Shown here piece after piece: positions 1 through 64,000 of a stretch of DNA of 64,000 nucleotides; within the stretch, counting starts at the first letter, position 1, and every line of letters starts with the position of its first letter. The translations under genes and the position numbers were made by a program. Source of the stretch: Futiania mangrovi. Its GTDB lineage: Bacteria > Pseudomonadota > Alphaproteobacteria > Futianiales > Futianiaceae. The stretch lies in assembly GCF_024158125.1 (NCBI RefSeq), contig NZ_JAMZFT010000003.1, positions 124,001 to 188,000 of the forward strand, read 5' to 3'. The notes under the pieces were generated by a model that was not told where the DNA came from, searched no databases, and worked only from the letters and a program-made list of their open reading frames with translations.

Positions 1-105
1 ACCGCGCCTGCCCCGCGCCGGGAGGAGCCGCGCGACGATACGGGCCGCGAGGATTGGGGCCGCGAGGACCGGGGCTACCCGGGCGCAGCACCGCAGCCGG
101 CCTGA
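1..105 (+). CDS. C-terminal tail of an unidentified protein (5' end outside window)
   Basis: Frame 1 is open from the first base to a TGA at 103-105 and encodes about 34 residues rich in Pro, Arg, Glu and Gly. It looks like a disordered, charged C-terminal tail. It contains no recognisable domain, so the function cannot be assigned. A hairpin with a short T-rich tail follows at 128-160, which supports a real gene ending here. Confidence 0.4.
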   Translation, partial: TAPAPRREEPRDDTGREDWGREDRGYPGAAPQPA

Positions 106-127
106 CGCTCACCCCTTCGCAGCGATG

Positions 128-160
128 CCCCCGGCCCTGACCCAGGCGCCGGGGGTCTTC
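128..160. terminator. intrinsic terminator-like hairpin between convergent genes
   Basis: The arms CCCCCGGC (128-135) and GCCGGGGG (148-155) pair around a 12-base loop and are followed by TCTTC. It lies between the rightward gene ending at 105 and the leftward GNAT gene ending at 177, so it could serve both. Confidence 0.5.
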
Positions 161-176
161 ATGTGCGGTGGAAGGA

Positions 177-764
177 TCAGAGCGTGCGCATCCAGAATTG
201 CATGGGTTTTTGCGTTTCCTCCGCATCGCCCACATCGCGCCAGCCGAACTGGCCGGCGAGCCCCGCCACAGGTGCATAGCCACGCTTTCGCCAGAAGGCA
301 TCGAGCGGGGTATAGTCCGCTGGCCGCATCGGGTGATCGTCGGGCCGCACCACGGCGCAGAAGGTCGCGACGGAGCAACCGAGCGTGCGGGCGTGCGCCT
401 CCCGCCGGTCGAAGAACGCATGGCCGATGCCGCGTCCCCGGTAGGCGGGCAGCAGCACGGACTCGCCGAAATAGAAGATCCCCTCGATGTCGTGGCCACG
501 CTCCCGGAACGGCTGCACGAAGGCGTCCAACTGGCCCGCCATCGGCGCCCCCGTCGCCACGCCCACGATCCGGTCGCCGTCGAAAGCGCCGACGATCACC
601 GCGCCATCCGCCGCGGCGAAACGGGCCACATAGCCCGCCTCATAGTCGAGCGTTCCCTCGTACAGATATGGAAAGTCTCGGAAAACCTCGATCCGCAGGC
701 GCGCCAGGGCGGGCAGCGCGGCGGTGAGGTCCGCACCCGTCAGTGGCTCGACGCGCAGGCTCAT
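177..764 (-). CDS. GNAT family N-acetyltransferase
   Basis: A 195-residue protein of the GNAT fold, which transfers an acetyl group from acetyl-CoA to an amine; its substrate is unknown. The acetyl-CoA-binding motif is visible as ESVLLPAYRGRGIGHAFFDR (Q/RxxGxG/A type), followed by a C-terminal strand with WRKRGYAP typical of the fold. The ATG at 764 was chosen because an AGGGAGGG ribosome-binding site lies just upstream and the residues before it in the longer frame look unrelated. It stands alone, divergent from the transglycosylase at 932. Confidence 0.8.
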   Translation of the reverse strand: MSLRVEPLTGADLTAALPALARLRIEVFRDFPYLYEGTLDYEAGYVARFAAADGAVIVGAFDGDRIVGVATGAPMAGQLDAFVQPFRERGHDIEGIFYFGESVLLPAYRGRGIGHAFFDRREAHARTLGCSVATFCAVVRPDDHPMRPADYTPLDAFWRKRGYAPVAGLAGQFGWRDVGDAEETQKPMQFWMRTL

Positions 765-931
765 CGGCAGCCCTCCCTCTCTTCGCATCCCCTGCCAGTT
801 CCGCATAACCCGACAGGCCGGGCGGCGAAAGCCCCAGTGCGGGAAGCCAACCCCGACTGTTTCATTCTTGCACACATACGACGGTATGGTGTTAACTGGC
901 CGGTGGCTATTGGCGTACTGGGGAGTTTTCC

Positions 932-1693
932 ATGGCACAGCTTGGCGATATCGCGCCCGCACCGGCGGGACCGGATTTCACGAACGGAACGGATGGCGCG
1001 GACTTCACACTTCCGCCGGCGGAACCGGAGGCGCCCACGCGCACCTCGCGGTTTTCCGGGCTCACGGTGATGAACCCCGGCCAGCCGCCGGGCAATATCG
1101 GCACGATGACGCACCAGCTTGCCGGGCAATATGGCGTGAACCCGGAGTCCTATGGCCGGCTGGTGATGATCGAATCGACCGGCAATCCGGCTGCGCACAA
1201 CACCGGCACCGACGCCCGCGGCCTGACGCAGCTGACCCCGCCGATCCGCGCGAAATACGGCGCGGGCGACGGCTTCGACGCGCACACGAACCTGCGGGCG
1301 GGCCTCGACTTCATCACCGGCGACGTGCTGCCATCCCTGTCTGCGGCGACGGGCATCCCGCAGAACGAACTGACGGCCGTGCACGTCTACCTGTCGCACC
1401 AGCAGGGCGCGACCGGCGGACCGCTGCTGATCAATGCGGCGAACGCCGACGATCCGCGCCCCGCATGGCAAGTGCTGCAGGAGGGCGTGAACGACCTGCG
1501 CCGGGAATGGGGCAGACCGCTGATGACCGCGGAACAGGCGCAGGCGACCATCCGCCGCAATCTGCCGCCCGAAGTGCGCGACCAGACCGCCACGATCACC
1601 GCGGGCGATTATGTGGACATCTGGACGCAGAAGTTCGGGGAGCCGGCCGCCTCCACCCCCTTCCTCGCGCAGGGGGCGAACGCGGGCACTTAA
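932..1693 (+). CDS. lytic transglycosylase-like (SLT domain) protein without signal peptide
   Basis: A 253-residue protein whose middle carries an SLT lysozyme-like fold. The probable catalytic Glu is in VMIESTGNPAA, followed by DARGLTQLTP, which corresponds to the GLMQ motif of soluble lytic transglycosylases that cleave peptidoglycan to 1,6-anhydromuropeptides. About 60 Pro/Thr-rich residues precede the domain and there is no hydrophobic signal sequence or lipobox. That is unusual for a periplasmic enzyme and suggests a dedicated secretion route, holin-type release or a phage-derived origin. The ATG at 932 follows GGGAG with suitable spacing. A hairpin lies downstream at 1717. Confidence 0.7.
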   Translation: MAQLGDIAPAPAGPDFTNGTDGADFTLPPAEPEAPTRTSRFSGLTVMNPGQPPGNIGTMTHQLAGQYGVNPESYGRLVMIESTGNPAAHNTGTDARGLTQLTPPIRAKYGAGDGFDAHTNLRAGLDFITGDVLPSLSAATGIPQNELTAVHVYLSHQQGATGGPLLINAANADDPRPAWQVLQEGVNDLRREWGRPLMTAEQAQATIRRNLPPEVRDQTATITAGDYVDIWTQKFGEPAASTPFLAQGANAGT

Positions 1694-1716
1694 CCCCCTG
1701 CCTCATCCGACAGAAC

Positions 1717-1748
1717 GGGGCGGCCCCCAGGGGCCGCCCCTGCTTGCG
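1717..1748 (+). terminator. strong GC hairpin after the transglycosylase gene
   Basis: GGGGCGGCCCC (1717-1727) is followed almost directly by GGGGCCGCCCC (1730-1740), then TGCTTGCG. The stem is strong but the T run is poor, so termination efficiency is uncertain. Confidence 0.5.
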
Positions 1749-1811
1749 TTTGCGGGCTGCCAGCGCTTGCGCTATGAGGCAGCAGGACCGCACACGACCA
1801 GGAGCCGGAGC

Positions 1812-2567
1812 ATGGACGACCTCGCCCTTCTCGTCGACCTGCACCGGGAGGGCGCGCGCCAGGGACCCGGCGGAGACGCGGAAACGCGCCTTGCCATCGC
1901 GCTGTCGGGCCTGCGGTCAGGCCGGAACCTGAAGATCGCCGACATCGGCTGCGGCACGGGCGCATCGGCGCGCATACTCGCGCGCGACCTCGATGCGACG
2001 GTCGCGGCGGTAGATTTCCTGCCAGAGTTTCTTGCGGAACTCGACGCCGCCGCGGTGCGGGAGGGTTTGGGCGACCGGATCGAAACGCTGGAAGCCTCGA
2101 TGGACGCGCTGCCGTTCGACGACGCCTCGCTCGACGCGATCTGGTCGGAGGGAGCGATCTACAACATGGGCTTCGCGGCCGGGATCCGCGCGTGGCGCCG
2201 TTTCCTCAAGCCGGGGGGCGTGCTGGCGGTCTCGGAACTGACCTGGCTCACGCGGGAGCGGCCGGACGAGCTGACCGCGCACTGGATGCAGGAATACCCG
2301 CAAGTCGATGTGGCATCGGCAAAAATCGCGCTTCTGGAAGAGAACGGCTACACGCCCGCCGGCTATTTCGCCCTGCCCCGGACGTGCTGGCTCGACAATT
2401 ACTACCGCCCGATACAGGCGCGCTTCGGACGGTTTCTCGCGCGCCACGCGCACTCGGACGCCGCGGCGGCGATCGTGGCGGCGGAAGAGGCCGAGATCGC
2501 GCTTTACGAACGCAACGCTGCCTTCGTCAGCTATGGTTTCTACGTGGCGCGCAAGACCGGCGACTGA
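1812..2567 (+). CDS. class I SAM-dependent methyltransferase
   Basis: A 251-residue Rossmann-fold methyltransferase. Motif I ([16 protein letters not shown]) binds S-adenosylmethionine at about residues 40-55. The acidic end of the second strand is in AAVDFLP, and motif III-like [13 protein letters not shown] lies near residue 140. The family resembles ubiquinone/menaquinone-type small-molecule methyltransferases, but the acceptor cannot be told. The ATG at 1812 was chosen over a longer frame because the SAM motif then sits at the normal distance from the start and GGAG lies just upstream. A shared terminator at 2596 separates it from convergent rpoD. Confidence 0.8.
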
Positions 2568-2595
2568 GGCAGGGGGCGCCAAGACCCGCAACGAG

Positions 2596-2624
2596 AAAGG
2601 GGCGGCCCGGTAGCCGCCCCTTTT
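2596..2624. terminator. bidirectional intrinsic terminator (methyltransferase / rpoD)
   Basis: AAAGGGGCGGC (2596-2606) pairs with GCCGCCCCTTT (2613-2623) around CCGGTA. T runs flank it on both strands, so it can end both the rightward methyltransferase and the leftward rpoD transcript. Confidence 0.85.
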
Positions 2625-2649
2625 CGCGTTCGACGAATCCCGACGAGGC

Positions 2650-4674
<2,025 letters not shown>

Positions 4675-4825
4675 AAACGCCTTCTCCACACTCGCCGGAC
4701 CCGGAACCGCCCCGCACCGCGGACCGTCCGATCCCTTGAACGAACGCGCCCCCGAGCTTCCTGCCGGAGCCCGAGGGCCGCGTACCTTGTCTACCTATGA
4801 TGCGTACCGCTGACGTGCCACCTCG

Positions 4826-6835
4826 TCACGTACGACCCGCATCCTCGATCTCCATCGCCCTGATCTGCGCCTGCAACGCGGTCAGACGCGCGAAGTTCTG
4901 GTCGGACATGTCTTCCGCCAGCCGCGCCTCCGCCTCCCTGAGATCCGCGCGAAGCATCTGAGCCTGCTTGTGCCGGGCGATTGTCCGCCGCACCGTCCGC
5001 TCCGCACCGTCAAGGTCGACAGGCCCCGATCGTCTTGCCCCCAATGCATGTCCCGCTGCCGACACACGCTCCGCAAGGCCGGCCACTCCCAACCGTGTCA
5101 GATGGCGCAAAAGACCGGGAGCGTCAAGGTCTCCGCCCCCCTCGCCTGCACTTTCCTGCAAGCCGCGGTGTCCGTCGGACGCGCTGCTGGCCTCCAGCGC
5201 GACCGACAGCAGCGCATCGCGCAGGGCACCGTGGTCAGGCACCGAGAGGTCGAGCGCGGCGAGGTCGTCCGCCAGCGGCTCGACGAGTTGGGGATGATCG
5301 AGCAAGGTCGCGAGGATCAGCACCTCGCGGGGGGCATCGGGATTCGCGCCCGAGAGCGCGAGGCGGCTCGCCCGCAGCGACGGGCTCGCATCGGGCCAGA
5401 GCGTTGCCGGTCCCGTGCCCTGCCGCCTGTAACCGCCTGGGCCACGCATGCCGCCAGGTCTGCTTCTGCCGGGCCCTCCGCCCCTGCCCCCCTGCCCCCA
5501 GCCCGCGCCGGCGCCCTTGCCACGCGGGGGGCCATCGCCCTGCCGCTGCGGCCGGAACAGGCTGTCGAGACGGGCGCGCAGGTCGGACTGGTAGAAGCCG
5601 CGCACGCTTGTATCCGCGATCTGGCCCGCGGCCTGGTCGAGCCGTTTCGCAAGGTCCGCGCGCCGCTCCGGCGTGTCGAGCGGAGACAGATCCCGCTCCC
5701 GCTCCCACAGCACGTCCACGAGAGGCCGGGCCGCCGCGATCACGGACTCCATGGCCGCACGGCCTTCCGCGCGGATCAGGTCGTCCGGGTCCTGCCCGCC
5801 CGGCAGGAAGGCGAAGCGGAAGGAGCGCCCGGGCTCCAGCAGCGGCAGCGCGCGGTCGAGCGCACGGCTCGCCGCCCGCAGGCCCGCCGCGTCGCCGTCG
5901 AGGCAGAGCACGGGCTCGGCCGCCGCGCGCCAGAGCAGGCGCATCTGGTCCTCCGTCAGCGCGGTGCCGAGTGGGGCGACCGCGTGGTCGATCCCGGCCT
6001 GGGCGAGCGCGATCACGTCCATGTAGCCTTCGACCACCAGCACGGTCCCGGCGTCGGCGGCGGCGGCGCGCGCGGTGTTGAAATTGTAGAGGACGCGCCC
6101 CTTGTGGAAGAGCGGCGTGTCGGGGCTGTTGAGGTATTTCGCCTGCGCGTCCGACCGCATGGCGCGCCCGCCGAAGGCGATGACGCGGCCGCGCGCGTCG
6201 AGGATGGGGAACATGATCCGGTCGCGGAACCGGTCGAAGGGATTGCCGCCCCCCTCCGGCACGATGGAGAGCCCGGCCTCGACGAGTTGCGCGACCTCCA
6301 CGCCCTTCGCCTGCAGGTGCTGGGTGAGCGCGGTGCGGGTGCCCGGCCCAAAGCCGAGGCGGAAGCGGGCGACGGTCGCGTCCGTCAGCCCCCGCCCCTC
6401 GGACAGATAGGTGCGGGCGTGGGATGCGGACGCCGTGCGCAACTGCCCCTCGTAGAAGGCGGCCGCCATCTCCATGATCTCGGCCAGGCCCGCCTTCTGC
6501 CGCTCCGCCTCCCGCTGGCGGGGGCTTTCGGCGGGCACCTCGAGCCCCGCTTCGGCGGCAAGTTGCTCTACCGCCTCGCGGAAGCCCATGCCCTGCTTCT
6601 CGATCAGGAAGGTGATGGCGTCGCCTTTCACCCCGCAGCCGAAGCAATGGTAGAAGCCCTTGCGCTCGTCCACGTGGAAGGACGGCGTCTTCTCGCCATG
6701 GAACGGGCAGCACGCCCACCAGTCCTGCTTGCGCGGGTTCGACTTGCGCCGGTCCCATTGCACATGCCGCCCGATCACGTCGTGCAGGGACACGCGCGCG
6801 CGCAGTTCGTCGAGGAAGGCGGGACTGAGGCTCAT
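4826..6835 (-). CDS. dnaG: DNA primase DnaG
   Basis: A 669-residue primase that lays RNA primers at the replication fork with the DnaB helicase. The N-terminal CHC2 zinc ribbon is visible (CPFHGEKTPSFHV...YHCFGCG, about residues 38-65). The TOPRIM core has VVEGYMDVIALAQAG and CLDGDAAGLRA. A C-terminal helicase-interaction region closes the protein. Between catalytic and C-terminal parts, near residues 420-460, lies an unusually Gly/Arg/Pro-rich basic linker with RGG-like repeats. The ATG at 6835 has TTGAGG upstream, and upstream residues in the longer frame are not primase-like. It is likely co-transcribed with rpoD. Confidence 0.96.
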   Translation of the reverse strand: MSLSPAFLDELRARVSLHDVIGRHVQWDRRKSNPRKQDWWACCPFHGEKTPSFHVDERKGFYHCFGCGVKGDAITFLIEKQGMGFREAVEQLAAEAGLEVPAESPRQREAERQKAGLAEIMEMAAAFYEGQLRTASASHARTYLSEGRGLTDATVARFRLGFGPGTRTALTQHLQAKGVEVAQLVEAGLSIVPEGGGNPFDRFRDRIMFPILDARGRVIAFGGRAMRSDAQAKYLNSPDTPLFHKGRVLYNFNTARAAAADAGTVLVVEGYMDVIALAQAGIDHAVAPLGTALTEDQMRLLWRAAAEPVLCLDGDAAGLRAASRALDRALPLLEPGRSFRFAFLPGGQDPDDLIRAEGRAAMESVIAAARPLVDVLWERERDLSPLDTPERRADLAKRLDQAAGQIADTSVRGFYQSDLRARLDSLFRPQRQGDGPPRGKGAGAGWGQGGRGGGPGRSRPGGMRGPGGYRRQGTGPATLWPDASPSLRASRLALSGANPDAPREVLILATLLDHPQLVEPLADDLAALDLSVPDHGALRDALLSVALEASSASDGHRGLQESAGEGGGDLDAPGLLRHLTRLGVAGLAERVSAAGHALGARRSGPVDLDGAERTVRRTIARHKQAQMLRADLREAEARLAEDMSDQNFARLTALQAQIRAMEIEDAGRT

Positions 6836-6948
6836 GGCCTCAAGATGGCGAACCGGACCGCCGCCCGCAACGCGAAACGCTTGCCTCGGCCCGTGCGATC
6901 TTCCATCTATCGTCCTCGGGATCGCTTGCGACAAGGAGTGCGAGGACG

Positions 6949-7107
6949 ATGGCGCAACGCATGGTGCGGACCGGTCTTCTGGCGCTGATGCTGCCGGTGC
7001 TGCTGGCGCTCGGCGGCTGCAACACGGTCGAGGGGCTGGGCCAGGACATCAAGAAGGGCGGCGAGGCCGTCGAGGACGCGGCGTCGTCCGTGAAGAAGAA
7101 GCTCTGA
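6949..7107 (+). CDS. entericidin EcnA/B family small lipoprotein
   Basis: A 52-residue lipoprotein. A hydrophobic signal ends in the lipobox LALGGC, with Cys near residue 24, followed by NTVEGLGQDIKKGGEAVEDA and a short Lys-rich end. That is the entericidin pattern: small amphipathic outer-membrane or inner-membrane lipoproteins, linked in enterics to a stress-induced toxin-antidote pair. Only one copy is seen, so a toxin-antidote pair is not supported. The ATG at 6949 follows AAGGAG-like sequence in ACAAGGAGTGCGAGG. It is divergent from dnaG and is followed after 11 bases by a membrane-protein gene. Confidence 0.85.
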   Translation: MAQRMVRTGLLALMLPVLLALGGCNTVEGLGQDIKKGGEAVEDAASSVKKKL

Positions 7108-7118
7108 AGGCGCCCGGC

Positions 7119-7382
7119 GTGAAGGTCGACCTGCCGAGCCTGCTGGTCCAGGGCGCGAAACTTCTTGCGCTCTGCCTCGTCGTCGGTCTGGTGCTGGCCT
7201 TCCTCGGCCTCGACGACCCGTGGGAGGTCTGGGGCCGGATCATGCGCGCGGTCACCGACATCTTCGAGAATTTCGGCGACTGGGCGCGCTGGGCCTGGGG
7301 CTACATCCTGCTCGGCGCAGGCATCGTGATCCCGGTGGTGCTGATCCGCCTCGCCCTGCGGATGACGCGGCGGGGGCCGTGA
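7119..7382 (+). CDS. small two-helix membrane protein, DUF6460-like
   Basis: An 87-residue protein with two membrane segments (about residues 11-30, LLALCLVVGLVLAFLGL, and 58-78, ILLGAGIVIPVVLIRLAL) separated by a Trp-rich loop containing DPWEVWGRIMR. The layout matches the alphaproteobacterial DUF6460 family, whose function is not known. The start is inferred as GTG at 7119, 11 bases after the entericidin stop, with GAAGG in front. Its last four bases overlap the pirin start (GTGA). The pirin frame continues, so the two are probably translationally coupled. Confidence 0.6.
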   Translation: MKVDLPSLLVQGAKLLALCLVVGLVLAFLGLDDPWEVWGRIMRAVTDIFENFGDWARWAWGYILLGAGIVIPVVLIRLALRMTRRGP

Positions 7383-8251
7383 GCGCCATCGCGCTGACAA
7401 TCCCGGCGCGCGCCCGCGACATCGGCGGCTTCGCGGTGGGGCGCGTGCTGCCCTTCGCGAAGCGGCGAATGGTCGGGCCCTTCCTCTTCCTCGACCACAT
7501 GGGACCGAAGGACTTCGCGCCCGGCGGGGGCATCGACGTCGGCCCGCACCCGCACATCGGGCTGGCGACGGTGACCTATCTCCTCGACGGCGTGCTGATG
7601 CACCGCGACAGCCTGGGCGTCGAACAGAGGATCGCGGCGGGCGACGTGAACTGGATGACCGCGGGGCGCGGCATCGCCCATTCCGAACGCACGCCCGCGC
7701 CCGAACGCGGCGCTGGGCACCGGCTGCACGGGCTGCAGTCCTGGGTGGCGCTGCCGGCGGCGGAGGAGGACTGCGCGCCTGCCTTCGTCCACCACCCGGC
7801 AGCCACCCTGCCCCGGATCGCGCAAGCGGGCGCGCGGGCCGTGCTGATCGCGGGCCGCGCGTTCGGCGAGACGAGCCCGGTGGCCTTCCCGGCACCGATT
7901 CTCTATGCGCACGTGACGCTGGAACCGGGCGCGTCTCTCCCCCTGCCGGAAGCCGAGGAACGGGCGGCCTATGTCGTCGCGGGCGCGGCGGCGATCGGCG
8001 GCGAGAGGGTCGAGGCGCGACACCTGGCGGTGCTGACGGAGGGGGCGCACACGCTCACGGCCCCCGCAGACGGCCCCGGCGCGACCGTCATGGTGCTGGG
8101 CGGCGCGGCGTTTCCCGAAGGCCGGCACATCTGGTGGAACCTCGTCGCCACGGACCGCGGGAAGATCGAGGCTGCGAAGGACGCCTGGCGCGCGGGCACC
8201 TTTCCGCAGGTGCCGGGCGAGACGGACGCCATCCCCCTGCCCGAGGCCTGA
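7379..8251 (+). CDS. pirin family protein
   Basis: A 290-residue bicupin pirin. The N-terminal cupin shows the metal-binding HPHIGLATVTYLLDG segment and WMTAGRGIAHSE, both hallmarks of pirins; a C-terminal cupin follows. Bacterial pirins act as metal-dependent quercetinase-like dioxygenases or as redox-sensing regulators; which applies here is unknown. The GTG at 7379 overlaps the stop codon of the preceding small membrane gene in a GTGA arrangement, consistent with one operon with the entericidin-like gene. Confidence 0.9.
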   Translation: MSAIALTIPARARDIGGFAVGRVLPFAKRRMVGPFLFLDHMGPKDFAPGGGIDVGPHPHIGLATVTYLLDGVLMHRDSLGVEQRIAAGDVNWMTAGRGIAHSERTPAPERGAGHRLHGLQSWVALPAAEEDCAPAFVHHPAATLPRIAQAGARAVLIAGRAFGETSPVAFPAPILYAHVTLEPGASLPLPEAEERAAYVVAGAAAIGGERVEARHLAVLTEGAHTLTAPADGPGATVMVLGGAAFPEGRHIWWNLVATDRGKIEAAKDAWRAGTFPQVPGETDAIPLPEA

Positions 8252-8258
8252 GCGCGCC

Positions 8259-8891
8259 TCAGGGAACCAGCCAGCGGCCCTGCCAGTCCGACCCGTCCCA
8301 ATCGAAGCGCGCGCGCCGGTGCCCGGTGAAGGCGATATAGAGCCATTCGAGGCGCACCGCCTCGATCACCACGGCGGCGAAATGGGCGCGGCCCGCGTCT
8401 GTTTCCTCGGCGGTCTGCTCGTTCGTCTCGAACTGCGGCAGGAAGCCGGGTGTGGGGACGTCGCTGGGCGTGCCGGGCCCGTCGACCGCGAGATAGCAGC
8501 GGCGCGAAAAGACCGCCGTGTTCTCCCATGCCGCATCGGCCAGCGCATCGTCGGCGTGCACGCGCGCGGTGCCCGTCAGGCGCACCTGTACCTTTGCCGC
8601 GGGATCGTAGAAGTGGATCGCGACGCGGGGGTCGGCTGCAATCTCCGCCACCTTGTGCGAGCGGGTATCGGTATGGAAGCGCACGGTGCGCCCCCCGCGG
8701 TCTACCCCGCGCAGGATGACGGTCCGCACCTCCGGCCCCGAGGGCGTGAGCGTGCCGACCGACGGGTGATGGAAGCCGTGGCGGCGGTTGCGCACGCCCT
8801 GCCCCATCATGTCCCACGCCGCGTCCAGGACGGCGCGCAGGTCGGAATAATGCGCGGGCTGCCGGCGGTAGCCGGGCACTGCGTCCGCCAT
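8259..8891 (-). CDS. pyridoxamine 5'-phosphate oxidase-like flavin split-barrel protein
   Basis: A 210-residue protein of the FMN-binding split-barrel superfamily, related to pyridoxamine 5'-phosphate oxidase (alr4036-type). Visible elements include TLTPSGPEVRTVILRGVD and the FMN-phosphate region HTDTRSHKVAEIAADPRVAIHFYD. The C-terminal segment ends with RFDWDGSDWQGRWLVP. True PdxH proteins end in a conserved Arg-rich RLxP motif, so pyridoxal phosphate synthesis is possible but not shown. The gene is convergent with pirin (7 bases apart) and only 4 bases downstream of the yqeY stop, so it probably forms an operon with it. Confidence 0.75.
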   Translation of the reverse strand: MADAVPGYRRQPAHYSDLRAVLDAAWDMMGQGVRNRRHGFHHPSVGTLTPSGPEVRTVILRGVDRGGRTVRFHTDTRSHKVAEIAADPRVAIHFYDPAAKVQVRLTGTARVHADDALADAAWENTAVFSRRCYLAVDGPGTPSDVPTPGFLPQFETNEQTAEETDAGRAHFAAVVIEAVRLEWLYIAFTGHRRARFDWDGSDWQGRWLVP

Positions 8892-8895
8892 CGGC

Positions 8896-9354
8896 TCAGG
8901 CGCCGCAGAGAATCGACTTCACCCGCCCGCTCGCCTTGCCGACGTCGAGACGTCCGGGGAAGTTCTGCTTCAGCAGGGCCATGACCTTGCCCATGTCCTT
9001 CACGCCCGACGCGCCAACCTCGGCGATGGCGTCGCGGATCGCGGCCTCGACCTCCTCCTCCGACAGCGGCTTCGGGAGGAATTCCTCGATGATCGCGATT
9101 TCCGCGCGCTCCCGTTCGGCCAGTTCGAGGCGGCCGCCCTCCTCGTACATGGAGGCCGATTCCTGCCGCTGGCGCACCATCTTCTGAAGCACGCCGAGGA
9201 TCTCCTCGTCGGTGATGCCGGTCGTGCGATCCTCGGACCGGACGGCGATGTCACGGTCCTTGATGGCCGCGATGATCAGGCGCAACGTGCTGACGCGCGT
9301 CGGCTCCTTGGCCTTGATGGCCGTCTTCAAGGCGGAATTGATCTCGTCACGCAT
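8896..9354 (-). CDS. GatB/YqeY domain protein
   Basis: A 152-residue YqeY-type protein, two helical domains related to the tail of the GatB amidotransferase subunit and thought to bind tRNA. Typical segments are MRDEINSALKTAIKAKEPTR at the N-terminus, LQKMVRQRQESASMYEEGGR in the middle and VGASGVKDMGKVMALLK near the end. The ATG at 9354 gives the usual family start. The gene is divergent from carA and clusters with dnaG-rpoD and carAB, as in many alphaproteobacteria. Confidence 0.92.
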   Translation of the reverse strand: MRDEINSALKTAIKAKEPTRVSTLRLIIAAIKDRDIAVRSEDRTTGITDEEILGVLQKMVRQRQESASMYEEGGRLELAERERAEIAIIEEFLPKPLSEEEVEAAIRDAIAEVGASGVKDMGKVMALLKQNFPGRLDVGKASGRVKSILCGA

Positions 9355-9464
9355 GAGGTTAAGCCCCCTGGGGACCGGGTCCGGTCGCTCAAAATGGCGC
9401 GCACCATACATAAGTGCCTCCGCCGGGGCAAACACACTTGCTGGCGCCCTCCGTCCTCAGCCGC

Positions 9465-9493
9465 TTGACGGGGGGGCGCCCGATGCCTAGTTA
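9465..9493 (+). promoter_or_regulatory. candidate sigma-70 promoter of carA
   Basis: TTGACG (9465-9470) and TAGTTA (9488-9493) are separated by 17 bases, about 95 bases before the carA ATG. Both match the sigma-70 consensus well for a GC-rich genome. Assignment is by inspection only. Confidence 0.6.
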
Positions 9494-9589
9494 TGCCGCC
9501 GTTTGCGAACAGGAAACGCAAGGGCCCAGTGCGCCAGCCTGATAGGGCGGGCGCGCGGGCACGCGGCCACATCCTTGAGGAGGTTCGGC

Positions 9590-10795
9590 ATGGCGACGGC
9601 GGGCGAAGCAGCAGCGGCCCCGGCACCGCGCGCACGGCTCTACGCGGGCGGGCGCACGATCACGGCGGTGCTTGTCCTCGAGGATGGCACGGTGTTCGAG
9701 GGCTACGGCGTCGGTGCGACCGGGGAGGCGGTGGGCGAGGTGTGCTTCAACACCTCCATGACCGGCTACCAGGAGATCCTGACCGATCCGTCCTATGCCG
9801 GGCAGATCATCACCTTCACCTTCCCCCACATCGGCAATGTCGGCACGAACGGCGAGGACATCGAGGCGCAGACGCCCTTCGCCCGCGGCTTCGTGATCCG
9901 CGCCGACATCACCATGCCGTCGAACTGGCGGGCGGCCGAGGCGCTGGGCGGCTGGGCGAAGGCGCGCAACCTCATCGGCATCTCGGGAATCGACACGCGC
10001 GCGCTGACCCGCCTGATCCGGGAACGCGGCTTCCAGAACGGCATCGTCGCCCATGCGCCGGACGGACAGTTCGACATGGCCGACCTGAAGGCGAAGGCCA
10101 GGGCGTGGCCAGGCCTCGTCGGCATGGACCTGGCGCGCGACGTCTCCGCGCTGCAGACCTATGAGTGGGACGAGACGCGCTGGCGCTGGCCGGAAGGCTA
10201 TGGCCGGCAGGACACCCCGGTCCGCCACGTCGTCGCCATCGACTACGGCGCCAAGCGCAACATCCTGCGCTGCCTCGCCGACCTCGGCTGCAAGGTGACG
10301 GTCGTTCCCGCACAGGCGAGCGCGGACGACATCCTGCGCCATGAACCCAACGGCGTGTTCCTGTCGAACGGCCCCGGCGACCCGGCGGCGACCGGCGTCT
10401 ACGCGGTACCGGCGATCCGAAAGGTGCTGGAGACAGGCGTGCCGGTGTTCGGCATCTGCCTCGGCCACCAGATGCTCGCGCTGGCGCTGGGGGCGAAGAC
10501 GGAAAAGATGAAGTTCGGCCATCACGGCGCGAACCACCCGGTCAAGAACGTGGAGACGGGCCGCGTCGAGATCACCTCGATGAACCACGGCTTCGCGGTC
10601 GCGCGCGACAGCCTGCCGTCGGGCGTGGTGGAGACGCACCGCTCGCTCTTCGACGGGTCGAACTGCGGCCTGAAGGTGGAGGGCCGCCCGGTCTTCTCGG
10701 TCCAGTACCACCCTGAGGCGAGCCCCGGTCCGCAGGACAGCCACTACCTCTTCGAGCAGTTCGTCGAGGCGATCGACACCCGGCGCGGCGCCTGA
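9590..10795 (+). CDS. carA: carbamoyl-phosphate synthase small subunit CarA
   Basis: A 401-residue glutaminase subunit. It hydrolyses glutamine and channels ammonia to CarB for carbamoyl phosphate, the precursor of arginine and pyrimidines. The N-terminal CPSase_sm domain shows FNTSMTGYQEILTDPSYAGQ. The class I amidotransferase domain has the nucleophile in FGICLGHQMLALALG, with VQYHPEASPGP carrying the His-Glu pair. The ATG at 9590 is preceded by a good TTGAGGAGG site. carB follows after a 220-base structured gap rather than an overlap. Confidence 0.97.
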   Translation: MATAGEAAAAPAPRARLYAGGRTITAVLVLEDGTVFEGYGVGATGEAVGEVCFNTSMTGYQEILTDPSYAGQIITFTFPHIGNVGTNGEDIEAQTPFARGFVIRADITMPSNWRAAEALGGWAKARNLIGISGIDTRALTRLIRERGFQNGIVAHAPDGQFDMADLKAKARAWPGLVGMDLARDVSALQTYEWDETRWRWPEGYGRQDTPVRHVVAIDYGAKRNILRCLADLGCKVTVVPAQASADDILRHEPNGVFLSNGPGDPAATGVYAVPAIRKVLETGVPVFGICLGHQMLALALGAKTEKMKFGHHGANHPVKNVETGRVEITSMNHGFAVARDSLPSGVVETHRSLFDGSNCGLKVEGRPVFSVQYHPEASPGPQDSHYLFEQFVEAIDTRRGA

Positions 10796-10825
10796 AAGGG
10801 CGCGGCGCTTTCCGCAATCACCCCC

Positions 10826-10868
10826 GCGGGGCTTCCCTTGGTTCCCGAAAGGGACTAAACAGCCCCGC
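10826..10868 (+). promoter_or_regulatory. nested hairpin in the carA-carB gap
   Basis: An outer stem GCGGGGC (10826-10832) / GCCCCGC (10862-10868) encloses an inner stem TCCCTT (10834-10839) / AAGGGA (10849-10854). It lies about 30 bases after carA and has no T run, so it may be a 3' stabiliser or part of a leader ahead of carB. Confidence 0.4.
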
Positions 10869-10891
10869 ACATCCGACCCAGGGGACGAGGC

Positions 10892-10936
10892 ATGACACCC
10901 GACAGGCTGGAGAGCGAGACAAGCGCGCAGGAGTAG
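10892..10936 (+). CDS. possible 14-residue leader peptide before carB
   Basis: The ATG at 10892 is preceded by GGGGACGAGG and opens a frame for [14 protein letters not shown], ending in TAG at 10934-10936. The stop codon lies in the loop of the terminator hairpin at 10921-10954, an arrangement seen in attenuation leaders. The peptide has no run of a regulatory amino acid (one Arg only), so classic amino-acid attenuation is not supported. It could equally be chance. Confidence 0.25.
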
Positions 10937-10954
10937 CCGGCGCGCTTTCTTTTT
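10921..10954 (+). terminator. intrinsic terminator/attenuator between carA and carB
   Basis: AAGCGCGC (10921-10928) pairs with GCGCGCTT (10940-10947) and is followed by TTTCTTTTT-type sequence to 10954. It is a canonical intrinsic terminator placed inside what is normally a two-gene operon, 62 bases before carB. Confidence 0.75.
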
Positions 10955-11015
10955 GCCCGAACGCCCGAGGGGAAGCGCCCCGACCCACCGACACCGGACA
11001 GCGGCCAGGACACCC

Positions 11016-14303
<3,288 letters not shown>

Positions 14304-14321
<18 letters not shown>

Positions 14322-14340
14322 CGGCGCTCGCTTCTTCTTT
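14304..14340 (+). terminator. carB terminator overlapping the stop codon
   Basis: AGCGCCGC (14304-14311) pairs with GCGGCGCT (14321-14328) and is followed by CGCTTCTTCTTT. The carB TAG (14319-14321) falls at the loop, so the hairpin is part of the coding end. Confidence 0.7.
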
Positions 14341-14357
14341 GCCGAATGTCCGGCAGG

Positions 14358-14393
14358 ACCGGCACCCGGGACACATGTTCCCGGGGAGCCGGT
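14358..14393 (+). terminator. second strong hairpin ahead of greA
   Basis: A two-part stem: ACCGGC (14358-14363) with GCCGGT (14388-14393) and CCCGGGA (14365-14371) with TCCCGGG (14379-14385), followed by GTCTTGCG. It stands between carB and greA and may back up the first terminator or fold in the greA leader. Confidence 0.5.
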
Positions 14394-14443
14394 GTCTTGC
14401 GTTGACGGACCGGTTGCAACGAGGAGAGGACTGAGGCCCGGCC

Positions 14444-14917
14444 ATGGACAAGCTGCCGATGACGGCTGAGGGTTACACGCGGATCGAGACCGAGCTGAAG
14501 CAGCTCAAGAGCGTGGAGCGCCCAAACATCATCAAGGCCATCGCCGAGGCGCGCGCGCACGGCGACCTCTCGGAGAACGCCGAGTATCACGCCGCGAAGG
14601 AGCGCCAGAGCTTCATCGAGGGCCGCGTGCTCGAGCTGGAGGACATGCTGAGCCGCGCCCAGGTGATCGACCCGAGCAAGCTCTCGGGCGATTCGGTGAA
14701 ATTCGGCGCGACCGTCACCCTCGTCGACGAGGAGACGGAGGAGGAAACCCGCTACCAGATCGTGGGCGAGATCGAGGCCGACGTGAAGCAGGGCAAGATC
14801 TCCATCACCTCCCCCGTCGCGCGCGCGCTGATCGGCAAGGAAGTGGGCGACACGGTCGAGGTCATGACGCCGGGCGGCGGTCGCTCCTACGAAATCATTG
14901 ACGTCCGCTTCGGCTGA
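14444..14917 (+). CDS. greA: transcription elongation factor GreA
   Basis: A 157-residue GreA that rescues backtracked RNA polymerase by stimulating transcript cleavage through the secondary channel. The N-terminal coiled coil (about residues 1-75) has the tip acidic residues in [20 protein letters not shown]. The C-terminal FKBP-like domain shows [18 protein letters not shown]. Length is normal for the family. The ATG at 14444 gives the usual MxKxPMTxEG start. It lies downstream of carB behind two hairpins, so it probably has its own promoter. Confidence 0.97.
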
Positions 14918-14979
14918 GGCGGGCGCGCGGATGCGCCGCCGGTCTTGATCGGCGGCGCGGCTGCTGCCAACGTCCCCCC

Positions 14980-15864
14980 ATGACGCCCCAGATCGACCAC
15001 ATCGTACTCGCCACCCGCGACCTGAACGGGGCCGCGGAGCGCTTCGCCGCCATGGGCTTCACCTGCGCGCCGCGCGGCGTGCATGGGTGGGGCACATCCA
15101 ATCATGTCATCCAGTTCGCCGACGAGAGCTTCATCGAGCTGCTGGAGGTCGACAGGCCGCACCTGATCGCAGAGCCCGACACGGCTGCCGATCCGCCCGA
15201 GTTCAGCTTCGGCGCGTTCAACCGCGATTTCCTGGAACGCCGGGAAGGCATGTCGATGCTGGTCTTGAAGGGCAAGGACGCCGACGCCGACCGCGCGCGC
15301 TGGAAGGCCGCGGGGCTTCAGCCCCATGCGCCCTTCTCCTTCGAGCGCGCGGCGAAAACGCCCGACGGGCGGGAGGGCACCGTCGGGTTCGAGCTTGCCT
15401 TCGCCACCGATCCGGGGATGCCGGAGGCGGCGTTCTTCAGCTGCCGCCACAAGGCGCCGGAGTTGTTCTTCCAGCCGGGCTACCAGGCGCACGCCAATGG
15501 CGCGGGCGGAATCGCGGGCGTCGTGATGGTGGCGGACGAGCCCGCGGAAACGGCGGAATTCTTCAAGGGCCTGATGGGGGCGGAAGCTATTGCGCGCCAC
15601 GCCGACGGGCACCTCTCGGTGCACATGGGGCCGCACCGGCTGCGCGTCGTGACGCCGCGGGCGTTCGCCGACCTCTTCCCCGGAGAACGCCCCGCCGGAC
15701 AGGGCCCGCGCTTCGCGGCGCTGGAGGTGCGGGCCGCCTCGCTGGGCGTTGTGGAGAACACGCTGCGCGCGGCGCGCATCGACCTGGTGCACACGAGCGG
15801 CGGCATGTTCGTGCCCGCGAGCGCGGCGTTCGGCCTCACGCTCGCCTTCAGGGACGCCAAGTGA
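14980..15864 (+). CDS. VOC (glyoxalase-like) family protein
   Basis: A 294-residue protein built of paired vicinal-oxygen-chelate modules. The N-terminal module begins QIDHIVLATRDLNGAAERFAAMGF, with a likely metal His and HGWGTSNHVIQFADESFIELLEV. A second half follows from about residue 165 (GGIAGVVMVADEP...FFKGLMG). The layout fits the glyoxalase_3-like group; the substrate is unknown. The ATG at 14980 lies 62 bases after greA behind a GC hairpin (14933-14958). It is convergent with the Lrp-type regulator. Confidence 0.8.
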   Translation: MTPQIDHIVLATRDLNGAAERFAAMGFTCAPRGVHGWGTSNHVIQFADESFIELLEVDRPHLIAEPDTAADPPEFSFGAFNRDFLERREGMSMLVLKGKDADADRARWKAAGLQPHAPFSFERAAKTPDGREGTVGFELAFATDPGMPEAAFFSCRHKAPELFFQPGYQAHANGAGGIAGVVMVADEPAETAEFFKGLMGAEAIARHADGHLSVHMGPHRLRVVTPRAFADLFPGERPAGQGPRFAALEVRAASLGVVENTLRAARIDLVHTSGGMFVPASAAFGLTLAFRDAK

Positions 15865-15884
15865 GGCGGACGCGGGGCCGCGGC

Positions 15885-16382
15885 TCAGCCTTTCGCGGAC
15901 GTCTCCCCCGTCCCGGCGAAGGGCACGCCCGGCGCCCACTTCGACTGGTGGATGGTGAGCGAGGTCTTCACGCTCTCCACGTTCGGGGCGGCGACGAGAT
16001 CGCTTTCCAGAAAGCGCTGGAAGGTGCCGAGGTCGGGCGCGACGCACTTCAGAAGGAAGTCGATCTCGCCGTTGAGCATGTGACACTCCCGCACCAGCGG
16101 CCAGCCGCGGACCAGCGCCTCGAACGCATCGAGGTCGGCCTTCGCCTGGCTAGACAGGCCGACCATGGCGAACACGGTCACGTCGAAACCCAGCATCTGG
16201 GAGTCGATGCGCGCGTGATAGCCGCGGATGTAGCCCGCCTCCTCCAGCGCACGGACCCGGCGCAGGCACGGCGGCGCGGAAATGCCCACCCGGCGCGACA
16301 GCTCCACATTGGTGATGCGCCCATCCTCCTGCAGGATGGCGAGGATCTTCATGTCGACGGCGTCGAGCTTGGAACGGGACAT
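15885..16382 (-). CDS. Lrp/AsnC family transcriptional regulator
   Basis: A 165-residue feast/famine regulator. The N-terminal winged helix-turn-helix is clear (LDAVDMKILAILQEDGRITN, then VELSRRVGISAPPCLRRVRAL). A C-terminal RAM domain (about residues 70-150) would bind an amino acid and drive octamer assembly. The ATG at 16382 gives the usual family start. The divergent ELM1-like gene begins 107 bases away. That gap contains the palindrome-like GGGACGGGAACCTGTCCC, a possible autoregulatory site. The target regulon cannot be deduced. Confidence 0.9.
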   Translation of the reverse strand: MSRSKLDAVDMKILAILQEDGRITNVELSRRVGISAPPCLRRVRALEEAGYIRGYHARIDSQMLGFDVTVFAMVGLSSQAKADLDAFEALVRGWPLVRECHMLNGEIDFLLKCVAPDLGTFQRFLESDLVAAPNVESVKTSLTIHQSKWAPGVPFAGTGETSAKG

Positions 16383-16489
16383 GGTGCTCCGGAAATTCGG
16401 GGACGGGAACCTGTCCCGGCTTGTACGATCCGGGAGGCATTTGCGCAAGATTATTTCAAACAGCGCGCCGAAGAAGTTTCGAAAGCACC

Positions 16490-17539
16490 ATGATTCGGGT
16501 CTGGATCGTTACGGACGACAAGGCTGGCAACGAGATGCCGGCCCGCGGTCTCGCCGGGCGCGTCGCGGAGCGCACTCCTTGCGAGATCGTGCTGAAGCGG
16601 GTTGCGCCCGGCGGCATCTGGCGGCGCCTGCCGCCGGCGCTGTGGCAGGTGCGCGGGGCACGCGCAGGCGGATTCCCGTTCACGACGCTGCCGGGGGAAC
16701 AGCGCGCGGCCCTCGCGCCCCCGTGGCCGGACCTCGCGATCGGCTGCGGGCGGCTGGCGGCGCCCTTCGTGGCGGCGATCGGCCGGCTGTCGGCCGGCAC
16801 GGCGACGGTGCAGATCCTCGACCCGCATGTGCCGGAGCGCTGCTTCGACCTGCTGGTCGTGCCGGAGCATGACGGGCGGGAAGGCGCGCGCGTGCTGAGC
16901 GTGACAGGATCGCTGACCCGTATCACGCCGGAAAGCGTGGCCGCCGCCGCCGCAGAGCAGGCGGAGCGCTTCGCGCGCCTGCCCCGGCCGCTGGTCGCCG
17001 TGCTGATCGGCGGCAGCAGCAAGGCGCACCGGATGAGCGCGGCCGCCACCGACCGGCTGATCGAGGGATTGCAGGCGCTGCAGCGTGACGCGGGCGCGGG
17101 CCTGGCCGTCACGCTCTCGCGCCGCACGGGGGACGATAATGCCGCGCGCATCCGCAAGGCGCTGACCGGACCGGACACGTTCGTCTGGGACGGCACCGGC
17201 CCGAACCCCTACCCCGCCATGCTGGGCGCGGCGGACGCAGTGGTGGTGACGGAGGACAGCGTAAACATGGTCTCGGAGGCGGCAAGCGCGGGAAAGCCGG
17301 CGCTCGTCGCGGCGCTGGAGGGCGGATCGGCCAAGATGGCGCGCTTCCATGCGCGGATGCGCGATCTTGGCCTGACGCGGCCCTTCGCAGGGCGGCTGGA
17401 GACCTGGACACCGCCGCCGTTCGACGAGACGGCACGCGCCGCCGACGCGGTTCTGGGCATCCTGCGCAAAAAAAATGCCGGGCCACGCGGGCCCGGCAAG
17501 TCTAACAGGGAGGATTCACGTCTGGGAGACGTCAGATGA
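16490..17539 (+). CDS. ELM1/GtrOC1-like protein (mitochondrial fission ELM1 family)
   Basis: A 349-residue member of the ELM1 family, found in alphaproteobacteria and plants and resembling nucleotide-sugar glycosyltransferases. Visible segments are IRVWIVTDDKAGNEMPARGL at the start, VLIGGSSKAHRMS in the middle and VTEDSVNMVSEAASAGKPAL, equivalent to the sugar-nucleotide binding region. No activity has been shown for this copy. The last 25 residues are read through the hairpin and A-run at 17468-17497 and look unlike the family. The 3' end therefore overlaps, antisense, a candidate small RNA. Confidence 0.75.
   Translation: MIRVWIVTDDKAGNEMPARGLAGRVAERTPCEIVLKRVAPGGIWRRLPPALWQVRGARAGGFPFTTLPGEQRAALAPPWPDLAIGCGRLAAPFVAAIGRLSAGTATVQILDPHVPERCFDLLVVPEHDGREGARVLSVTGSLTRITPESVAAAAAEQAERFARLPRPLVAVLIGGSSKAHRMSAAATDRLIEGLQALQRDAGAGLAVTLSRRTGDDNAARIRKALTGPDTFVWDGTGPNPYPAMLGAADAVVVTEDSVNMVSEAASAGKPALVAALEGGSAKMARFHARMRDLGLTRPFAGRLETWTPPPFDETARAADAVLGILRKKNAGPRGPGKSNREDSRLGDVR
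17468..17497 (-). terminator. intrinsic terminator reading leftward
   Basis: On the minus strand, GCCGGGCC pairs with GGCCCGGC around a 5-base loop and is followed by eight T residues (A8 at 17468-17475 on the plus strand). It is a textbook terminator, and the nearest leftward gene (lsrB) ends 213 bases earlier, which suggests a separate short transcript. Confidence 0.9.
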
Positions 17540-17597
17540 CGGCCAACAGGGAGGAAGGACCGGCACCTGGAGCGATGCTGCGGCGCAACATCGTTCG
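17468..17597 (-). ncRNA. candidate AbcR (alpha-r15/LhrC-like) trans-acting small RNA
   Basis: The leftward stretch between lsrB and the terminator at 17468 has the features of an AbcR-type sRNA. It has a promoter-like pair at 17604-17632 and an expected length near 130 nt. UCCUCCCUGUU occurs twice (complement of 17504-17514 and 17545-17555). A CUCCCA motif sits in a perfect hairpin (ACGTCT/AGACGT, 17518-17532). A terminal stem with U8 ends it. CUCCC motifs can pair with Shine-Dalgarno sequences. In Rhizobiales, abcR genes lie next to lsrB/vtlR, and VtlR activates abcR2 in Brucella. Identity here is inferred from position and motifs, not alignment. Confidence 0.55.
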
Positions 17598-17603
17598 ACT
17601 GAT

Positions 17604-17632
17604 GAAATATGCCTCAATTGCCCAAAGATCAA
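17604..17632 (-). promoter_or_regulatory. candidate promoter of the small RNA
   Basis: On the minus strand, TTGATC (complement of 17627-17632) and TATTTC (complement of 17604-17609) are 17 bases apart in a locally AT-rich patch. Transcription would begin near 17597. The -10 match is modest, as expected if an activator such as LsrB is needed. Confidence 0.4.
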
Positions 17633-17710
17633 GCGCGCGACGGGCAGGCAGCCATGCGATTTGCGCATGGCGCCAGTTTTCATGCCGCATTGCGGTAAAG
17701 ATGAGCCGGG

Positions 17711-18601
17711 TCAGAACCGCCAGTCGCGCGTCTGCTGAAGCAGGAAATCCCTCAGCACGACGACGCGCTTGGAGTTTCTGAGCTCCTCGGGATAGGCGAG
17801 ATAGGTGGTGAAGGACGGCCCCTCAACCTCCGGCATCACACGGACCAGATTGGGGTTGTTCGCGCCCAGATAATCCGGGAGCGAGGCAAGGCCCAGTCCG
17901 CTCTCGACGGCAAGGAGCACGCCGTAGATGTTGTTGACCCGCAGGATGGGGTCACGCCGCTGGCCCGGAGGAAGGCCCGCCGTCAGCAGCCAGTTCAGAT
18001 CCTTCAGCGACCGGCTCACCTGCTCGCCGTAGATGATGACCTGGTGCTTGTCGAGTTCGTCCAGCGACCGCGGCGCACCGTGCTGCGACAGATAGGACTG
18101 GGCGGCGTAGATGTGGTGATTGACCTCGATGAACTTGCGCTGGATGAGGTCGGGCTGAACCGGCTTCCACATGCGGATGGCGACGTCGGCCTCGCGCATG
18201 CCGAGGTCCAGCTCGCGCTCGTCCAGGATGAGCTGGACGCGGATGTCCGGATAGAGGTCCACGAACTGCTTCATGCGCGGCGTGAGCCACGTCGAGCCGA
18301 AGCCGACCGTCGTGGTGATACGCAGGTCGCCGCGCGGCTTCTCCTTGCTGTCGCGCAGCAGCGCCTCGGTCAGCGCGAGCTTGCCGAACACGTCATGGGC
18401 GGTCTTGTAGAGGAGGTCTCCCTGCTCTGTCAGGATCAGGCCGCGCGCATGGCGGTGGAACAGGTGAACGCCGAGCGAATCCTCCAGCGAGCTGATCTGC
18501 CGGCTGACCGCCGACTGGCTCAACCCAAGGTTCTCGCCCGCGTGCGTGAAGCTGCCCGCCTCCGCCACGGCGTGAAAGACGCGAAGTTTGTCCCAATCCA
18601 T
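17711..18601 (-). CDS. lsrB: LysR-type regulator, LsrB/VtlR orthologue
   Basis: A 296-residue LysR regulator. The N-terminal winged helix (MDWDKLRVFHAVAEAGSFTH, then LGLSQSAVSRQISSLE) and the segment LFHRHARGLILTEQGDLLY closely resemble rhizobial LsrB and Brucella VtlR, as does the adjoining trxB. A periplasmic-binding-like effector domain follows (about residues 90-296). In Rhizobiales this regulator controls redox balance, lipopolysaccharide and envelope functions and activates the small RNA AbcR2. The candidate sRNA lies just downstream on the same strand. Orthology rests on motif similarity and synteny. Confidence 0.85.
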   Translation of the reverse strand: MDWDKLRVFHAVAEAGSFTHAGENLGLSQSAVSRQISSLEDSLGVHLFHRHARGLILTEQGDLLYKTAHDVFGKLALTEALLRDSKEKPRGDLRITTTVGFGSTWLTPRMKQFVDLYPDIRVQLILDERELDLGMREADVAIRMWKPVQPDLIQRKFIEVNHHIYAAQSYLSQHGAPRSLDELDKHQVIIYGEQVSRSLKDLNWLLTAGLPPGQRRDPILRVNNIYGVLLAVESGLGLASLPDYLGANNPNLVRVMPEVEGPSFTTYLAYPEELRNSKRVVVLRDFLLQQTRDWRF

Positions 18602-18753
18602 GGTTGCCCGCTACGCTCCCCCGGCCTTCTCGTTGTTATTGCGCTGCAAAACTAGCACAGCCGACAATCTTTTCGACCCGCAGGATGCTGCAAAGCAAGA
18701 GTCTTTCGTCATCCGGACGACTTTTTTCCGATGGTGAATACCGTGCGGACGTC

Positions 18754-19716
18754 TCAGGCCGCCGCATCGGCCGCCTGGCCATGCCCGGCGAGGAAGCGCT
18801 CGGCCTCCAGCGCGGCCATGCAGCCCATGCCCGCCGCCGTGACCGCCTGGCGGTAGACCTTGTCCTTCACGTCGCCCGCCGCGAACACGCCGGGAACCCT
18901 GGTGGCGGTGGAATCGGGCGCGGTGAGGATGTAACCGCCCTCGTCCATGTCGAGCTTGCCCTTGAAGAGGGCGGTCGCCGGAACGTGGCCGATGGCGACG
19001 AACACCCCGTCGGTCGCAAGCTCCTTCGTCTTGCCGGTCTCCGTGCTGCGCAGCCGGACGCCCGTCACGCCGGGCGGGTTGTCGCCGCCGAGGATCTCCT
19101 CGACCACGTGATTCCAGACGGTCTCGACCTTCGGATGATTGAACAGGCGCTGTTGCAGGATCTTCTCGGCCCTGAGCGAGTCTCGGCGGTGGACGAGCGT
19201 CACCTTGCTTGCGAAATTGGTCAGGAAGAGCGCCTCCTCGACCGCGGAATTGCCGCCGCCGACCACCACCACCTCGCGGTTGCGGTAGAAGAAGCCGTCG
19301 CAGGTCGCGCATGCCGACACGCCGAAGCCCTGGAACTTCTGCTCCGACGGCAGGCCGAGCCAGCGCGCCTGCGCGCCGGTCGCGATCACCAGCGTCTCGC
19401 CGTAATAGACGTCGCCGCTGTCCCCCACCGCCCTGAACGGCCGCTTCGACAGGTCGACGTCCACGATGGTGTCGGAGACGATCTTCGTGCCCACGTGCTC
19501 GGCCTGCGCCCGCATCTGGTCCATGAGCCACGGACCCTGGATCGCCTCGGCAAAGCCCGGGTAGTTCTCGACGTCGGTCGTGATGGTCAGCTGCCCGCCG
19601 GGCTGGATGCCGGCCACGAGCACCGGCTCGAGCATCGCCCGCGCGCCATAGATCGCGGCGGTGTATCCGGCAGGCCCGGATCCGATAATGAGCTGCTTGG
19701 TGCGGTACTCGGCCAT
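18754..19716 (-). CDS. trxB: thioredoxin reductase TrxB
   Basis: A 320-residue NADPH-dependent flavoenzyme that reduces thioredoxin. The FAD motif is [16 protein letters not shown] at the N-terminus. The redox-active pair is CATC in [15 protein letters not shown]. The NADPH motif is [14 protein letters not shown], and [16 protein letters not shown] closes the FAD site. The ATG at 19716 was chosen over a 69-codon upstream extension that is not family-like and runs through a 13-bp tandem repeat. It precedes lsrB in the same direction, 152 bases apart, a common alphaproteobacterial arrangement. Confidence 0.97.
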
Positions 19717-19783
19717 CGCATGCCTCGCTTGGTGTGGGCGTTCGGGGGTGATGTGTCCGGACAGATACTTAACGGCCCAGCGC

Positions 19784-19835
19784 CCTCCCGCCAAGCCCTC
19801 CCGCCAAGCCCTTCCGCCAAGCCCGGGCGCCAAGC
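19784..19835. repeat. 13-bp tandem repeat upstream of trxB
   Basis: Four consecutive 13-base units end in GCCAAGC: CCTCCCGCCAAGC twice, CCTTCCGCCAAGC and CCGGGCGCCAAGC, followed by a degenerate fifth. They lie 68-120 bases upstream of the trxB ATG, in its expected promoter or 5' leader. Confidence 0.85.
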
Positions 19836-19971
19836 CCCGCCAATTCGGCGCCCGGCACGCCAGGGAGCGTTTACGTTTCGTTTGGTATCGCATTAGGAGC
19901 TTCTTCAACATTCGCGGCCACACTGATAGGCGGACCTGGCGACACCCCGCGACCGTTACAGCCGAGACACA

Positions 19972-22083
19972 GTGACCACTTCACGGAACATCTCCCGCTC
20001 GACGGAAAAGAAGCTGCTCGACGAGCTGCGCGCGCTGCGGCTCAGCGAACAGCGGTTCCGCGATTTCACGCGGTCGACGTCGGACTGGTTCTGGGAACTG
20101 GACGAAAAGCTTCGCTTCGTGGGCATGACCGACGGGCTGCGCCGCGCCTATGGCATGGACGACGCCGGCATCGTCGGCAAGACGCCGTGGGAGGTGGCCG
20201 AAGCCGACGCCGAGCGGCATCCGGCGTGGCGAAGGCATCGCGAGGATCTGCTGGCCCACCGGGCGTTCCGCGACTTCCGTGTGACACGAGAACTGGCCGA
20301 CGGACGGGTGCGCCACCTGCGGATCAGCGGCGTGCCGATCTTCGGCGAGAACGGGCACTTCTACGGCTACCGCGGCACCACGACCGACGAGACCGAGATG
20401 GTGGTGGCGCGCGAGCGCGCCGAACATGCTGAGGAACGGCTGCAGTCGGCGATCTCGGCGCTGGCCGACGGCTTTGCCGTGTTCGATCCCGAAGACCGGC
20501 TGGTGGTGTTCAACGAACCCTACCGGCGGATGCTGGACGACAACAGCGACGTCATCGCCAAGGGCGCGACGTTCGAGGAGATCCTGCGCGCCCTTTGCGG
20601 ACCCGATGGCCTGCTGAGGGTCGACGGCGACCTGGAAGCCTTCGTCGCGCGGCGCATGGAAAGCCACCGGCGCGGACAGGTCGAGGTCGAGTTCGAGCTG
20701 AAGGACGGCAACTGGGTCCGGGTGCGCGAACGCCGCGCGCCCGACGGCTCTACCGTGCTGATCATCAGCGACTTCACGCAATTGAAGAAGGCGGCGCTGG
20801 ACCTGGAAATGGTCTCGCGCGAGCTGGAAGGCCGGGTCGACAAGCGTACGCTGGAGCTGGCCGAGCGCAACGCGCGGCTGGCGGAAGAGATCCGCGCCCG
20901 GGCGGAGGCCGAAAGCCAGCTGCGCGGAGCCGAGCGTGACTACCGCGAGCTGTTCGAGAACGCGGGCGTCGGCATCTACCGGACCTCGCTGGACGGCAAG
21001 TGGCTGCGCGCGAATCCGGCGCTGGTCGCGCTGAACGGCTATCGCACGGAAGACGAATTCATCAACGCCGTCACTGACATCGGCAAGGAGTGGTTCGTCG
21101 ATCCCGACCGGCGCCGGCAATTGCTGGAGATCCTCAACGAACAGGGCTCGGTCACCGATTTCACCTCGGAGGTCTACCGCCACCGGACGGGCGAGCGCAT
21201 CTGGATCTCGGAAACCGCGCGCCTGGTGCGCGACAGCCGGGGCCAGCCGCTCTACTACGAGGGCACGGTGCAGGACATCACCGCACAGAAGCGGATCGAG
21301 GTGGCACTGCGCCAGGCCAAGGACGAGGCCGTCATGGCCTCGAAGTCGAAGTCGGAGTTCCTGGCCCACATGAGCCATGAACTGCGCACGCCGCTCAACG
21401 CGATCCTCGGCTTCACCGAGGTCATGCAGCTGAAGATCTTCGGCCCAGTAGGGAGCAAGCAGTACGAGGAGTACCTGGACAACATCCAGACGAGCGGAAA
21501 GCACCTGCTCTCCCTCATCAACGACCTGCTCGACCTGTCGAAGATCGAGGCCGGGCGATGGGACATGTACGAGGACACGGTCAATGTGGCCGAACTGATC
21601 GACGCCATCGTCCGCCTGACCCGCCCCAGCGCCGACAAGCGCAAGCTGCATGTCGTCACGAACGTGCCCGACGACCTGCCCGACCTCTATTGCGATGCCC
21701 GCGCGGTCAAGCAGATCGTGCTGAACCTGCTGTCGAACGCAACCAAGTTCACGCCCGAACAGGGCCGCATCTCGATCACGGCCTCGCTGCGGCCGGACGA
21801 GAGCCTGCGGATCACGATCGCCGACACCGGGATCGGGATCGCCGAGGAGGACCTGCCGCGCGTGCTCGAACCCTTCGTGCAGACGCGCACCAGCTCGATG
21901 ACCTCCACCACGGGCACGGGCCTCGGCCTTCCCCTGGCGAAGTCGCTGATGGAGCAGCACGGCGGCAAGCTGACGCTCGCCAGCATGGCGGGGCTCGGAA
22001 CCACGGCCATCGTGGAGTTCCCTGCCTATCGGACGCGCAAGAGCGACCGCGGCAACGACCAGGTGTTCGAGGTGGCCGTGTGA
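19972..22083 (+). CDS. cytosolic PAS-domain sensor histidine kinase
   Basis: A 703-residue hybrid-free histidine kinase with three PAS-like modules (about residues 35-150, 160-275 and 315-435) and a coiled-coil linker ([20 protein letters not shown]). The HisKA domain has the phospho-acceptor His in [19 protein letters not shown]. The HATPase region has N box [12 protein letters not shown]1 [10 protein letters not shown] and G2 [13 protein letters not shown]. The core resembles PleC/DivJ-type kinases. No transmembrane segment is visible, so it should sense a cytoplasmic cue. The GTG start at 19972 has no strong ribosome site. No response regulator lies beside it; a glycosyltransferase gene follows directly. 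Confidence 0.93.
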
Positions 22084-22205
22084 CGCGGGCGGTAACGGCT
22101 GCGCCCGACATTGACAGCCCGCCGGAAAGCGCCAGACTGAACACTCCAAAGGCTGCGACGAACGGGCCTGACAGATCCGTACGCGGACAAACCGTCCAGG
22201 CGGCG

Positions 22206-23141
22206 ATGGAACAATCCGCGATGACTTCCGGTACCGGCGATCCACGAGTTTCGATCATCATGCCGGTCTTCAACGCGGCGCCCTTCATTGCCGAGAGCAT
22301 CGGATCGGCCCTGGGCCAGACCTTTCCAGACGTCGAGTTGATCGTGCTGGACGACGGGTCGACCGACGGCAGCCAGGAGGCAGTGCAATCCCTTGCTGAC
22401 GACCCCAGGGTGCGCATCGTTCGTTCCGGCAGTTCCGAAGGGCCATTCGTGCTGCGGAATCGTGGGATCGGCATGGCGCGCGGATCCCTCATCGCCTTTC
22501 TCGACGCCGACGACTGTTGGCACCCGGACAAGCTGAAGCGGCAGGTCGCCGCGCTCGAAGCGCATCCAGAGGCTGGGCTCTGCCACACGCTGGTTCAGGA
22601 CATAACCGAGGATGGAAAGCCGATTCCCGAGCGTCTGATCGACATGTCTGATTTCCAGGGAGACTGTTTCCGCCAAATGCTCCGAAGAAACGGCGTTGGC
22701 AACAGTTCCGTCGTGGTTCCGAAGCAGGTCTTCGAAGTGGTAGGCTGTTTCGATGAGAGTTTTCGCTATCGCGGGGACTGGGAAATGTGGGTGAGGATCG
22801 CGCACCGGTTTCCCTTGATATACCTGAATGAGCCTCTGACCTTTTACAGACTGCACGCGAGCAATGTGTCTTGGAACCATGAACGCCTGCGCCCATATGC
22901 CCTGGCAGTCGTAAGGAAGTTTGCCCGAGATTACGGCAGCGAAGGTCGGGACATCAGTTCGGAGATCGAGGAAACCCTGACCGACACCTATCGAAGCTTC
23001 GGAACCGCCGCCATGGTGGCACGGGACTTCCCGCAAGCCCGGCGCGACCTGTGGACGGCGCTGAAGCGGCGGCCGGCGGATGCAGGGACGCTCCTGTCCC
23101 TTGCCAAGGCATATGTCTATCCGCTCGTCGGCAAGACGTGA
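22206..23141 (+). CDS. family 2 glycosyltransferase
   Basis: A 311-residue GT-A glycosyltransferase. The N-terminus shows VSIIMPVFNAAPFIAESI and VELIVLDDGSTDGS, and the metal-binding DxD is in FLDADDCWHPDKL. The likely catalytic region is FRYRGDWEMWVRIAH, with LTFYRLHASNVSWN beyond. It would transfer a sugar from a nucleotide donor to a surface glycan; donor and acceptor are unknown. The start is uncertain. A GTG at 22080 overlaps the kinase stop, but the 42 residues before 22206 look non-domain. Base composition is visibly lower in G+C than its neighbours, which may indicate transfer. Confidence 0.85.
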   Translation: MEQSAMTSGTGDPRVSIIMPVFNAAPFIAESIGSALGQTFPDVELIVLDDGSTDGSQEAVQSLADDPRVRIVRSGSSEGPFVLRNRGIGMARGSLIAFLDADDCWHPDKLKRQVAALEAHPEAGLCHTLVQDITEDGKPIPERLIDMSDFQGDCFRQMLRRNGVGNSSVVVPKQVFEVVGCFDESFRYRGDWEMWVRIAHRFPLIYLNEPLTFYRLHASNVSWNHERLRPYALAVVRKFARDYGSEGRDISSEIEETLTDTYRSFGTAAMVARDFPQARRDLWTALKRRPADAGTLLSLAKAYVYPLVGKT

Positions 23142-24481
23142 GCGGTAGCCGCCACGTGACGGAGCGTTTCGCCACCCCGGACGGCCCGGGGCGCGACGTC
23201 TATCTTGCGCTGACCGCGGACCTTCTCGACGGTTTTCTGGAGGCCGCGAGGCCCGAGGGGTCGGGCGCGGACCTTCCAGGCTGGCCGAGCGGTAACGGAC
23301 GCCGCGCCGACCGGATGGAGGCGTTCTCGCGCCTTGCGCCCGCGCTTGCCGCCGTGCACGCAAGCCGCGTGGGCCATGACGCTTCCCTGCCCGGACACGA
23401 TGCGGATGGCGTACGGGCGGTTCTGGTGCGCGGAATCGCGGCGGGCACCGACCCGGCCTCGCCCGGATATTGGGGCCCGCTGCAGGACGGCGGGCAGGTG
23501 CTGTGCGAGGCGTCCGACATCGCGCTGACGCTGTGGCTCGGCCGGGACTGGCTGCCGGACGCGCTGGGCGCCGAGGCGCGCACCCACCTCGCGGACTGGT
23601 TGGCGGGCGGGATCGGCGCACCGGTCGAGGACAACAACTGGCACCTGTTCCCGGCCACGCTCGCGGCGGTTCTGACCCGGATCGGCTGGGGAGACCACGC
23701 GGCGGAAGCGGACCTGCGCCTTGCCCGGATCGCGCTGTTCCGGGCGGGCGGCGGGCTCTACCGCGACGGGCCGGAGGGGCCGGTCGACAGCTACAGCGCC
23801 TGGGGGTTCGCCTATAATCTCGGGTTCCTCGAGGATGTACTGGGGGCGGAGGCGCCGGGCTGGATCGCGGAGGACCGCCACGCCGCCGCACCGGCGTGGG
23901 CACACATGATCGGACCCAAGGGCTGGCCGGCGTTCGGGCGCTCCCTCCACTACCGCATGGGGCTGAGCGCGCCGCTGAGCATGGGCGCGATGCTGGGCGA
24001 TCCGGGGCTGGCGCCGGGGCTGGCGCGCCGCGCGGCGGACGCGCTCTGGTCGCACTTCGCCGCGAAGGGCGCACTCAAGGGGAGGCGGCTGACGCAAGGC
24101 TACTGGGGCGACGATCCGGACCTTGTCGAGGGGTATTCGGGCCCCGCGAGCCCGCTATGGTCGCTACGCTCGCTCATTCCCCTTCTGGCGCTGCCGGCAA
24201 GCCACGCGGTGTGGGCGGCGCCGCCGGTCCCCCTGCCCGTGGAGCAGGACGACTACGAGGTCCCGTTCGGCGAGACCGGCTGGCGGATCGTCGGCGAACA
24301 CGCAAGCGGGCGGGTTACGCTCGTCACAACGAACGAGGGCCCGGACAGGCCGTTCCGCAGACCGGGGCCGCTTGAAAAGCTGAAGGCGCGGTTCCGCGGC
24401 ACGCTCTACCGCCCGGACAACGATGCCGCACGCTATGGCCGGGCACGCTACGTCAGCGACCGGCCGTTCTTCCTGGACTGA
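23138..24481 (+). CDS. DUF2264 domain protein (alpha/alpha-barrel, glycan-related)
   Basis: A 447-residue protein matching DUF2264, a family with an alpha/alpha-toroid pattern seen in glycan-active enzymes. Characteristic segments include NGRRADRMEAFSRLAPALAA, EDNNWHLFPATLAAVL and GPVDSYSAWGFAYNLGF. The Trp/Asn/Asp pattern is typical of sugar-binding clefts, but no activity is established. The GTG at 23138 overlaps the glycosyltransferase stop codon (GTGA), so the two should be translationally coupled. The pairing suggests a role in making or trimming a surface polysaccharide. Confidence 0.75.
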   Translation: MSGSRHVTERFATPDGPGRDVYLALTADLLDGFLEAARPEGSGADLPGWPSGNGRRADRMEAFSRLAPALAAVHASRVGHDASLPGHDADGVRAVLVRGIAAGTDPASPGYWGPLQDGGQVLCEASDIALTLWLGRDWLPDALGAEARTHLADWLAGGIGAPVEDNNWHLFPATLAAVLTRIGWGDHAAEADLRLARIALFRAGGGLYRDGPEGPVDSYSAWGFAYNLGFLEDVLGAEAPGWIAEDRHAAAPAWAHMIGPKGWPAFGRSLHYRMGLSAPLSMGAMLGDPGLAPGLARRAADALWSHFAAKGALKGRRLTQGYWGDDPDLVEGYSGPASPLWSLRSLIPLLALPASHAVWAAPPVPLPVEQDDYEVPFGETGWRIVGEHASGRVTLVTTNEGPDRPFRRPGPLEKLKARFRGTLYRPDNDAARYGRARYVSDRPFFLD

Positions 24482-24490
24482 GAGGGCCCG

Positions 24491-25162
24491 TCAGACCGGC
24501 GTCGCAACGTCGAGCAGACCGGGAAGCGCGCCCATGTCACCGAAGACGACGGCACCCGCCGCGGCAAGGCGATCCGGCGCAGTGCGTTCGGCATAGCCCA
24601 GCGCGCGCATGCCCGCCGCACGCGCCGCGGTGACGCCCGGCACGCTGTCCTCGACGACGGCGGCGCGCTCCGGCGGGATGCCCATCCGGGCGGCGGCGTA
24701 AAGGAAGAGGTCGGGATGCGGCTTGCCGCGCGGCACGGACGAGGCAGAGAAGATCGCGCCCCGGAAGAGCGGCGCGAGACCGGTCACGCCGAGGCTGACG
24801 CCCATCTTCTCGTGGCTGCCCGAGGAGGCGACGCAGACCGAAAGGCCAGCGGCCCGCAGCGCGGCGATGGCGGCAGCAACCCCGCGCACGGGGAGCAGTT
24901 CGCGGCGGAAGGCGTCGAAGGTGCGGGCCTGCAACGCATCGAGCCAGCCAGGCGGGACGGGCCTGCCGGTGCGCCATTCGAGGTCCGACATCACGCTCTT
25001 CATTGAGAGGCCAACATAGGTGTGGACCACCTCCTCCACGGTCATGGAGAGGCCAAGCTCCCCCACGGCCTCGGCAAGGAGCGCGTTCGCCAGCGGCTCT
25101 GAGTCCACGAGCACGCCGTCGCAATCGAAAATCACGAGGTCGGGGGAGTGAACGGTGCTCAT
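24491..25162 (-). CDS. HAD-superfamily hydrolase, beta-phosphoglucomutase-like
   Basis: A 223-residue HAD phosphatase or phosphomutase. Motif I FDCDGVLVDSE holds the nucleophilic Asp. Motif II is VCVASSGS, motif III lies around GKPHPDLFLYAA, and motif IV is VVEDSVPGVTAARAAGM. A helical cap lies between motifs I and II, as in the beta-phosphoglucomutase/phosphoglycolate-phosphatase subfamily. The exact substrate is unclear. It is convergent with the DUF2264 gene (9 bases apart). Confidence 0.87.
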   Translation of the reverse strand: MSTVHSPDLVIFDCDGVLVDSEPLANALLAEAVGELGLSMTVEEVVHTYVGLSMKSVMSDLEWRTGRPVPPGWLDALQARTFDAFRRELLPVRGVAAAIAALRAAGLSVCVASSGSHEKMGVSLGVTGLAPLFRGAIFSASSVPRGKPHPDLFLYAAARMGIPPERAAVVEDSVPGVTAARAAGMRALGYAERTAPDRLAAAGAVVFGDMGALPGLLDVATPV

Positions 25163-25205
25163 GCGCGCGCCCGCAGGACAGGGCGCGCCGCGAGACGGCC
25201 GCGGA

Positions 25206-25520
25206 TCAGTGGGCTGGGCGGGCCTTGTCGCCGCGCCCGGCCTGCTCCTCGTCCTCCTCCGGCAAGCCGGCGCTGCCCCGGAAGGAGAACCACCGGCGCC
25301 AGAAGATGCCGTCGGCCGACCGGCGGAAGCGCCGCTCGATCAGGTCCATCGTGTAGACGAGATACCAGCCGCCCGCGAAGGCCACCAGAAGCCGCATTTC
25401 GGAGACGCCATAGAGGAGGCACGACACGATCCCGAACAGGGTCAGAAGAGCGAAAATGCCCGCCACGCCCATGTAAAAGCGGCGGTCGTAGCGGCTAACC
25501 CGTCTGCGGTCGTACACCAT
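25206..25520 (-). CDS. small membrane protein of unknown function
   Basis: A 104-residue protein (112 if the ATG at 25544 is used). The basic N-terminus has MVYDRRRVSRYDRRFYMG. Two adjacent hydrophobic stretches follow (VAGIFALLTLFGIVSCLLYG and MRLLVAFAGGWYLVYTM), then a positively charged and finally acidic tail (LPEEDEEQAG). I do not recognise a family. The ATG at 25520 has GGGGAC upstream. An exact CtrA-type box lies at 25569-25584, about 50 bases before the start, suggesting cell-cycle control. Confidence 0.6.
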   Translation of the reverse strand: MVYDRRRVSRYDRRFYMGVAGIFALLTLFGIVSCLLYGVSEMRLLVAFAGGWYLVYTMDLIERRFRRSADGIFWRRWFSFRGSAGLPEEDEEQAGRGDKARPAH

Positions 25521-25568
25521 CGGCGTGTCCCCGGCGAACTTCAACGGGCAGAGTATCGCCGGGCGCGC

Positions 25569-25584
25569 TTAACGGGCGCTTAAC
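25569..25584. promoter_or_regulatory. CtrA-type binding box TTAA-N7-TTAAC
   Basis: TTAA at 25569-25572 and TTAAC at 25580-25584 are separated by exactly seven bases, matching the CtrA consensus of alphaproteobacteria. It lies between msrP and the small membrane gene, both leftward, in the promoter position of the latter. Confidence 0.65.
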
Positions 25585-25598
25585 CGGGGTGCCTTGCC

Positions 25599-26609
25599 TC
25601 ACATGTAGAGCGCACGGGTGTCGGGTATGTCGGCGTAGAGCCCCGCCACCTGCTCCCCATAGCCGTTGAAGAGCAGCGTCGGCACCTTGTCGCCGGTATG
25701 CAGGATGCGTTCCTCCGCCTGCGACCAGCGGGGATGCGGCACCTCCGGGTTAACGTTCGCCCAGAAGCCGTACTCCTGCGGCAGAAGCTCCTCCCAGAAG
25801 CTGACCGGACGCTCCTCCACGAAGCTGATCCGAACGAGCGACTTGATCGACTTGAAGCCGTACTTCCAGGGCAGGACGAGGCGCAGCGGCGCGCCGTGCT
25901 GCTGCAGGATGGAGTGGCCGTAGGTGCCGGTCGCGATGAAGGCGAGGTCGTTGGTGGCCTCGGCCATGGTCACGCCCTCTACATAGGGCCAGGGATACCA
26001 GCTCTGTTTCTGGCCGGGGGCGATGCTTGCGTCTTCGAACGTCTCGAAGCGCACATATTTCGCGCCCGACAGAGGCTTCGCCGCCGCGACAAGGCGCGCG
26101 AGCGGGAAGCCGGACCAGGGAATGGTCATCGACCACGCCTCGACGCAGCGGTGGCGGTAGAGACGCTCCTCCAGCTCCATCTCGCGGATCAGCGCGTCGA
26201 CGTCCACGGTCCGTTCCTGCTCCACCATGCCGTCAATGGTGACCGTCCAGGGACGCACGGGAAGATCCTGGGAGGCGCGCCAGATCTCCTTGTGGGAGCC
26301 GAATTCGTAGAAATTGTTGTAGGTGGCGTTGATCTTCTCCGGCGTCAGCTCGCGGTCGAGGGTGAAGGCCTCGTTACGCGGCGCGGGGTAAAGATCGTCG
26401 GTCGGCGTCACCGGCCGCATCAGCGGGTCGCCGGGCTTGCCGAAGAGGCTCGTCAGCACGTTGGCGCGCGCCGGCGCCGCGGCGGCGAGCCCCGCGCCCG
26501 CGGCCCCCAGGCCGAGCCCGGCCAACAGAGCGCGGCGGTTCAGATAGGCGCTTTCCGGCGTCGCGTCGGCCTCGCGCACCTCCCAGGATTTCCGGCGGCG
26601 GATCAGCAT
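25599..26609 (-). CDS. msrP: protein-methionine-sulfoxide reductase catalytic subunit MsrP (YedY)
   Basis: A 336-residue periplasmic molybdoenzyme that repairs oxidised methionines. The N-terminus shows MLIRRRKSWEV, then a Tat-type signal (NRRALLAGLGLGAAGAG). The molybdopterin domain carries the Mo-ligating Cys in YRHRCVEAWSMTIPW. GFKSIKSLVRISFVEERP and EYGFWANVNPEVPHPRW are family hallmarks. The ATG at 26609 was chosen over one ten codons upstream for its family-like start. Its usual heme-membrane partner MsrQ is not adjacent. moaD/moaE for cofactor synthesis lie elsewhere in the window. Confidence 0.93.
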   Translation of the reverse strand: MLIRRRKSWEVREADATPESAYLNRRALLAGLGLGAAGAGLAAAAPARANVLTSLFGKPGDPLMRPVTPTDDLYPAPRNEAFTLDRELTPEKINATYNNFYEFGSHKEIWRASQDLPVRPWTVTIDGMVEQERTVDVDALIREMELEERLYRHRCVEAWSMTIPWSGFPLARLVAAAKPLSGAKYVRFETFEDASIAPGQKQSWYPWPYVEGVTMAEATNDLAFIATGTYGHSILQQHGAPLRLVLPWKYGFKSIKSLVRISFVEERPVSFWEELLPQEYGFWANVNPEVPHPRWSQAEERILHTGDKVPTLLFNGYGEQVAGLYADIPDTRALYM

Positions 26610-26779
26610 GGCATGGTCTCCAGTCTTCAGGCCCGTCATCGTCCCGTCATCGTACCGAGTGAGATAGGGCGCGCGGGCTCCGCGCCCAAATCACCCTCAC
26701 GTGATCTCCTCGCCAAGCGCGGGGCGGACGTGCGACAAGGTCACGACCTCCGCACCGCTGTCAGGAGCGCCACGAGCGC

Positions 26780-28090
26780 ATGAGCGATCGCAATCCGCCC
26801 CCTCCCCCGCCCGGCTTCGCCGAGGCGCTCAGGACCTGGGCGCGCATCGGCGTGCTGTCGTTCGGCGGACCGGCGGGCCAGATCGCGCTGATGCACCGGG
26901 TGCTGGTGGAGGAGAAACGCTGGATCGGCGAGGCGCGGTTCCTGCACGCGCTCAATTTCTGCATGCTGCTGCCGGGGCCGGAGGCGCAGCAGCTTGCGAC
27001 TTATGTCGGCTGGATGCTGCACGGGGTGCGCGGCGGCCTGGCCGCGGGCCTCTTGTTCATCCTGCCGGGCGCGGCCGTGATCGCGGGGCTTGCCGCGCTC
27101 TATTTGCTGCACGCCGATCAGCCGCTGGTGGCGGCGGCGTTCCTGGGCGTGAAGGCGGCGGTGCTGGCCATCGTCGCGCAGGCGGTCGTGCGGATCGGAA
27201 CGCGCGCGCTGAAAGGCCCGGCGGCCATCGCCATCGCCGCGGCGGCGTTCGTCGCGATCCATGCGCTGGGCGTGCCCTTCCCGCTGATCGTGCTGGGCGC
27301 GGGCGCGCTGGGCCTTGCGCTGGGGCGGATGCGGCCGGCCCTGCTGCCGGTCGCGGCAGCGGAAGGGGCGCACACGGGCGCGGGGCGGACAAGGTGGAGC
27401 GGCACGCTGCGCACCGCGCTGCTCTGGGCCGCGATCTGGCTCGCGCCCGTGGCGATCCTCAATGCAGCACTCGGTCCCGCCAACATCTATGCGGAGATCG
27501 CGCGCGTGTTCGCGACGCTGGCGGCGGTGTCGTTCGGCGGCGCCTATGCGGTGCTCGCCTACCTGGCGCAGGCGGGGGTGGAGACGCACGGCTGGCTGAG
27601 CGCGGCGGAGATGGTGGACGGCCTCGGCCTCGCGGAGACGACGCCGGGGCCGCTGATCCTGGTGACGGAGTTCGTGGGCTTCCTCGCCGCAGCGCGCGAG
27701 GGGATAGCGGGCGCGCCGATCCTGGGCGGGCTGCTGGGCGCCGGGCTGACGCTGTGGGTGATGTTCGCGCCCTCATTCCTGTGGATCTTCGCGCTCGCCC
27801 CGCATGTGGAGGGCTTGCGCGGGCGGCCCATCCTGTCGGCGGCGCTGGCCGCGATCACGGCGGCGGTGGTGGGGGTCGTCGCCAACCTCGCGCTCTGGTT
27901 CGGGAGCCGCGTGCTGTTCGGTGAGATCACGCAGGCGGGCGGTGTCGACGTGCCGGTGCTGGCGAGCGTCGACTGGACGGCGGCTGCGCTGTCGGCGCTG
28001 GCACTCGCGCTCGTCTTCGTGGCGAGGCGCGGGGTGCTCACGACGCTCAGCCTGTGCGCGGGCGCAGGCATCGCGCTGGCGGCGATGTGA
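26780..28090 (+). CDS. chrA: chromate transporter ChrA (long, two-domain type)
   Basis: A 436-residue inner-membrane protein of the CHR superfamily, which exports chromate. Two homologous CHR halves are visible. The first has SFGGPAGQIALMHRVLVEE and MLLPGPEAQQLATYVG. The second has SFGGAYAVLAYLAQ and TTPGPLILVTEFVGF. About ten to twelve hydrophobic segments are apparent. Length is normal for long-chain ChrA. No chrB regulator is adjacent. It ends before a strong terminator at 28214. Confidence 0.93.
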   Translation: MSDRNPPPPPPGFAEALRTWARIGVLSFGGPAGQIALMHRVLVEEKRWIGEARFLHALNFCMLLPGPEAQQLATYVGWMLHGVRGGLAAGLLFILPGAAVIAGLAALYLLHADQPLVAAAFLGVKAAVLAIVAQAVVRIGTRALKGPAAIAIAAAAFVAIHALGVPFPLIVLGAGALGLALGRMRPALLPVAAAEGAHTGAGRTRWSGTLRTALLWAAIWLAPVAILNAALGPANIYAEIARVFATLAAVSFGGAYAVLAYLAQAGVETHGWLSAAEMVDGLGLAETTPGPLILVTEFVGFLAAAREGIAGAPILGGLLGAGLTLWVMFAPSFLWIFALAPHVEGLRGRPILSAALAAITAAVVGVVANLALWFGSRVLFGEITQAGGVDVPVLASVDWTAAALSALALALVFVARRGVLTTLSLCAGAGIALAAM

Positions 28091-28213
28091 GAGGCCGGGA
28101 CGAAGCCGCGATGGAAGTTTTCAGGCCCTGCGGCGTCCATCGGGTATCCCTGTCTTGGGACGGCGCGGGAGGAGAGCCCTGCCCCTCGACCCGATGACCG
28201 CGCCTGCCTGTCG

Positions 28214-28246
28214 CCCCGGCAGCCCGAACGCTGCCGGGGCTCTTTT
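28214..28246. terminator. strong intrinsic terminator between chrA and the EF-G paralogue
   Basis: CCCCGGCAGC (28214-28223) and GCTGCCGGGG (28230-28239) form a perfect 10-bp stem around CCGAAC, followed by CTCTTTT. Confidence 0.9.
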
Positions 28247-28258
28247 CGGTGCGGCCCG

Positions 28259-30349
28259 TCAGGCGGCATGGGCCGAAACGATGCGCTCGGCCTCCCGCCC
28301 GCTCAATTCGGCGAGATGGGCGGGGGTGGCGGCGAAACTGCCGCAGCCTTGCGTCGCGGAGCGCACCTCGAGGATGAGGTCGCCGATCTCCGCCTGGGGC
28401 ATCTGGGCGCGGATGACGTCCCAACCCGGCCATCCCTCGCGCGGCTCGTACCCCATCAGCGCGCCCCGCCGCCCGGTGACGATGCCGGTAACGCGCGCGG
28501 TCGCGGTGTTGGGCACGAACAGTTCCACGTCCATGATCGGCTCCAGCAGGACGGGGGCGCAATCGGGCAGCGCCTCCTGCATGGCGATGCGGCCCGCGGT
28601 GCGGAACGCCTGCTCGGAACTGTCGACCGTGTGGTAGGAGCCGTCGGTGAGCGTGACGGAGAGGTCCACGACCGGGAACCCGAGCGGACCTTTCAGCAAC
28701 GCATCCTTCACCCCGGCCTCGACCGCCGGGAAATACTGCTTCGGCACGACGCCGCCCGAAATCTTCTCGGCAAACACGAAGCCCGATCCGCGCGGCAGGG
28801 GCGCCACGTCGACCACCACGTCGCCGAACTGGCCGTGGCCGCCGGTCTGGCGCTTGTGCCGGCCGCGCGCGGTGGCCGCCTTGCGGATCGTCTCGCGGTA
28901 GGGAACGGGGGCCGCGTACATGTCCACGCGCACGCCGAAGCGGCCCGATAGGCGCTCGCCCGCGACTTTGAGGTGCATCTCGCCCTGCCCGCCGAGCAGC
29001 AGCGCCCCTCCCTCCGCATGGTCGACGCGGACGGAGGGATCTTCCTCGACAAGCTTGTGCAGGGCGGCCGACAGCTTGACCTCGTCCTTGCGGTCGGCGG
29101 GCACGATCACGCGCGCATAGACCGGCGCGGGCGGGTCGCCCATCAGGCGGGCGGGATTGGCCAGCGCAGGGGAGGACGCCAGCACGTCACCCGTCGCCAC
29201 GTCTTCCATGCGGGCGAGCGCGACCGTCTCCCCCTCCCCCGCCGAGGTGCGCTTGGCGGTCTGAAGTCCCGTCATGTCGTAGAGGCCGCCCACGCGGTGC
29301 TGCCTGCCGTCGGCGGTGACGAGCGTGTCGCCCTCCTTCACCGTGCCGGAGAGCACGCGCGCGAGCGACAGCTTTCCGCCGTGCGCCGTGTGCCAGGTCT
29401 TGACCACGCCGACGACCGTGCCGCCCTCGCCCGCGCCGAGGCGGGCACGCACGCCGCCCACGTCGGGCGCCTCGTGCCGCAGCGCCTTCATCAGGCGGCG
29501 GATACCGTGGTCGTGCAGGGCCGAGCCGAGGAAGACGGGCACCACGAGGCCGTCGCGCATCTCCCGGCCGAGGGTGTCGAACACCTCGTCGCGCGGGGGC
29601 GGGATGTCCTCCAGCAATTCCTCCATCAGGTGGTCGTCGTGGTCGGAGAGACGTTCCAGCATCTGGTAGCGCGCCTCCTCCGCCCGGGCGGCGAGGCTGT
29701 CGGGCACGGGCACGACTTCCGACGGCGCATGCTCGCGGTAGACGAAGGCGCGTTCGAGCGCGAGGTCGACATAGCCGGTGGCGATGCCGTTCTCCCAGAT
29801 CGGCACCTGGCGCAGAAGCAGCGGCCGCTCCGACAGGGGCTGGAGGTGTTCCAGCAGGTCGCGCACCCGTCCCTCGCCCGGGCCGCCGTCGGACTTGTCG
29901 ATCTTGTTGATGAAGACGAGATGCGGCAGGCCGCGCGCGTCGAGCGTCTTCAGGAGCGGCTGCAGCAGCGCGGTCCTGGACGGGTCCGCCTCGGCCACCA
30001 CGATCACGGCGTCGGCGACCGCGAGGGGGCCTTCCGCCTCCCAAGCCGTCTCGACCGAGCCCGGACAGTCGAGGAACACGTAGTCCTCGTCCATGAAGCG
30101 GGCGCGCGCGGCGTTCACCTCAAGCCCCATGCCGTGGGCGCGGGCCTCGGCGCCCGCATCGCCCACGCTGGTGCCCTGGTCGACCGCGCCCTTGCGCCCC
30201 GTGGCGCCGGTGAGCGCGAGGATACTCTCCAGCAGCGTGGTCTTGCCGCTGCCATAGGTGCCGACAATGGCGATGCAGCGCGGCGCACCACGAACATGGG
30301 CGCCGCCGCCCGCCCCTCTGCCGCCTTCGGTATCTCCGGATGCAGTCAT
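28259..30349 (-). CDS. elongation factor G-like translational GTPase (divergent EF-G paralogue)
   Basis: A 696-residue protein with the EF-G five-domain layout. G1 is GTYGSGKTT. G3 reads FLDCPGSVETA, whereas canonical EF-G has DTPGH. G4 is FINKIDKSDGG. Domains II-V follow, with GQGEMHLKV, HKRQTGGHGQFGDV and GRRGALMGYEPREGW. The His that is essential for GTP hydrolysis in classical EF-G is replaced by Ser. Such paralogues occur beside a standard fusA, which is not in this window. Likely roles are ribosome recycling, stress translation or a lost catalytic function. The ATG at 30349 is supported by the start of domain I. Confidence 0.85.
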   Translation of the reverse strand: MTASGDTEGGRGAGGGAHVRGAPRCIAIVGTYGSGKTTLLESILALTGATGRKGAVDQGTSVGDAGAEARAHGMGLEVNAARARFMDEDYVFLDCPGSVETAWEAEGPLAVADAVIVVAEADPSRTALLQPLLKTLDARGLPHLVFINKIDKSDGGPGEGRVRDLLEHLQPLSERPLLLRQVPIWENGIATGYVDLALERAFVYREHAPSEVVPVPDSLAARAEEARYQMLERLSDHDDHLMEELLEDIPPPRDEVFDTLGREMRDGLVVPVFLGSALHDHGIRRLMKALRHEAPDVGGVRARLGAGEGGTVVGVVKTWHTAHGGKLSLARVLSGTVKEGDTLVTADGRQHRVGGLYDMTGLQTAKRTSAGEGETVALARMEDVATGDVLASSPALANPARLMGDPPAPVYARVIVPADRKDEVKLSAALHKLVEEDPSVRVDHAEGGALLLGGQGEMHLKVAGERLSGRFGVRVDMYAAPVPYRETIRKAATARGRHKRQTGGHGQFGDVVVDVAPLPRGSGFVFAEKISGGVVPKQYFPAVEAGVKDALLKGPLGFPVVDLSVTLTDGSYHTVDSSEQAFRTAGRIAMQEALPDCAPVLLEPIMDVELFVPNTATARVTGIVTGRRGALMGYEPREGWPGWDVIRAQMPQAEIGDLILEVRSATQGCGSFAATPAHLAELSGREAERIVSAHAA

Positions 30350-30537
30350 GGGCCGTCCTCCCGCAAGGTGTCTTGGGAAGGGCGCGAGCCCTCTGTCGTC
30401 AGGGGGCCATGGCACGCCCTCCCGGTCCGCAAAGCGTTCCACGAATGGCGCGTGCGCGCAATCGGCGTGCTTTACCGGACCTTAAGCGGCACAGGGGGAG
30501 GCTGCGGTTTGCCGGAGCGCAGACAGGACGACGCGCC

Positions 30538-30747
30538 ATGCAGGACAGCTTCGAGGACCGCGCCCTTGCCGACGCCGCGCGAAAGGCCGCGGACACGGCA
30601 GACGTGCAGGCGGCCCAGCGACTTTCTGCCATGGTTGCAGATGCCTGCGTGCGCCTGTTGCGGGCCGAGGAGACCCGTCTTGGCGCCGGGACATGCGCCG
30701 ACAGCAACCCAGCTCTTCAAAATCGCGTGCAAACCCGCGCGTTTTGA
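30538..30747 (+). CDS. hypothetical small protein
   Basis: A 69-residue frame beginning MQDSFEDRALADAARKAADT, Ala-rich and probably helical in its first 45 residues, with a polar tail (CADSNPALQNR). No domain, signal peptide or family is recognised. The ATG at 30538 has GGACGACG-type sequence upstream, which is a weak ribosome site. It lies between the EF-G paralogue and the cold-shock gene. Codon use resembles a real gene in the first half only, so the call is tentative. Confidence 0.35.
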   Translation: MQDSFEDRALADAARKAADTADVQAAQRLSAMVADACVRLLRAEETRLGAGTCADSNPALQNRVQTRAF

Positions 30748-30913
30748 GCCATTCTCTGCGGAGCCTCGGCTCGAGACGGCCGGATGGTGCGGCAGTCCCT
30801 CGGGCCTGTCCGGACCATTCGTTCCCAAAGTGCCGCTGGCCCGACAGACCGGCCCCGTTCCATGAGGGGAGGCGCCGGGCTGACCTTAGTGCGCAGAGAA
30901 GGACGCGGATTTC

Positions 30914-31120
30914 ATGGCTACCGGAACCGTCAAGTGGTTCAACCCCGAGAAGGGCTATGGCTTCATCAAACCGGACGCCGGCGGGGCGGACGTGTTCGTT
31001 CACATCACGGCCGTCAAGGCGGCCGGCCTGATGTCCCTCGATGAGGGCCAGAAGGTCGGTTACGAGCTTCGCCAGGGCCGTAACGGCAAGGAAGCGGCTG
31101 ACGCATTGCAGCTGCTCTGA
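30914..31120 (+). CDS. cspA: cold-shock domain protein (CspA family)
   Basis: A 68-residue OB-fold RNA chaperone. RNP1 is KGYGFIKP and RNP2 is VFVHI; the N-terminal ATGTVKWFNPEKG is diagnostic. Such proteins melt secondary structure in mRNA during cold or other stress. Many alphaproteobacteria have several copies, so the exact paralogue is unclear. The ATG at 30914 follows GAAGGACGCGG. A 166-base non-coding leader precedes it, as expected for thermosensitive csp mRNAs. A terminator follows at 31157. Confidence 0.95.
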   Translation: MATGTVKWFNPEKGYGFIKPDAGGADVFVHITAVKAAGLMSLDEGQKVGYELRQGRNGKEAADALQLL

Positions 31121-31156
31121 ACCATCGGCGGTTCGAACAGCATCGAGACGGATCGG

Positions 31157-31190
31157 CCCCGGCCCCGAAAGGCGCCGGGGTCTTTCCTTT
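31157..31190 (+). terminator. cspA intrinsic terminator
   Basis: CCCCGGC (31157-31163) pairs with GCCGGGG (31174-31180), followed by TCTTTCCTTT. Confidence 0.75.
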
Positions 31191-31219
31191 CCGGCAGGGC
31201 CGGTGAAGAGGCGGCGGCC

Positions 31220-31283
31220 ACCGCCGCGCTCACTCCGCGAACGCCTCGGGCGTGGGTCCCCGGCAAGGGCGGACGGGGACAAC
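31220..31283. repeat. dispersed palindromic repeat, copy 1
   Basis: This copy contains CTCACTCCGCGAACGCC, then a CGGGCGTGGGTCCCCGG core and a complementary GGGGAC end. It matches the copy at 32367 almost base for base and shares the GGGC-TGGG-CC core with those at 35043, 38921 and 45091. It lies between cspA and corA. Confidence 0.8.
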
Positions 31284-31331
31284 GGGCCGGGTGGGCTTGC
31301 GAAAGCACCGGGGTCCGGCGAAGCTGAAGCC

Positions 31332-32360
31332 ATGAGTGCAGCACATCACAAGGATCCGCCGCCCCCCGCCCCCCTTCTCACCGCCTACCGTCCGGCCGGA
31401 GAGGGCCTCGGCGGTGCGGCAGTGACCGGTGGCGAGGTGCCGGAGGGGACGATCTGGCTCGACCTGCTGCACCCGGACGCAGCCATGCGCGGGGCGGCCA
31501 GCATGTGGCTCGGCGCGCCGATCCCGTCGCACGAGGACCTGGCGGAGATCGAGTTCTCAAGCCGCCTCTATGCCGAAGGCGGCACGCATTACATGACGGC
31601 GGATGTGCTGGCCCATGCCGACAGCCCGAACCCGGTGCTGACCCCCTTCACCTTCATCCTGCACGGCAACCGGCTCGTCACGGTGCGGACCGAGACGCCC
31701 AAGGCGATCCCGCAGTTCCTGGCGCGCGTCTCCCGCCCCGGAAACGCGCCGGAGACGGCGGGAGAGACGTGCCTCGGCCTGCTCGAGGCGATCACCGACC
31801 GCACGGCGGACGTGCTGGAGCACCTCAGCGCGCGCATCGACACGCTGCACAGGGAGGTGTTCGTGCGGCGCAAGGACGTGCGGCGGCGCGGACGCAGGCT
31901 CGCCGCAGCGGTCGAGAACATCGGGCGCGAGGCGGACCTGATCGCCAAGGTGCGCGAGAGCCTCGTCTCGCAGGAGCGGCTGGCCTCATTCGCCGGCGCG
32001 GTGCTGGCCCCGCCCAAGGGCGATCACAGGACCGGCGCGCCCCTGCGCGAGCGGTTCAAGCTGCTGATGCGCGACATCCGCTCGCTGGAGGATCACGCGG
32101 GCTTCCTCGCGGGAAAGACGACCTTTCTCCTCGACGCCACGCTGGGCCTCATCTCGGTCGAGCAGAACGAGGTCGTGCGCGTGCTGACCGTCGTGGCGAT
32201 GGCGTTCTTCCCGCCGACGCTGATCGGCACGGTCTATGGCATGAACTTCGATGTCATGCCGGAGCTTGCCTGGCCCTGGGGCTATCCGCTGGCGCTGCTG
32301 GCGATGGCGGCGTCCGCGGTGCTGCCGCTCGCGTGGTTCAAGCACAAGGGGTGGCTTTAG
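31332..32360 (+). CDS. corA: CorA family divalent metal ion transporter
   Basis: A 342-residue CorA-type channel for magnesium (or zinc/cobalt). The large cytoplasmic N-terminal domain ends in a long helix (about residues 240-285). Two C-terminal membrane helices follow. The selectivity motif is YGMNFDVMPEL, where GMN is the signature, and the protein ends in a basic WFKHKGWL tail. The MPEL part matches the family consensus, while the first helix begins with VVAMAFFPPTLIGT. Flanking palindromic repeats abut both ends. The ATG at 31332 gives a sensible N-terminus. Confidence 0.92.
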   Translation: MSAAHHKDPPPPAPLLTAYRPAGEGLGGAAVTGGEVPEGTIWLDLLHPDAAMRGAASMWLGAPIPSHEDLAEIEFSSRLYAEGGTHYMTADVLAHADSPNPVLTPFTFILHGNRLVTVRTETPKAIPQFLARVSRPGNAPETAGETCLGLLEAITDRTADVLEHLSARIDTLHREVFVRRKDVRRRGRRLAAAVENIGREADLIAKVRESLVSQERLASFAGAVLAPPKGDHRTGAPLRERFKLLMRDIRSLEDHAGFLAGKTTFLLDATLGLISVEQNEVVRVLTVVAMAFFPPTLIGTVYGMNFDVMPELAWPWGYPLALLAMAASAVLPLAWFKHKGWL

Positions 32361-32366
32361 GGGGCC

Positions 32367-32429
32367 ACCGCCTCGCTCACTCCGCGAACGCCCCGGGCAT
32401 GGGTCCCCGGCACGGGGGCCGGGGACGAC
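32367..32429. repeat. dispersed palindromic repeat, copy 2
   Basis: It starts just after the corA stop: CTCACTCCGCGAACGCCCC, then GGGCATGGGTCCCCGG and an inverted GGGGCCGGGGAC. It is nearly identical to copy 1 at 31220, so corA is bracketed by direct copies of the same element. Confidence 0.85.
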
Positions 32430-32457
32430 ACACCTTTTCGATGCCGGTGCGTCCGCG

Positions 32458-33723
<1,266 letters not shown>

Positions 33724-34326
33724 TCAAGCGCCCTTGCCGGGACCCGGCGATGCAAGTTCGGGCAGGCGGGCGTTGACGGCGGCCCGGTCCTCCGCGCTCT
33801 TGTTCTGGCCAAGCTTGGCCTTGGCCTCCACCCGCTCGATCCGAAGCGCGAAGGGCACGATGCCGCGCAGCAGGCGGCTGTAATAGTCCGGGTCGGTGGC
33901 GGCGGGGGTCCAGCCGCCCTCCACTTCGAACATGGCAGCGAAGCCTTCCATCATCCGCGCGACGTCCGCCGGATCGGTCAGCGGTTCGAGATGGCCCGTG
34001 AGGTGCACGGCGCGATAGTTCCACGTCGGCACCTGGCGGCGCGTCTCCCGGAAACTCGGGTACCAGAGCGGGCTCACATAGGCATGCTCGGCGGCGAAGA
34101 TCGCGAGCGCGGGCCGCCCGTCGGCGTGCGCCCCTTGCGGATTGGGCCGGGCGAAATGGCCGAGCAGGCGCCCGCCGTCCAGCGGGCCGTCCAGCATCAG
34201 CGGCAGGTGCGTGGCGACGGGCACGCCGCCCTCGCCCGCGGTGACCAGCATGGCGAAGGCGTTGGCCGCGACGAGGGCCGCGATCTCCGCGCGGTCCTCG
34301 AGCCGGAAATGTTCAGGTACGTACAT
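33724..34326 (-). CDS. PaiB-like FMN-binding split-barrel protein
   Basis: A 200-residue protein of the PaiB family, named after a Bacillus negative regulator of sporulation and protease genes. Hallmarks are MYVPEHFRLEDRAEIAALVA at the N-terminus, VATHLPLMLDG, HFARPNPQG and AYVSPLWYPSF...VPTWNYRAVHLTGH. Many members bind FMN or heme; a regulatory role here is not shown. The ATG at 34326 is the family start, 22 codons inside a longer frame. Confidence 0.88.
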   Translation of the reverse strand: MYVPEHFRLEDRAEIAALVAANAFAMLVTAGEGGVPVATHLPLMLDGPLDGGRLLGHFARPNPQGAHADGRPALAIFAAEHAYVSPLWYPSFRETRRQVPTWNYRAVHLTGHLEPLTDPADVARMMEGFAAMFEVEGGWTPAATDPDYYSRLLRGIVPFALRIERVEAKAKLGQNKSAEDRAAVNARLPELASPGPGKGA

Positions 34327-34431
34327 GGGCACCCCCCTCTTTGCGCGCGCTGGCGCAAGGAGCGAGTATGCGCTCAGTCCGCCCGCGATCAAGCGGGGCG
34401 AGCGCGCCCCGAAGGCGGAGAGGACGCGCCC

Positions 34432-34929
34432 TCAGAGGGCCCGCGCGAGATAGCGCACGGTGCGCGCGCCGTTCTTGATGGTCGCGCGCCCGACCTCGGC
34501 AAAGCCCAGGGCCGCGTGGAAGGCGTCGGACTTCGGGTTCGGCGGCACGAGATTGACTTCGCAGGTCGCGAGATGGTGGCCGTTGGCGCGGCCCCAGGCG
34601 AAGAACGCCTCGTAAAGCGCCCGGGCAAGCCCCTGCCCGCGCGCATGGGGCGCGGTCACGATGCGGTCGATGTAAAGGAAATGCGGCTCGCGCGCGCGGA
34701 ACCAGCCGTAGTTCACGCTGTCGTAGTCGGCATGTTCGTCGAGGCCGATCAGCAGCGCGTCGGGCGGCTGCCCCGGCGCGCCGATCATGCGCGCAAAGGC
34801 GGCGGTGGCGACGAGGGCGCGCAGGCTGCCGGTATCGAGGCGGGAGGTTTCCGCCTCGAACGCATTGTTGAGCGCGAGCAGGCCGTCGAGGTCGCCCTCC
34901 CCGATTTCCCGGATCGCCGGTGCCGCCAT
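34432..34929 (-). CDS. GNAT family N-acetyltransferase
   Basis: A 165-residue acetyltransferase. The acetyl-CoA motif is VTAPHARGQGLARALYEAFF, followed by the end segment NPKSDAFHAALGFAEVGR, where the pattern F(H)xxLGF is typical. It resembles the group of predicted GNAT proteins with IREIGEGDLDGLLALNN at the start. The acceptor is unknown. The ATG at 34929 was chosen over one 23 codons upstream because the family sequence begins there. It runs leftward, 105 bases before the PaiB-like gene. Confidence 0.85.
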   Translation of the reverse strand: MAAPAIREIGEGDLDGLLALNNAFEAETSRLDTGSLRALVATAAFARMIGAPGQPPDALLIGLDEHADYDSVNYGWFRAREPHFLYIDRIVTAPHARGQGLARALYEAFFAWGRANGHHLATCEVNLVPPNPKSDAFHAALGFAEVGRATIKNGARTVRYLARAL

Positions 34930-35042
34930 GCCCCCTCGCCCCCTTGTGCCGGTTCGTGTCTCGGCCGTCTTGAAGCACGTGCGGCGGAGGCGGCGCAAGG
35001 ACGGGGGCGAGGCGTTGCCGGGGCCTCGCCATAAACACGGCC

Positions 35043-35127
35043 GCCCCGCGCATGGGCCCTCGGGACAAGCCCGAGGGCGACAGAGGTTATTGAACCGTCA
35101 TCCCCGGGCTTGTCCCGCGGACGACGG
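35043..35127. repeat. two palindromic repeat units in inverted arrangement
   Basis: The first unit (35043-35081) has CATGGGCCCTCGGGACAAGCC and the second (35096-35127) has its reverse, CCCCGGGCTTGTCCCGCGG. Together they could form a long hairpin. Both belong to the dispersed family seen at 31220, 32367, 38811-38979 and 45091-45214. The 222-base gap between the GNAT and BON-LysM genes holds nothing else obvious. Confidence 0.8.
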
Positions 35128-35151
35128 AGTGTGATGGGACGATCGGTACCT

Positions 35152-35598
35152 TCAGCCGAGCGGCGGGATGCGCAGCACCCAGCCCGGCTGGATGAGGTCG
35201 GGGTTCTTCACGGGCGGCGTGTTGGCCTTCACGATCTCGGTGTATTTCGCGCCCTTGCCCTTGCCGTAATGCGCCTCGGCGATCTTCCAGAGGCTGTCGC
35301 CCTTCTGCACGGTGTAAAACACAGCCTCCGGCGCCGGCGCCTCGACCGCGAGCGCGGAGGTGTCGACGGCCGCGATCCCGGCGGTGTTGCCCAGCGCGAG
35401 CACGATCTTCTCCGCCTCCTCCTGCGTCGGCGCGCGGCCCGCCAGCTTCACCGTGTCACCCTCGACAGCGACCTCGATCCCGTCGGCGGCAAGCCCGTGG
35501 TCGGCCACGGACTTCTTCAGATCCTCAGGCGTCGCGGCCTCCGCCGACCCGCCGAAAAGCTTCGCACCGGCTTCCTTGATGAAGCTGAACAGACCCAT
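35152..35598 (-). CDS. BON-LysM protein, Kbp/YgaU-like
   Basis: A 148-residue protein starting MGLFSFIKEAGAKLFG, as in E. coli YgaU/Kbp, a cytoplasmic potassium-binding protein. A BON domain lies at about residues 28-78 (GIEVAVEGDTVKLAGRAPTQ). A LysM domain follows at about 92-145 (FYTVQKGDSLWKIAEAHYGKG...IQPGWVLRIPPLG). There is no signal peptide, consistent with the cytosolic family. The ATG at 35598 fits this start; a longer frame adds seven residues. Potassium binding is inferred only from family resemblance. Confidence 0.87.
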   Translation of the reverse strand: MGLFSFIKEAGAKLFGGSAEAATPEDLKKSVADHGLAADGIEVAVEGDTVKLAGRAPTQEEAEKIVLALGNTAGIAAVDTSALAVEAPAPEAVFYTVQKGDSLWKIAEAHYGKGKGAKYTEIVKANTPPVKNPDLIQPGWVLRIPPLG

Positions 35599-35706
35599 GG
35601 ACGCATATCCTCCCAGCACATGCGGACACGCCGCAGCGCCGCCCGCGTCATGAACACGACGGTGGCGAGGCTACAACGCTCATTGCGCGCATGAAAAGGG
35701 GATAAC

Positions 35707-35723
35707 TCTCCCTGTGGGAGAGC
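35707..35723. terminator. short hairpin between two leftward genes
   Basis: CTCTCCC and GGGAGAG pair around TGT. Read leftward, the stem is followed by TTATCCCCTTTT, so it may end transcription of the NimA-like gene at 35737. The stem is only seven pairs. Confidence 0.45.
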
Positions 35724-35736
35724 TTCCGCGCCGCGG

Positions 35737-36432
35737 TCAGCGCCCCGAAAGCAGGCGGCGGATGGAGGGCGGAACCTCCACCCCTTCGACCAGGCGGCCG
35801 TCGTCGAGAGGCTGGCCGAGCGCGGTGACGACGGGAATCACGCCGCCCCAGGCCTGCGTGCCGTAGTCCGCTTCGTCCTCCACAGGCCCGCCCGCGCGAA
35901 CCTTGGCGGAGGCCGCCTCGATCTCCACCGCGACGACGGCGGTCTGCTTCAGCTCGGTATCGAAGGGGGCGCGCAACTCGTCCCAGCGGCCGGGAATGAG
36001 ATGGTCGGTGAGGAGCGTCATGGCGCGGGTGCGCCCCTCCTCGTCCTCGATCACCGTCCCGCTGCCGTGCACGACGACGGAGCGGTAGTTCATGCTGGAA
36101 TGAAAGGCGGAACGCGCGGCCACGATGCCGTCGACATGGGTGACGGTCACGCAGACGGGCGCGGGCTCCCGAAAGACGCGCATGAGGCGCGTGGTGCGCG
36201 CGCCGTGGAGATAGAGCGTCTCTCCGTCCCGGGCGTAGATCATCGGGATCACGACGGGCCGTCCGTCCTCCACGATGCCGACATGCGCCACGAGACCGGA
36301 ATCGAGGATCGCGTGGACCGTATCCCGGTCGTAGACCGCGCGCTTGTCGACGCGGACCCGGTTGCGGCGGCTTACGGGATAGCTACCGCCGGCTTCGGGC
36401 GGCGTAGCGCCGGTTTCGGGCTGATCGGTCAT
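35737..36432 (-). CDS. NimA-like pyridoxamine 5'-phosphate oxidase family protein
   Basis: A 231-residue flavin split-barrel protein of the NimA-like group, members of which include 5-nitroimidazole reductases. Signatures are VDKRAVYDRDTVHAILDSGL, AHVGIVEDGRPVVIPM and GETLYLHGARTTRLMR at about residues 28-95. The enzymatic role here is unknown. The ATG at 36432 was chosen over one 22 codons upstream. It is the third split-barrel protein in the window and divergent from the lipoprotein at 36604. Confidence 0.85.
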   Translation of the reverse strand: MTDQPETGATPPEAGGSYPVSRRNRVRVDKRAVYDRDTVHAILDSGLVAHVGIVEDGRPVVIPMIYARDGETLYLHGARTTRLMRVFREPAPVCVTVTHVDGIVAARSAFHSSMNYRSVVVHGSGTVIEDEEGRTRAMTLLTDHLIPGRWDELRAPFDTELKQTAVVAVEIEAASAKVRAGGPVEDEADYGTQAWGGVIPVVTALGQPLDDGRLVEGVEVPPSIRRLLSGR

Positions 36433-36603
36433 GGCGGGATGCCCCCTTGCATATCCGGGGGTCATGCGGCACTCCGCCCCCCTCTCTCTCGCGCGCAACT
36501 ATGCGCGAAGGGCCCGCCCGCCGGAACCCCCACCGGCGCATGTGCGCCCGGGCGCATCCTGCAGGTCTTTTTCCCGCCGCTGGCTTGCCCTAGGCTGGCA
36601 TCC

Positions 36604-37524
36604 ATGACCATGCGCCACACCCCTCTTGCCCGCCTCGCCGGCCTTGCCGCCGTTCTGGCCGCCGTGCTGGCCGCCGCCTGCACACAGCCAGGGAGCCTGG
36701 CCCTGCCGGAAGCCCCCGCCCCGCGCGCGGAAAGCCCCGCAGTCCCGCCGCCGGGCCAGATCGACCGGGTGAGGGTGAGCCGCCTCTACGCCGCCGACGC
36801 AGGCCAGGTACAAGGCATGATGCGCCGCTTCGACGGGCTGGAGCCGGAAATCCTGCGCCGCGTGCGGGTGAACGAGGTCGACCTGCTGCTGGCCTCGCCG
36901 GAAGGCCGCCGCTACCGGGAGGAGCCGTTCCACAAGGCGCTCGCCGTGGCCGAACCGCCCGAGACGTGCCCCGTCATCGCCGTCTCCACCGGCGCGGAAA
37001 GCCCGCGCGCGGCGGTCGGCACGGCGCTGTCGCAGTGCCTTGCGGCGGTCGCGCCGCTCAACCGGGCGCGCGGGACGGACTGCGGCTGCGAGGTGGTGGC
37101 GATCGACACGGCGCTGCTGGTCGAGCCGGAGGCCCTGCCCTACCGCGACCGGCTGCAGGCGCACCTCGTCCGCCAGGCGCGCAACGGCGGGATGCTGAAC
37201 CGCCAGGTGCTGATCGCGAGCGTGACGACAGAACCCCCGGCACACGCGATCCGGCTTTCCACCGCGCGCGGCGAGACGGTGTGCACCGGCGAGATGACGG
37301 ACGGCGCACCGGGCGAGGCGAAGATCGCGCTGGACTGCCCCGATCTCGGCGGACGCCTGACGGGCGACATGCGGGTCGAGGGCTTCCGCGACGGGCGGCC
37401 CTATGGTGCGGCGCTCCTCTCGGGTGCGGGCGGGCGTGTGGCGCTCTTCCTCGGCTATTCGGAGACGGAATACCGGGAGGCGCGCGCGTCCCTGCTGCCG
37501 CGCCTGCTCGCCGCGGCGCGCTGA
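36604..37524 (+). CDS. predicted lipoprotein of unknown function
   Basis: A 306-residue protein with a hydrophobic signal (LARLAGLAAVLAAVLAAAC). The lipobox LAAAC predicts lipidation at Cys 25 or so. A Pro-rich linker follows. The rest is a soluble domain with several Cys (ETCPV, DCGCEV, CTGEM, LDCPDL) that may form disulfides in the periplasm. I recognise no family. The ATG at 36604 is the only start giving the signal peptide. A DUF1499 gene follows after 15 bases, likely the same operon. Confidence 0.65.
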   Translation: MTMRHTPLARLAGLAAVLAAVLAAACTQPGSLALPEAPAPRAESPAVPPPGQIDRVRVSRLYAADAGQVQGMMRRFDGLEPEILRRVRVNEVDLLLASPEGRRYREEPFHKALAVAEPPETCPVIAVSTGAESPRAAVGTALSQCLAAVAPLNRARGTDCGCEVVAIDTALLVEPEALPYRDRLQAHLVRQARNGGMLNRQVLIASVTTEPPAHAIRLSTARGETVCTGEMTDGAPGEAKIALDCPDLGGRLTGDMRVEGFRDGRPYGAALLSGAGGRVALFLGYSETEYREARASLLPRLLAAAR

Positions 37525-37539
37525 GATGGGAGCGGAGCA

Positions 37540-38079
37540 ATGCAAAGGCGGCGGTTCCTGCGGGCGGGCGGGCTGGCGCTCGCGGCCATGCTGCTTGCAG
37601 CCGGGATCGTGGCCGTGACGCCCGGCGCACGCGCCTGGATATGGGCCGCGCTGTTCGGACCGCCGGACCTGGGCGCGGTAGACTTCAGGACGCTCGAACG
37701 CCCGGGGACGCCCAACGCCTGGCTCGTCTGCCCGAAGGATCATTGCCCGGCCGCACAGGCCGATGCGGCGGCGCCGGTGTTCGCGGTCGCGGCGCCGGTG
37801 CTGTTCGCCGCCGTGCGGGAGGCCGCGCGGGCCGAACCGCTGACGCGGGAGGTGGCGGCGGACGAGGCCGCGGGCACCTTGCGCTTCGTCACGCGCACGC
37901 CGCTGATGCACTATCCTGACACGGTGAGCGTGGAGGTGCTGGACCTGGGACCGGAGCGGTCGACGCTCGCCCTCTACAGCCGCTCGCAGATCGGGCGCAG
38001 CGATTTCGGCACGAACGCCAGGCGCGCCGGACGCTGGCTCGCGCGCCTGAAGCAAGCGCTGCCGGTGGCGGAGGAGTGA
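37540..38079 (+). CDS. DUF1499 domain protein, membrane-anchored
   Basis: A 179-residue protein. A basic N-terminus (MQRRRFLRAGG) and one hydrophobic segment (residues 10-30) form a Tat-like signal or anchor. The DUF1499 domain follows, recognised by NAWLVCPKDHC, the YPD segment in LMHYPDTVSVEV and the C-terminal SRSQIGRSDFGTNARRAGRW. Function of the family is unknown. GGAG precedes the ATG at 37540. It lies 15 bases after the lipoprotein gene and is convergent with the CAP-domain gene. Confidence 0.85.
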   Translation: MQRRRFLRAGGLALAAMLLAAGIVAVTPGARAWIWAALFGPPDLGAVDFRTLERPGTPNAWLVCPKDHCPAAQADAAAPVFAVAAPVLFAAVREAARAEPLTREVAADEAAGTLRFVTRTPLMHYPDTVSVEVLDLGPERSTLALYSRSQIGRSDFGTNARRAGRWLARLKQALPVAEE

Positions 38080-38088
38080 AGGCTCCCC

Positions 38089-38667
38089 TCAGCGGCGCCA
38101 GGCCGGGCGGCCGATGCGGCTGGAGACGCGCTGGACCATGCGCAGATTGTCGGTGCCGAGGTTGAGCGCCCAGAAGTGCCCGCGGTCCGGGTCGCAGACA
38201 TAGCCGATGCCGGCCTCGGTCACGTCGGCAAGCTCCATGTTGCGGCGGTGGCTCGGGCTCTCGATCCAGCCGCGCACGATGCCGGCGGGGGTGGCGTAGT
38301 TCCAGCCGACGTTCTCGGCGCGCGCATAGCCGGAATAGCCCACCTTCTCGATCCGGTCGACGAAGGTCTCGCCCTGCGCGCCATAGTGCGAGAGCACGCT
38401 GCGCTGGGCGAGGTCGGCCACGTGCATCATCGCCGCCGCAGTCAGGCGCGGCTCGAGATGCACCGGGCCGAGACCCTGTGCGGCACGGTATGCATTGATC
38501 TCGTCCACGACGGCCTGGGCGAGCGCGGGATCGACGGCCGGCTGCGCGCAATGTGCCGGGCTCGCCACGGGAATTTCGCTCGGCCGGGCCCCGGCGTCGC
38601 CCGACCCCAGCGACAGGACAGACAGGACAAGGGCACCGGCGATGAATGTCTTCTGGATCACGCTCAT
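38089..38667 (-). CDS. secreted CAP-domain (SCP/PR1-like) protein
   Basis: A 192-residue exported protein. The signal peptide is MSVIQKTFIAGALVLSVLSL with Ala-rich cleavage near residue 27. The CAP domain follows: VDEINAYRAAQGLGPVHLEP, MMHVADLAQRSVLSHYG, with one of the active-site-like His, and AENVGWNYATPAGIVRGW. The usual second His-containing motif SPSHRRNM is present. Bacterial CAP proteins often act at the cell surface, but the function is unknown. Upstream lies an AT-rich patch with a CtrA-like sequence. Confidence 0.9.
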   Translation of the reverse strand: MSVIQKTFIAGALVLSVLSLGSGDAGARPSEIPVASPAHCAQPAVDPALAQAVVDEINAYRAAQGLGPVHLEPRLTAAAMMHVADLAQRSVLSHYGAQGETFVDRIEKVGYSGYARAENVGWNYATPAGIVRGWIESPSHRRNMELADVTEAGIGYVCDPDRGHFWALNLGTDNLRMVQRVSSRIGRPAWRR

Positions 38668-38691
38668 GGGAGAGAGCGTGCCAGTGAGGTT

Positions 38692-38706
38692 TTAATTGGC
38701 GCTTTA
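38692..38706. promoter_or_regulatory. degenerate CtrA-type box upstream of the CAP gene
   Basis: TTAA (38692-38695) and TTTA (38703-38706) are separated by seven bases, one mismatch from TTAA-N7-TTAA. A further TTAA occurs in CTGGTTAAGCG nearby. It sits about 25 bases before the CAP start in an AT-rich stretch (38690-38785) that contrasts with the GC-rich surroundings. Confidence 0.35.
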
Positions 38707-38810
38707 CAGAACTGGTTAAGCGTTTTTGTGAAAATGCGTTAGTATAAATTCTTATTTACCTAAATTTTTATATGAATTTTTGCGGTGTGCGCGGGACCTT
38801 GCCTCCAACC

Positions 38811-38979
38811 CCCGTCATCCCCGCGCGTTTGCCGTCTTCTCATTCTCCCGTCATCCCCGGGCCCGTCCCGGGGATCCATGAACACAAAGGGTTGCGGAAG
38901 GGGGCCGAACGGTCGCGGCCGCCTCCCTCACGAAGCGGACGCCCCGGGCATGGGCCCTCGGGACAAGCCCGAGGGCGAC
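38811..38979. repeat. cluster of palindromic repeat units upstream of uvrB
   Basis: Units with GTCATCCCC occur at 38811-38831 and 38848-38880, the latter with GGGCCCGTCCCGGGGATCC. A full unit lies at 38921-38979 (ATGGGCCCTCGGGACAAGCC). They match the family at 35043 and 45091. The 373-base gap 38668-39040 holds these repeats, the AT-rich CAP promoter region and no gene that I can support. Confidence 0.8.
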
Positions 38980-39040
38980 GGCGCTGACGGGGACGCCCCC
39001 GCCCTTCCCTTCGCGCCAGCGGGCGGCCATATTGCGGGCC

Positions 39041-41266
39041 ATGGCCGATCTCGCACCGCACGTGGACCCCGCGCTCTGGATTCCGCACCGCCCGGAACGC
39101 CCCGACAAGATCGAGGGCGGCAAGCGGCTGGTCATGCAGACCGAGTACCAGCCCGCAGGCGACCAGCCGGCGGCGATTGCGGAGCTTGTGGAGGGCATCG
39201 GCGCGGAGGAGCGCGACCAGGTGCTGCTGGGCGTCACCGGCTCGGGCAAGACCTTCACCATGGCCAAGGTGATCGAGGCGACGCAGCGCCCGGCGCTGAT
39301 CCTCGCGCCCAACAAGACGCTGGCGGCGCAGCTCTACGAGGAGTTCAAGCGCTTCTTCCCCGAAAACGCGGTCGAATACTTCGTCTCCTACTACGACTAT
39401 TACCAGCCGGAAGCCTATGTCCCGCGCACGGACACCTATATCGAGAAGGAATCCTCGGTCAACGAGCAGATCGACCGGATGCGCCACTCGGCCACGCGGG
39501 CGCTGCTGGAACGCGACGACGTGATCATCGTGGCGTCGGTGTCGTGCATCTACGGCATCGGTTCAGTCGAGACCTATTCGTCCATGACGCTGGACGTGAA
39601 GACGGGCGAGACCATCGGCCAGCGCGACCTGATCGCGGGCCTCGTCAGCCTGCAGTACAAGCGCAACGACGCAGCCTTCCAGCGCGGCACCTTCCGGGTG
39701 CGCGGCGACGTGATCGAACTGTGGCCGGCGCACCTGGAGGACGCGGCGTGGCGCTTCTCCCTCTTCGGCGACGAGATCGAGGAGATGGTGGAATTCGACC
39801 CGCTGACGGGGAAGAAATACGGCAGTTTCGAGCGCACGCGCATCTATGCGAACTCGCACTACGTCACGCCGCGCCCGACGCTGCAGCAGGCGATCAAGCA
39901 GATCAAGGTCGAGCTGAAGCAGCGGCTGGCGGAACTGGAGGCGGACGGCAAGCTGCTGGAAGCCCAGCGCCTGGAGCAGCGCACCAATTTCGACGTGGAG
40001 ATGATGGAGGCGACGGGGTCCTGCGCGGGGATCGAGAACTACTCGCGCTACCTCACGGGCCGCAAGCCGGGCGAGCCGCCGCCCACCCTGTTCGAATACC
40101 TTCCCGACGAGGCCATCGTCTTCGTGGACGAAAGCCATGTGACCGTGCCGCAGATCGGCGGCATGTACCGGGGCGACTTCCGGCGCAAGGCGACGCTCGC
40201 GGAATACGGCTTCCGCCTGCCGTCCTGCATCGACAACCGGCCGCTGAAGTTCGAGGAGTGGGACGCGATGCGCCCGCGCTCCGTCTTCGTGTCGGCGACG
40301 CCGGGGCCGTGGGAGATGGAGCGCACGGGCGGCGTCTTCACCGAGCAGGTGATCCGCCCCACCGGCCTGATCGACCCGCCCATCGACATCCGCCCGGTGG
40401 CGAGCCAGGTCGACGACCTGCTGGCCGAAGCGCGCGAGGTCGCGGCGCACGGCGGGCGCGTGCTGGTCACGACGCTGACCAAACGCATGGCGGAGGATCT
40501 GACGGAATACCTGCACGAGCAGGGCGTGCGCGTGCGCTACATGCACTCCGACATCGACACGCTGGAGCGGATCGAGATCCTGCGCGACCTGCGGCTGGGC
40601 GCGTTCGACGTGCTGGTCGGGATCAACCTGCTGCGCGAGGGCCTCGACATCCCGGAGTGCATGCTGGTCGCCATCCTCGACGCCGACAAGGAAGGCTTCC
40701 TGCGGTCGGAAACCTCGCTGATCCAGACGGTCGGGCGCGCGGCGCGCAATGTCGACGGGCGCGTGATCATGTATGCCGACAAGGTGACGGGCTCCATGGA
40801 GCGCGCGATCGCGGAGACGAACCGGCGGCGCGAGAAGCAGGTGGCCTACAACGCGGAGAACGGCATCACGCCGCAGTCGGTGCGCCGCGCCATCGCCGAC
40901 ATCATGGACAGCGTCTACGAACGCGACCACGTGCAGGTGGATTTGCCCTTCGCCGACGCGGTGAAGGAGATCGCGGGCGGCAAGGGCGCCAAGGGCAAGA
41001 CGCCGAAACCGGGCGAGATGGGCCACAACCTGCGCGCCCACATCGAGGAGCTGGAAAAGCGGATGCGCGCGGCCGCCGCCGACCTGGAGTTCGAGGAGGC
41101 GGCCCGCCTGCGCGACGAGATCAAGCGGCTTGAGGCGACCGAGCTTGCCATCGCCGCCGACCCGTTCGCGCGGCAATCGTCGGTGGAGGCGGCGGCATCC
41201 GAAGGCAAGCGCTCCTCCGCCGGCAAGCCGAAGGGCGCCAAGGGTCGCCCCGCGCGGCGGCGGTGA
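39041..41266 (+). CDS. uvrB: excinuclease ABC subunit UvrB
   Basis: A 741-residue helicase-like subunit of nucleotide excision repair; it verifies damage after UvrA loading and positions UvrC. Walker A is [16 protein letters not shown]. The beta-hairpin that inserts at the lesion has [17 protein letters not shown]. Helicase motifs include [19 protein letters not shown] and [21 protein letters not shown]-terminal UVR domain ([20 protein letters not shown]) binds UvrC. A short basic Lys/Arg tail follows. The ATG at 39041 was preferred to a TTG three codons earlier. Confidence 0.98.
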
Positions 41267-41309
41267 GCGGGGCGCGCCGCGTCTGAAGTAGCGTTTGGGG
41301 GGAAGCGAC

Positions 41310-42005
41310 ATGGCGAGGCGGGGCAAGCGGGCGCTGGCGGGGGTTGCGGGCGTGCTGGCGCTGGTGCTGGCGGTTGCGGGCGCGCTTTTCGAGACGGGCA
41401 CGGAGGAGGCGAAGGCGGAACGGCCCGACGCCTATGTGCTCGCGCTTTCCTGGTCGCCGTCCTATTGCCTCGACGAGGGGGCGGACGACCGCGACCAGTG
41501 CGGGACGCGCAGGCCGCGCGCCTACAGCTTCGTGACGCACGGGCTCTGGCCGCAGGGCGACGGGGGCAATGCGCGGCTCGCATATTGCGAGAAGCCCGCG
41601 CCCTGGGTCGGCGAGGACGTGATCGCCGAGGTGCTCGACACCATCCCGACGCGGCGGCTGGCGCTGCACCAGTGGCGCAAGCACGGGACGTGCAGCGGGC
41701 TGGACGCGGCGGCCTATTTCGACCTGACGGAGACGGCACGCGCCCGCATCCGCATCCCCGACGCGATGCAGCGCCCGACGGCCCCGGTTGTGATGAGCCA
41801 GCGCGAGGCGGTCGAGGCCTTCGTTCGCGTCAACCCGGACCTGCCCGCCAACGCCATCGTGCTGGATTGCGGAAACCGCACCGGGCAGGCCAGACTGCGC
41901 GAGGTGCGGTTCTGCCTCGACGGATCGCTCGCCCCCCGCGCCTGCACGCGGGCCGAGCGGACGTCGTGCCGGGCCGACACGCTGATCCTGCCGCCCGTGC
42001 GCTGA
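41310..42005 (+). CDS. secreted RNase T2 family ribonuclease
   Basis: A 231-residue exported endoribonuclease. A hydrophobic signal peptide (residues 7-27) precedes the T2 fold. The two conserved active-site segments are visible: CAS I FVTHGLWPQG and CAS II HQWRKHGTCSG, holding the catalytic His residues. RNase T2 cleaves RNA through 2',3'-cyclic phosphates and in bacteria is usually periplasmic. Several Cys would give disulfides. The ATG at 41310 follows GGGGGGAAG. It lies 44 bases after uvrB and runs in the same direction as the GST gene. Confidence 0.93.
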   Translation: MARRGKRALAGVAGVLALVLAVAGALFETGTEEAKAERPDAYVLALSWSPSYCLDEGADDRDQCGTRRPRAYSFVTHGLWPQGDGGNARLAYCEKPAPWVGEDVIAEVLDTIPTRRLALHQWRKHGTCSGLDAAAYFDLTETARARIRIPDAMQRPTAPVVMSQREAVEAFVRVNPDLPANAIVLDCGNRTGQARLREVRFCLDGSLAPRACTRAERTSCRADTLILPPVR

Positions 42006-42049
42006 GGCGCGGGCAGCCAGCCAACAGATGAAACAGGGATGACCCGAGC

Positions 42050-42676
42050 ATGACGAAAACGATGATCCTGCGCTCCGCCCTGCCCTCGCCCTTCGGCCGC
42101 AAGGTGAAGATCGCGGCGAAGGTGCTGGGCCTGTGGGACGAGATCGACCTGAAGCTGGCCGACACGACGGACCCGGCGGACGACCTGCGCAAGCAGAACC
42201 CGCTCGGCAAGATCCCGACGCTGATCCCGGACGGACACGCGCCGATCTACGATTCCGCGGTCATCATGGCCTATCTCGACGCGCGCGCGGGCGGCGCGAA
42301 GATCATCCCGGCGGATGCCTCCAAGTGGGACGTGCTGACGCTGGAGGCGCTGGCCGACGGCATGATGGACGCCGCCATCCTGCAGGTCTACGAGAAGCGG
42401 TTCCGGCCGGAAGAAATCCGCCACGCGCCGTGGGTCGGCTACCAGGCGGACAAGGTGACGCGCGGGCTCGACTACCTCTCGGAGAACCTGGGCCGCGTGG
42501 GCGAGGTCGAGGGTCTGCCCAACGTCGGGCAGATCACGACGGCGTGCACGCTGGGCTACCTCGACTTCCGGTTCGAGGGGGCGTGGCGCACGGTCTATCC
42601 GACGCTGGTCAGCTGGCTCGACCGCTTCGACAAGGCGGTGCCGGCGTTCGCCGAAACCGCGCCCCCAAAGGCGTGA
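42050..42676 (+). CDS. glutathione S-transferase family protein
   Basis: A 208-residue GST. The thioredoxin-like N-terminal domain begins MILRSALPSPFGRKVKIAAK, where Ser in the SPFGRKV segment is in the catalytic position. The glutathione site is NPLGKIPTLIPDGHAPIYDS, with the cis-Pro and DS motif. The C-terminal helical domain contains TTACTLGYLDFRF. It belongs to the cytosolic alphaproteobacterial GSTs related to beta or omega types, and its substrate is unknown. RNase T2 ends 44 bases upstream and MFS begins convergently 6 bases downstream. Confidence 0.9.
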   Translation: MTKTMILRSALPSPFGRKVKIAAKVLGLWDEIDLKLADTTDPADDLRKQNPLGKIPTLIPDGHAPIYDSAVIMAYLDARAGGAKIIPADASKWDVLTLEALADGMMDAAILQVYEKRFRPEEIRHAPWVGYQADKVTRGLDYLSENLGRVGEVEGLPNVGQITTACTLGYLDFRFEGAWRTVYPTLVSWLDRFDKAVPAFAETAPPKA

Positions 42677-42682
42677 GGATGC

Positions 42683-43888
42683 CTACTTCTTCTTGCCGAG
42701 GCGGAAGACCTCCGGGCTCGTCCGGTTGAAAACGCGGAACGGCGCGCGGGCCTCAGGGTCGGCCCGCGTCGCCATGCGCCAGGCAGCGTAGACGAGCAGC
42801 AGCCCGTGCAGCACGCTTGTATAGGTGAAGAAATAGGGCGCGCCGAACCGCTCGATCACCAGCGAGGCGACCAGCGGCCCCACCGACGCGCCGATGGAAA
42901 AGCACAACAGAAGCCCCGCCGACACCATCACGTAATCGGCCGGCGTCGCCCGGTCGGCGGCGTGCGCGATGGAGAGCGAATAGAGCGGCATGGCAAACGC
43001 GCCGAACGCGAAGGAGCCGGCGTAGAGCAGCAGCACCTCGCCCGGCACGGCGAAGGAGAGCCACAGCCCCGCGAGCATCGTCGCCCCCGTCGCCAGCACC
43101 AGCACGCGGCGGCGGCCGAAGCGGTCCGACAGCCAGCCGAGCGGAATGGGCGTCAGCGCGCCCGCGACGATCGCCGCGATCATGAAGACGGCGATGCCTT
43201 CGAGGTCGAGCCCCATCCCCTCCGCATAAAGCGGGCCGACCTGCCGGAACGCACCGTTCGTGAGGCCGAGCGTCACGCACCCCGCCGCGGCGAGCGGCGA
43301 GATGGCCACGACCTTGCGCAAATCGAGGCGCGTATCCTCCGGCGGGGCGGGCGCGATCTCGCGGGTCAGCGCCACGGGCACCAGCGCGAGGCAGTAGAGC
43401 ATGGCGATGATGGCGAAAAGCTCGAACCCCGCAGGACCCACCAGCGGCAGCAGAAGCTGGCCCGCCGTCACGCAGCCGAGGTCCACCATGCGGTAGACGC
43501 CGAGGACGCGGCCGCGACGCCCGGGCTCGGCGCGCGCGTTGAGCCAGCTTTCGATCACCATGGAAAGCCCGGCGCTGCAGAACCCCACCGCGAACCGCGC
43601 CGCGAGCCACACGGCCGGAACCGGCGACAGCGCGTGGAAGAGCGCAGCGGAGGCGGCGATGGCCGCGAGCGCGGCGAAGGCGCGGATGTGGCCCGCGCGC
43701 TTGATGATGCGCGCGCCGAAGACGCAGCCGCCCATGTAGCCGATGAAGAAGGCCGAGCCGAAAAGACCGATCAGCGCGGGCGAAAACCCCTCGATCCGGC
43801 CGCGGATCGGCACGAGCGTGCCGAGCAGGCCGGAGCCCGCGAGAAGGATGCCCGCCGAGGCGAGAACGGGAACGAGCGTAAGCCACAT
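42683..43888 (-). CDS. MFS transporter
   Basis: A 401-residue major facilitator with about 12 hydrophobic segments. The motif A-like loop is GCVFGARIIKRAGHIRAF between helices 2 and 3, and the corresponding second half has LGWLSDRFGRRRVLVLA. The overall pattern (FSPALIGLFGSAFFIGYMG, ADRATPADYVMVSAGLL) resembles the YcaD/UMF-type permease group. The substrate is unknown. The ATG at 43888 was chosen over an upstream one lacking membrane character. The C-terminus is short and ends in LGKKK. Confidence 0.85.
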   Translation of the reverse strand: MWLTLVPVLASAGILLAGSGLLGTLVPIRGRIEGFSPALIGLFGSAFFIGYMGGCVFGARIIKRAGHIRAFAALAAIAASAALFHALSPVPAVWLAARFAVGFCSAGLSMVIESWLNARAEPGRRGRVLGVYRMVDLGCVTAGQLLLPLVGPAGFELFAIIAMLYCLALVPVALTREIAPAPPEDTRLDLRKVVAISPLAAAGCVTLGLTNGAFRQVGPLYAEGMGLDLEGIAVFMIAAIVAGALTPIPLGWLSDRFGRRRVLVLATGATMLAGLWLSFAVPGEVLLLYAGSFAFGAFAMPLYSLSIAHAADRATPADYVMVSAGLLLCFSIGASVGPLVASLVIERFGAPYFFTYTSVLHGLLLVYAAWRMATRADPEARAPFRVFNRTSPEVFRLGKKK

Positions 43889-44000
43889 GGCGTGAGACGA
43901 TCCTGAAGGCGGCGCACGGGGCCGGCGCGCCCGACACGCCGGGTGCGCGCGACCGACGATGCCGCAAGCCTCACTCCCCGGCAAGCGGCGAGAAGAGGCG

Positions 44001-44969
44001 TCAGCGCAGGCGCTTTCGGCGCGTCGTGATGAGGATGCCGCCGATCACGAGGACGAGGCCGATCCCGTGCGAAGGCAGGAACCGCTCCCCCAGGAAGACC
44101 ACCGCGAGGAAGGAGCCATAGAGCGGAATCAGGTGGAAGAAGACGCCCGCGCGGTTCGCCCCCACCATCTCCACCCCGCGGTTGTAGCAATAATAGGATA
44201 CGACCGAGGGAAAGACCGCGACATAGAGGACGGTCAGCGCCGCCCCCGTCGAGGCGGCGATCACCAGCCCCGTCGACCATTCCCACAGCATGACGGGGAA
44301 AAGCTGCATGGCGCCGATCACGAAGGTGACGAGCATGAAGCTCCACGGGTCGACGGCAGGCCGGAGCCGAAGGAGCGCAGTGTAAGCGGCATAGATCACC
44401 ACAGCTGCCAGCATCCAGAGGTCGCCGGCGCGGAACTCCAGCGCGGCAAGCCGCGACCAGTCGCCGTCCGACACGATCACGAGCACGCCCGTGAAGGAAA
44501 CGCAGAAGCCGAACGCCTGGCGCAGCGTCATCCGCTCCCTGAACACGAGGAAGGTGACAAGGCCGATGAAGACGGGCGTCGCCGACTGCGTGATCGTCAC
44601 ATTGAGCGCCGTCGTGGTCTGAAGCGCGCGGTAGAGCATGGTGTTGAAGAGCCCGACGCCGAGGGCTGCCAGCAGCAGCACCGTGCCGAAGCGCGCCTTC
44701 ATCGCGGGCCAGTCGCGCGCGACCGGCGGCCGGATCACGAGCCAGACGAGCAGCGCGGCCAGCGACCAGCGCAGGAAGGCGAGCGTCACCGGCGGCACGT
44801 CGAACCGCGCCGCCCGGCCGATCACCGCGTTTCCCGCCCAGAAGAGGGTTGCGAGCGACAGCAGCAGATAGGGCATGTCGGCAATGCGCGCGAGACCGCG
44901 GCGCGGGGGCTGGCCGTCCCCCGCCGTGCCTCCGCCCGCGGGCGGTGTCCGATCCTCTGCGCTGCGCAT
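44001..44969 (-). CDS. EamA/DMT family transporter
   Basis: A 322-residue (or shorter) permease with about ten hydrophobic segments in two EamA halves. The first has PYLLLSLATLFWAGNAVIGR and LRWSLAALLVWLV; the second has DLWMLAAVVIYAAYTALL and PLYGSFLAVVFLGER. Members export amino acids, purines or metabolites; the substrate is unknown. Start choice is uncertain: the ATG at 44969 gives a 31-residue hydrophilic lead, whereas MPYLLLS at 44876 begins directly at the first helix and may be the true start. Confidence 0.82.
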   Translation of the reverse strand: MRSAEDRTPPAGGGTAGDGQPPRRGLARIADMPYLLLSLATLFWAGNAVIGRAARFDVPPVTLAFLRWSLAALLVWLVIRPPVARDWPAMKARFGTVLLLAALGVGLFNTMLYRALQTTTALNVTITQSATPVFIGLVTFLVFRERMTLRQAFGFCVSFTGVLVIVSDGDWSRLAALEFRAGDLWMLAAVVIYAAYTALLRLRPAVDPWSFMLVTFVIGAMQLFPVMLWEWSTGLVIAASTGAALTVLYVAVFPSVVSYYCYNRGVEMVGANRAGVFFHLIPLYGSFLAVVFLGERFLPSHGIGLVLVIGGILITTRRKRLR

Positions 44970-45090
44970 GCCGGGTCGCGCCTTCCCTTCCTCGCTTCCC
45001 ACGCAAAGCGCGGGCGCCTTCCTCTAGCCGGTTGCGCGGGGGCAAGTAAACGCACGCGCGGGGGCGGACAGCCATGCGAGGGGGCGTGGC

Positions 45091-45214
45091 GCCGCCTTCG
45101 CGTGTGCTTGCCGACGCCCCGGTCATGGGCCCTCGGGACAAGCCCGAGGGCGACACAAATTTCGATTCCATCATCCCCCGGGCATGGGTCCCCGGCACGG
45201 AGGCCGGGAACGAC
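45091..45214. repeat. two palindromic repeat units between the EamA and antiporter genes
   Basis: The unit at 45091-45154 contains TCATGGGCCCTCGGGACAAG. The unit at 45170-45214 contains GGGCATGGGTCCCCGG followed by GCCGGGAACGAC. They match copies at 35043, 38921, 31220 and 32367. The 366-base gap 44970-45334 holds only these repeats and low-information sequence; no gene can be supported. Confidence 0.82.
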
Positions 45215-45334
45215 GGGGGCAGCGACGGCGGAAGAAGCGGCCCGAGGGCTTTCCCCCCCGGACCCGCGCGCCTATATAGCCGACCCAAGACCGCCATCCC
45301 GCACGAGCCCCGAACAACGGAGCACGACACCCAA

Positions 45335-46336
45335 ATGTCCTACCTGATGGTTGCCGGCGGCCTTGTGTTGCTTACCCTGTGCGGCGACTTCCTCGTGCGC
45401 GGTGCAGCAGCACTGAGCCTGAAGCTTCATATTCCGCCCCTGATCGTCGGCCTGACGGTCATCGCGTTCGGCACCTCGGCCCCGGAACTGTTCGTGTCGG
45501 TGGGCGCCGCGCTCGGCGGCTATCCCGGCATCGCCATGGGCAATGTCATCGGGTCGAACATCGCGAACGTGCTGCTGGTGCTGGGCGTGCCGGCGCTGAT
45601 CATGCCCATCGCCTGCCACCAGGCGGGAGTCACGGCCAATGCGCTGGTCATGCTGGCGGCGAGCCTGCTGCTGATCGCGCTGGCGTTCACCGGCGCGATC
45701 GGCCTGTGGCAGGGCCTCGTCCTGCTGCTGGCCATGACGGCCTTCGTCGGCTGGACCATCGCGACATCGCTCGCCCACCGGCGGGAGAAGAAGGCGGCGC
45801 TGGCCAACGGCAACGCGAAGGACGAGCTGGGCGACGACGTCGACCCCGACAGCCTGCCGCAAGGCTGGCCGAAGATCTGGGCGCTGACGCTCGCCGGCCT
45901 GATCGGCCTGCCCATCGGCGCGGAACTGCTGGTCACGGGCGCGGCCGACATCGCGCGCGCCTTCGGCATGAGCGACGCGGTGATCGGCCTGACCCTGGTC
46001 GCGGTCGGCACGAGCCTGCCGGAGTTCGCGGCCACCCTGATCTCGGCCATCAAGCGACACACGGAAATGGCGATCGGCAACGTGATCGGGTCCAACATCT
46101 TCAACATCCTGCTGATCCTGGGCACGGCGGGCGTCGCAGCCCCGCTGGGCGGCAAGGACATCCCGGTCACGCCGGAGATGCTGACCATAGACCTTTGGGT
46201 GATGCTCGGCGCGGCCCTGATCGTCGTGGGCGCCGTGCTGATCCGCCGCCCGATCGGGCGCGTGGCGGGCGTCGGCATGTCCGCGGTCTATGCGGCCTAT
46301 GTCTGGTTCCTGCTGGCGACCGGGGGCATGACGTGA
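45335..46336 (+). CDS. calcium/sodium antiporter (CaCA family, YrbG-like)
   Basis: A 333-residue cation exchanger with about ten membrane segments. The two alpha-repeats that form the ion path are clear: VIAFGTSAPELFVSVGAALG with GNVIGSNIANVLLVLG, and VAVGTSLPEFAATLISAIKR with GNVIGSNIFNILLILG. A cytoplasmic loop between them is charged (NAKDELGDDVDPDS). The family exchanges calcium for sodium or protons. The ATG at 45335 gives the family start MSYLMVAGG. It overlaps the next gene (GTGA at 46333-46336). Confidence 0.93.
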   Translation: MSYLMVAGGLVLLTLCGDFLVRGAAALSLKLHIPPLIVGLTVIAFGTSAPELFVSVGAALGGYPGIAMGNVIGSNIANVLLVLGVPALIMPIACHQAGVTANALVMLAASLLLIALAFTGAIGLWQGLVLLLAMTAFVGWTIATSLAHRREKKAALANGNAKDELGDDVDPDSLPQGWPKIWALTLAGLIGLPIGAELLVTGAADIARAFGMSDAVIGLTLVAVGTSLPEFAATLISAIKRHTEMAIGNVIGSNIFNILLILGTAGVAAPLGGKDIPVTPEMLTIDLWVMLGAALIVVGAVLIRRPIGRVAGVGMSAVYAAYVWFLLATGGMT

Positions 46337-47091
46337 GCGGCGCGGCACTCGTCACCGGCGCGGGCGTCCGCATCGGGCGCACCATCGCAGAGGCGCTGGG
46401 CCGCGACGGCTTCGCGGTCGCCGTGCACTATCGCGGGTCGGCGGACGCGGCGGAGGACACGGCGGCGGCGATCCGCGCCTCCGGCGGCAGGGCCGCGACC
46501 GTACAGGGCGACCTCGGCGATCCGGCGGACGTGGACACGCTGGTCGCGCGGGCGGCAGAGGCGCTGGGCACCCCCCTCACCTGCCTCGTCAACAATGCGA
46601 GCGTGTTCGAGGACGACCGCGCGGGCACGGTGACGCGCGAGACGTGGACCCTGCACATGGACGCGAACCTCTATGCGCCGCTGATGCTGGCGCAGGCGTT
46701 CGCCGCGCAGCTTCCGGAGACCGCGGAAGGCAACATCGTCAACATCATCGACCAGCGGGTCTGGGCGCTGACGCCGAAGTTCCTGAGCTACACGCTCTCC
46801 AAGGCGGGCTTGTGGACGCTGACGCAGACGCTGGCGCAGGCTCTCTCCCCCCGCATCCGGGTGAACGGCATCGGCCCTGGCCCCACCTTGCGCAACGCGC
46901 GCCAGTCGGAGGAAGACTTCGCCGCACAGGTCGAGGGCGTCCTGCTGAAGCGCGCCACCGACCCGGAAGAGATCGCCAACGCCGTGCGCTTCCTGATCGC
47001 CACGCCCTCGCTCACGGGGCAGATGCTGGCGCTGGACGGCGGGCAGCACCTGGGCTGGGAAACGCCCGACGTGAAGGACGTGACCGAGTAG
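46333..47091 (+). CDS. short-chain dehydrogenase, pteridine reductase (FolM-like)
   Basis: A 252-residue SDR. The nucleotide-binding motif is VTGAGVRIGRTIAEAL, the TGxxxRxG pattern of pteridine reductases rather than the TGxxxGxG of ordinary SDRs. The middle motif is CLVNNASVFEDD, and the catalytic Tyr-Lys is SYTLSKAG. LALDGGQHLGW lies at the C-terminal end. The family reduces dihydromonapterin or dihydrofolate with NADPH. folB follows 131 bases later, supporting a pterin role. The GTG at 46333 overlaps the antiporter stop. Confidence 0.8.
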   Translation: MSGAALVTGAGVRIGRTIAEALGRDGFAVAVHYRGSADAAEDTAAAIRASGGRAATVQGDLGDPADVDTLVARAAEALGTPLTCLVNNASVFEDDRAGTVTRETWTLHMDANLYAPLMLAQAFAAQLPETAEGNIVNIIDQRVWALTPKFLSYTLSKAGLWTLTQTLAQALSPRIRVNGIGPGPTLRNARQSEEDFAAQVEGVLLKRATDPEEIANAVRFLIATPSLTGQMLALDGGQHLGWETPDVKDVTE

Positions 47092-47222
47092 AACGCCGCA
47101 CATCGTGCGCGCATGGCCGCTTTTGAGTGTTGCGCAGACGCGCGCGCGGGGTCACATAGGAGCAGGCCGCACCCGGGCAGGGCAGGCCCTCGACGCCAAC
47201 GGCCACGAGGCGGGCACCATCC

Positions 47223-47642
47223 GTGACGAGTAATGTGCACCACCTGAAGATCGCAGACGCCGACCGCGCGATCCGGCATGTCTTCGTCCGCGACCTGCGG
47301 CTCGACGCCAGCATCGGCGTCTACGCCCACGAGAAGCAGAACGCCCAGCCGGTCGTCATCAACATCGACCTGACGGTGCAGGAAGGCGTCACGACTTCAG
47401 ACGACGACATCCGCAACGTGGTCTGTTACGAGACGGTCGTGAACAAGGTGAAAGCCGTGCTGGCCGATGGCCACATCCACCTGGTCGAGACCATGGCGGA
47501 GGCGATCGCGCATCGCTGCCTGGAGGACGCCCGCGTCGAAGTGGCCCGCGTGCGCGTGGAAAAGACCGCTGCCATCGCGGAAGCCGCGAGCGTCGGCGTG
47601 GAGATCGAACGCCGCCGGACCGGCCGCACGGGCCCGCTCTGA
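47223..47642 (+). CDS. folB: dihydroneopterin aldolase FolB
   Basis: A 139-residue enzyme of tetrahydrofolate synthesis that splits 7,8-dihydroneopterin to 6-hydroxymethyl-dihydropterin and glycolaldehyde. The family core is visible: DLRLDASIGVYAHEKQNAQP, VVCYETVVNKVKAVL and the catalytic-site segment HLVETMAEAIAHRC. A GTG start at 47223 gives the proper length; the ATG at 47234 is out of frame. It is close to a pteridine-reductase-like SDR. Confidence 0.93.
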   Translation: MTSNVHHLKIADADRAIRHVFVRDLRLDASIGVYAHEKQNAQPVVINIDLTVQEGVTTSDDDIRNVVCYETVVNKVKAVLADGHIHLVETMAEAIAHRCLEDARVEVARVRVEKTAAIAEAASVGVEIERRRTGRTGPL

Positions 47643-48014
47643 CCCGCCCCGCGCGCGGCCGGCCCGTTAACCGCACCAAGACCCGTTCCGGGACGCAGCA
47701 CGTGCGATTCCGTGCGATTCATGACACAACTTGTACACATGGCCGCAACCCGACATGAAACCGTCACACCTCCGCCCGACAGCCGCGGATCGGCAAGGCA
47801 CCGTGACTCGGGACAGCATTTTGTATCGTGAAATCAATGCCTTGGTTTTTGACTAATTTTTGTGCAATCCGCTCGTCAGCCAATGAATCCGGGCGGTCTC
47901 GCACTTGTCCGGGCGATTGCCCACAGAGTTTTCCACAGGAATCGTGGATGGCGCGAAAAAGCCTCGCGCCTACATCGTTTTAACCCGATTCGTGCAACGG
48001 ACTTGACCGGGACG
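47643..48014. other. 372-base intergenic region between folB and uvrC
   Basis: This gap holds no supported gene. It has an AT-rich stretch (about 47815-47870, including TTGGTTTTTGACTAATTTTT). Five GANTC sites lie near 47706, 47716, 47885, 47939 and 47988. Two DnaA-box-like 9-mers lie at 47917-47937. A TTAACC half site lies near 47666. Confidence 0.6.
47917..47937 (+). promoter_or_regulatory. two DnaA-box-like 9-mers before uvrC
   Basis: TTGCCCACA (47917-47925) and TTTTCCACA (47929-47937) differ from the TTATCCACA consensus by two and one bases and are spaced 12 bases apart. DnaA binding or an origin role is not shown, and uvrC begins 77 bases downstream. Confidence 0.35.
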
Positions 48015-49925
48015 ATGGTTCAGGACAGCCCCGAAAAGACCACCCGGACGCCACACGCAAAGGGTGCAGACGCAGCGCCTGCGCCCACCGGGCCGGAGGT
48101 CATCAAGGACTATCTGGCGCGCCTGCCGGGGGCGCCCGGCGTCTACCGGATGCTCGACGCGAAGGGCCAGGTCCTCTATGTCGGCAAGGCACGGAACCTG
48201 AAGGCGCGGGTGTCGAACTACGCCCGCTTCGGCGGACACAACAACCGCATCGCGCGGATGATCGCGCAGACCGCCTCGATGGAATTCGTCACGACCCAGA
48301 CGGAGACCGAGGCGCTGCTGCTGGAAGCGAACCTCATCAAGCGGCTGAAGCCCCGCTTCAACGTGCTGATGCGCGACGACAAGTCGTTCCCCTATATCCT
48401 CGTGCGCAAGGACCACCCCTTCCCGCAGATCCTGAAGCACCGCGGCGCGCGCTCGGTGCCCGGCGACTACTACGGGCCCTTCGCAAGCGCGGGCGCGGTC
48501 AACCGCACGCTCAACACGCTGCAGAAGGCGTTCCTGCTGAGAACCTGTACGGACGCCGTGTTCGAGAGCCGCACCCGGCCCTGCCTGCTCTACCAGATCA
48601 AGCGGTGCGCGGCGCCGTGCGTCGACAAGATCGGCGCCGAGGACTACGCCCGGCTGGTCGAGGAGACGCGCGACTATCTCGACGGGCGCAACAGCCAGGT
48701 GCAGGCGGCGCTGGCCGAAGAGATGGAGGCCGCGGCAGAGACGCTGGAGTTCGAGCGGGCGGCCGCGCTGCGCGACCGCATCCGCGCGCTGACCGCAATC
48801 CAGGCACACCAGGGCGTCAACCCGCGGGGGTTGGCGGAGGCCGACGTCTTCGCCATCGCGCAGGACGGCGGCGAGGCGTGCGTGCAGGTGTTCTTCTTCC
48901 GCGCCGGGCAGAACTGGGGCAACCGCGCCTATTTCCCACGCGCGGACAAGGAGCAGGAGGCGGCAGAGATCCTGGAGGCTTTCCTCGGCCAGTTCTACGA
49001 CGACAAGCCGGCACCGAAACTCATCCTGCTGTCGCACGAGATCGAGGGCGCGGACCTGATGGCGGAGGCGCTGAGCCTGCGCGCGGGCCACAAGGTCGCG
49101 CTCGCCGCCCCCAAACGCGGCGAGAAACGCGAGGTGGTGGCGCAGGTCGCACAGAACGCGCGCGAGGCGCTGGCCCGCAAGCTGGCGGAAAGCGCAAGCC
49201 AGGCGCGCCTGCTCGACGGCGTGGCCGAGGCGTTCGGCCTCGACACCGCGCCGCGCCGGATCGAGGTATACGACAACTCCCACGTCTCCGGCACGAACGC
49301 GGTCGGCGGCATGATCGTCGCCGGACCCGACGGCTTCGAGAAGAAGCACTACCGCAAGTTCAACATCAAGGACGCGGCCACGGCGCCCGGCGACGACTAC
49401 GCCATGATGCGCGAGGTGCTGACGCGCCGCTTCACCCGCCTGCTGAAGGAGGACGAGGCGCGCGACAAGGGCCTCTGGCCGGACCTGGTGCTGGTCGACG
49501 GCGGACAGGGGCAACTGGGCGTGGCCACGCAGGTGATGGCCGACCTGGGCGTCGAGGACGTGACCGTCGTCGGCGTCGCCAAGGGCCCCGACCGGGACGC
49601 CGGCCGGGAACGCTTCTTCATGGCGGACCGCCCGTCCTTCATGCTGGAGCCGAAGAGCCCCGTCCTCTACTACCTGCAACGCCTGCGCGACGAGGCGCAC
49701 CGCTTCGCCATCGGCGCACACCGGCAGAAGCGGTCGAAGGGGATCGGGGCCACGCCCCTCGACGAAATCGACGGGATCGGCGCGCGCCGCAAGCGGGCGC
49801 TGCTCAATCATTTCGGATCGGCGCGCGCGGTTTCGCGGGCAGGCCTCGCCGACCTGGAAGCGGTCGAGGGCATCTCCCAGACGGTCGCGAAGCGCATCTA
49901 CGACTTCTTCCACCAGAGAAGTTGA
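48015..49925 (+). CDS. uvrC: excinuclease ABC subunit UvrC
   Basis: A 636-residue endonuclease that makes both incisions in nucleotide excision repair. The N-terminal GIY-YIG nuclease is at about residues 35-120 ([20 protein letters not shown]). A Cys-rich segment ([15 protein letters not shown]) precedes the UVR domain ([20 protein letters not shown]). The RNase-H-like nuclease has [19 protein letters not shown] and [10 protein letters not shown], holding acidic residues. C-terminal helix-hairpin-helix motifs end it ([18 protein letters not shown]). The ATG at 48015 was chosen for the family start. Confidence 0.97.
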
Positions 49926-49950
49926 CGTTACGTCACTTGGATACTTATTT
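49922..49950 (+). promoter_or_regulatory. candidate promoter overlapping the uvrC stop codon
   Basis: TTGACG (49922-49927) and TTATTT (49945-49950) are 17 bases apart; the -35 overlaps the uvrC TGA. The -10 match is weak. It could serve the I78-like gene that begins at 50076. Confidence 0.35.
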
Positions 49951-50075
49951 TCACTTACCCTATCCTGGGTGACAGTTCCGGCGTGTTACGGACTCCCCTT
50001 GCCGATACATGACCTATATTTTCTTCCGATCCGCGAACCGAATCCGACGAGGTTTTGCGAAATTGGGAGCGAACG

Positions 50076-50441
50076 ATGGACGCGACAGAGGGGAAACTGC
50101 ATCTCGTCTATGCCCTGACCGGCCATCTGCCGAAGTACATCGGCTGCATGTCCGTACCCGAGGGGCAGATCGTGCCGGCAATCTTCGAGCGGGTGTTCGG
50201 TCCGGCCACCGAGGCCGAGTGCACGGTCTGGATCGCGGAGAACTGTACGCCCCCGCTGCCGGAATATCTTCGGCTCGTACCGGGGGGCATGGTCAGGCAG
50301 CCGATGCTCGTCAGCGAACTGACAGGCCGTCCCTTGCGCATCTACACGAAGGGCGAACCGCTGAGCCAGGACTACCGGCCGGAGCGGATCAGCGTCGAGC
50401 TGGACACCGACGGCCTGATCCTGCGGCTCTGGGCGGGTTGA
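50076..50441 (+). CDS. protein with I78-inhibitor-like C-terminal domain
   Basis: A 121-residue protein. Its second half (MLVSELTGRPLRIYTKGEPL, then SQDYRPERISVELDTDG) resembles peptidase inhibitor family I78, whose consensus ends ...DYRPDRLNVxxDxxGxIxxVxCG. Here the terminal Cys is replaced, giving LWAG, and no signal peptide is seen, so the protein is predicted to be cytoplasmic, unlike typical periplasmic I78 members. The first 60 residues contain two Cys and match nothing known to me. The ATG at 50076 follows GGGAG. An alternative TTG start lies seven codons upstream. Confidence 0.5.
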   Translation: MDATEGKLHLVYALTGHLPKYIGCMSVPEGQIVPAIFERVFGPATEAECTVWIAENCTPPLPEYLRLVPGGMVRQPMLVSELTGRPLRIYTKGEPLSQDYRPERISVELDTDGLILRLWAG

Positions 50442-50612
50442 GCCCGACGCCAGCACTTTTCAGCACAGCTTCGCCCGCACTGTCCCGTTTTGCGCCAGGG
50501 CGTCCGCCCCCATCCCGATCGGACCGCCCGGATTCCGGGCCGGACAGCTGGCACGGTTCTTGATTGTTTCTTCCGCGAGACGACCGTTGTTGCGTTGCGG
50601 ATGGAGTTGATC

Positions 50613-51836
50613 ATGGACAGGTCGCACTGGATGAAGACGTGGCGTCTGGAACGCCAGTTCCAGGAGCGTGTGGCGGCCCACTACGCCGCGAAGGGCACCC
50701 GGAGGCGCGCACCCCAGGCACAGGGCACGGGCGCGACATTGGCGCGAGATGCCCGCCGGGCCTTCCTGCTCGCCTTCTCCGGCATCTTCGTGACCGCCTG
50801 CGCCGGCATGGGCCTGAGCGACCCGCGGATGAACACCGTCATCGCCAGCGACCCGTTCGGACGCGCGCTGCAGGAACGCTATCTCGCGCTCTCGGAAGCC
50901 GAATTCCAGCGCGGCGACTATTTCGACAGCGACATCTTCGCCAATCGCGCCATCGCCGCGGGCTTCGGCAAGCCCGGCCTGCCGGAGGAAGTGTTCGCCC
51001 GCGCCCTCTCGCGCGAGCAGATCGCCGAGGCCGAGGGCATGCGCAAGCGCCTGATCGCCGCCATCGACGCAGGCGCCCGCAAGGACAATCCCGCGCTCGC
51101 CGCGGATGCCCAGACCGCCTTCGAATGCTGGCAGGAAGAGGCGGAAGAAAACCGGCAGCCGGAGAAGATCGCGGCCTGCAAGGCGCGCTTCGAGACGGCC
51201 ATGGAGACGCTCGCAAAGGAGAACTGGCGCGTGGCCGACGCGCTCTCGCCCATCGTGCGCACGGGCCGGATCACCGAGGCGCGGGACGTGCGCGCGGGCC
51301 TGCCGCCGCTCGGCGCCCCGATGCCGGGCTATGCAATGCCCCAAAAACCGCTGCCCGAGGCACTTCCCGGCATGATGCCGGCGCGCGATGCCCGCCGCAT
51401 GGCAGAGACCGGCCCCGCGGCGGGCGCCCCCGCCCCCCTCGTCGCCTCGGCGCGCGAACGCACGCGCCTGGGCCTCGAGGAGGTAGCGCGGCAGACCGCG
51501 GCGCCGGGCGGCAAGCGCTTCACGGTGTTCTTCGACCTCGACGCCGACACGGTGACGCTGGAGGCCGAGGAGGTGCTGAGCGAGATCGCGCGGATCCTGC
51601 GCGAACGCCCCGATGCGCGCATCCAGATCCGCGGTCACGCCGACCGCGTGGGGGCAGACATCTACAATTACGCGCTGTCGCTGCGCCGGGCCTACAATGT
51701 GCGGGCGGTGCTCGCGGCCATGGCGGGCGGTCTGCAGGCCGACGTGCAGGGCCTCGGCGAAAGCAACCCGGCGGTCAATACCCGCGACGGCGTCGCCGAA
51801 ATCCTGAACCGGCGGGTGGACATCGTGCTGCTCTAG
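50613..51836 (+). CDS. OmpA-family lipoprotein with long N-terminal region
   Basis: A 407-residue protein. A hydrophobic stretch AFLLAFSGIFVTACAGMG carries a lipobox VTAC. The middle is helical and charged (about residues 80-300). The C-terminal OmpA-like peptidoglycan-binding domain begins FTVFFDLDADTVTLEAEEVL and has RGHADRVGADIYNYALSLRR, near the motif for diaminopimelate binding. The start is puzzling. The ATG at 50613 (GGAG upstream) puts 46 hydrophilic residues before the signal, while a TTG near the segment MARDARR would give a normal signal. It probably anchors outer membrane to peptidoglycan. Confidence 0.75.
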   Translation: MDRSHWMKTWRLERQFQERVAAHYAAKGTRRRAPQAQGTGATLARDARRAFLLAFSGIFVTACAGMGLSDPRMNTVIASDPFGRALQERYLALSEAEFQRGDYFDSDIFANRAIAAGFGKPGLPEEVFARALSREQIAEAEGMRKRLIAAIDAGARKDNPALAADAQTAFECWQEEAEENRQPEKIAACKARFETAMETLAKENWRVADALSPIVRTGRITEARDVRAGLPPLGAPMPGYAMPQKPLPEALPGMMPARDARRMAETGPAAGAPAPLVASARERTRLGLEEVARQTAAPGGKRFTVFFDLDADTVTLEAEEVLSEIARILRERPDARIQIRGHADRVGADIYNYALSLRRAYNVRAVLAAMAGGLQADVQGLGESNPAVNTRDGVAEILNRRVDIVLL

Positions 51837-51905
51837 ACGACCCCTTTCATCCATCCCCGGCGGAGCGTTCCCTCTCCCACCTCGTCGCAGGGCTCCGCCG
51901 CACCT

Positions 51906-51940
51906 CGGCGCGGGATATTTCCCGCGCCGGTTTCTTTTTT
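51906..51940 (+). terminator. strong intrinsic terminator before pgsA
   Basis: CGGCGCGGGA (51906-51915) and TCCCGCGCCG (51920-51929) form a perfect 10-bp stem around TATT, followed by GTTTCTTTTTT. Confidence 0.93.
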
Positions 51941-51995
51941 GCGCCCTTCGGACGGCGTGACAGGCCGGGCGTTCCGTGCGAGAACCGCAGGCAAG

Positions 51996-52592
51996 ATGCT
52001 CTACAGCCTGCCAAACCTCCTGACCTATGGCCGCATCCTGGCCGTCCCGGCGGTTGCCGTGCTGCTCTACTGGAGCACCGGACCGGCGCGCTGGGCTGCG
52101 CTCGCGCTGTTCGTCGCGGCGTGCATCACCGACTATTTCGACGGCTACCTGGCGCGGGCCTGGAACCAGACGTCCGCACTCGGCCGGATGCTCGACCCGA
52201 TCGCGGACAAGCTGCTGGTGGGTGCGGTGCTGATCATGCTGGTCCATGACAGGACCATCGCGGGCGCCGACGTGTTCGCCGCCGTGCTGATCCTCAGCCG
52301 GGAGATCCTCGTCTCCGGCCTGCGGGAGTACCTGGCCGGCACACGGGTCAGCGTGCCGGTGACCTGGCTCGCAAAGTGGAAGACCGCGGTGCAGATGGTG
52401 GCGCTGGGCCTGCTGGTCGCGGGGCCGGAGGGCGACCGGCTGGTGCCGGGGGTGACCGATGCCGGCATCGCGGGTCTGTGGGTCGCCGCTGCCCTTACGC
52501 TCTACACGGGCTATGATTACATGCGGTCGGGTCTCGCCCACGTCTTCGCGCAGGACGAGGCCACGAGACCGCAAGGCACACCAGGAGAGTGA
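51996..52592 (+). CDS. pgsA: CDP-diacylglycerol-glycerol-3-phosphate 3-phosphatidyltransferase PgsA
   Basis: A 198-residue inner-membrane enzyme that makes phosphatidylglycerophosphate, the first committed step of phosphatidylglycerol synthesis. The CDP-alcohol phosphotransferase motif DYFDGYLARAWNQ...RMLDPIADKL shows the DxxDGxxAR...GxxxDxxxD pattern. About four to six hydrophobic segments are seen. The ATG at 51996 fits the family start MLYSLPNLLTYGRI. The moaD gene follows five bases after the stop, so the three genes may be transcribed together. Confidence 0.95.
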   Translation: MLYSLPNLLTYGRILAVPAVAVLLYWSTGPARWAALALFVAACITDYFDGYLARAWNQTSALGRMLDPIADKLLVGAVLIMLVHDRTIAGADVFAAVLILSREILVSGLREYLAGTRVSVPVTWLAKWKTAVQMVALGLLVAGPEGDRLVPGVTDAGIAGLWVAAALTLYTGYDYMRSGLAHVFAQDEATRPQGTPGE

Positions 52593-52597
52593 GACCC

Positions 52598-52849
52598 ATG
52601 CGCGTGCTCTATTTCGCATGGCTGCGGCAGAAGATCGGCACCGGCGAGGAGACCGTCTCGCCACCCGCCGGTGTGCGCACGGTGGGCCAGCTCGCGGCCT
52701 GGCTCGCGGAGCAAGGCCCGGGATACGCGGAAGCCTTCGCCGACCCGGCCCTGATCCGCGCCGCCGTCAACCAGACGCACGCCGACCCCGACGCCGCCGT
52801 CGCGCCGGGCGACGAGGTCGCGTTCTTCCCGCCCGTGACGGGAGGCTGA
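52598..52849 (+). CDS. moaD: molybdopterin synthase sulfur carrier subunit MoaD
   Basis: An 83-residue ubiquitin-like protein that carries a C-terminal thiocarboxylate for molybdopterin synthesis. The start MRVLYFAWLRQKIGTGEE and the end AFFPPVTGG are hallmarks; the terminal Gly-Gly is the sulfur carrier. The ATG at 52598 was chosen over a GTG three codons earlier. GGAG lies upstream. moaE starts four bases after the stop. Confidence 0.95.
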   Translation: MRVLYFAWLRQKIGTGEETVSPPAGVRTVGQLAAWLAEQGPGYAEAFADPALIRAAVNQTHADPDAAVAPGDEVAFFPPVTGG

Positions 52850-52853
52850 GGCG

Positions 52854-53324
52854 ATGCGCGTGCGCGTGCAGAGAGAGGACTTCGATCCTGGCGCGGAAAT
52901 CGCGGCGCTGACCGACGGGCGGACTGACATCGGCGCGGTGGTCAGCTTCACCGGCCTTGTGCGGGCGCGCAACGAGGCGGCGGGCGTCGCGGCCATGACG
53001 CTCGAACACTATCCCGGCATGACGGAGCGGGAACTGGAGCGGATCGTGGCGCAAGCGGAAGACCGCTGGCCGCTGCAGGGCGTGCGGGTGATCCACCGCT
53101 ACGGAACGCTCTACCCCGGCGACCGGATCGTGCTGGTGGTGACGGCCTCGGCACACCGGGCGGCGGCTTTCGAGGCGGCGGATTTCCTCATGGACTATCT
53201 GAAGACGCGCGCGCCGTTCTGGAAGCTGGAAGACCGGGAGGATGGCCAGACCTGGGTCGCCGCCCGCGACAGCGACGACACCGCAGCGGAGCGTTGGCGC
53301 AACACACCCCCGGAAAGTGCATGA
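52854..53324 (+). CDS. moaE: molybdopterin synthase catalytic subunit MoaE
   Basis: A 156-residue catalytic subunit that transfers sulfur from MoaD to precursor Z. Family landmarks are GAVVSFTGLVRARN, LEHYPGMTERELERIVAQAE, IHRYGTLYPGD and HRAAAFEAADFLMDYLKTRAPF, with the active-site Lys in the last segment and WKLED after it. It is likely coupled to moaD. The cofactor would serve molybdoenzymes such as MsrP at 25599. Confidence 0.96.
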   Translation: MRVRVQREDFDPGAEIAALTDGRTDIGAVVSFTGLVRARNEAAGVAAMTLEHYPGMTERELERIVAQAEDRWPLQGVRVIHRYGTLYPGDRIVLVVTASAHRAAAFEAADFLMDYLKTRAPFWKLEDREDGQTWVAARDSDDTAAERWRNTPPESA

Positions 53325-53416
53325 CGCGCTGGCCCATCTCTTGCACAGAATTGCATAAATCTGGGAAATGAATTCCAGAGCGTCAGAATGACACCCGATT
53401 CGGGAGAGATTGTGCC

Positions 53417-54313
53417 ATGTCCATCCGCCGCATGCTTGCCACGACCGCCGCGCTGACGGCGCCGCTTCTCCTCGCAGCCTGTGGCGGCGGGGGCGGCGGC
53501 GGGGGCGGCCTTGGGGTCAACACGCCCCTCGACCAGGTCACCTTCCTGCAGATCTACAACTCGTCGAACACCTATCTGTCGCGCTCTGCCGGCGGCGGGT
53601 TCCAGTCGACGATCTCCTCGCCGAACACGACGAACCGCGTGACGGTCGGCGCCAACTACAGCCAGTTCCGCGTGCAGGCGGAGACGGTGAGCTCGTTCAC
53701 CGCGCCGGGTGCGATGGACCGCACCTTCCTCGCGGGCGACCTGGTGGCCACGGTTGGCGACACCCGCGTCTACCAGAACACCGACGGCACGCTCAATTAC
53801 GAATGGCGGGTGCGCCTGCCCGGCCGCGACGCGGACGCCCTGCCGGAGCATGTGGCCTTCGGCCGCTGGACCCGCGCAGATGCGCTGGGGAACCGCGACA
53901 CGGGCTTCCTGGTGTTCGGACAGGTGGCACCCGGCACGGACGTGCCCGCGGCGGGCACCGCGACCTACACCGGCGTCGCCGAAGGCGTCCGCGACCGCGC
54001 GGGCTTCGCCGCGGAAGCGCTGACTGGCACGTCGACCGTGGCCGTCAACTTCGGCACGGGCACCGCCAACCTGACGATCGACTTCACCGGCTCGCCCTTC
54101 GGCGCGACGATCACCGGCACGTCGAACGACGTCACCGCGGGGTCGAGCGTGTTCTCCGGCACGGCGGCGGGCGGCGGCTATAGCGGCAGCTTCACCGGCA
54201 ACTTCTTCGGACGCACCGACGTCGGAATCGACGGGCCGGAGGAAGTGGGCGGCGTGTTCCGCCTGATCAACGCCACCGACTTCGTCTATGGCGGCTTCGC
54301 GGGCGAGCAATAA
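53417..54313 (+). CDS. TbpB-barrel-like lipoprotein 1
   Basis: A 298-residue surface-type lipoprotein. The signal peptide ends in LLLAAC, followed by a poly-Gly tract that acts as an anchor linker. The first half ends PEHVAFGRWTR, then GTATYTGVAEGV. The second half has alternating Gly/Thr strands (GTSTVAVNFGTGTANLTIDF, YSGSFTGNFFGR) and EEVGGVFRL, as in the C-terminal barrel of transferrin-binding protein B-like lipoproteins. Ligand and export are unknown; no Slam/DUF560 exporter gene is in the window. It has a same-length paralogue immediately downstream. Confidence 0.75.
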   Translation: MSIRRMLATTAALTAPLLLAACGGGGGGGGGLGVNTPLDQVTFLQIYNSSNTYLSRSAGGGFQSTISSPNTTNRVTVGANYSQFRVQAETVSSFTAPGAMDRTFLAGDLVATVGDTRVYQNTDGTLNYEWRVRLPGRDADALPEHVAFGRWTRADALGNRDTGFLVFGQVAPGTDVPAAGTATYTGVAEGVRDRAGFAAEALTGTSTVAVNFGTGTANLTIDFTGSPFGATITGTSNDVTAGSSVFSGTAAGGGYSGSFTGNFFGRTDVGIDGPEEVGGVFRLINATDFVYGGFAGEQ

Positions 54314-54340
54314 GCCGCAGAGAACCGGAATACCGGAAAC

Positions 54341-54377
54341 GGGGCGCCAGCCGGCAAGGTTGGCGCCCCTTTTTCTT
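54341..54377 (+). terminator. intrinsic terminator after lipoprotein 1
   Basis: GGGGCGCCA (54341-54349) pairs with TGGCGCCCC (54361-54369), followed by TTTTTCTT. It separates the two lipoprotein genes, so the second should have its own promoter. Confidence 0.85.
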
Positions 54378-54455
54378 GTCATGCACGATCCGCCGGCGAA
54401 GCTGCGCGATGTCCTCCCCCTGTTCCGGCCACCCCGACACCAACTTCCCCCGCGC

Positions 54456-54481
54456 AAAACTCCAAAATTTCGAATAGTTTT
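54456..54481. promoter_or_regulatory. AT-rich inverted repeat before lipoprotein 2
   Basis: AAAACT (54456-54461) and AGTTTT (54476-54481) flank an AT-rich core CCAAAATTTCGAAT in an otherwise GC-rich region. It lies 51-76 bases before the start of the second lipoprotein and could be an operator; it does not match a Fur box exactly. Confidence 0.4.
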
Positions 54482-54531
54482 ATGAAAACGGTCTCGAATC
54501 GGTGGGCGAAAGCCCGGTCGGGGGGGAAAAC

Positions 54532-55428
54532 ATGGGACATCGCAGAGCCGTTCACGCAATTGCCGCGGTTGCGGCACCGCTTCTTCTGACCGCGTGCGGC
54601 GGCGGGAGCGCCGGTGATTTCGTCAACCTGACGACACCGCTCGACCAGATCGGAACGATCCAGATCTATACGCCGGCCGCGGTCTATTTCAGCCGCGACC
54701 AGGCGGGAACGACCTTCCGGACAGCGCAATCGGCGAGCGGCGGCAACAACCGGGTGACGGTCTTCTCCAACTACAGCGGCTTCCGGGTCGAGGCGGAAAC
54801 GCCCGGCACGCTGATCGCGTCGAGCGCCATCGACCGCACCTTCCTGGCGGGCGACCTGGTGGCCGACGACGGCACGCGGCGGACCTATACGGACGCAAAC
54901 GCCGCCTTCGATTTCGAATGGATCGTGCGCCTGCCCGGCCGCGACGTCGACGCCCTGCCCGAGCATGTCGCCTTCGGCCGCTGGTCGCGGGTCGAACGGT
55001 CAACGGGCAGCCGGGACCGCGGCTACCTGGCATTCGGTCTGCTGGCCCCGGCCATCGACGTGCCGGGCGCGGGCACGGCGACCTATACGGGCGTGGCCGA
55101 GGGCCTGCTGGACGTCGCAGGCGTGGAGACCGACCTGACCGGCACCTCGACCGTGGACGTGGACTTCGGACTCGGCACCGCGGCGCTGACGCTGGACTTC
55201 AGCGCCACGCCCTGGGCACGCGCGCTGACCGGCGCGTCGACCAATGTCGCGGCGCGCAACAACGCCTTCAGCGGCACGCTCGCGAGCGGCACCTACACCG
55301 GCACGTTCAACGCGAACTTCTATGGCCGCGCGGACCCGGCCCAGACGGGACCGGAGGAAGTGGGCGGCGTCTGGAGCGTGACCGACGGCAACGCCTTCGC
55401 GCAGGGCGCCTTCATCGCGGAGCAATAG
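54532..55428 (+). CDS. TbpB-barrel-like lipoprotein 2
   Basis: A 298-residue paralogue of the preceding gene, equal in length. The signal ends LLLTAC. Shared landmarks are TPLDQIGTIQIY, AIDRTFLAGDLVA, VRLPGRDVDALPEHVAFGRW and GTATYTGVAEGL, with TGPEEVGGVWSV near the end. The poly-Gly linker of copy 1 is replaced by GGGSAGDF. The ATG at 54532 has GGGGGG upstream. Sequence between the copies is clearly diverged, so duplication is old. Both are predicted to be anchored at the outer membrane. Confidence 0.75.
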   Translation: MGHRRAVHAIAAVAAPLLLTACGGGSAGDFVNLTTPLDQIGTIQIYTPAAVYFSRDQAGTTFRTAQSASGGNNRVTVFSNYSGFRVEAETPGTLIASSAIDRTFLAGDLVADDGTRRTYTDANAAFDFEWIVRLPGRDVDALPEHVAFGRWSRVERSTGSRDRGYLAFGLLAPAIDVPGAGTATYTGVAEGLLDVAGVETDLTGTSTVDVDFGLGTAALTLDFSATPWARALTGASTNVAARNNAFSGTLASGTYTGTFNANFYGRADPAQTGPEEVGGVWSVTDGNAFAQGAFIAEQ

Positions 55429-55465
55429 CCCCCTACCCCCCGGTGCCTTCGCCGCAAAACGCCAA

Positions 55466-55495
55466 CGCCCCCGCCCGGAGACCCGGACGGGGGCG
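55466..55495. terminator. GC hairpin between convergent lipoprotein 2 and ilvE
   Basis: CGCCCCCG (55466-55473) pairs with CGGGGGCG (55488-55495), with a second CCGG/CCGG stem inside. T runs are poor on both sides, though read leftward it is followed by GGCGTTTTGC. Confidence 0.55.
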
Positions 55496-55527
55496 CGGAA
55501 CGGGATTGGCCGCGAGGACGGAAAGCG

Positions 55528-56412
55528 TCAGGCCGCCATGCGCTGGCGCACCGCGCCGTCATAGTCGGCGACGAGGGCGCGGACGATCTCCCCCACCTCG
55601 AAGCTGTAGGGGCCGATCTGCGAGACGGGCGTCACTTCCGCCGCGGTGCCGGTCAGGAAGCACTGCTGCATCCCCTCAAGCTCCTCCGGCATGATTGCGC
55701 GCTCCACCACCTCGATCCCGCGGGCCTTCGCAAGCCCGATGACCGTGCGGCGCGTGATGCCGTCGAGGAAGCAGTCCGGCGTCGGCGTGTGAATGACGCC
55801 GTCCTTCACGAAGAAGATGTTGGCGCCCGTCGCCTCAGCCACGCGGCCGCGGTAGTCGAGCATCAGCGCGTCGGCAAAGCCCTTCGCCTCCGCGGCATGC
55901 TTCGACAGCGTGCAGATCATGTAGAGCCCCGCCGCCTTCGCCGCCGACGGCGCGGTGTCGGGAGCCGGACGGCGCCACTGCGAGACGTCGAGACGGATGC
56001 CCTTCATCCGCTGCTCAGGATCGAAATAGGACGGCCACTGCCACACCGCGATGGCAACATTGATCCGTGCGACCTGGGCGGAAACGCCCATCATCTCCGA
56101 CCCGCGCCAGACGATGGGGCGGACATAGGCGTCGGCGAAGCCCTGCGCCGCGACGGTCTGGGCCTTCGCCCGCTCGATCTCGTCGACCGTGTAGGGAACG
56201 GACATGCCCATCAACTCGGCAGAGCGGAACAGACGCTCCGTATGCTCCCGGCTCTTGAACACGACGCCGCCGTACACCCGCTCGCCCTCGAATACGGCAC
56301 TCGCATAGTGCAGGCCGTGCGTGAGCACATGCACCTTCGCATCCCGCCAGGGAATGAGGGCGCCGTTCAGCCAGATCTGGCCGTCCCGATCATCGAAGGG
56401 AACGAGCGACAT
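55528..56412 (-). CDS. ilvE: branched-chain amino acid aminotransferase IlvE
   Basis: A 294-residue fold-type IV PLP enzyme that transaminates the keto acids of leucine, isoleucine and valine. Signatures are ALIPWRDAKVHVLTHGLHYAS at the start, KHAAEAKGFADALMLDYRG with the PLP Lys near it, and EATGANIFFVKDGVIHTPTP, FLDGITRRTVIGLA and CFLTGTAAEVTPVSQIG. The ATG at 56412 is the family start; the longer frame adds unrelated residues. It is divergent from petP, as in many alphaproteobacteria. Confidence 0.95.
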   Translation of the reverse strand: MSLVPFDDRDGQIWLNGALIPWRDAKVHVLTHGLHYASAVFEGERVYGGVVFKSREHTERLFRSAELMGMSVPYTVDEIERAKAQTVAAQGFADAYVRPIVWRGSEMMGVSAQVARINVAIAVWQWPSYFDPEQRMKGIRLDVSQWRRPAPDTAPSAAKAAGLYMICTLSKHAAEAKGFADALMLDYRGRVAEATGANIFFVKDGVIHTPTPDCFLDGITRRTVIGLAKARGIEVVERAIMPEELEGMQQCFLTGTAAEVTPVSQIGPYSFEVGEIVRALVADYDGAVRQRMAA

Positions 56413-56574
56413 TTTCGGGTTTCCCCCTTGCTTTCCAAGCCGCGGACCCGCAGAACAACTGCGCTGCGGGCGCCTTGGGCGTTTCCGATAAGGTTTACGT
56501 TTGTTTCCTGCCAACGCCGTGTCACGAACGTTTATGTCGCCGGACACTTGCAATCGGTAACATTCCGAGGAAAA

Positions 56575-56595
56575 TAAGTCAACATGGCTGACTTA
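56575..56595. promoter_or_regulatory. perfect inverted repeat over the petP start codon
   Basis: TAAGTCA (56575-56581) and TGACTTA (56589-56595) flank seven bases that include the ATG at 56584. It could be an autoregulatory MarR-type operator or an mRNA hairpin that hides the ribosome site (GAGGAAA, 56567-56573). Confidence 0.55.
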
Positions 56596-57114
56596 AAGAA
56601 ACCGCCCGTCCCTTTCTCCTCCCGCACCGACGCCGCGGGACAGAATTTGCTGTATTTACGGGACGAAGAGCTGCGGCAGGGGATCGAACTTCTGTATTTC
56701 GCATACCGGGCATTCACCTCGGACCCGGATGCGATTCTTGCAGAGCACGGTTACGGGCGCGCGCATCACCGCGTCATCCATTTCGTGAAGGCAAGACCCG
56801 GCTTGTCGGTGGCGGAACTTCTGCAGATCCTTAAGATCACGAAGCAATCGCTCTCGCGCGTGCTGAAGCAACTGGTCGAGGACGGCATGATCGAAAGCCG
56901 CCAGGGCCGCGACGACCGGCGCAAGCGCATCCTGCGGCTGACGCCCGCGGGCGAGACGCTGGCCGCGCGCGTCGCCGCGATCCAGCGCGAGCGTGTCGCC
57001 CGCGCCTACCGCCAGGCGGGGCCCGAGGCGGTCGCGGGCTGGCGCAAGGTGCTGGCGGGCCTCCTCGACGAGGAGGAGCGCGAGACGATCCTCGACTTCG
57101 TGAACCGGCGGTGA
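56584..57114 (+). CDS. petP: MarR family regulator, PetP-like
   Basis: A 176-residue MarR-type regulator. The winged helix-turn-helix region contains LSVAELLQILKITKQSLSRV and MIESRQGRDDRRKRILRLT; the dimer helices are at the ends. Its place between ilvE and an OmpR-type response regulator, with GTGA overlap, matches the petP-petR pair first described in Rhodobacter as needed for cytochrome bc1-dependent growth. The naming is based on synteny and family only. A perfect inverted repeat spans its start codon. Confidence 0.85.
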   Translation: MADLKKPPVPFSSRTDAAGQNLLYLRDEELRQGIELLYFAYRAFTSDPDAILAEHGYGRAHHRVIHFVKARPGLSVAELLQILKITKQSLSRVLKQLVEDGMIESRQGRDDRRKRILRLTPAGETLAARVAAIQRERVARAYRQAGPEAVAGWRKVLAGLLDEEERETILDFVNRR

Positions 57115-57830
57115 GCGCGGTGAGCGCGGGCCTGGACGAGCGGCACATCCTCGTCGTCGACGACGACCGGCGCATCCGCACGCTGCTGGAACGCTTCCTG
57201 CGCGACAAGGGCTACAGGGTGAGCGCGGCCGCCGACGCCGCGGAGGCGCGCACGCTGATGAAGGCGCTGGCCTTCGACCTGATCGTGCTCGACGTCATGA
57301 TGCCGGGCGAGGACGGCTTCGCGCTGACGGGCGCGATCCGGGCCGGCGCGACGGGGACGGCGCGCGACGTGCCCGTGCTGCTGCTGACCGCGCGCGGCGA
57401 GGTGGAGGACCGGATCGAGGGCCTCTCGCACGGGGCGGACGACTATCTCGCAAAGCCGTTCGAGCCGCGCGAACTGCTGCTCCGGCTGGGCGCGATCCTG
57501 CGCCGGACGGAAGCGGCGGGCCCGCCGCGCGGGGAGCGGGTGGCGCTGGGGCCGATGGCGTTCGAGCCCGCAAGCGGGCGCCTGACGCGCGGCGCGGAAG
57601 AAATCCACCTGACCGACGGCGAACGCGCGCTGCTGGCCGCGCTGGCGAGCCGCCCGGGGGCGGTGTTCAGCCGCGCCGCCCTGATCGAGAGGATGGGCGC
57701 GGACGCACGCGACGACCGCGCCGTGGACGTGCAGGTCACGCGCCTGCGCCGGAAGATCGAGACCGATCCCCGCCGCCCGCGCTATCTCAAGACGCAGCGC
57801 GGCGAGGGCTATGTGCTGGTGCCGGACTAG
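57111..57830 (+). CDS. petR: OmpR-type response regulator, PetR-like
   Basis: A 239-residue response regulator. The receiver domain has the acidic pair in LVVDDDRRIRTLLERFL, the phosphoryl Asp in IVLDVMMPGEDGF, Thr in LLTARGEVEDRIEGL and Lys in DDYLAKPFEPREL. The winged-helix DNA-binding domain has LTDGERALLAALASRPG and DVQVTRLRRKIETDP...RGEGYVLVPD. The GTG at 57111 overlaps the petP stop; a second GTG nine bases on is possible. No histidine kinase is adjacent, as with classic PetR. Confidence 0.9.
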   Translation: MSAVSAGLDERHILVVDDDRRIRTLLERFLRDKGYRVSAAADAAEARTLMKALAFDLIVLDVMMPGEDGFALTGAIRAGATGTARDVPVLLLTARGEVEDRIEGLSHGADDYLAKPFEPRELLLRLGAILRRTEAAGPPRGERVALGPMAFEPASGRLTRGAEEIHLTDGERALLAALASRPGAVFSRAALIERMGADARDDRAVDVQVTRLRRKIETDPRRPRYLKTQRGEGYVLVPD

Positions 57831-57853
57831 GACCAGGAACCCGCGCCCTCAGG

Positions 57854-57957
57854 CTCCGGCTGATTCAGGAGGAGGTAGCCTCCGGCCGATTCAGGAAGAG
57901 GTCGCCTCCGGCCGATTCAGGAAGAGGTCGCCTCCGGCCGATTCAGGAAGAGGTCGC
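57854..57957. repeat. four 26-bp tandem repeats carrying GANTC sites
   Basis: Units at 57854-57879, 57880-57905, 57906-57931 and 57932-57957 each read about CTCCGGCCGATTCAGGAAGAGG plus four bases, with a partial fifth after. Each has one GATTC (GANTC methylation site), 26 bases apart. Read leftward each also encodes the same codons ATSS-stop as the mscS end, which lies in the last unit. Confidence 0.9.
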
Positions 57958-58821
57958 CTCCGGCTCCGGCTCCGGCATCCGGCCGCCGCGCACGGTCAGC
58001 ACCTGCTGCGGGAACGGGATCGAGATGCCGGCGGCGTCGCAGCGTTCCTTGAGCCGCTTGGTGATGTCGAAGTAGGCCGGCCAATAGTCCGCCGTGGTTG
58101 CAAACCCGCGCACCGCGATGTCGACGGAGGACGCGCCCAGCGCCTTCACGGCTACCACGGGCGCAGGCTCGGCGAGGATGCGCGGGTCGCCCTCCATCAC
58201 GTCGCGGGCGAGCGCGATCGCCTTGTCCATGTCGTCCTCGTAGTCGATGGAGAGCGTGAGGTCGAGCCGGCGCGTCGGGTTGCGCGAGTAGTTGGTGATG
58301 ACCTGCCCGAAGATCGCGGAGTTCGGGACCGAGATGTAGACATTGTCGGCGGTCGCAAGCTCGGTCGTGAAGAGGTCGATGGACTTCACGGTGCCGGAGG
58401 TGCCCGCGGCTTCCACGAACTCCCCCACCTTGATCGGCCGCAGGATCAGCAGCATCACGCCCGCCGCGACGTTCGACAGCGTGCCCTGCAACGCGAGGCC
58501 GACAGCGAGGCCCGCGGCGCCGAGGACGGCAATGAGGCTGGCGGTCTGCACGCCGAACTGGTTGAGCACCACGATCAGCGTGACGAGCAGAACGCCGTAG
58601 CGCACCACGGAGCCGAGCACGGGGCGGATCGTCTCGTCGAGGCCCGCGCGGGCCAGCGCGCGCTGCACGCCACGCTTGGCCCAGCCGGAAATGATCCAGC
58701 CGCCGATCAGTATCAGGACGGCGCCGACGATGCTCAGCCCGTATTGCACACCCATCTCGACGAGACGGGCGGTGAGCGCCTCCATCTCCTGAAGGTTCAG
58801 GGCGTTGGTGATGCTGTCCAT
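57943..58821 (-). CDS. mscS: small-conductance mechanosensitive channel MscS
   Basis: A 292-residue inner-membrane channel that opens on hypo-osmotic shock. Hydrophobic segments occur at about residues 28-48, 70-90 and 95-115. The pore-lining helix is LGAAGLAVGLALQGTLSNVA with AAGVMLLILRPIKVGEFVEA, the MscS signature. A beta domain and an alpha/beta C-terminal domain follow, ending in RMPEPEPEATSS. The stop codon falls in the last unit of the 26-bp repeat, so the tail shape depends on repeat number. The ATG at 58821 starts the MDSITNAL segment. Confidence 0.93.
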   Translation of the reverse strand: MDSITNALNLQEMEALTARLVEMGVQYGLSIVGAVLILIGGWIISGWAKRGVQRALARAGLDETIRPVLGSVVRYGVLLVTLIVVLNQFGVQTASLIAVLGAAGLAVGLALQGTLSNVAAGVMLLILRPIKVGEFVEAAGTSGTVKSIDLFTTELATADNVYISVPNSAIFGQVITNYSRNPTRRLDLTLSIDYEDDMDKAIALARDVMEGDPRILAEPAPVVAVKALGASSVDIAVRGFATTADYWPAYFDITKRLKERCDAAGISIPFPQQVLTVRGGRMPEPEPEATSS

Positions 58822-59022
58822 GAAACACGAACTCCTTGGCTTTTGCGGCCGAGTATACCCCGGCAGTTCCCTTGAGGGATAAGTTGGGAGCCGGGCCGGG
58901 GCAAGGCCCGCCCTGCCACAGCCCGCGTTCACCACCCGCCCCGCCTTCGTCGCCGGCGGCAGGCACTCTCCGCCGAAAGCCGTCTTGCGCGCCCCAGCCC
59001 GGCGCGTCAGGATCGCAGGCAA

Positions 59023-59952
59023 ATGACCACGGCACTCTTCACCCATCCTGCCTGCCTCGCGCACGAGACACCGCCCGGCCACCCGGAGCGCGTGGCGCGG
59101 CTTCAGGCCGTGCTGCGCGCGCTCGACGATCCGCGGTTCGAGGGGCTTCTCCGCCGCGAGGCGCCGCTCGCCCGCGTGGACGAGATCGCGCTCGCCCATC
59201 CGCGTGACCATGTGACCGCACTGCTGGCCCGCGTGCCGGAGACGGGGTTCGCCCCGCTCGACGCCGACACCATCGCCTGCCCCGGCACGGGCGAGGCGGC
59301 GCTGAGAGCCGCGGGCGCGGGAATCGCGGCGGCGGACGCGGTGATGGCGGGCGAGGCCGACAACGCCTTCTGCGCGATCCGCCCGCCCGGCCACCATGCC
59401 GAGCCGCGCACAGCCATGGGCTTCTGCCTGTTCAACAATGTGGCCGTCGCCGCCCACCACCTGCGGATGGTGCACGGGCTGCACAGGATCGCGGTGATCG
59501 ACTGGGACGTGCACCACGGCAACGGCACGCAGGCGATCTTCGAGCACGATCACGCGCTGTTCTACGGCTCGACGCACCAGATGCCGCTCTACCCCGGAAC
59601 CGGGGCCGCGCAGGAGCGCGGCGTCGCGGGCAATATCGTCAACGTGCCGCTGCCGCCGGGCGCGGGCTCCGACCAGTTCCGCGAGGCGTTCGAGACGCTG
59701 CTCGACCGGCTGGAGCGGTTCGAGCCGGAATTCATCCTGCTGTCGGCGGGCTTCGACGCGCACGCCGACGACCCGCTGGCCGACATGGCGCTGTCCGAGG
59801 AGGACTTCGCCTGGGCCACGCGGGAGATCATGGAGGTCGCGGACCGCTATTGCGGCGGGCGGCTTGTCTCCGCGCTCGAAGGCGGCTACGACCTCGACGC
59901 GCTGGCCCGCAGCGCCGCCGCCCATGTCGCCGCGCTGATGCGCCTGGGCTGA
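59023..59952 (+). CDS. histone deacetylase family enzyme (acetyl-lysine or acetylpolyamine hydrolase)
   Basis: A 309-residue zinc-dependent deacetylase of the arginase-deacetylase fold, class II-like. The active-site His pair is in AIRPPGHHAEPRTAMGFCLF. The zinc ligands are in VIDWDVHHGNGTQ (Asp, His) and LLSAGFDAHADDPLADM (Asp), and the end has VSALEGGYDLDALARSA. Bacterial homologues remove acetyl groups from proteins, acetoin-type compounds or polyamines. The substrate here is unknown. The ATG at 59023 gives the family start. Confidence 0.93.
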   Translation: MTTALFTHPACLAHETPPGHPERVARLQAVLRALDDPRFEGLLRREAPLARVDEIALAHPRDHVTALLARVPETGFAPLDADTIACPGTGEAALRAAGAGIAAADAVMAGEADNAFCAIRPPGHHAEPRTAMGFCLFNNVAVAAHHLRMVHGLHRIAVIDWDVHHGNGTQAIFEHDHALFYGSTHQMPLYPGTGAAQERGVAGNIVNVPLPPGAGSDQFREAFETLLDRLERFEPEFILLSAGFDAHADDPLADMALSEEDFAWATREIMEVADRYCGGRLVSALEGGYDLDALARSAAAHVAALMRLG

Positions 59953-60005
59953 GGCCGGGGCAGGCTTGCGGGGACGCGAACGAGAACGCAAAGGGAGACA
60001 CGCCG

Positions 60006-60272
60006 ATGGCCGAGGACACCCGGGCGCTGCCGGAGGATGTGCGCGCCATGAGCTTCGAGGAAGCGCTGGGCGAGCTTGAGAAGATCGTGCAGCGGCTGGA
60101 ATCGGGGCGCGTCGCGCTGGAGGATTCCATCGAGCTTTACACCCGCGGCAGCCAGTTGCGCGCCCATTGCGAGGCCAAGCTGAAGGACGCCGAGGCGCGC
60201 ATCGAGAAGATCCTGGTCGCCGCCGACGGGTCGCTGTCGGCCCAGCCTCTCGACGGAGACGGCGAAAAATGA
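60006..60272 (+). CDS. xseB: exodeoxyribonuclease VII small subunit XseB
   Basis: An 88-residue helical-hairpin subunit of exonuclease VII, which degrades single-stranded DNA to oligonucleotides. Family landmarks are [20 protein letters not shown] and [23 protein letters not shown], with an acidic tail. The large subunit XseA is not in the window. The ATG at 60006 is preceded by AAAGGGAG. The last four bases overlap the ispA start (ATGA), typical of the xseB-ispA pair. Confidence 0.95.
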
Positions 60273-61180
60273 GCACGCCCGCCGGGGCCGGGGACTTCGC
60301 CGCGCGTCTCGCCGCCCGCGCGGAAGAGGTGGACGCGGCCCTCGCCCGCCTGCTGCCGCGCACGGACGCGAACGACGGCGGCGGCCGGCTGGCAGAGGCG
60401 ATGCGCTATGCCGCGCTCGGACCCGGCAAGCGGATGCGGCCCTTCCTGGTGCTGGAAACGGCCCACCTGTTCGCCGTCGACCCCGCGCGGGCCGTCCGCG
60501 CCGCCGCGGCCATCGAGTGCGTGCACGCCTATTCGCTGGTGCACGACGACCTGCCCGCCATGGACGACGACGACATGCGCCGGGGCCGGGCGACCGTGCA
60601 CAGGGCCTTCGACGAGGCGACCGCGATCCTGGCGGGTGACGGTCTGCTGACGCTCGCCTTCGAGATCGTCTGCGACCCGCGCACGCACGAGGACGCGCAC
60701 GTCCGCGCGGAACTCGCGCTCAAGATCGCGCAGGCGGCGGGCTGGGCCGGCATGGTGGGCGGCCAGATGCTGGACCTGACGGCCGAGCGGGGCGCTGCCG
60801 ACGAGACGCAGGTGACGCGCCTGCAACGCATGAAGACCGGCGCGCTGATCGCGGTGGCGTGCGAGGCGGGCGGCCTGCTGGGCAAGGCGGGACCGCAGGC
60901 GATGAAGGCGCTGGCGGGCTATGCGCACGACCTGGGCCTCGCCTTCCAGATCGCCGACGATCTGCTGGACGTGACGGGCGAGGCGGACAAGGTCGGCAAG
61001 GCGACGGGCAAGGACGCAGACGCCGGCAAGACCACCTTCGTGGACATTCTGGGCGTCGAGGGCGCGAAGGCGCGCGCCCGGCTGCTGGTCGACCAGGCGG
61101 TGGAGCACCTCGCCCACTTCGACGGCCGCGCCGAGAGCCTTCGCGCCGCTGCGCGCTTTACGGTCGAGCGGGAGCACTAG
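60269..61180 (+). CDS. ispA: farnesyl diphosphate synthase IspA (polyprenyl synthetase)
   Basis: A 303-residue trans-prenyltransferase that condenses dimethylallyl and isopentenyl diphosphates to geranyl and farnesyl diphosphate. The first Asp-rich motif is [20 protein letters not shown]. The second is [25 protein letters not shown], carrying the IPP-binding Lys-Arg pair, lies at residues 50-63, and KTGALIAVA is the Lys-Thr motif. The ATG at 60269 overlaps the xseB stop. With dxs downstream it forms the early isoprenoid block. Confidence 0.95.
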
Positions 61181-61404
61181 GTCACGCGCGCGCCCTTCCG
61201 CTTTCGTTCCGCGTTCGGGCGTGCTAGGCGATGCGGCCATGCGCGCGGGGGCGTCCTCGTGCCCGCGGCATCCGCATCTTTGCCCATTGCGCCCCTGCGG
61301 CCCATATGGGGTAGAAAGGCGCTTTCGGGAGCCATCGTCTCCCGTCGGTGCGCGTGGCCGGCGCCCTCCGTGGCGGACCGGCAGCAAGTGAAGAGGAACC
61401 GGAG

Positions 61405-63336
61405 TTGACGGACGAGAGTGCGCGCCCGGGCGTTGCGACGCCGCTGCTGGACACCGTGACCATCCCCGCCGACCTGCGCCGGCTGCGGCCGGAGGAGCTG
61501 CGCCAGCTTGCCGACGAGTTGCGGGCGGAGACGATCGACGCCGTCTCCGTGACCGGCGGGCACCTCGGCGCGGGGCTGGGCGTCGTCGAGCTGACGGTCG
61601 CGCTGCACTATGTCTTCGACACGCCGCACGACCGGGTGATCTGGGACGTCGGCCACCAGTGCTATCCGCACAAGATCCTGACCGGGCGGCGCGGCCGCAT
61701 CCGCACGCTGCGCCAGGGCGGCGGGCTTTCCGGCTTCACCAAGCGCGACGAGAGCGAATACGACCCGTTCGGGGCGGCGCACTCCTCCACCTCGATCTCG
61801 TCCGGCCTCGGCATGGCGGTGGCGCGCGACCTGAAGGGCGAGCGGCGCAACGTCGTCGCGGTGATCGGCGACGGCGCGATGTCCGCCGGCATGGCCTACG
61901 AGGCGATGAACAACGCCGGCGCGATGGACAGCCGGCTGATCGTCATCCTCAACGACAACGACATGTCCATCGCCCCGCCCGTCGGCGCGATGAGCCATTA
62001 TTTCACCAAGCTCTGGTCCGGCCAGACCTACCAGGGCTTCCGCGAGCAGATGAAGTCCATCACCCACCGCCTGCCCGGCGGGCTGGAGCGCGTGGCGCGC
62101 CGGGTGGAGGAGTTCACAAAGGGCATGGCCTTCGGCGGCACCCTGTTCGAGGAGATGGGCTTCCAGTATTTCGGCCCGATCGACGGCCACGACCTCGACG
62201 TGCTGCTGCCCGTGCTGCAGAACGTGCGGGAGCAGGAGAACGGCCCGATCCTCGTCCACGTGGTCACGCAGAAGGGCAAGGGCTATCCGCCGGCGGAAGC
62301 CTCCGCCGACAAGTACCATGGCGTCTCCAAGTTCGATCCCGCGACCGGCGCGCAGAAAAAAAGCATCGCAAACGCGCCCAGTTACACGCGAGTCTTCGCA
62401 GATTACCTCATCAAGGAAGCCGACCGCGACACCCGCATCGTCGCGGTCACGGCGGCGATGCCGGACGGCACGGGCCTCAATCTTTTCGCCAAGGCGCATC
62501 CCGACCGCTGCTTCGACGTCGGCATCGCGGAGCAGCACGGCGTGACCTTCGCGGCGGGGCTGGCTGCAGAGGGGATGCGGCCCTTCGCGGCGATCTACTC
62601 GACCTTCCTGCAGCGCGCCTACGACCAGGTGGTGCACGACGTCGCGATCCAGAACCTGCCGGTGCGCTTCGCCATCGACCGGGCGGGCCTCGTCGGCGCG
62701 GACGGCGCGACGCACGCAGGGTCCTTCGACCTCGCCTATCTCTGCTGCCTGCCGAACTTCGTGGTGATGGCGGCCGCGGACGAGCGGGAACTCGCCCGGA
62801 TGGTCGCGACCGCCGCCCGGCACGACAGCGGGCCCATCGCCTTCCGCTATCCGCGCGGCGAGGGGGTTGGCGTGGAACTCCCTGAAATTGCTGAGGTTTT
62901 TGAGATCGGCAAGGGGCGCATCGTGCGCGAGGGGACGGACGTCGCCATCCTCTCCCTCGGCGCCCGCTTAGGCGAAGCGCAGAAGGCCGCCGAGACCCTT
63001 GCAGATCAAGGGGTTAGCGCCACCGTCGCAGACGCGCGCTTCGCCAAGCCGCTCGACCACGACCTCATACGCCGCCTTGCGTCGTCCCATGCGGCGCTCA
63101 TCACGATCGAGGAAGGCTCAACCGGCGGTTTCGGCGCACATGTGCTGCACTTTTTGAGCGAAGAGGGCCTGCTCGACGGCGCCCTGAAGGTGCGGACGAT
63201 GACACTTCCCGACCGGTTCATCGACCACGATACGCCGGAAAAACAATATGTTGAGGCGGGGCTTTCATGCGACGACATCGTCCGCCTCGCCCGCTCCCTC
63301 GTGGCTGCGCGGGGCGGCAAGCGCCTCTCGGCCTGA
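61405..63336 (+). CDS. dxs: 1-deoxy-D-xylulose-5-phosphate synthase Dxs
   Basis: A 643-residue thiamine-diphosphate enzyme that condenses pyruvate and glyceraldehyde 3-phosphate, the first step of the non-mevalonate isoprenoid pathway. The N-terminal domain has the catalytic His in [16 protein letters not shown] and the diphosphate-binding [18 protein letters not shown]. The second has [18 protein letters not shown] with the catalytic Glu. The C-terminal transketolase domain shows [15 protein letters not shown]. The TTG start at 61405 has AGAGGAACCGG upstream; a GTG 57 bases earlier is also possible. ispA lies upstream in the same direction. Confidence 0.95.
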
Positions 63337-63341
63337 GGCAA

Positions 63342-63378
63342 TTCCCCATGCGCGCCCATGCACGAAACCCATGGGGAA
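63342..63378. repeat. inverted repeat and CATG cluster between dxs and tlyA
   Basis: TTCCCCATG (63342-63350) and CATGGGGAA (63370-63378) are perfect inverse complements, separated by 19 bases. The 80 bases from 63342 to the tlyA start hold about seven CATG tetramers and the direct copy GCGCCCATG twice. It could be a hairpin after dxs or a regulatory site for tlyA. Confidence 0.6.
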
Positions 63379-63418
63379 AGTGCATGAGAATGCCCATGCA
63401 AGCGCCCATGTTGCGCGC

Positions 63419-64000
63419 ATGAGCGACCGGCTCCGCGCCGACCTCGCGCTCGTCCGGGCGGGTCTCTGCCCGACCCGCGCGCGCGCCCAGGCCGCCATCG
63501 CGGAGGGGCGCGTGAGCGTCTCCGGCGCCCCCGTCACCCGCCCCGGCCAGCAGGTCGACCCGGACGTCCTCGTCCTCGCGCCCGACCCCGCCGACCGGTG
63601 GGTGAGCCGGGGCGCGCGAAAGCTCGACGCCGCCCTCGACCGCTTCGGCATTTCGCCCGCGGGGCTTTCCTGCCTCGACCTCGGCGCGTCGACCGGCGGC
63701 TTCACGCAGGTGCTGCTGGAGCGCGGCGCGGCGTCCGTCCTCGCCCTCGACGTCGGCCACGGGCAGCTTGCGCCCGAGATCGCCGCCGACCCCCGCGTGA
63801 CTTCGCGCGAGGGGGTGAACGCCCGCGACCTGACCGCCGCCGACCTACCCCAACCGCCGGAGTTGATCGTCGCGGACCTCTCCTTCATCTCGCTGACGCT
63901 GGCGCTGCCGCCGGCGCTCGCGCTCAGCCTGCCCGGCGCCCGCCTCGTCGCGCTGGTGAAGCCGCAGTTCGAGGCCGGGCGCGACGCGCTGGCCAGGGGC
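63419..64000 (+). CDS. tlyA: TlyA family rRNA methyltransferase/hemolysin-like, partial
   Basis: The first 194 codons of a TlyA protein that runs past the window edge. The N-terminal S4 RNA-binding domain (about residues 1-60) has LRADLALVRAGLCPTRARAQ and VSVSGAPVTRPGQQV. The FtsJ-like methyltransferase domain begins about residue 64 with SRGARKLDAALDRFG, then the SAM motif CLDLGASTGGFTQVLLERGA. The catalytic-region segment DLSFISLTLALPPAL and the Lys in LVKPQFEAGRDALARG are visible. TlyA 2'-O-methylates rRNA cytidines. The ATG at 63419 gives the family start. Confidence 0.92.
   Translation, partial: MSDRLRADLALVRAGLCPTRARAQAAIAEGRVSVSGAPVTRPGQQVDPDVLVLAPDPADRWVSRGARKLDAALDRFGISPAGLSCLDLGASTGGFTQVLLERGAASVLALDVGHGQLAPEIAADPRVTSREGVNARDLTAADLPQPPELIVADLSFISLTLALPPALALSLPGARLVALVKPQFEAGRDALARG

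Follow-up and report, generated by a model that had tools for sequence, protein, structure and literature searches.

The region between a LysR-type regulatory gene and a convergent ELM1-domain gene of Futiania mangrovi raises the question of whether a small RNA (sRNA) is encoded there and, if so, to which family it belongs. The earlier note on the window (the whole stretch of 64,000 nucleotides analysed) had proposed an AbcR/alpha-r15 homologue beside an lsrB/vtlR-type regulator. The features concerned are the following:

18754..19923, minus strand: trxB (thioredoxin reductase), kept upstream of lsrB in related loci; the coordinates are those of the longest frame, within which the protein probably begins
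17711..18601, minus strand: lsrB/vtlR orthologue, LysR family, 296 aa, no cysteine
17651..17671, minus strand: predicted LysR-type (LTTR) operator GCCATGCG-CAAAT-CGCATGGC, a perfect dyad with T-N11-A
17606..17633, minus strand: promoter-like CTTGAT-N16-CATATT, read from the sequence
17468..17600, minus strand: sRNA gene, predicted transcript of about 130 nt with three hairpins
17573..17593, minus strand: SL1, CGATGTTGC-GCC-GCAGCATCG, predicted fold
17533..17569, minus strand: SL2, predicted fold, with seed copy 1 UCCUCCCUGUU (17555-17545) in the apical loop
17518..17532, minus strand: SL3, ultraconserved perfect hairpin ACGUCUCCCAGACGU (ACGUCU-CCC-AGACGU) bearing CUCCCA
17504..17514, minus strand: seed copy 2 UCCUCCCUGUU, single-stranded anti-Shine-Dalgarno, followed by AGACUU
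17468..17498, minus strand: intrinsic terminator, 9-bp GC stem (17498-17476) and U8 (17475-17468)

When the LysR protein was compared with the PDB by phmmer, entry 9hh1 matched it over the full length with 348 bits, against 104 bits for the next LysR protein. The PDB name of 9hh1 is 'Transcriptional regulator, LysR family', not LsrB, and it is from similarity and date that this entry is taken to be the cryo-EM structure of A. tumefaciens LsrB (PMC11975290). Besides, trxB lies upstream of lsrB in 71 of the 73 related loci with enough sequence. Full-length similarity and the trxB-lsrB order identify the gene, at the level of sequence, as the LsrB/VtlR orthologue that the earlier note had supposed. 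LsrB from A. tumefaciens uses the redox cysteines C144/C273 (PMC11975290), whereas the LsrB of the window has no cysteine, like 87 of 116 aligned sequences, so any sensing by LsrB here would not proceed via C144/C273 thiols. Related to this, the LsrB proteins of loci L009-L146 mostly lack cysteine, unlike the redox-sensing rhizobial LsrB; for an LsrB without cysteine, as in this clade, a signal other than the oxidation of thiols is to be expected.

The two UCCUCCCUGUU copies, the perfect CUCCCA hairpin and the GC stem with U8, all described previously, were found on the minus strand. The 5' end of the transcript is placed at about 17600-17597 and its 3' end within the U8 tract, with single-stranded GAAUCCUCCCUGUUAGACUU between SL3 and the terminator, which is the sole terminator 3' of lsrB within the 800 bases scanned. 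The 132-nt RNA folds with -54.4 kcal/mol, compared with -38.9 +/- 3.5 for dinucleotide shuffles (z -4.4; none of 200 as good). Among the loci scanned, an exact second copy of UCCUCCCUGUU within one RNA is found only in the sRNA of Futiania mangrovi. An ATG frame of 19 codons within SL1 was not accepted as coding: it has no Shine-Dalgarno site, and visual comparison indicates that L054, L070 and L072 do not preserve its reading, so the earlier statement that there is no good ORF stands. The promoter is the weakest element of the gene. The promoter-like pair noticed earlier is present, but its hexamers are weak and the sigma-70 scan at this position gave no site with at least 9/12 matches; it may be considered a fair alphaproteobacterial match only. 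For comparison, PabcR1 of S. meliloti reads CTTGAC-N17-CTATAT (PMC8844928). On the opposite strand, the 3' part of the sRNA gene (17469-17539) is antisense to the 3' end of the ELM1-domain ORF (16421-17539, plus strand), whose Pfam domain stops at residue 345; most of the tail that follows is the complement of the terminator and seed.

The conservation of this RNA was analysed in loci collected with the LsrB protein alone as query (80 loci, mostly from Rhodospirillales and unclassified Alphaproteobacteria). In most of them lsrB is followed on its 3' side by ACGUCUCC(C/U)AGACGUGAAGCCUCCCUGUU, an ACUU-like stretch and a terminator, and the conserved 3' half of the sRNA can be written as ACGUCUCCCAGACGU-GAAnCCUCCCUGUU-nnACUU-terminator. 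The segment CCUCCCUGUU is invariant in 60 of 60 aligned sequences, which is partly the effect of selection because these sequences were gathered by that very motif; SL3 and GAA were not so selected. A covariance model (R2) was built on a consistent subset of 11 of the 60 sequences, with the structure specified by hand; an earlier model, R1, was dropped, its terminators having been misaligned by MAFFT and no pairs having been returned by RNAalifold. The window sRNA, from which R2 was partly built, scores 89.7 bits. R2 matches 68 of the 80 loci picked by the protein, and the link between lsrB and the sRNA is not universal, since the other 12 are without a match. In the R2 alignment 99.3% of the cells are paired, a value biased upward because the alignment was fitted to the structure. 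The stronger point is the count of compensatory changes: 215 two-sided changes compared with 62 in shuffles. Such changes are seen in all 8 terminator pairs. When the partners are slid by one base, pairing falls to about 40%.

At a wider scale, R2 matches occur in 176 of 385 alphaproteobacterial genomes drawn evenly over the class (E-values down to 1e-24), and relatives of the LsrB protein in 233. Among the 99 genomes with both places listed, 79 have the sRNA on the lsrB strand at a distance of 147-898 nt (median 223) downstream of that gene, and about 10 more have it within 6 kb on this strand. The window sRNA belongs to the lsrB-linked SL3 family defined here by R2 (SL3, CCUCCCUGUU and terminator, same strand downstream of lsrB). 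This class-wide recovery of the 3' half, together with the compensatory changes, places the conservation far beyond chance. Two tandem copies are present in 10 of the 80 loci retrieved with LsrB, for example in Thalassospira and Terasakiella. In families with weak R2 matches, the site after lsrB still often has an operator-like dyad and a C-rich RNA.

Other observations were made in these searches. At L047, a locus without an R2 sRNA, a TPP riboswitch lies downstream of lsrB (3480-3579). In the genome of Futiania mangrovi itself, an RNA-like paralogue (L002:1510-1566; C1, about 87.85 kb), flanked by quinone oxidoreductase-like and EamA-transporter-like genes, has CCUCCCUGUUAGACUU and a terminator and no SL3. 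At L131, about 65-280 nt downstream of lsrB, a perfect 16/16 operator is followed by a C-rich RNA (CCUCCCGG, CCCCUCCAGG) and a terminator; R2 hardly matches this RNA, which is possibly another version of the lsrB-operator-sRNA module. The 40 nearest genomes of the comparison set all share only the class with Futiania mangrovi, which appears isolated at order level.

The predicted operator lies about 60 bp upstream of the predicted sRNA start, and the window copy is the only match of GCCATGCG-N5-CGCATGGC with 0 mismatches in the genome. Its right half and flank, GCAT-GGC-TG-CCT-g (17657-17645), fit 6 of the 7 positions of the published VtlR/LsrB box GCAT-N3-TG-N3-T (PMC7486931, PMC8844928). With the sRNA start near 17599 this box would stand at about -58 to -46; in PabcR1 of S. 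meliloti, which also has T-N11-A, the LsrB box occupies -61 to -49 of abcR1 (PMC8844928). Scores of at least 13/16 were obtained in 40 of 62 intergenic regions and in 0.2% of dinucleotide shuffles, a comparison that is partly circular because the dyad was defined on the same loci. Independent support comes from its spacing, its uniqueness in the genome and the second perfect copy in L131, which was read afterwards. Related to the spacing, the distance from operator to SL3 is 157 +/- 16 and that from operator to lsrB 65 +/- 47, and in the 12 examined loci with both elements the operator centre precedes the start of ATGTTGC in SL1 by 68-72 nt. The exact published box is found in 14 of 63 regions (1.3 in mononucleotide shuffles). 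Within the 40 dyads the full box occurs in only 7 and GCAT in 35, so the dyad describes the site better. A one-mismatch copy at L118:1501-1521 (C2:193241 of the same genome), which closely follows a crotonyl-CoA reductase-like gene, may be no more than a hairpin. What is new here is this perfect LysR-type operator, which overlaps the published LsrB/VtlR box and recurs before the sRNAs of relatives at near-constant spacing; the odd published box is thereby sharpened into half of a canonical T-N11-A dyad.

Searches with Rfam gave no family at cut-off in the window, nor any Rfam sRNA family at cut-off in 20 diverse relatives. The lsrB-linked family is very widespread and without entry in Rfam 15; in agreement with this absence, BjrC80 is the one sRNA reported for Magnetospirillum gryphiswaldense in a published scan with Rfam (PMC9549626). 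The cmscan list alone could have hidden the AbcR model ar15 (RF02345), because ar15 and suhB share an Rfam clan. This gap is closed, as far as the first look reaches, because all 90 of its candidates over the whole genome were scored: the sole match, 13.9 bits with a cut-off of 40, is not at the sRNA. Over sets of 142 and 40 genomes ar15 gave sub-threshold matches only, the best (30 bits, G188) with no lsrB beside it. On the other hand, the 3' half of the sRNA was matched below cut-off by SorX (RF02784; 42.0 bits, cut-off 46.6), suhB/MmgR (RF00519; 35.1 bits, cut-off 41) and SorY (RF02651; 25.7 bits, cut-off 111), so that by these scores its sequence is closer to SorX, SorY and MmgR than to AbcR. 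The covariance check suggested for the AbcR assignment gave no match at the sRNA. The LsrB/VtlR neighbour, the abcR position, the anti-Shine-Dalgarno motifs and the operator on which that assignment could lean are retained, but sequence membership in AbcR/alpha-r15 is not. The sRNA represents a real, widespread and unnamed family, which judged by the ar15 model is outside the AbcR sequence family.

The reading favoured here, with considerable confidence, is that of an independently transcribed trans-acting sRNA of the lsrB-linked family, activated by LsrB and repressing many mRNAs via anti-Shine-Dalgarno pairing. A mere terminator with fortuitous C-rich flanks would indeed terminate the lsrB strand, but SL3 and seed are nearly invariant over the class, and the terminator stem differs between loci by compensatory changes; conservation rules this reading out, and its probability is negligible. 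It is also improbable that the RNA is the 3' untranslated region of lsrB, freed by RNase E like SorX. In its favour, the scan of the window showed no intrinsic terminator separating lsrB from the sRNA, so read-through from lsrB would carry the sRNA; however, the distance of the operator is constant to the sRNA (68-72 nt to SL1) and not to lsrB, and SorY, of which a homologue was seen beside lsrB, is transcribed from a promoter of its own in R. sphaeroides.

As regards origin, a true AbcR/alpha-r15 homologue that has diverged past the Rfam model is conceivable, its chance being somewhat below even. The same trxB-lsrB-sRNA locus on the same strand, the LsrB-type operator at about the same distance, the C-rich anti-Shine-Dalgarno motifs, the tandem copies of Thalassospira and Terasakiella, as in abcR1/2, and the clan shared by ar15 and suhB all point that way. 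Against it stand the missing ar15 match and the seed/3' module, which is CCUCCCUGUU-ACUU directly before the terminator, whereas ar15 has UUCCCCUC, a further hairpin and an A/U-rich stretch. No intermediate is traceable because no Rhizobiaceae genome was identified in the 385 genomes searched, in which the 9hh1 sequence had no match at E 1e-110. Membership in a SorX/SorY/MmgR-type group, with the linkage to lsrB secondary, is tentative to the same extent. The best Rfam scores are those of SorX, suhB and SorY, yet all are below cut-off. Directly downstream of lsrB in L144 (about 2495-2576), a locus from another family, there is a SorY-like RNA (62 bits, cut-off 111; SorX 41.5 bits) with the operator-like dyad GCTATGCACCACCCGCATAGC, and seed and terminator module recur in the paralogue L002, although SL3, which L002 lacks, is specific to the lsrB-linked set. 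Moreover, SorX of R. sphaeroides is processed from the RSP_0847 mRNA, not from lsrB.

Under the favoured reading of an LsrB-activated sRNA gene, LsrB would bind the dyad about 60 bp upstream of the start and activate transcription, and the sRNA would end at the strong terminator with an Hfq-type U tail. The CCUCCCUGUU segments in the SL2 loop and in the single-stranded stretch before the terminator would then pair with Shine-Dalgarno regions reading ACAGGGAG(G), repressing translation of many mRNAs, probably including those of solute-binding proteins of TRAP and ABC-type transporters. What the sequences establish is the anatomy of the RNA with its conservation and covariation, the synteny, and the conservation and spacing of the operator; transcription, dependence on LsrB and its sign, Hfq binding and targets are inferred.

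Candidate targets were sought in 400 kb of stretches of the same genome and by pattern searches, the seed being complementary to ACAGGGAG(G). Among the starts with ACAGGGAG in front are those of three binding proteins of the DctP family, one of the NMT1 type and an ABC permease; with a control seed, one DctP protein and one family-3 binding protein were obtained. Transport genes make up 5 of about 14 plausible starts compared with 2 of a similar number, a difference that is not significant. Seed-only energies of the candidate targets overlap those of random starts, and full-length sRNA-mRNA duplex energies are uninformative because everything is GC-rich. The transport-gene signal is suggestive only because known sRNAs act on transport mRNAs: AbcR represses ABC transporter mRNAs, SorY acts on takP mRNA (malate transporter) and SorX on a polyamine transporter mRNA.

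With these results the LsrB-sRNA circuit known from work on rhizobia, Agrobacterium and Brucella is extended to many lineages of Alphaproteobacteria, and AbcR and SorY are suggested to be positional counterparts. A single ancestral LsrB-sRNA module is a plausible common origin. The chances are about evenly balanced that LsrB, the dyad operator and the anti-Shine-Dalgarno sRNA next to it constitute one module that is ancestral in Alphaproteobacteria, of which AbcR in Rhizobiales, SorY in Rhodobacter-like bacteria and the SL3 family elsewhere would be same-locus descendants, with regulator and operator kept and the RNA rewritten.

Compared by description only, CcsR and the cuckoo RNAs share the anti-Shine-Dalgarno loops, but carry CCUCCUCCC in the loops of several hairpins and occupy a different locus (PMC3927594). 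MmgR/suhB RNA resembles the sRNA in its hairpin, CCUCCCU, AGACUU and terminator; however, its seed has no GUU, it is not known as lsrB-linked and its score is below cut-off. The same limit of score applies to SorX, which is alike in hairpin, CUCCCUGUU, GAC and terminator. SorY shares the CCUCCCUGUUGGACUU-terminator module, the action on a transporter mRNA (takP), the position directly downstream of lsrB (a SorY-like RNA in L144) and, in R. sphaeroides, a promoter of its own. It differs in an unrelated 5' hairpin, in the distance of 25.7 bits from a cut-off of 111 and in the RpoHI/RpoHII dependence described for it; a link between lsrB and SorY was not found in the literature examined. As for AbcR1/AbcR2, there is no covariance match, and seed sequences and order of elements differ: AbcR has aSD1 CUCCUCCC in the 5' loop and aSD2 UUCCCCUC between SL1 and SL2 (PMC8844928), while the window sRNA has UCCUCCCUGUU twice and CUCCCA once. 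Both nevertheless lie downstream of lsrB/vtlR, with an LsrB-type box near -60 (here a predicted site, by its perfect dyad and 6/7 box positions), two anti-Shine-Dalgarno motifs, hairpins and a terminator. The sRNA very probably works like AbcR and SorY, at the position of AbcR and under a probable LsrB operator.

Follow-up and report, generated by a model that had tools for sequence, protein, structure and literature searches.

A predicted full CtrA site upstream of a family-less two-helix membrane protein gene behind msrP in Futiania mangrovi

The window studied here, a stretch of 64,000 nucleotides from Futiania mangrovi, contains three consecutive genes on the minus strand. The run begins with msrP, which encodes the catalytic subunit of a methionine sulfoxide reductase (25599-26639; NF003767, 415 bits, cut-off 207). 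It is followed by an ORF for a two-helix membrane protein (25206-25520; 104 amino acids from the ATG at 25520, or 112 from a TTG at 25544) and by a HAD-superfamily phosphatase gene (24491-25162; PF00702, PF13419 and TIGR01509 over cut-off). The phosphatase gene lies 43 bases behind the membrane ORF and is possibly co-transcribed with it. Internal to this run, in the 78-base gap between msrP and the membrane ORF, is a CtrA-type box, TTAA-N7-TTAAC, at 25569-25584 on the plus strand (TTAACGGGCGCTTAAC). Its core (25569-25583), read in the direction of the membrane ORF (minus strand), is TTAAGCGCCCGTTAA, and 48 bases separate the box from the ATG. The first-pass annotation had described an exact motif with the right spacing about 50 bases before the gene, and both statements are correct. 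The box doubles as a direct repeat, TTAAC-N6-TTAAC. Two other readings of the gap, as a terminator or as an RNA structure, were rejected: the terminator scan was empty between msrP and the ORF, and the predicted folding was no better than that of shuffled sequences (z 0.70).

The membrane ORF looks like a real gene. Scored with the codon usage of six genes of the window, which themselves reach 0.35-0.61, it gives 0.48 bits per codon in frame, and the other five frames are negative. It contains two hydrophobic stretches, and a single-sequence structure model shows two helices with a mean pLDDT of 63. Searches against Pfam, NCBIfam and PHROGs placed it in no family (best E-values 0.27, 0.056 and none, respectively), in agreement with the earlier description of a two-helix protein of no known family. 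MsrQ is a multi-helix haem membrane protein. As in the msrP-msrQ pair, the gene behind msrP in the window has the same orientation and encodes a membrane protein; however, this follower has two helices, its sole histidine is the last residue, there is no Ferric_reduct match, and it carries a box of its own. An MsrQ identity was rejected on the two helices and the lack of a Pfam or NCBIfam match and of a Ferric_reduct domain. No msrQ-like gene lies directly behind msrP in the window. The single PF01794 (Ferric_reduct) match in the genome falls in a 499-residue frame (C2:1000867), whose 119-residue stretch is without an NCBIfam match.

The motif is rare in the window, as had been claimed. TTAA-N7-TTAAC occurs once and was not produced by any of 100 dinucleotide shuffles; the shorter TTAA-N7-TTAA also occurs once and appeared in one of the 100. 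When one mismatch was allowed there were 3 matches against 0.29 expected. We judged the whole genome (3,391,920 bases in 5 contigs) to be a better control than shuffles of the window. It contains TTAA-N7-TTAA at 12 places and TTAA-N7-TTAAC at 4 distinct places. In a first listing, which covered TTAA-Nk-TTAA for every k between 0 and 30 and apparently kept only the nearest partner of each start, 12 of the 48 places have k = 7; the other 30 spacings have 1.2 on average and no more than 4 (P 6e-9). A count of all pairs raised the total to 57. Spacing 7 again accounts for 12 of them, and no other spacing exceeds 5 (mean 1.5; P about 7e-8). The additional C carries a weaker signal, 4 of the 29 distinct TTAAC places being at k = 7 (P 0.01). 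The backwards control AATT-N7-AATT showed a mild excess (8 of 120 at N7, 3.7 expected, P 0.04), and TTAA and AATT differ at this spacing (Fisher P 0.002). Since TTAA pairs number 12 at spacing 7 and average 1.5 at each other spacing, chance is a poor explanation for the box; about 1.5 of the 12 N7 sites would be expected by chance, and by this count roughly 10 are not chance. Nor, so far as could be judged, is the motif equally common inside coding sequence, an outcome that would have spoken against the original reading: none of the 12 sites was placed inside a gene. This call is partly one of judgement, as at two loci (L037 and L042) mechanical ORFs span the site and the true start was taken to lie beyond it, while two sites touch a stop codon (C1:87773 and C2:658580).

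The surroundings of the sites have a promoter-like geometry. Eleven N7 sites were oriented to their presumed targets, C2:658580 being left out. Over these, likeness to TATAAT is highest 11-12 bases after the box, with a mean best score of 3.09 out of 6, the top of 53 offset pairs. Flanks with shuffled bases score 1.67, and none of 20,000 shuffles reached 3.09; with the site of the window excluded, the value is 3.0 against 1.72 in shuffles. The offset had been spotted beforehand in these very sites, which makes this test partly post hoc. In the window, the -10-like hexamer is GATACT (25552-25557, minus strand), which lies 11 bases after the second TTAA, has four of six matches to TATAAT and is among the best hexamers at offset 11. 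If its last base is taken as -7, transcription would start near 25545. On that assumed start, position 25583, the 5' end of the box, falls at -38 and the whole box spans roughly -24 to -39 (minus strand), so that it would lie over the -35 region, the usual activating position in Caulobacter. According to PMC4287350, full TTAA-N7-TTAA motifs of Caulobacter lie near -35 and their genes track CtrA levels; for ctrA P2, the full site is at -39. The implied -38 agrees with both positions. PMC11264516 likewise gives a single site at -35 for most CtrA-activated Caulobacter promoters. A generic sigma-70 scan of 25150-25750, which demands a TTGACA-like -35, found no promoter and did not report GATACT; activator-dependent promoters may lack such a -35 element. 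The TTAAC half of the box faces away from the target gene. Because a C follows the second TTAA in gene direction at just 2 of the 11 sites (cheA and motA), the orientation of the box argues neither way.

CtrA is a master regulator that governs both cell cycle and motility in Alphaproteobacteria, and the genome encodes genes of its pathway. The CtrA gene (C1:137417-138091) matches NF045991 with 431 bits (cut-off 350); its product is 83% identical to the Caulobacter protein, and its receiver part matches PDB 4qpj, named CtrA. SciP is above cut-off. There is a ChpT-like protein (PF10090 over cut-off; NCBIfam below, 187 of 240) and a CckA-like protein. A segment of about 13 kb (C1:131-144 kb) holds the chpT-like gene, cheA, a CheR-like gene (named by eye), ctrA and sciP.

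Eight of the 12 N7 sites have a regulatory or motility gene downstream. These genes include motA (TIGR03818, 373 bits, cut-off 304), cheA directly after the chpT-like gene, a single-domain response regulator and a sigma-54 response regulator. Several others are identified by matches below cut-off: a CckA-like PAS protein (136 bits, cut-off 1000; incomplete at the end of the locus), a kinase whose best matches are PdhS and DivJ, a DivJ-like kinase (254 bits, cut-off 1000) and a MopJ-like PAS protein (45 bits, cut-off 200). Three sites precede other genes, namely an EamA transporter, a Gly-rich hypothetical protein and the membrane ORF of the window, and the site at C2:658580 is flanked by two gene ends. 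Gene starts were assigned to ORFs on the basis of codon-position GC, domain limits and visual inspection rather than taken from a curated annotation. Control places were TTAA pairs at other spacings, merged to 24 after 8 of 36 pairs within 500 bases of an N7 site were dropped. CtrA-type genes were found at 7 of these 24, against 8 of 12 for N7 (P 0.04). They comprise ctrA, sciP, a single-domain DivK-like regulator and a histidine kinase, together with two Tad-type genes and a FliL-like gene named by eye. As CtrA-type genes also occur at control places, gene function separates the two sets weakly, and the case for a CtrA site is based on spacing first and on -10 geometry second, gene function not being used as proof. 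A survey of predicted CtrA targets across the class names signal transduction, envelope and motility as the categories most often enriched (PMC2877005).

Relatives of the membrane protein were searched for widely. The other 57 genomes drawn as relatives share only the class with Futiania mangrovi, which is an isolated lineage within the collection searched. Among these 58 genomes, including its own, the ORF found only itself, and no convincing ortholog was seen in 385 genomes of the class, again including its own. Six matches at E 0.002-0.009 in the larger set were judged to be chance: one is full of stops and five lie inside frames of 220-682 residues. A contig scan that needs exact 8-residue peptides, and so reaches close relatives only, gave 38 pattern matches, none confirmed. 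For a comparison of msrP neighbourhoods, 80 loci (632,515 bases) were kept from 589 relatives; tblastn of the ORF against loci L050-L135 gave no convincing match. TTAA-N7-TTAA occurs six times near these other msrP genes, in 5 of the 80 loci. At the locus with the best msrP match by identity (L064; 74% over residues 82-346, the contig starting inside the gene), neither the ORF nor the box was seen. In a Devosia sp. (L124, 5193-5207), a TTAA-N7-TTAA lies 205 bases behind msrP, and no ORF like the membrane protein of the window was seen there.

Taken together, the genome-wide spacing signal, the promoter geometry and the presence of the CtrA pathway genes support the CtrA reading of the first-pass annotation, as a predicted site. 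The box quite likely serves as a true full CtrA site within an activated promoter, itself located inside the same-strand gene run, and membership of the membrane protein in the CtrA regulon is a good prediction. For this box we infer CtrA binding, activation over repression, co-transcription of the phosphatase gene and the timing of expression. Phosphorylated CtrA would bind both TTAA half-sites over the -35 region and recruit the housekeeping RNA polymerase to the GATACT element. Whenever CtrA is active, and without dependence on msrP, transcription from near 25545 would then yield the 104-residue membrane protein, probably together with the HAD phosphatase. The arrangement resembles the full-site promoters of Caulobacter crescentus in half-sites, spacing, predicted -35 placement and a -10-like element behind the box, and in the CtrA pathway genes encoded in the genome. 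It differs in that the target is family-less, the promoter would be internal behind msrP, and its binding by CtrA and its timing are predictions.

Alternatively, the box could be a chance TTAA pair in a short gap, with the membrane ORF and the HAD gene transcribed from the msrP promoter. Such read-through would suit three co-directional genes that are separated by 78 and 43 bases, with no terminator seen between them; about 1.5 N7 sites are expected in the genome by chance, and no ortholog was found that could give a cross-species footprint of the box. We nevertheless consider this unlikely, because 12 sites were observed where about 1.5 were expected and because the -10-like hexamer at the site of the window ranks among the best for offset 11. 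A different possibility is that CtrA bound to the box acts as a repressor, for instance by obstructing read-through or a further promoter of the membrane ORF. CtrA does repress some promoters of Caulobacter, and half-sites over the -10 have this effect (PMC4287350); full sites there are mostly near -35 and activating. Given the predicted position of the box over -35, not -10, repression appears very unlikely. Slightly less probable still is use of the box by another OmpR-type regulator. Other CtrA-like full-length regulators are present in the genome, such as that at C1:353744 with 38% identity, but the consensus is the CtrA one published in PMC4287350 and PMC11264516, and the remaining N7 sites mark CtrA-type genes.

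With the activated CtrA promoter as the preferred reading, our best guess for the protein is a small envelope component that is restricted to the lineage and belongs to the motile or predivisional stage. A more elaborate proposal, rather unlikely as it stands, is that it forms a lineage-restricted part of the CtrA cell-cycle or motility programme, an orphan gene recruited via an internal promoter behind msrP whose product works together with the HAD phosphatase at the envelope or at a cell pole. The box would be a further case of a known promoter type, here with an orphan target. The finding links a membrane protein that is uncharacterised and seems confined to its lineage with a regulator that is well understood, from which the timing of its expression can be predicted. 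It also shows that the canonical CtrA spacing and the -35 geometry can be recovered from one genome by a simple spacing count, here in a lineage without a relative closer than class in the collection searched.

Some further sites of this type were observed. A one-mismatch site, TTTACCGGACCTTAA, is found at 30471-30485 of the window, immediately 5' of an EF-G-like gene (28259-30442, minus strand). Another, TTAATTGGCGCTTTA, at 38692-38706 (C3:162692 in the genome), is flanked by a gene for a predicted secreted protein (minus strand, CAP-like by eye) and by a UvrB-like gene (plus strand, by eye). Elsewhere in the genome, five TTAA sites are packed into 50 bases (C2:252582-252629), 5' of a gene whose hypothetical product is Gly-rich and acidic and has a signal-like N-terminus.
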